Positions 1 through 13,225 of a stretch of DNA of 13,225 nucleotides are shown in pieces. The position numbers were made by a program, and so were the translations under genes. Location of the stretch: positions 1 through 13,225 of the forward strand of contig SKPU01000014.1 of the NCBI GenBank assembly GCA_007119335.1, given 5' to 3'. This stretch comes from Syntrophomonadaceae bacterium. Its GTDB lineage: Bacteria; Bacillota; Dethiobacteria; DTU022. Each line of letters opens with the position of its first letter. Position 1 is the stretch's first letter. A model generated the notes under the pieces. The model was not told where the DNA came from. It worked only from the letters and a program-made list of their open reading frames with translations, and did no database searches.

Positions 1-604
1 AATCCCTTAACTTTTCATAAGATCCGGCCGCTGCAGCAGCCATTTCGAAAATTATCCTAATATTTTGATCGTCGAAGGAGGTAAAAACAATTGGTTTATC
101 ACAGTGAAGAAGCAGGGAGGCAAACTGATGCAGATCCCCTTTTGCTGCCGGGACATCGCTTGGGATTCCGTAACTCATTGCAAAATCCAGGTTGGGCAGC
201 TTATCAAGCAGCTTTGCTGTATTGATTATATCCTGTTTTACAGAACTGCGTCTTTTCCCGGTTTCCAGATCCAGGTGATATGGAAGATCGGAGCCAGTGC
301 CGTAATAGGTGCAGTTGCTTTCAAGGTTCATGGCCGGATGGGCATGACGATTATAAATATTGATTTTCGAGGGAGCCAACCTGATTGCTTCATCAACCAG
401 CCATCCCGGAATTTTAGCAACACGGTCCTTAACCAGGCAGCCGGCATCTTCGAGAAGCTGCAGCGCTTCATCGTGATCTATCCGCACCCCGGCCCTTTCG
501 AGCACATCGATGGTTGCGCTGTGGATTTCTTCGAGCTGACTTGTGCTAAACCAGATTAACTGTGGCGACAACTGCTCTTGATAATTGGAACGGTAAGCTG
601 TAAT
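1..604 (-). CDS. MttB-family (trimethylamine methyltransferase-like) corrinoid methyltransferase, N-terminal part, cut by the left edge
   Basis: The minus strand encodes 201 codons of the MttB superfamily, whose members move a methyl group from quaternary or tertiary amines to a corrinoid protein in the cytoplasm. Seen: an opening segment LSPQLIWFSTSQLEEIHSAT followed by a VLERAGVRI block, then DEALQLLEDAGCLV, PGWLVDEAIRLAP, YYGTGSDLPYHLDLETGKRR and MSYGIPSDVP, all typical of the family N-terminus. Family members are about 470-500 residues, so more than half is missing, including the region where trimethylamine-specific MttB carries pyrrolysine; substrate class cannot be read. No ATG, GTG or TTG follows the ribosome binding site GGAGG. 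The best start is ATT at 604 (8-base spacing, protein begins TAYRSNYQ after the initiator), or ATA at 607; TTG at 571 lies too far away. It starts 51 bases after hutP and should be co-transcribed with it. Family certain, start and substrate not. Confidence 0.88.
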   Translation of the reverse strand, partial: MTAYRSNYQEQLSPQLIWFSTSQLEEIHSATIDVLERAGVRIDHDEALQLLEDAGCLVKDRVAKIPGWLVDEAIRLAPSKINIYNRHAHPAMNLESNCTYYGTGSDLPYHLDLETGKRRSSVKQDIINTAKLLDKLPNLDFAMSYGIPSDVPAAKGDLHQFASLLLHCDKPIVFTSFDDQNIRIIFEMAAAAAGSYEKLRD

Positions 605-655
605 TATAAACCCCTCCGAGTGTGATAATTAGTAAAGATATAATGTTAATTGAGA

Positions 656-1093
656 CTACAAGTGATTAAGGCCCAGGCCGATTGTTTCGTGCTCGTAACC
701 CTTGATGGGTGCACCTATCGTCCCGTAAAGCACCACAGCCAGCCATTCACCATCATCCCGGTTATCAGATGTGCGCGGGCCTCTTACTACGGTAAAGATC
801 AGACCCACCGTCCGCAGCATGTTCCCCAGACCGAGCTGACCCCGGCAAATACCGACAAAGGCATCTAAAATAGCATGGTAGAGGGCATGAGTATCACGGT
901 AATGCTCACCCCTGACAAGGCCTTCACGCTGTGCAGCAGTCTCTACGGCAGCAAAAATTTTTTCGGTGCTCATAGAACCGACTTTTCCCTTGATCATTTT
1001 AAAGCCGTTAGTTTCAGCTGATTCTTTGATTTGTTCTTCCAGTTCTCCATCGGAAAGGGCATACATGAGCGCTTTTTTCCCTATAGATTCCAT
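656..1093 (-). CDS. hutP: HutP, histidine-responsive RNA-binding antiterminator of the hut operon
   Basis: This 145-residue protein matches HutP (about 148 residues in Bacillus). HutP hexamers bind L-histidine and a divalent metal, then bind NAG triplets in leader RNA and stop an intrinsic terminator from forming. Seen: GKVGSM (36-41), YRDTHALYHAI with His69 and His73, RGQLGLGNMLRTVGL (84-98), and LYGTIGAPIKGYEHETIG with His135. The three histidines correspond to the metal-binding His73, His77 and His138 of the Bacillus protein, so the regulator looks intact. The start ATG has AAGGCGG nine bases upstream. In Bacillus hutP precedes hutH and the attenuator lies between them; here hutP follows hutH, so HutP would control its own production through the attenuator upstream of hutH. 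Confidence 0.96.
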   Translation of the reverse strand: MESIGKKALMYALSDGELEEQIKESAETNGFKMIKGKVGSMSTEKIFAAVETAAQREGLVRGEHYRDTHALYHAILDAFVGICRGQLGLGNMLRTVGLIFTVVRGPRTSDNRDDGEWLAVVLYGTIGAPIKGYEHETIGLGLNHL

Positions 1094-1146
1094 ATTGATG
1101 AGCCGCCTTTTTTAATCGAGCCTTTTTTAAATCAAGAAGGCTCAAT
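1094..1146 (-). promoter_or_regulatory. hutH-hutP intergenic RNA hairpin overlapping the hutP translation start region
   Basis: Read on the minus strand, ATTGAGCCTT (1146-1137) can pair with AAGGCTCGAT (1124-1115) over ten pairs, one of them G-U, around a 12-base loop. It is followed by A-rich sequence and not by a T run, so it is not a classical terminator. A second near-copy of the 3' arm, AAAAAAGGC then GGCTC, follows at about 1112-1100 and contains the hutP Shine-Dalgarno AAGGCGG. The 5' arm could alternatively pair with GGCTC there (1104-1100) and mask it. This suggests translational control or an RNA-processing site; function is inferred. Confidence 0.5.
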
Positions 1147-1194
1147 CGAAGTATATTTATTCAAGCCAGCTTTGATTATATTACTTTTCGTTGA

Positions 1195-2745
1195 TTAACT
1201 CAAATCAACTTCCTGCTCCACCGCTTCAACAAGCTGTCCGCTCGATACCATTTCAAATGCCCTGTCAAGCAGTGGATAAAGGATCTGATCCTTTTCCAGA
1301 AATTTCACTTCCTCACGCAGCAGCTTATATGCCGCTTTTGTTCCGCGACCCAGGCACTCCGCACCCCTGAAATCGATAGCCTGGGCAGCAACTAGCAATT
1401 CAATACCGATCACCCTTGAAACGTTTTTGACCACCTGACGGGCCTGGCGGGCAGCAGTCGTGCCCATACTGACATGATCCTCCTGATTGGCTGAGGAAGG
1501 GATAGAATCCACGCTGGCCGGATGGCATAAGCCCTTATTTTCACTAACCAGCGAAGCAGCTGTATATTGCGCAATCATCAGCCCGGAATTAATCCCGCCA
1601 TCCTTGATCAAGAAAGGTGGCAAACCGCTCAGGGCAGGATTAACCAAACGCTCGATCCGCCGCTCTGCAATACTGCCCAGTTCAGCTACCGCCATAGCCA
1701 AGAAATCCATAGCCTGCGCTACCGGCTGACCATGGAAATTTCCGCCGGAAAGGACCCGTTCTTCTTCAGGGAAAAGGAGCGGATTATCATTGACCGAGTT
1801 TATTTCTATATCAAGAATACCATGTACGTAATCAAGGGCATTAGCTGTAGCTCCATGGACCTGGGGGATACAACGCAGACTATAGGCATCCTGAACTTTT
1901 TTCTCATTACTGCCGATCAGGGTGCTTCCTTCCAGTAAACGCCGAATTACTTCTGCTGCAGATCGGTGGCCCTTGTACGGCCTGACTCCGGCTATTAAAG
2001 CATCAAAAGCATCAGGAACAGCCAGTTGTGCTTCAAGGGTCAGGGCAGAGGTAATCATAGCCGCTTTCAGTAAATTTTCTGCGTCGACAAAAGCAAGTGA
2101 GCCAATTGCTGTCATAATCTGGGTTCCGTTAATCAGAGCCAGGCCCTCTTTTTCAAGCAGGGTAATCGGCTCCAGACCCGCTGCTGCCAGGGCATCCGCA
2201 CCGCTCATTATTTCACCCTGGTAATAAGCTTCACCTTCGCCGGTTAAAACCAGGGCCAGGTGTGAAAGTGGGGCCAGGTCGCCACTGGCGCCAAGGGACC
2301 CCTGCTCGGGTATGAGCGGAACAACGCCCCTGTTTAAAACTTCAAGCAGCTGTTCGACAAGCTGGGGGCGAACCCCAGAACATCCTCTTGCCATGGCGTT
2401 TGTGCGAAGCAAAAGGGCAGCGCGGACCACTTCTTCAGGCAAAGGCTCCCCTACAGCGGCAGCATGGCTGGAAATCAAATTCTTTTGAAGCTTGATCGAA
2501 TTTTCTCTTGAAATATTTACGTCGCAGAACCGTCCGAAGCCGGTAGTTATCCCGTAAACTACAGCTTCCTGATCAACCAATCTTTCCAGCATCACGCGGG
2601 AGGCGACAATTCGCTCTCGCGCTTCTGGGTCGATACTGACCGGTCGGGACTGCCGAGCCACAAAATGGACATCCGCAACGGAAAGGTTTTCTCCGCTTAA
2701 GACCAGGGGCTCACCTGTTTCATAAAACTGGTTTACTAAATTCAT
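1195..2745 (-). CDS. hutH: Histidine ammonia-lyase
   Basis: A full-length 516-residue cytoplasmic enzyme that removes ammonia from L-histidine to give urocanate, the first step of histidine breakdown. Seen: the self-cyclising Ala153-Ser154-Gly155 triad inside GSLGASGDLAPLSH, which forms the MIO cofactor; YGITTGFG (64-71); SHAA (93-96); INGTQ with Asn206; QDAYSLRCIPQVHGAT; FHGQP; and SIPSSANQEDHVSMG. These are the normal active-site blocks of true histidine ammonia-lyases, so nothing points to a tyrosine/phenylalanine lyase or an ergothionase. GGGAGG lies eleven bases before the ATG. It is the first gene of a minus-strand unit followed by hutP and the MttB-family gene, and sits behind a HutP-type attenuator. 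hutU, hutI and later genes of the pathway are absent from this window. Identification is secure. Confidence 0.97.
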   Translation of the reverse strand: MNLVNQFYETGEPLVLSGENLSVADVHFVARQSRPVSIDPEARERIVASRVMLERLVDQEAVVYGITTGFGRFCDVNISRENSIKLQKNLISSHAAAVGEPLPEEVVRAALLLRTNAMARGCSGVRPQLVEQLLEVLNRGVVPLIPEQGSLGASGDLAPLSHLALVLTGEGEAYYQGEIMSGADALAAAGLEPITLLEKEGLALINGTQIMTAIGSLAFVDAENLLKAAMITSALTLEAQLAVPDAFDALIAGVRPYKGHRSAAEVIRRLLEGSTLIGSNEKKVQDAYSLRCIPQVHGATANALDYVHGILDIEINSVNDNPLLFPEEERVLSGGNFHGQPVAQAMDFLAMAVAELGSIAERRIERLVNPALSGLPPFLIKDGGINSGLMIAQYTAASLVSENKGLCHPASVDSIPSSANQEDHVSMGTTAARQARQVVKNVSRVIGIELLVAAQAIDFRGAECLGRGTKAAYKLLREEVKFLEKDQILYPLLDRAFEMVSSGQLVEAVEQEVDLS

Positions 2746-2770
2746 GATATTTAATACCTCCCACGAAAAT

Positions 2771-2807
2771 AAAAAAAGAGCACACGGGCTTTTAGTTCCC
2801 GGTGCTC
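2771..2807 (-). terminator. Intrinsic terminator (attenuator) in the hutH leader
   Basis: On the minus strand GAGCACCGGG (2807-2798) pairs with CCCG-T-GTGCTC (2788-2778, one bulged T) around a nine-base loop, followed directly by seven Ts (2777-2771). It lies between the hutH promoter and the hutH ribosome binding site, so it would stop transcription before the gene unless relieved. Its position just after a HutP-type triplet site makes it a textbook attenuator. Confidence 0.88.
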
Positions 2808-2808
2808 C

Positions 2809-2825
2809 CTCATATCTAATAACTA
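2809..2825 (-). promoter_or_regulatory. hutP: Predicted HutP RNA-binding site (three NAG triplets)
   Basis: The minus-strand leader reads TAG-TTAT-TAG-ATAT-GAG: three NAG triplets separated by exactly four bases. That is the spacing HutP recognises in Bacillus hut mRNA (UAG preferred, NAG tolerated). The last triplet ends one base before the terminator stem, so bound HutP would hinder the hairpin. A hutP gene is encoded 1.7 kb downstream in the same unit. The sequence is seen; binding is inferred. Confidence 0.82.
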
Positions 2826-2870
2826 TGAGCAGCAGGACTGCTGATTATTTATTTCTCTTAGCTTGAACAT
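2823..2870 (-). CDS. Possible 15-residue leader ORF in the hutH 5' untranslated region (weak)
   Basis: An ATG at 2870 opens 15 codons (MFKLREINNQQSCCS) and stops at TAG 2825-2823, which is also the first triplet of the predicted HutP site. There is no convincing ribosome binding site before it and no run of histidine codons, so it is probably a chance ORF; I record it because its stop codon coincides with the regulatory element. If translated, ribosomes would reach the HutP site. Confidence 0.15.
   Translation of the reverse strand: MFKLREINNQQSCCS
2830..2843 (-). promoter_or_regulatory. Leader hairpin upstream of the HutP site
   Basis: On the minus strand CAGCA (2843-2839) and TGCTG (2834-2830) form a short hairpin with a GTCC loop. 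The adjoining TGCTC (2831-2827) can instead pair with GAGCA (2807-2803), the 5' edge of the terminator, enclosing the HutP triplets in the loop. The two pairings exclude each other, so this segment may be an antiterminator module. The stems are only five pairs, so confidence is moderate to low. Confidence 0.4.
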
Positions 2871-2900
2871 GGCCAGCAAAAATTAAATGACCCTAATATA

Positions 2901-2929
2901 ATTTTAACCCAGGGGCTTTATCCTGTCAA
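2901..2929 (-). promoter_or_regulatory. Sigma-A promoter for hutH-hutP-methyltransferase
   Basis: The minus strand carries a perfect -35 TTGACA (2929-2924), a 17-base spacer and a -10 TAAAAT (2906-2901). Transcription would start near 2894, giving a leader of about 150 bases before hutH. It is the best promoter in the 419-base divergent gap 2746-3164. That gap also holds the hutH leader elements and the promoters of the plus-strand transporter. Confidence 0.8.
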
Positions 2930-3029
2930 TATTCCGCAAAACCGAACTAGTTAACATATAGCTGTTTTCTTCCTTATTGTGATCAAACTACCTGGGATCA
3001 ATAACATCTAATATCCTCTGATAGGAATC

Positions 3030-3058
3030 TTGATACAATATTCTTAATTCCCTGTAAT
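3030..3058 (+). promoter_or_regulatory. Candidate second (upstream) promoter for the ABC transporter operon
   Basis: TTGATA (3030-3035), a 17-base spacer and TGTAAT (3053-3058) form a weaker sigma-A-like site about 40 bases upstream of the main candidate promoter. It may be a tandem promoter; this AT-rich stretch makes chance matches likely. Confidence 0.35.
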
Positions 3059-3071
3059 TCTTGAGATTTCC

Positions 3072-3100
3072 TTGACTTCATAAGCCACAAAATGTAATAT
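3072..3100 (+). promoter_or_regulatory. Sigma-A-like promoter for the ABC transporter operon
   Basis: TTGACT (3072-3077), a 17-base spacer and TAATAT (3095-3100) lie 64 bases before the first permease gene, giving an untranslated leader of roughly 55-60 bases. No attenuator hairpin or NAG triplet array is visible in that leader, so this operon does not appear to share HutP control with the divergent unit. Confidence 0.6.
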
Positions 3101-3164
3101 AAATTAGGAAATCATAAGAAAATATCTTCAGTGCTACTCTTTAGTCAGGTGGGAGGATTAATTA

Positions 3165-3869
3165 ATGACCCCTTTGAGTCTCGCCCTCGCCCTCTTCTGG
3201 TTTTCAAACTTTTACGATGAATACCTTGGCTTCATCCAGTTTATTATTCGCCGCTGGGATCGAGTGATAGAATACACATTTAACCACTTTTCCCTGGTGC
3301 TTACAGTAATGTTTTTCTCTCTCATCTTATGGATATCGGTCGGCCTGATTATCAGCCGTTACGAAAAACTGGCCAGCACTGCTTTCGGTATTGGTAATAT
3401 CCTCTTTGTCATTCCCAGTATCTCATTATTTGGCATATTCATTACAATCCCTATGCTTGGTCTGGGCAGGACTTCTGCAGCCCTGGCCCTTATTTTATAC
3501 GCCATGATGCCTATGATCCGCAACGTATACCGGGGCATAAAGTCGGTGGAGTGGCCGATCTTAGATGCCGCGCGGGGGATGGGTATGTCCGCAAAGCAGA
3601 TTCTCTTCCAGATCCAGATCCCCATAGCCTGGCCTATAATCTTTGCAGGCATCCGGGTAACAGTCGTTATGATTACCGGTATAGCCACGGTAGCAACATT
3701 TATAGGCGAAAGAAACCTGGGCAGATTTATTCATCACGGTATCGCCCGGGAAAGTGCGGATATGATTATCGCCGGAGCAGTTATCGTCTCTGTCATTGCT
3801 ATCCTGCTTGATTTCGTTTTAGGCAAGATCGAATATAAGATCACTTCTCCGGGATTGAGAAGAGTGTAA
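3165..3869 (+). CDS. OpuC/OpuB-type ABC transporter permease (quaternary amine uptake), first permease
   Basis: A 234-residue inner-membrane permease of the glycine betaine/carnitine/choline (OpuB/OpuC, also EgtU-like) family. Seen: several hydrophobic segments (about 42-64, 72-98, 103-120, 155-180, 198-220) and the EAA coupling loop DAARGMGMSAKQILFQIQIP (134-153) that docks on the ATPase. The family's usual glycine-rich motif after the EAA loop (as GGGGMG in the second permease here) reads GERNLG (181-186), a charged variant. GGGAGG sits eight bases before the ATG. It is the first gene of the operon, whereas the Bacillus opuC operon begins with the ATPase. The substrate is not readable from a permease; a quaternary ammonium compound or betaine is likely. 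Confidence 0.9.
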   Translation: MTPLSLALALFWFSNFYDEYLGFIQFIIRRWDRVIEYTFNHFSLVLTVMFFSLILWISVGLIISRYEKLASTAFGIGNILFVIPSISLFGIFITIPMLGLGRTSAALALILYAMMPMIRNVYRGIKSVEWPILDAARGMGMSAKQILFQIQIPIAWPIIFAGIRVTVVMITGIATVATFIGERNLGRFIHHGIARESADMIIAGAVIVSVIAILLDFVLGKIEYKITSPGLRRV

Positions 3870-3899
3870 GGATCGCCATCTTTAAGGAGGTCAGAAACC

Positions 3900-4874
3900 T
3901 TGATCGTATTAGATAAAGTGGACAAGGTTTTCCCCGGTTCAACCATACCTGCTGTAAACCAGATCAGTTTTCAGATTGACGAAGGAAATATTTGTGTTTT
4001 TGTAGGACCTTCCGGGTGCGGCAAAACCACTATTCTGCGCATGATAAACAGGTTGGTGGAGCCAACCGGCGGTGAAATTTATATCAAGGGCAAGAAAGTG
4101 AGCGACAAGGAAGTTAACCCTGATGAACTGCGCCGCGAAATCGGTTATGTCATCCAGCAAATTGGCCTGATGCCTCACCGAACCGTAGAACAAAACGTGG
4201 CCCTGGTTCCCCGTCTGCTTAAATGGCCTGAAGAAAAAATAAGCCTTCGGGTAAAAGAACTTTTAGAAACAGTCGGGTTGGATGCCGAAGAGGTCTCAAG
4301 AAAGTATCCTTACCAGCTAAGCGGTGGTATGATGCAGAGGGTCGGGGTAGCCCGGGCTTTAGCTGCTGACCCTCCGATTATGCTGATGGACGAACCCTTC
4401 GGGGCAGTGGACCCTATTGTCCGGGGACGCCTTCAAGATGAATTCTTAAGACTGCAAAAAGCATTGAAAAAAACAATCTGTTTTGTTACCCATGACATAA
4501 ACGAAGCGATTAAGATGGGCGATCATATTGTGATTATGAACAAGGGTGAGCTGGTCCAGCATGGCACACCTATGGAGATATTGTGCAATCCTGCCAATTA
4601 TTTTGTAAAAGATTTGATCGGAACAGACCGGGAAATCAAGCTGCTGGAACTGACCAAATCCGAAGAGCTGGTCACCCGGACCAAAAATATTCCGGAACAA
4701 ATCATAGAAAAGGACAGTTTTATCCTGGCCATTGACCCGGTTCAAAGAGCCCTGGAAATCATGATGAAAAAGAACTCTGACCTGGTAGGAGTCCGTGATG
4801 GAGCAGAAATGATTGGAACCATCAGCTGGGAAGATATTAAAAAGCATATCAATATGATTAGTGGTGATAACTGA
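3900..4874 (+). CDS. OpuC-type ABC transporter ATPase with short C-terminal CBS-like region
   Basis: A 324-residue ATP-hydrolysing subunit of a betaine/quaternary amine importer on the cytoplasmic face. Seen: Walker A GPSGCGKTT (36-44), Q-loop QQIGLMPHRT (86-95), signature LSGGMMQRVGVARAL (140-154), Walker B MLMDEPFGAVDP (161-172) and switch His198 in FVTHD. Residues from about 235 on, ending VGVRDGAEMIGTISWEDIKKH, resemble the end of a CBS domain. OpuCA-type proteins of about 380 residues usually carry two CBS domains, which sense ionic strength or cyclic-di-AMP; here there is room for little more than one, so osmotic gating may be reduced or absent. The start is TTG at 3900, nine bases after AAGGAGG. 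Its stop overlaps the next start by one base (TGATG), implying translational coupling. Confidence 0.94.
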   Translation: MIVLDKVDKVFPGSTIPAVNQISFQIDEGNICVFVGPSGCGKTTILRMINRLVEPTGGEIYIKGKKVSDKEVNPDELRREIGYVIQQIGLMPHRTVEQNVALVPRLLKWPEEKISLRVKELLETVGLDAEEVSRKYPYQLSGGMMQRVGVARALAADPPIMLMDEPFGAVDPIVRGRLQDEFLRLQKALKKTICFVTHDINEAIKMGDHIVIMNKGELVQHGTPMEILCNPANYFVKDLIGTDREIKLLELTKSEELVTRTKNIPEQIIEKDSFILAIDPVQRALEIMMKKNSDLVGVRDGAEMIGTISWEDIKKHINMISGDN

Positions 4875-5521
4875 TGGATTTTGAAATGGATAGGTTCATG
4901 ATTGCCTTGCTGGATCGTTCGCCACCGCATGCTTTAGAACACCTCCAGCTGGTCCTAATTCCTGTGGTTGTAGCTTTTATAATCGCCTTCACCGCAGCGG
5001 TGCTTTTAACCCGCGAGAGATATGTCAAGTACACCGACCGGGTTATGACAGTATTTAATATTGGCCAGACTATTCCGCCCCTGGCTGTGATAGCTGTTTT
5101 CTTTCCCTTTCTGGGATTGGGACGCGAGCCGGCTCTTTTTGCCCTGACCATATATGCCCTGCTTCCCATTGCCAGAAATACCCTGGCCGGATTAAAAGGG
5201 GTTCCCGGTGATGTAAAGGATGCAGCCCGGGGAATGGGCATGACTGAGTGGGAAATGCTCTTCAAAGTAGAGATACCTCTAAGCATGCCTGTGGTCATGG
5301 CTGGAATAAAGATTTCTGTAGTCCTCACCTCCGGAACAGCAGCCCTGGGCGCCCTGGTAGGTGGAGGAGGCATGGGAGCGGTTATTTTTGCCGGTATTGA
5401 TTTTTTCAGGGCTGAACTAATTGTTGCAGGAACCCTTATAATTGGTGTAATCGCCATTACTTTAGATCGGCTCCTGACTTTAATTGATGATATGCTTACT
5501 CCTCCGCATATGAAAGCTTAG
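4874..5521 (+). CDS. OpuC/OpuB-type ABC transporter permease, second permease
   Basis: A 215-residue inner-membrane permease, close to the usual OpuCB/OpuCD length. Seen: hydrophobic segments at about 26-46, 57-82, 86-104, 135-160 and 180-205, and the EAA loop DAARGMGMTEWEMLFKVEIP (116-135) followed by the glycine-rich GALVGGGGMGAVIFAGI typical of the family. It overlaps the ATPase stop by one base. With the first permease it would form the heterodimeric channel. No terminator is visible in the 94-base gap before the binding-protein gene, so that gene probably belongs to the same transcript. Confidence 0.93.
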   Translation: MDFEMDRFMIALLDRSPPHALEHLQLVLIPVVVAFIIAFTAAVLLTRERYVKYTDRVMTVFNIGQTIPPLAVIAVFFPFLGLGREPALFALTIYALLPIARNTLAGLKGVPGDVKDAARGMGMTEWEMLFKVEIPLSMPVVMAGIKISVVLTSGTAALGALVGGGGMGAVIFAGIDFFRAELIVAGTLIIGVIAITLDRLLTLIDDMLTPPHMKA

Positions 5522-5584
5522 TTTTAAATAAGGCCAAAGGAAGGTGATAGATGATTTAATTAACTTTTTAAGCTTAACCAATAA

Positions 5585-5603
5585 TTATTTTTACTAAAAA
5601 TAA
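5585..5603 (+). promoter_or_regulatory. AT-only inverted repeat just before the binding-protein ribosome binding site
   Basis: TTATTTTT (5585-5592) and AAAAATAA (5596-5603) form a perfect eight-pair inverted repeat with a three-base loop, ending right before the AAGGGGG ribosome binding site of the binding-protein gene. Being all A-T it is weak as RNA. It may protect the downstream message or tune its translation, since binding proteins are commonly made in excess; it could also be chance in AT-rich DNA. Confidence 0.25.
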
Positions 5604-5615
5604 GGGGGTAATATT

Positions 5616-6566
5616 TTGATGAGATTCATGAAAGTTAGCGTACTGGTTTTGATCATCGGATTGCTGGCTTTGTCGATGTTCGGCTGCAATGCTGCAGAAG
5701 AGGTAGTTGAGGAGGATGAAGAAAGAGGCACGGTGGTAGTAAGCTCTAAAACTTTTCCTGAAGCACTTACCCAGGGGTGGCTGACCTACTATCTGCTGGA
5801 AGAGCGAGGCTATGATGTGGTAAACGAAATAGGCCTTGGTGAAGTAGCAGTAATTCGTCCTGCCCTGGAAGCCGGAGAGATCGATCTGTACTGGGAGTAT
5901 ACCGGAACAGGCCTGATGAACGTAATGGGTTATGAAGGTGACGAGCTCCCGGAAGGAGAAGAAGAAACCTACCAGACCATTCGCGACTACGACTTAGAAG
6001 AAAACAATATCGTCTGGTTAGACTATGCTCCAGCCAACAATACCTTTGTCCTCTTTGTAACCGAAGAGACCCAGCAGGAATATGGCTGGGAAACCTTGTC
6101 TGACTTAGCAGAGTACGCCAGGGAAGAAGGTGGCGGTGAATACGGAAGCATTGCTACTCCTGCTGAATGGGTAGAACGGGATGATGGCATGGTTCCTTTC
6201 CAAAACCATTACGGTTTTGAATTCGCTGATGTGGTGGAAGTTGAACTGGGCCTGGCTTACAGGGCAGTTGAACAGGGCGAAGCATTAATCGGGGTCGGAG
6301 ATGCCACAGAAGGCAGGATCGTCCAATACAACCTGCAAATTCTCGAAGATGATGAAGAATTCTTCCCCGCCTACAATGCAGCACCTACTGTACGCCAGGA
6401 AGTTTTAGAAGCCAATCCCCATCTCGAGGATGACTTAAGAGAAATATCATCCCGCCTGGATATAGAGACCCAGACCAAACTTAACTTAAAAACAGCTATA
6501 GATGAAGAAGATCCTGAAGATGTAGCCTGGAATTTCCTGGTTGAAGAAGGCTTGATTGAAGAATAA
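5616..6566 (+). CDS. OpuC/EgtU-like substrate-binding lipoprotein for a quaternary ammonium compound
   Basis: A 316-residue binding protein of the OpuAC family (periplasmic-binding type, betaine/choline/carnitine/ergothioneine class). Seen: a lipoprotein signal with a basic start, a hydrophobic stretch (7-23) and lipobox MFGC with Cys24; then TVVVSSKTFPEALTQGWL, the family hallmark LYWEYTGTGL (91-100), and YAPANNTFVLFV. Aromatic residues in this family cage the trimethylammonium group. By hand count the mature chain has about 73 Asp/Glu against about 14 Lys/Arg, extremely acidic and unlike the cytoplasmic neighbours. Translation may start at TTG 5616 or at ATG 5619, both served by AAGGGGG. 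It is the last gene of the transporter operon; the substrate is unproven. Confidence 0.92.
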   Translation: MMRFMKVSVLVLIIGLLALSMFGCNAAEEVVEEDEERGTVVVSSKTFPEALTQGWLTYYLLEERGYDVVNEIGLGEVAVIRPALEAGEIDLYWEYTGTGLMNVMGYEGDELPEGEEETYQTIRDYDLEENNIVWLDYAPANNTFVLFVTEETQQEYGWETLSDLAEYAREEGGGEYGSIATPAEWVERDDGMVPFQNHYGFEFADVVEVELGLAYRAVEQGEALIGVGDATEGRIVQYNLQILEDDEEFFPAYNAAPTVRQEVLEANPHLEDDLREISSRLDIETQTKLNLKTAIDEEDPEDVAWNFLVEEGLIEE

Positions 6567-6590
6567 GCCACTTTTGGATACAAGCAATTT

Positions 6591-6625
6591 AAAAGGGCTG
6601 CCATTGCTAAAAGGGGGGGCCTTTT
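6591..6625. terminator. Bidirectional terminator-like hairpin between convergent genes
   Basis: AAAAGG occurs twice (6591-6596 and 6609-6614), and either copy can pair with CCTTTT (6620-6625). The inner pair gives a six-pair stem with a GGGGG loop flanked by A and T runs, usable on both strands. It lies between the convergent binding-protein gene and the MFS gene, overlapping the last codons of the latter. Modest stem strength keeps confidence low. Confidence 0.45.
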
Positions 6626-7881
6626 CTCGAGCTATCCTCTTTATGAAAGAGTGCCGCAATTAAAGCAATAGCGGAAAATAGAAAACAAACCAGGAAGCCA
6701 AGCCTGTATGCATAAACCGGATAAATCCGGGCTCCATCGAGAACGAGGCCTTCCCAGCCCAGGTCAAGCACAAACCCAAAAAGTGGTTGTAGAATAGCCA
6801 GACCAAGGAATACTCCCAGGTTAACTGCTGCCGTAACAGAACCGGTGTAACCGGGAGGACTGACTTCCCGGGCCATCGGAAAACTCAACACTGTAGAAGC
6901 AGCGCTAATGCCTAAAAGTATGCTTAACACATATAGTAACCCAAGAGGAAGAATTCCACCGGGCCAGGCCGCGAGGAATAACCAGAAGAGCGCACAGCAT
7001 GAAACCAAAATCACCGCTGGAATTTTTCTCGACCCAAGCCGGTCAGAGAAAAAACCAGCTGCAGGAGAAGCAGCCATGTAACCCAGAAAAGTAATGATCA
7101 TAAAAATGGAGGCCTGTTCTACAGCGATGCCATAAACATGGACCAGGTAAGATACTCCCCAGGTCCCCGAAAAAACAATAAATCCTCCATAGACTCCAAC
7201 GTTGATCAGAAAAGGGATCCACAGGCGTCGGTTTGATAGTACACTCACAGCTATATCTAATGAAAATGCTTGTTCATTTTCACAAGATTCGCCTGGTGGA
7301 GCTGACCTGTCTGGCTTAGGACTATTATTTGCCGGACGATTACGCACCACGAACCAACATAAAAGTGCAGCCAATACCGTTGCCAGACCGACAAAAATAA
7401 ATGATGAACGCCAACCGACTAGCTGCACCGATAGAGCAAGAGGAGTTGCGCCAAGCAAGGCTCCGGTTCCACTGACCAGAATAGCTAACCCGGACATAGT
7501 TGCAAATTCTGCACTGCGAAACCAGGAGGCCTGAAATTTAAAAATATTGATTAGAACAACCGACCCTCCAAAACCAATCAGCAACCGACCCAGAAAAACC
7601 AGTCCTGCATTAGCGGCCAGCCCAATACAGATTGAACCACCAGCCATGGCCAGACCTGTTAAAAGAGCTATCCGCCTGGGTCCAAGACGATCCACCAGCA
7701 CCCCGCCGGGGATCTGCATTACTACATACATGTAGGTATATGCTGCAGCCAGATTACCCAGGCCTGCTCCGGTCAAACTAAATTCAGCTGTCAGCAAATC
7801 TGCAACAACATTAAAAGAAACCCGGTGAAATGAGGTGATCAGGTGCAATGATACAAGCAACAGCCACATCAACCATCGCAA
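6607..7881 (-). CDS. Major facilitator superfamily transporter
   Basis: A 424-residue inner-membrane transporter with about twelve hydrophobic helices in two halves joined by a hydrophilic linker around residues 179-206 (RNRPANNSPKPDRSAPP). Seen: the opening SFHRVSFNVVADLL common to MFS metabolite carriers, motif A GVLVDRLGPRR (60-70) after helix 2, and its second-half counterpart GFFSDRLGSRKIP. Substrate cannot be told; lying back to back with the amidohydrolase operon, it may carry that pathway's substrate or product. The listed start is TTG at 7881, which has no good ribosome binding site. An in-frame CTG at 7932 with GAGGTG seven bases upstream would add 17 residues (MGNPGEIRNLADSSGQR) and looks better. 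The gene ends in a run of seven C on its own strand, coding GPP. Confidence 0.9.
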   Translation of the reverse strand: MRWLMWLLLVSLHLITSFHRVSFNVVADLLTAEFSLTGAGLGNLAAAYTYMYVVMQIPGGVLVDRLGPRRIALLTGLAMAGGSICIGLAANAGLVFLGRLLIGFGGSVVLINIFKFQASWFRSAEFATMSGLAILVSGTGALLGATPLALSVQLVGWRSSFIFVGLATVLAALLCWFVVRNRPANNSPKPDRSAPPGESCENEQAFSLDIAVSVLSNRRLWIPFLINVGVYGGFIVFSGTWGVSYLVHVYGIAVEQASIFMIITFLGYMAASPAAGFFSDRLGSRKIPAVILVSCCALFWLFLAAWPGGILPLGLLYVLSILLGISAASTVLSFPMAREVSPPGYTGSVTAAVNLGVFLGLAILQPLFGFVLDLGWEGLVLDGARIYPVYAYRLGFLVCFLFSAIALIAALFHKEDSSRKGPPF

Positions 7882-7933
7882 CCGCTGACCGCTACTATCT
7901 GCAAGGTTTCTTATTTCTCCAGGGTTTCCCAGC

Positions 7934-8074
7934 TTATTTCACCTCAATTTCACTTGCTAAGATCACCAGCCGGTCAATTAGAAATAATCCAATCAGGCAG
8001 CCTCCCCGGCAAATCACCAAAAGAAGCCTCGGCAAGCCGTTTTCAAAAAAGGAGCCAACCTGGATTAAAGACAA
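7934..8074 (-). CDS. Possible 46-residue membrane protein upstream of the MFS gene
   Basis: A TTG at 8074, nine bases after GGAGG, opens 46 codons. Seen in the product: a short N-terminus (MSLIQVGSFFENG), a hydrophobic stretch of about 25 residues (LLLVICRGGCLIGLFLIDRL) and an acidic tail ending SEIEVK. Its stop TAA comes one base before the candidate CTG start of the MFS gene, which would allow coupled translation. I recognise no family. Against it: a TTGACA at 8101-8096 could be a -35 whose transcript would start inside this ORF, and the stretch could be an ordinary leader. It may also be a decayed N-terminus. Confidence 0.3.
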   Translation of the reverse strand: MSLIQVGSFFENGLPRLLLVICRGGCLIGLFLIDRLVILASEIEVK

Positions 8075-8101
8075 TTAGCCCGGCCTCCGGCTCAATGTCA
8101 A
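8073..8101 (-). promoter_or_regulatory. Candidate promoter for the MFS gene (weak -10)
   Basis: On the minus strand a perfect TTGACA (8101-8096) is followed after 17 bases by CTAATT (8078-8073), a poor -10. The spacer contains AGCCGG-AGG-CCGGGCT (8093-8077), a short GC hairpin. If used, transcription would start near 8066, leaving a leader of about 130-185 bases depending on the true MFS start. Within the 338-base gap 7882-8219 I otherwise see only the small ORF above and the inverted repeats before the amidohydrolase. Confidence 0.3.
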
Positions 8102-8123
8102 CGATTGTGGTTGCCCTTGCCTG

Positions 8124-8200
8124 AATGACTTTAGCTTTTTCTATAGTTTGATGATAACATATATCTGAGGTGGAGTTTAGTCATTAAATATAAAGCTAAA
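8124..8200 (+). promoter_or_regulatory. Nested, crossing inverted repeats before the amidohydrolase gene
   Basis: AATGACT (8124-8130) is matched by AGTCATT (8179-8185), and the adjoining TTTAGCTTT (8130-8138) is matched by AAAGCTAAA (8192-8200). Both are perfect. The pairings cross, so as RNA they would form either a pseudoknot-like fold or alternative hairpins, the second reaching the base before the AGAAGGAGGAG ribosome binding site. A TATAGT at 8142-8147 lies between the arms and may be a promoter -10; if so the repeats act as DNA operators. Which one applies is unknown. Confidence 0.45.
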
Positions 8201-8219
8201 AGAAGGAGGAGATTAACAA

Positions 8220-9842
8220 ATGGACCTTATTTTCCACAACGGGCGGATTGTCACGATGGATGAGGAGCAGGAAGCAGCACAGGCAGTAGCAATAAAAAAT
8301 GATAAGATTACTTCTATTGGCAGTAATGAACAGATCCTGGCCCTCAAAGAAGCAGGCAGTGAAATAATTGATTTGAAAGGTAGAGCCCTTTTGCCCGGTT
8401 TTAACGACAGTCATATGCACCTGATGGAGTATGCCCAGAACCGGACAAAGGTTGACCTGCGTCACTGTAAAAGTGTTGAGGAAATCATAGAAACCACCAG
8501 GAATTTTATTAACAAGCGCAACATAAACAAAGGTGAGTGGGTTTACGGCTGGGGATGGGATCATGGCCTTTTCCAGGAAAAGCGGATGCCCAATCGCCAA
8601 GATCTAGACCGGGCCTCTTCCGATCACAGGATTGCTATTACGCGAACCTGCTGCCATATCATGGCGGTTAACACCCTTACATTGCAAAAAATTGGCATTG
8701 AGCAAAAGCCCGCTGCTGTTGAAGGTGGTAATGTGGATACTGATGAGCAGGGAACGCCTACCGGCATTCTTGAAGAAAAAGCGATGAAGCTGGTAAACGA
8801 TCTGAAGCCGCCTCTTGACGAAGAGGCTCTAAAAGACTTAATTAAACAGGCGGCCGGGGACTTTTTATCTGCCGGACTAACCTCGGTGCAAACCGATGAT
8901 CTGGCTTTCCTGGGCAGTGATCTGATGCCGGTGTTGACCGGTGCCTACCAGGAACTCGAATCAGCAGGTGGCCTCAATCTGCGGGTTAATTTGCAATGCC
9001 TGCTGCCTAGTGTGGAAGAGCTGCAGGCCGCACTTGATCGCGGTTACCGCACCGGGCAAGGTGGGCCTTATTTTAAAATCGGCCCTCTTAAGCTTTTAAC
9101 CGATGGTTCGCTCGGGGGTCGCACCGCCCTTCTTTCGGAACCGTATGATGATAGTTCACCATACCAGGGTGTGGAGGTGCTTTCCGTTAAAACATTGGAA
9201 GCCCTGGTTAATCTGGCTTCTGAAAGAAAGATGCAGGTGGCTACCCATGCTATCGGCGATTTAGCGGTGGAAAGAGTCCTTAATGCTTATGAAAAAGCAG
9301 CCCGGCGTTATCCCCAGGCCGATCCCCGTTACCGGATAATCCATGCCTCCATGGCTACCAACGAGCTGTTAGAGCGTTTTAAGAAGCTTGATATTATTGC
9401 CGATATCCAGCCTCCGTTTATCCCTTCCGATTATATTATAGTGGATTGGCACCTTGACGAAAAAAGGGCGTCATGGACTTACCGCTGGAAAGATTTTGTT
9501 AAGCAGGGGATCAAGTTGTCCGGTGGTTCGGATTGTCCGGTAGATGATTACCCTCCGTTAGAGGGAGTCCATGCGGCAGTAACCAGGCAGGACAAGAAGG
9601 GTAACCCGCCAGGCGGCTGGCACCCCGACCAATGTTTAAGCCTAAAAGAAGCTCTTTATATCTATACAATGGGTTCCGCTTACAGCAGTTTCGAAGAAAA
9701 TGTCAAGGGCAGCATTACAGCCGGTAAATTTGCAGACCTGGTGGTTCTTTCAGATGACATAACCAGCCTGGAGCCTGATGAAATCAAAAATCTTCAGGTC
9801 GATCTGACTGTTGTCGGCGGCAAAATTTTTTACAGCAGGTAA
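8220..9842 (+). CDS. YtcJ-type metal-dependent amidohydrolase (amidohydrolase_3 family)
   Basis: A 540-residue cytoplasmic hydrolase of the amidohydrolase superfamily, YtcJ/NfdA-like group, which cleaves amide or formamide bonds with metal help. Seen: N-terminal beta domain, the metal motif GFNDSHMHL with His65 and His67, KIGPLKLLTDGSLGGRTA (286-303), His343 in ATHAIGD, His375 in RIIHAS, and Asp438 in GGSDCPVDD; all expected metal or catalytic positions are present. The end KGSITAGKFADLVVLSDD is the usual C-terminal beta region. Length is normal (about 530-550). The ATG is preceded by AAGGAGGAG and is the first gene of a plus-strand operon; 19 bases separate it from the first dehydrogenase. 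The substrate is unknown; no signal peptide is seen. Confidence 0.92.
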   Translation: MDLIFHNGRIVTMDEEQEAAQAVAIKNDKITSIGSNEQILALKEAGSEIIDLKGRALLPGFNDSHMHLMEYAQNRTKVDLRHCKSVEEIIETTRNFINKRNINKGEWVYGWGWDHGLFQEKRMPNRQDLDRASSDHRIAITRTCCHIMAVNTLTLQKIGIEQKPAAVEGGNVDTDEQGTPTGILEEKAMKLVNDLKPPLDEEALKDLIKQAAGDFLSAGLTSVQTDDLAFLGSDLMPVLTGAYQELESAGGLNLRVNLQCLLPSVEELQAALDRGYRTGQGGPYFKIGPLKLLTDGSLGGRTALLSEPYDDSSPYQGVEVLSVKTLEALVNLASERKMQVATHAIGDLAVERVLNAYEKAARRYPQADPRYRIIHASMATNELLERFKKLDIIADIQPPFIPSDYIIVDWHLDEKRASWTYRWKDFVKQGIKLSGGSDCPVDDYPPLEGVHAAVTRQDKKGNPPGGWHPDQCLSLKEALYIYTMGSAYSSFEENVKGSITAGKFADLVVLSDDITSLEPDEIKNLQVDLTVVGGKIFYSR

Positions 9843-9861
9843 AACGAAAGGAGGAAAACAA

Positions 9862-10614
9862 ATGGCTCGATATGAAGATTTAGAAGGTAAAAGGGTCCTG
9901 ATCACCGGTGCAGCAAGAGGTATCGGCCTCGCTACCGCTCAGCGTTTTGCTGCTGAAGGCGCTAACGTAGTTATTTTGGACCTGGACCAGGAAGCCCTAA
10001 ATCAAGCATTAGCTGACAACCCTTCTTTCTGGGGAGGCATTACAGCCGATGTCAGCGATCCCGGTTCCGTAAAAAATGCTTTTCAAAAAAATGACGAAAT
10101 CCTGGGAGGCATCGATGTTTTAATTGCCAATGCCGGGATCAGCATTCGCAAACCTTTTCTGGAAATAACTGCAGAACAATGGCACAAAGTAATCGGGGTT
10201 AATTTGAATGGAATCTTTTTATGCTCCTCTCAGGCTGCCGCCCGGATGAAGACTCAGGGTGGCGGAGTAATCCTGATGACAGCATCAACTAACGGCACTG
10301 AAGGACATCCTAATTATGCCGATTACAATGCCTCGAAAGCGGGAGTCATCCTCCTGGCGAAAACAATGGCCCTAGAACTGGCCCCTGAAATCAGGGTTAA
10401 TGCGGTATGCCCCGGTTACGTTTTAACTGAAATGCAAAAAGCAGAATATACCGACGAAATGTTTGAGGCTGTAAACGAAGAAATACCAATTAAACGCCAT
10501 GCCGAGCCCAGGGAAATAGGCTCCTTATTTGCTTACCTCGCTTCTTCTGAAGCTTCATATATAACCGGTGCCGATGTTCGCATTGATGGCGGTGAGACAG
10601 CCGGCCTTCCATAA
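9862..10614 (+). CDS. Short-chain dehydrogenase/reductase (first of a tandem pair)
   Basis: A 250-residue classical SDR oxidoreductase acting on an alcohol/ketone with a nicotinamide cofactor. Seen: TGAARGIG (15-22), Asp40 at the end of beta-2 (VVILDLD), which favours NAD over NADP, NAG (90-92), Asn114, Ser142 in TAST, catalytic Tyr155 and Lys159 in YNASK, and the PGYVLTEM segment. I chose ATG 9862 because AGGAGG lies six bases upstream; an in-frame extension to 9811 would overlap the amidohydrolase and is not needed for the fold. Between the amidohydrolase and a second SDR it probably oxidises a hydroxylated intermediate of the same pathway. FabG-like annotation would be misleading here, since no fatty acid synthesis genes are near. 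Substrate unknown. Confidence 0.92.
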   Translation: MARYEDLEGKRVLITGAARGIGLATAQRFAAEGANVVILDLDQEALNQALADNPSFWGGITADVSDPGSVKNAFQKNDEILGGIDVLIANAGISIRKPFLEITAEQWHKVIGVNLNGIFLCSSQAAARMKTQGGGVILMTASTNGTEGHPNYADYNASKAGVILLAKTMALELAPEIRVNAVCPGYVLTEMQKAEYTDEMFEAVNEEIPIKRHAEPREIGSLFAYLASSEASYITGADVRIDGGETAGLP

Positions 10615-10665
10615 AGAACAATCTTTCCTTAAAATAATGTTTAACTACAAAGGGGGAAGTAGCTT

Positions 10666-11436
10666 GTGCAGATGAAATCTGACCCGATGCAAATAGAAAA
10701 TCAAGTTGTGGCGGTAACAGGAGCAGCTTCAGGAATAGGATTGGGTTGCGCCCGTTTCCTTGCGGAACAAGGGGCAAATATCGCTTTGTTTGATGTCGAT
10801 CAAGAAAAAGGGACCAAAGCTTCAGAAGAAATCGGCAAAAATGCCTTTTTTATATACTGTGATGTTACATCGGACAGTTCCTGCCGGGAAGCTGTCGAAT
10901 ATGTGGAAAATAATTATGGCAAAATAAATGCCCTGGTAAACTGCGCCGGTGTAATCCGCAGGAAAACTGTAGTAGAGTTGACAGAAGATGAATGGGACCT
11001 GGTTCTAAATGTGGGCCTTAAAGGCGTCTACCTGGTTTCCAAATATGTAATTCCCGTGATGGCCAAACACAAGGGAGGCAGTATCGTTAACATTGGATCG
11101 GGCTGGGGGATTAAAGGAGGACCCAGGGCGGCAGCATACTGCGCGGCAAAAGGAGGTGTAGTAAATATGACCCGGGCCATGGCGATAGACCACGGCCCCC
11201 AAAATATCCGGGTGAATTGTATTTGCCCCGGTGACGTTGACACCCCTTTATTAAGGGACGAGGGCCAGCAAATTGGTAAAGATTTAGATGAGTGGCTGCA
11301 CGAAAGCGCCGATCGACCCTTAAACAGGTTGGGTAACCCTGAGGATATCGCTAAGGCGGTATACTTCTTGGTCAGCAGTTTATCGACATGGGTCAGCGGC
11401 GCCATGTTGGTAGTTGACGGTGGTGGAACAGCATAA
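10666..11436 (+). CDS. Short-chain dehydrogenase/reductase (second of a tandem pair)
   Basis: A 256-residue classical SDR. Seen: TGAASGIG (18-25), Asp43 in ALFDVD (NAD preference), NCAG (92-95) in place of the usual NNAG/NAG, Ser145 in NIGSGWG, catalytic Tyr158 and Lys162 in YCAAK, and the C-terminal GAMLVVDGGGTA. GTG at 10666 follows GGGGG by nine bases; ATG at 10672 is an alternative. It differs clearly from the preceding SDR, so this is not a recent duplication; two SDRs in a row suggest two separate oxidations, or an oxidation and an epimerising reduction, of one substrate. It ends 19 bases before the GcvPA-like gene with AAGGAGG between, consistent with one operon. Confidence 0.92.
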   Translation: MQMKSDPMQIENQVVAVTGAASGIGLGCARFLAEQGANIALFDVDQEKGTKASEEIGKNAFFIYCDVTSDSSCREAVEYVENNYGKINALVNCAGVIRRKTVVELTEDEWDLVLNVGLKGVYLVSKYVIPVMAKHKGGSIVNIGSGWGIKGGPRAAAYCAAKGGVVNMTRAMAIDHGPQNIRVNCICPGDVDTPLLRDEGQQIGKDLDEWLHESADRPLNRLGNPEDIAKAVYFLVSSLSTWVSGAMLVVDGGGTA

Positions 11437-11455
11437 AAATGAAGGAGGATTATTT

Positions 11456-12847
11456 ATGTCTGAAAAATTTGTGCATCCCTACATACCTAATTCGAATCCG
11501 AAAATCCAACGGGAGATGCTAGAGGCAATAAATGTTCAAGATATCGAAGAATTATTTGCCTCTCTCCCGGATGATCACAGGTTTAAAGGAAATCTGGAAC
11601 TTCCCAAACCACTGCTTTCGGAGGCCTCTTTAAAGAAACATGTACATGGTATTTTGGCTAAAAATCAAACCTCGAGTGAATACTTAAGCTTTTTAGGCGG
11701 AGGCTGCTGGAACCATCATGTCCCCGCAATATGTGACGAGATCGCCAACCGCAGCGAATTCCTTACCGCCTACGCCGGTGAACCCTATGAAGATCACGGC
11801 CGCTTTCAGGCCCTGTTCGAATATACCAGTATGATGGCTGAACTTTTGGATGTGGATGTGGTTAATGTACCTACCTATGACGGTTCCCAGGCAGCGGCCA
11901 CTGCCCTCAGAATGGCCTGCCGGATCACAAACCGCCCGGAGGTCCTGGTCGCCGGCTCAACCGCCCCGAATCGTCTCTCCGCTATCGAAGGCTACCTCTA
12001 TCCGGATATCAAGGTAAAGCACATTGCTTTCGATCCGGCAAGCGGCCTTATGAACATGGATGATTTGTCTGGTAAAATTTCAAAAGAAACCGGGGCTGTC
12101 TATCTTGAAAACCCGGCCTACCTGGGGTACATGGAAACCCAAATTCAAACTATATCCGCATTAGCACATCAAAATGGCGCCCTCTCGGTAGCCTGGGCCG
12201 ATCCTTCTACACTTGGCATTCTTAAACCGCCCAGTAATTATGAGGTAGATTTAACCTGCGGCGAAATTCAACCTTTGGGGCTCCACATGGCCATGGGTGG
12301 CAGCAGGGGCGGTTTCATTGGCTCGCCGGACGAAGAACGCTTTATTCAAGAGTATCCATCACGCCTTTTTGGTATTGCCCCGACCACCCACAATGAATGG
12401 GGCTTCGGTGATGTGGCCTGGGAACGGACATCATTTGCCAACCGGGAAAACCCCAGGGAATTTGTCGGAACAGCTTCGGCGCTGTGGGGTATAACAGCCG
12501 GAGTTTATTTGGCCCTTTTAGGACCGGAAGGCATGCGTAAACTGGGCGAGAACTGCTTGAAAAGAACTGCTTACGCCCTGAATAAATTGTCCGCTCTTTC
12601 GGGAGTTAAAGCTCCCGCTATCGGCCGCAATTTTTTTAAAGAGTTTGCGATCAATTTTGATGACACCAATAAAAGCGTGCGTGAAATAAATAATCAGCTG
12701 ATGGAAAACGGCATTATGGGTGGCCACGACCTCTCAAAACAATACCCGCAATTAGGAGAAAGCGCCTTATACAGTTTTACCGAAGTCCACAGTAAAGAAG
12801 ATATCGATTGTCTGGTCAGTGTTTTGGAATCGATCATAAGGAGGTAA
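11456..12847 (+). CDS. gcvPA: GcvPA-like protein (subunit 1 of a two-subunit P-protein), non-canonical
   Basis: A 463-residue PLP-fold (type I aminotransferase-like) protein related to glycine dehydrogenase (decarboxylating) subunit 1, which with subunit 2 decarboxylates glycine and passes the aminomethyl group to lipoyl H-protein. Family likeness: the PNSNPKIQREMLEAINVQDIEELF opening (residues 11-34), YLSFLGGG, LFEYTSMMAELLDVDVVN, YDGSQAAATAL, GGSRGGFIGS and GGHDLSKQYPQLGESALYSFTE. Oddities from memory of Bacillus GcvPA: the YTAYTPYQPEISQG block is replaced by LTAYAGEPYEDHGR (103-116), GAGVYDHY by GGGCWNHH (81-88), and the QHIRRDKATSNIC block by WERTSFANRENPREFVGTAS (322-341). Several usual glycine-site positions are thus changed, so the substrate may not be glycine. 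ATG 11456 follows AAGGAGG. No gcvT or gcvH is seen nearby. Confidence 0.88.
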   Translation: MSEKFVHPYIPNSNPKIQREMLEAINVQDIEELFASLPDDHRFKGNLELPKPLLSEASLKKHVHGILAKNQTSSEYLSFLGGGCWNHHVPAICDEIANRSEFLTAYAGEPYEDHGRFQALFEYTSMMAELLDVDVVNVPTYDGSQAAATALRMACRITNRPEVLVAGSTAPNRLSAIEGYLYPDIKVKHIAFDPASGLMNMDDLSGKISKETGAVYLENPAYLGYMETQIQTISALAHQNGALSVAWADPSTLGILKPPSNYEVDLTCGEIQPLGLHMAMGGSRGGFIGSPDEERFIQEYPSRLFGIAPTTHNEWGFGDVAWERTSFANRENPREFVGTASALWGITAGVYLALLGPEGMRKLGENCLKRTAYALNKLSALSGVKAPAIGRNFFKEFAINFDDTNKSVREINNQLMENGIMGGHDLSKQYPQLGESALYSFTEVHSKEDIDCLVSVLESIIRR

Positions 12848-12850
12848 ATT

Positions 12851-13225
12851 GTGAAGATGGCTGTGCATACAATAATACGTGATTTTCATCAAGCCCGCTG
12901 GGATGAACCAATAATTTACGAAATGACAAACCCCGGTGAAATAGGAATAAAACTGCCGGAAATTGAACCGGAAATTGACACTGAAACCGGCAATATTGAT
13001 CAGCTAATACCGAAGAAACTTTTGCGTTCCAACTCTCCGGCCTTACCGGAAATGTCTCAAATGAGGGTTCTTAAGCATTACCTGCACCTATCACAGGAAA
13101 ACCTGGGAGCCGATTTAAACGTTGATATTGGCCAGGGGACCTGTACCATGAAATACAGTCCCAAGATAAACGAAAATTTTGCATCTTCCCCTAAAATAGT
13201 AGATTTACATCCCCTGCAAGATGAA
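12851..13225 (+). CDS. gcvPB: GcvPB-like protein (subunit 2 of a two-subunit P-protein), non-canonical, cut by the right edge
   Basis: The first 125 codons of a protein related to glycine dehydrogenase subunit 2 (about 480-490 residues), which binds PLP. It begins at GTG 12851 (ATG 12857 is possible), three bases after the GcvPA-like stop, with AAGGAGG inside the preceding gene's last codons, so translation is coupled. Seen: IIYEMTNPGEIGIKLPEIE, PALPEMSQMRVLKHYLHLSQ, TCTMKYSPKINE (97-108) and LHPLQDE, all family blocks. The canonical FYPLGSCTMKY reads VDIGQGTCTMKY, changing the loop just before the conserved TMKY. This matches the unusual motifs of the partner subunit and suggests they evolved together for another substrate. 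The PLP lysine lies beyond the window and cannot be checked. Confidence 0.9.
   Translation, partial: MKMAVHTIIRDFHQARWDEPIIYEMTNPGEIGIKLPEIEPEIDTETGNIDQLIPKKLLRSNSPALPEMSQMRVLKHYLHLSQENLGADLNVDIGQGTCTMKYSPKINENFASSPKIVDLHPLQDE

Follow-up and report, generated by a model that had tools for sequence, protein, structure and literature searches.

The closest described relatives of the proteins analysed here are the two-subunit P-proteins of the glycine cleavage system, GcvPA/GcvPB (Thermus thermophilus, 1WYT/1WYU), and the single-chain GcvP proteins of human (GLDC), Synechocystis and E. coli, whose halves are homologous to the two subunits. For human GLDC, PMC7259800 gives Y161 and Y164 as active-site residues, and Q366, I372, R373 and K376 as the H-protein interface predicted from a docking model. 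The roles of the PLP-ring Asp and of the phosphate-site His/Asn are those described in PMC7850488. Other fold type I enzymes (sphingosine-1-phosphate lyase, class V aminotransferases, cysteine desulfurases) share 9–18% identity with our proteins among the structural alignments listed, which is general fold kinship only. A literature search by title and start of abstract, covering few subscription journals, returned no GcvPA/GcvPB paralogue with another function, and the branch described below is apparently unstudied.

The window, a stretch of 13,225 nucleotides forming the entire contig G000:C52, ends in a gene pair that an earlier note had read as GcvPA-like and GcvPB-like. Both genes (hereafter PA' and PB') are where it placed them, at the end of a run on one strand:

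8220..9842, + strand, Amidohydro_3 amidohydrolase, head of the same-strand gene run
9862..10614, + strand, second SDR-family dehydrogenase, upstream of the first SDR gene
10666..11436, + strand, SDR-family NAD(P)-dependent dehydrogenase, 19 nt upstream of PA'
11456..12847, + strand, PA', GcvPA-like subunit 1, complete, 463 aa (ATG at 11456, stop ending at 12847, AGGAGG ribosome-binding site)
12851..13225, + strand, start of PB', GcvPB-like PLP-binding subunit 2, first 125 aa, truncated by the contig end
13121-13156, + strand, VDIGQGTCTMKY block of PB', altered counterpart of FYPLGSCTMKY

PA' matches PF02347 (2e-52) and scores 460 bits against NF001696 (cut-off 364). The description of the neighbours as SDRs and an amidohydrolase was accurate, and the contig's ORF list contains no gcvT, gcvH or lipoate gene, as had been claimed. 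Gene calls in our scripted locus comparisons are longest-ORF heuristics, not those of a gene finder.

The remainder of the window's PB' is probably found at G000:C55:2-880 (L010), with about 336 nt missing between the pieces. The two pieces show 72% and 75% identity to one PB' (P0006), as against 37% each to the canonical GcvPB of the same genome. On C55 the PB' remainder is followed by an AcoX-like kinase gene, and a Na+/H+ antiporter also lies in the continuation; gcvH or gcvT directly to the right of the pair, which the earlier note would have counted against its proposal, is not what this probable continuation holds. In the trees described below, L012 is the sister both of the window's PA' and of the C55 PB', and its locus repeats the order SDR, SDR, PA', PB'.

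Judged from sequence, PA'PB' would be a PLP-dependent lyase or decarboxylase that acts independently of H-protein on an amino compound other than glycine, a reading to which we assign a probability of roughly 65%.

To compare residues, 40 PA' were aligned with 30 canonical PA, and 38 PB' with 30 canonical PB. The canonical sets are a sample taken from 20 regions, L057, L059, L060, L083, four plasmids and 1WYT, with a human segment added for PA, and L068 and two single-chain halves added for PB. The PA' set kept L071 (364 aa, at a contig end), while the PB comparison left out the PB of L048 and L071, the window's 125-aa piece, and the canonical PB of L091 and L105. L045 duplicates the genome of L012 and is excluded from every count.

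The three altered blocks pointed out earlier are real, and the alignments with the canonical sets establish them as fixed differences. In the window's PA' they comprise loop residues 106-116, where YAGEPYEDHGR replaces the YTPYQPE-type block, and residues 317-339, with GDVAWERTSFANRENPREFVGT where canonical PA has the LQTREQHIRRDKATSNICT type. The equivalent of human Y164 is deleted in 40/40 PA' and is Tyr in 30/30 canonical proteins. The Y161 equivalent is retained in 31/40 PA', leaving the tyrosine pair of the YTPYQ loop incomplete, with one of two active-site tyrosines gone. The S169 position is Asp in all 40 PA'. The HIRRDK block had been called unrelated in subunit 1, which is incorrect: it can be aligned, R374 and the acidic residue 375 are kept in 40/40, and the other positions are replaced. 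Arginine occupies the R373 position in 1/40 PA' (and in 7 of 121 rows of close relatives listed), compared with 30/30 canonical proteins. Gln at the Q366 position and Ile at the I372 position each occur in 0/40 PA' and 29/30 canonical proteins, and the K376 position is Lys in 22/40 (plus Arg in 2) as against 26/30 (plus Arg in 4). As a set, the predicted H-protein docking residues are thus not retained in PA'. An active-site residue (Y164) and a predicted H-protein contact (R373) are thereby changed, but not R374, nor, in 31 and 22 proteins respectively, Y161 and K376. New invariant polar residues have appeared in PA', namely D113 and E218; Y-[A/G]-G-E-P and D113 stand in 121/121 PA' rows among the best database relatives, query rows included. 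In two AlphaFold models, each of a single subunit, confidence is low for the altered loops.

In PB', the window's VDIGQGTCTMKY replaces FYPLGSCTMKY, and the motif reads GTCTMK for GSCTMK. The Ser position, to which we assigned Synechocystis S529 by counting along the alignment, is Thr in 37/37 PB' with a letter there and Ser in 30/30 canonical proteins, and G-T-C-T is kept in 122/122 PB' rows (best database relatives, query rows included). The residue inserted before GTCT, part of the altered block as first described, is present in 28/38 PB' and so is not general. D245, R414, H446 and T456 are new invariant residues. R414 is predicted to lie on a strand of the C-terminal part, and one idea is that it might correspond to the alpha-carboxylate Arg known from other PLP enzymes of fold type I. 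The PLP-phosphate Asn (N294; mouse N756) is kept in 29/38 PB' and is Met in the other 9, which form a Rhodococcus, alphaproteobacterial and haloarchaeal group.

Altered signature motifs could also mark a catalytically dead paralogue retained for structural or regulatory reasons, and a related cluster in genome G060 (L086) is indeed broken into short ORFs. We regard this as very improbable: the PLP lysine K297, which also aligns with the PLP half of single-chain GcvP, the ring Asp D270 and the adjacent H296 are invariant in 38/38 diverse PB' and in 122/122 rows of close relatives listed, and PA' and PB' group alike across several phyla.

Phylogenetic trees separate the pair from canonical proteins in both subunits, in line with the proposal that it falls outside the verified glycine dehydrogenases. 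In a careful PA tree (40 new and 29 canonical rows, human sequence excluded) a single branch splits new from canonical with support 100/100, and a quick PB tree (38 new and 30 canonical rows) gives the same split with support 100. Scores fall into clearly separated groups: in the window's phylum, 28 places in 27/398 genomes score at least 393 bits and the next best 285, and in the phylum of Thermoactinospora 2/396 genomes score 442-451 bits with the next best at 242. Clade members come from Bacillota, Actinomycetota, Alphaproteobacteria and archaea (a haloarchaeon), and the source names among the matches listed extend the spread to Asgard archaea, Synergistaceae, Aminicenantes and Aerophobetes. 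Two database searches gave at least 6346 and at least 7187 matches at E <= 1e-60, possibly including canonical proteins; 120 matches listed of each were inspected. On these sequence grounds, PA'PB' is a separate and widespread branch of the P-protein family. Since the altered motifs are fixed across the aligned proteins, and invariant in the 121 PA' and 122 PB' rows listed, chance and decay are excluded as their source, as the matching changes in both halves had already been taken to indicate; the clean score gaps also contradict them.

Current annotation does not make this distinction. The PB' of L012 scores 546 against an NCBIfam cut-off of 441, all 31 carrier genomes score above the GcvPA cut-off, and 7/7 annotated plasmid copies are named glycine dehydrogenase, as are the named database matches listed. 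Because the NCBIfam glycine dehydrogenase equivalogs accept both subunits, annotation misleads, and genomes carrying PA'PB' are probably mislabelled. Where gcvPA/gcvPB serve as marker genes in metabolic reconstruction, as they do for the reductive glycine pathway of uncultured lineages (PMC11227167), the pair may be wrongly counted.

The same equivalog scores would fit a true second glycine dehydrogenase with drifted motifs that passes the aminomethyl group to GcvH. GcvH was found in 23/31 carrier genomes, and at least 4/40 loci (L057, L059, L060, L068) have canonical gcv genes less than 9 kb away, so a link to glycine metabolism is possible. In genome G350, moreover, an AcoX-like gene adjoins a dihydrolipoamide-dehydrogenase-type gene within a canonical gcv gene run. 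However, GcvH was undetected in 8/31 carriers, and GcvH and canonical GcvPA were both undetected in 7/31; five of these seven were searched for GcvT, which was absent in 5/5. In such carriers, therefore, the pair does not serve a glycine cleavage system as its P-protein. The best completeness among the seven is 99% (G067), with two at only 72% and 61%. Across all seven genomes searched for GcvT (five GcvH-less carriers, G000 and G185) it was undetected in six and found in G185. Given also that both trees place the pair apart from the canonical clade, and given the deletion of Y164, the replacement of R373 in 39/40 PA' and the newly fixed residues, a second glycine dehydrogenase appears quite improbable.

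The window's own genome does carry the separate canonical pair that had been suggested as a check, with gcvPB and a partial gcvPA on contig C258 and a lipoate-ligase-family gene at the contig's end. This genome is 58% complete, so the absence of GcvT there says little. PF03099, which covers biotin and lipoate ligases alike, matches in 8/8 genomes, with one match each in G320, G243, G024 and G000 and two each in G067, G399, G185 and G350. Both on C258 and in L083, two genes beside the canonical gcv genes had been taken for radical-SAM genes; in each place just one of the two has a Radical_SAM match, and its companion matches no Pfam family at 1e-5.

Glycine could still be substrate or product if another electrophile (an aldehyde, ketone or acyl donor) replaced lipoate in the manner of ALA synthase, or if a beta-hydroxy or beta-keto amino acid were split to glycine. 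Descent from a glycine enzyme would suit this scheme, the gcv genes near at least four loci could consume glycine released by the pair, and the SDRs, encoded within 5 kb on either strand in 20/40 loci, could oxidise a beta-hydroxy group; AcoX, too, is known from the acetoin operons, another carbanion system (PMC10943186). Against it stand the deletion of one of the two active-site tyrosines and the existence of carriers without detectable glycine cleavage genes, and we consider it unlikely.

Returning to an H-protein-independent enzyme for another amino compound, PA' and PB' would together form a two-subunit, PLP-dependent and P-protein-derived enzyme working without lipoyl H-protein. The substrate would form an external aldimine on K297 of PB', after which a bond at the alpha-carbon would be broken, most likely by decarboxylation, given the enzyme's descent, or possibly by a retro-aldol-type cleavage. 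The resulting carbanion would then not be passed to lipoyl-GcvH; it would be protonated, or a small electrophile would trap it. The AcoX-like kinase may phosphorylate the substrate or the acceptor, while the SDRs, together with the N-deacylases, amidohydrolases or beta-galactosidases of some cassettes, could release the substrate from conjugates or oxidise the product. The PA'PB' cassette would be a catabolic module outside the glycine cleavage system.

The AcoX-like kinase is the most constant partner of the pair, encoded nearby on the same strand in 30/37 assessable loci; the window, L052 and L071, where the sequence ends too soon after PA', are not among the 37, and L069 covers just 680 nt upstream. 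AcoX-like genes are present in 22/27 PA' genomes as against 2/371 others (Fisher 3e-29, uncorrected for kinship). All 8 PA' plasmids likewise carry one; of the remaining 72,548 records, 5 do. The likeness to AcoX (acetoin-catabolism protein X, of the NAD-kinase-fold family) is one of domains and motif: the partner matches PF01513 (6e-15) and PF20143 (2e-16) and carries GGDGTARD or GGDGTARN in 6/6 aligned proteins, while searches of the PDB at 0.01 and of NCBIfam at 0.001 gave no match. AcoX-like genes also occur apart from PA'PB', and the copies in G350 and G243 do not adjoin the pair. The acetoin operons and the PA'PB' loci have in common that a kinase-like gene stands with a carbanion-forming enzyme, here PA'PB'. 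A bolder proposal, which we put forward tentatively and hold to be doubtful, is that pair and kinase represent a new lipoate-free P-protein chemistry in which a substrate or acceptor phosphorylated by the kinase replaces the lipoyl arm, and the P-protein-derived enzyme makes or breaks C–C bonds unaided. If so, AcoX would gain a general function beside carbanion-forming enzymes.

The remaining neighbours vary between loci, and no single substrate emerges from gene context. They include amidohydrolases, M20/ArgE/DapE deacylases, FmdA/AmdA amidases, GH2 or GH42 beta-galactosidases, acyl-CoA synthetases, primary-amine oxidases, hydantoinase B and several transporter types. The window's amidohydrolase, which we take to be of the YtcJ type, may serve the pathway as an N-deacylase. 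In L086, ORF pieces close to the broken PA'PB' copy resemble, judged by eye, an Amidohydro_3 amidohydrolase gene.

The altered hallmark sites, which the earlier note had read as concerted change in both subunits and not as decay, hold across the wider family. In alignments of the best database matches, Y-[A/G]-G-E-P and D113 occur in 121 of 121 rows of the GcvPA-like subunit (PA'), and GTCT, D245, R414, H446 and T456 in 122 of 122 rows of the GcvPB-like subunit (PB'). The same motifs are found in four relatives from other species, and they are a marker of the clade. With the careful method, one branch of the PA tree splits the new sequences (n=40) from the canonical glycine dehydrogenases (n=29) with support 100/100, and a quick PB tree does the same (38 new, 30 canonical; SH-aLRT 100), the canonical rows being flagged for long branches in these trees; the tree check proposed earlier therefore places the pair outside the canonical rows. 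The two genes appear to move as a pair, because both trees recover matching groupings: the window or contig C55 with L012, a sister Bacillota locus; Rhodococcus with Sphingomonas and Gemmobacter; and the families f15 and f80.

Among genomes sampled from the window's phylum, 27 of 398 carry PA' (28 places, at least 393 bits; next match 285). In the Thermoactinospora phylum 2 of the 396 genomes searched have it, at 442 and 451 bits, and the next match there scores 242. Eleven plasmid records matched at E <= 1e-60; eight are PA' at 38–46% identity (two Rhodococcus, Sphingomonas, Gemmobacter, Roseicitreum, Paracoccus, Antarctobacter and Natronosalvus), and three, at 30–34%, are taken as canonical.

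The window's genome is 58% complete, and contig C52 is fully covered by the window. Genes of the window, and one of contig C55, include the following.

Features of the window and of contig C55
2–571, reverse strand: MttB-family methyltransferase, truncated by the contig start
656–1093, reverse: histidine-utilisation antiterminator HutP
1195–2745, reverse: histidine ammonia-lyase HutH
3165–6566, forward: glycine betaine-type ABC transporter (permease, ATPase, second permease-like gene called by ORF only, OpuAC/OsmF-like binding protein)
8220–13225, forward: Amidohydro_3 amidohydrolase, two short-chain-type dehydrogenases (SDRs), PA', start of PB' (ORFs and Pfam domains)
C55 2082–3494, reverse: Na+/H+ antiporter-family gene beside the AcoX-like gene; the same family is also downstream in L012

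Successive genes of the 8220–13225 run are separated by only about 19, 51, 19 and 3 nt, and ribosome-binding sites are present at PA' and PB', so the run is likely an operon. Terminator-like sites on the window were not commoner than in shuffles (4 against 7.1 expected). PB' is broken off at the end of C52, its piece being 72% identical to residues 15–129 of P0006, the PB' of L012. Contig C55 opens within a PB' of this type, at residues 242–531 (75% identity to P0006), directly followed by an AcoX-like gene of the ATP-NAD-kinase family and then by the antiporter gene on the opposite strand. Both pieces are 37% identical to the genome's own canonical GcvPB. With some 336 nt missing and no overlap between the contig ends, it is only probable that C55 continues C52.

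Is the pair nevertheless a glycine dehydrogenase? PA' and PB' are homologous to GcvPA and GcvPB and score over their model cut-offs; they fail the active-site tyrosine, docking and tree tests, and in some genomes the partner test, and for these reasons should not carry the glycine dehydrogenase label. GcvH was found in 23 of 31 carrier genomes and not in the other 8, with a search whose control was positive in 10 of 14 known genomes. In seven of these eight (G319, G320, G024, G284, G243, G067, G399) canonical GcvPA was absent among the strong matches listed; the remaining one, the incomplete genome of the window, has a partial canonical GcvPA. GcvT, searched for in seven genomes (control positive in 11 of 14), was found only in G185 and not in G067, G320, G243, G024, G399 or the window's genome. 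Completeness is 99% for G067, 94% for G320, 94% for G024 (7% contamination), 92% for G243, 72% for G319 and 61% for G284. Sequence-intact PA'PB' thus occurs where neither H nor T protein is detectable, and no other observation speaks as strongly against a reaction in which the aminomethyl group is passed to lipoyl-GcvH.

Against such independence stand the 23 carriers with GcvH and the four loci (L057, L059, L060, L068) where the PA'PB' unit lies less than 9 kb from canonical gcv genes, in runs that, by reading, also hold ORFs like a radical-SAM pair, lipoate ligase and dihydrolipoamide dehydrogenase. Domain scans of the homologues in L083 and on contig C258 gave a Radical_SAM match in one of each pair, a ligase-family match in both places and a disulphide-oxidoreductase match in L083. 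The second, canonical pair sought by the earlier note was recovered in part: C258 carries gcvPB and a partial gcvPA, then an ORF with no Pfam match and one gene each of the radical-SAM and lipoate-ligase families, while GcvH and GcvT were not found in this 58% complete genome. The order in L083 is similar, with an alanine-dehydrogenase-like ORF (by eye) in between.

On balance we favour, at roughly two chances in three, a GcvH-independent PLP lyase or decarboxylase acting on another amino compound, whose substrate or acceptor would be the target of the AcoX-like kinase. The PLP lysine and ring aspartate are retained, and the substrate loop and predicted docking arginine are changed; variation at one PLP-phosphate residue, seen in 9 of 38 PB', slightly lowers our confidence. 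The bond broken, the substrate and the roles of the kinase and the SDRs are our inference. No account of PA'PB' was found by title or abstract start in a literature search that covered part of the journals.

Thirty of 40 loci have an AcoX-like gene in the same orientation as PA' and no more than about 4.5 kb away, measured between midpoints. It is downstream of PA' in 21 of them and upstream in the other 9, namely L067, L085 and those of Rhodococcus and the Alphaproteobacteria. In three others (the window, L052, L071) the sequence stops too early to show it, and in seven (L047, L050, L054, L055, L062, L069, L074) it was not found near PA'. It is present in 22 of 27 PA' genomes against 2 of 371 others (Fisher 3e-29, genomes counted regardless of kinship), and on all eight PA' plasmids, about 55 kb from PA' in Natronosalvus. 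G060, one of the two exceptions, holds pieces of a broken PA'PB'-AcoX-SDR cluster. These (L086, 2857–9540) comprise PA', PB', AcoX-like and SDR pieces by BLAST and M20 and amidohydrolase pieces by eye, fragmented into many short ORFs by decay or assembly error.

The gene is AcoX-like by family and a putative orthologue of Pseudomonas putida AcoX. According to one report, the latter is required for acetoin dehydrogenase activity after operon transfer to E. coli, lacks acetoin, NAD and pyruvate kinase activity, and is needed in a species-specific manner (PMC10943186). Elsewhere the gene right after an AcoX-like gene encodes a HisC-like PLP enzyme (L080, 7677–9745; L081, 7668–9727; Peptoclostridium L113, 8992–11068), possibly another pairing of a kinase with a PLP enzyme. 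The enzymes of L080 and L113 fall under both the HisC and CobD cut-offs, and that of L081 was compared solely with L080's (52% identity). In L083 the AcoX-like gene adjoins a dihydrolipoamide-dehydrogenase-type gene within the canonical gcv run, and in L084 it sits between DeoC-family and nucleoside-phosphorylase-type genes.

In 20 of 40 loci an SDR resembling those of the window is found no more than 5 kb from PA', on the same or the opposite strand, a weaker linkage than that of AcoX because SDRs are common. The rest of the neighbourhood differs from locus to locus and includes deacylases, amidases, acyl-CoA synthetases, a single primary-amine oxidase, many transporter types, and beta-galactosidases of the families GH2 (L047, L054) and GH42 (L014, L015). 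PA'PB' thus looks like a core step that would be fed from differently conjugated precursors.

In L012, a dimethylamine methyltransferase (Dimeth_Pyl) ORF adjoining the PA'PB'-AcoX unit (12213–13262, forward) ends at an in-frame TAG, and the frame stays open for about 110 codons beyond it, as expected for a pyrrolysine codon. After it come genes for a B12-binding protein, an antiporter and a member of the MttB family.
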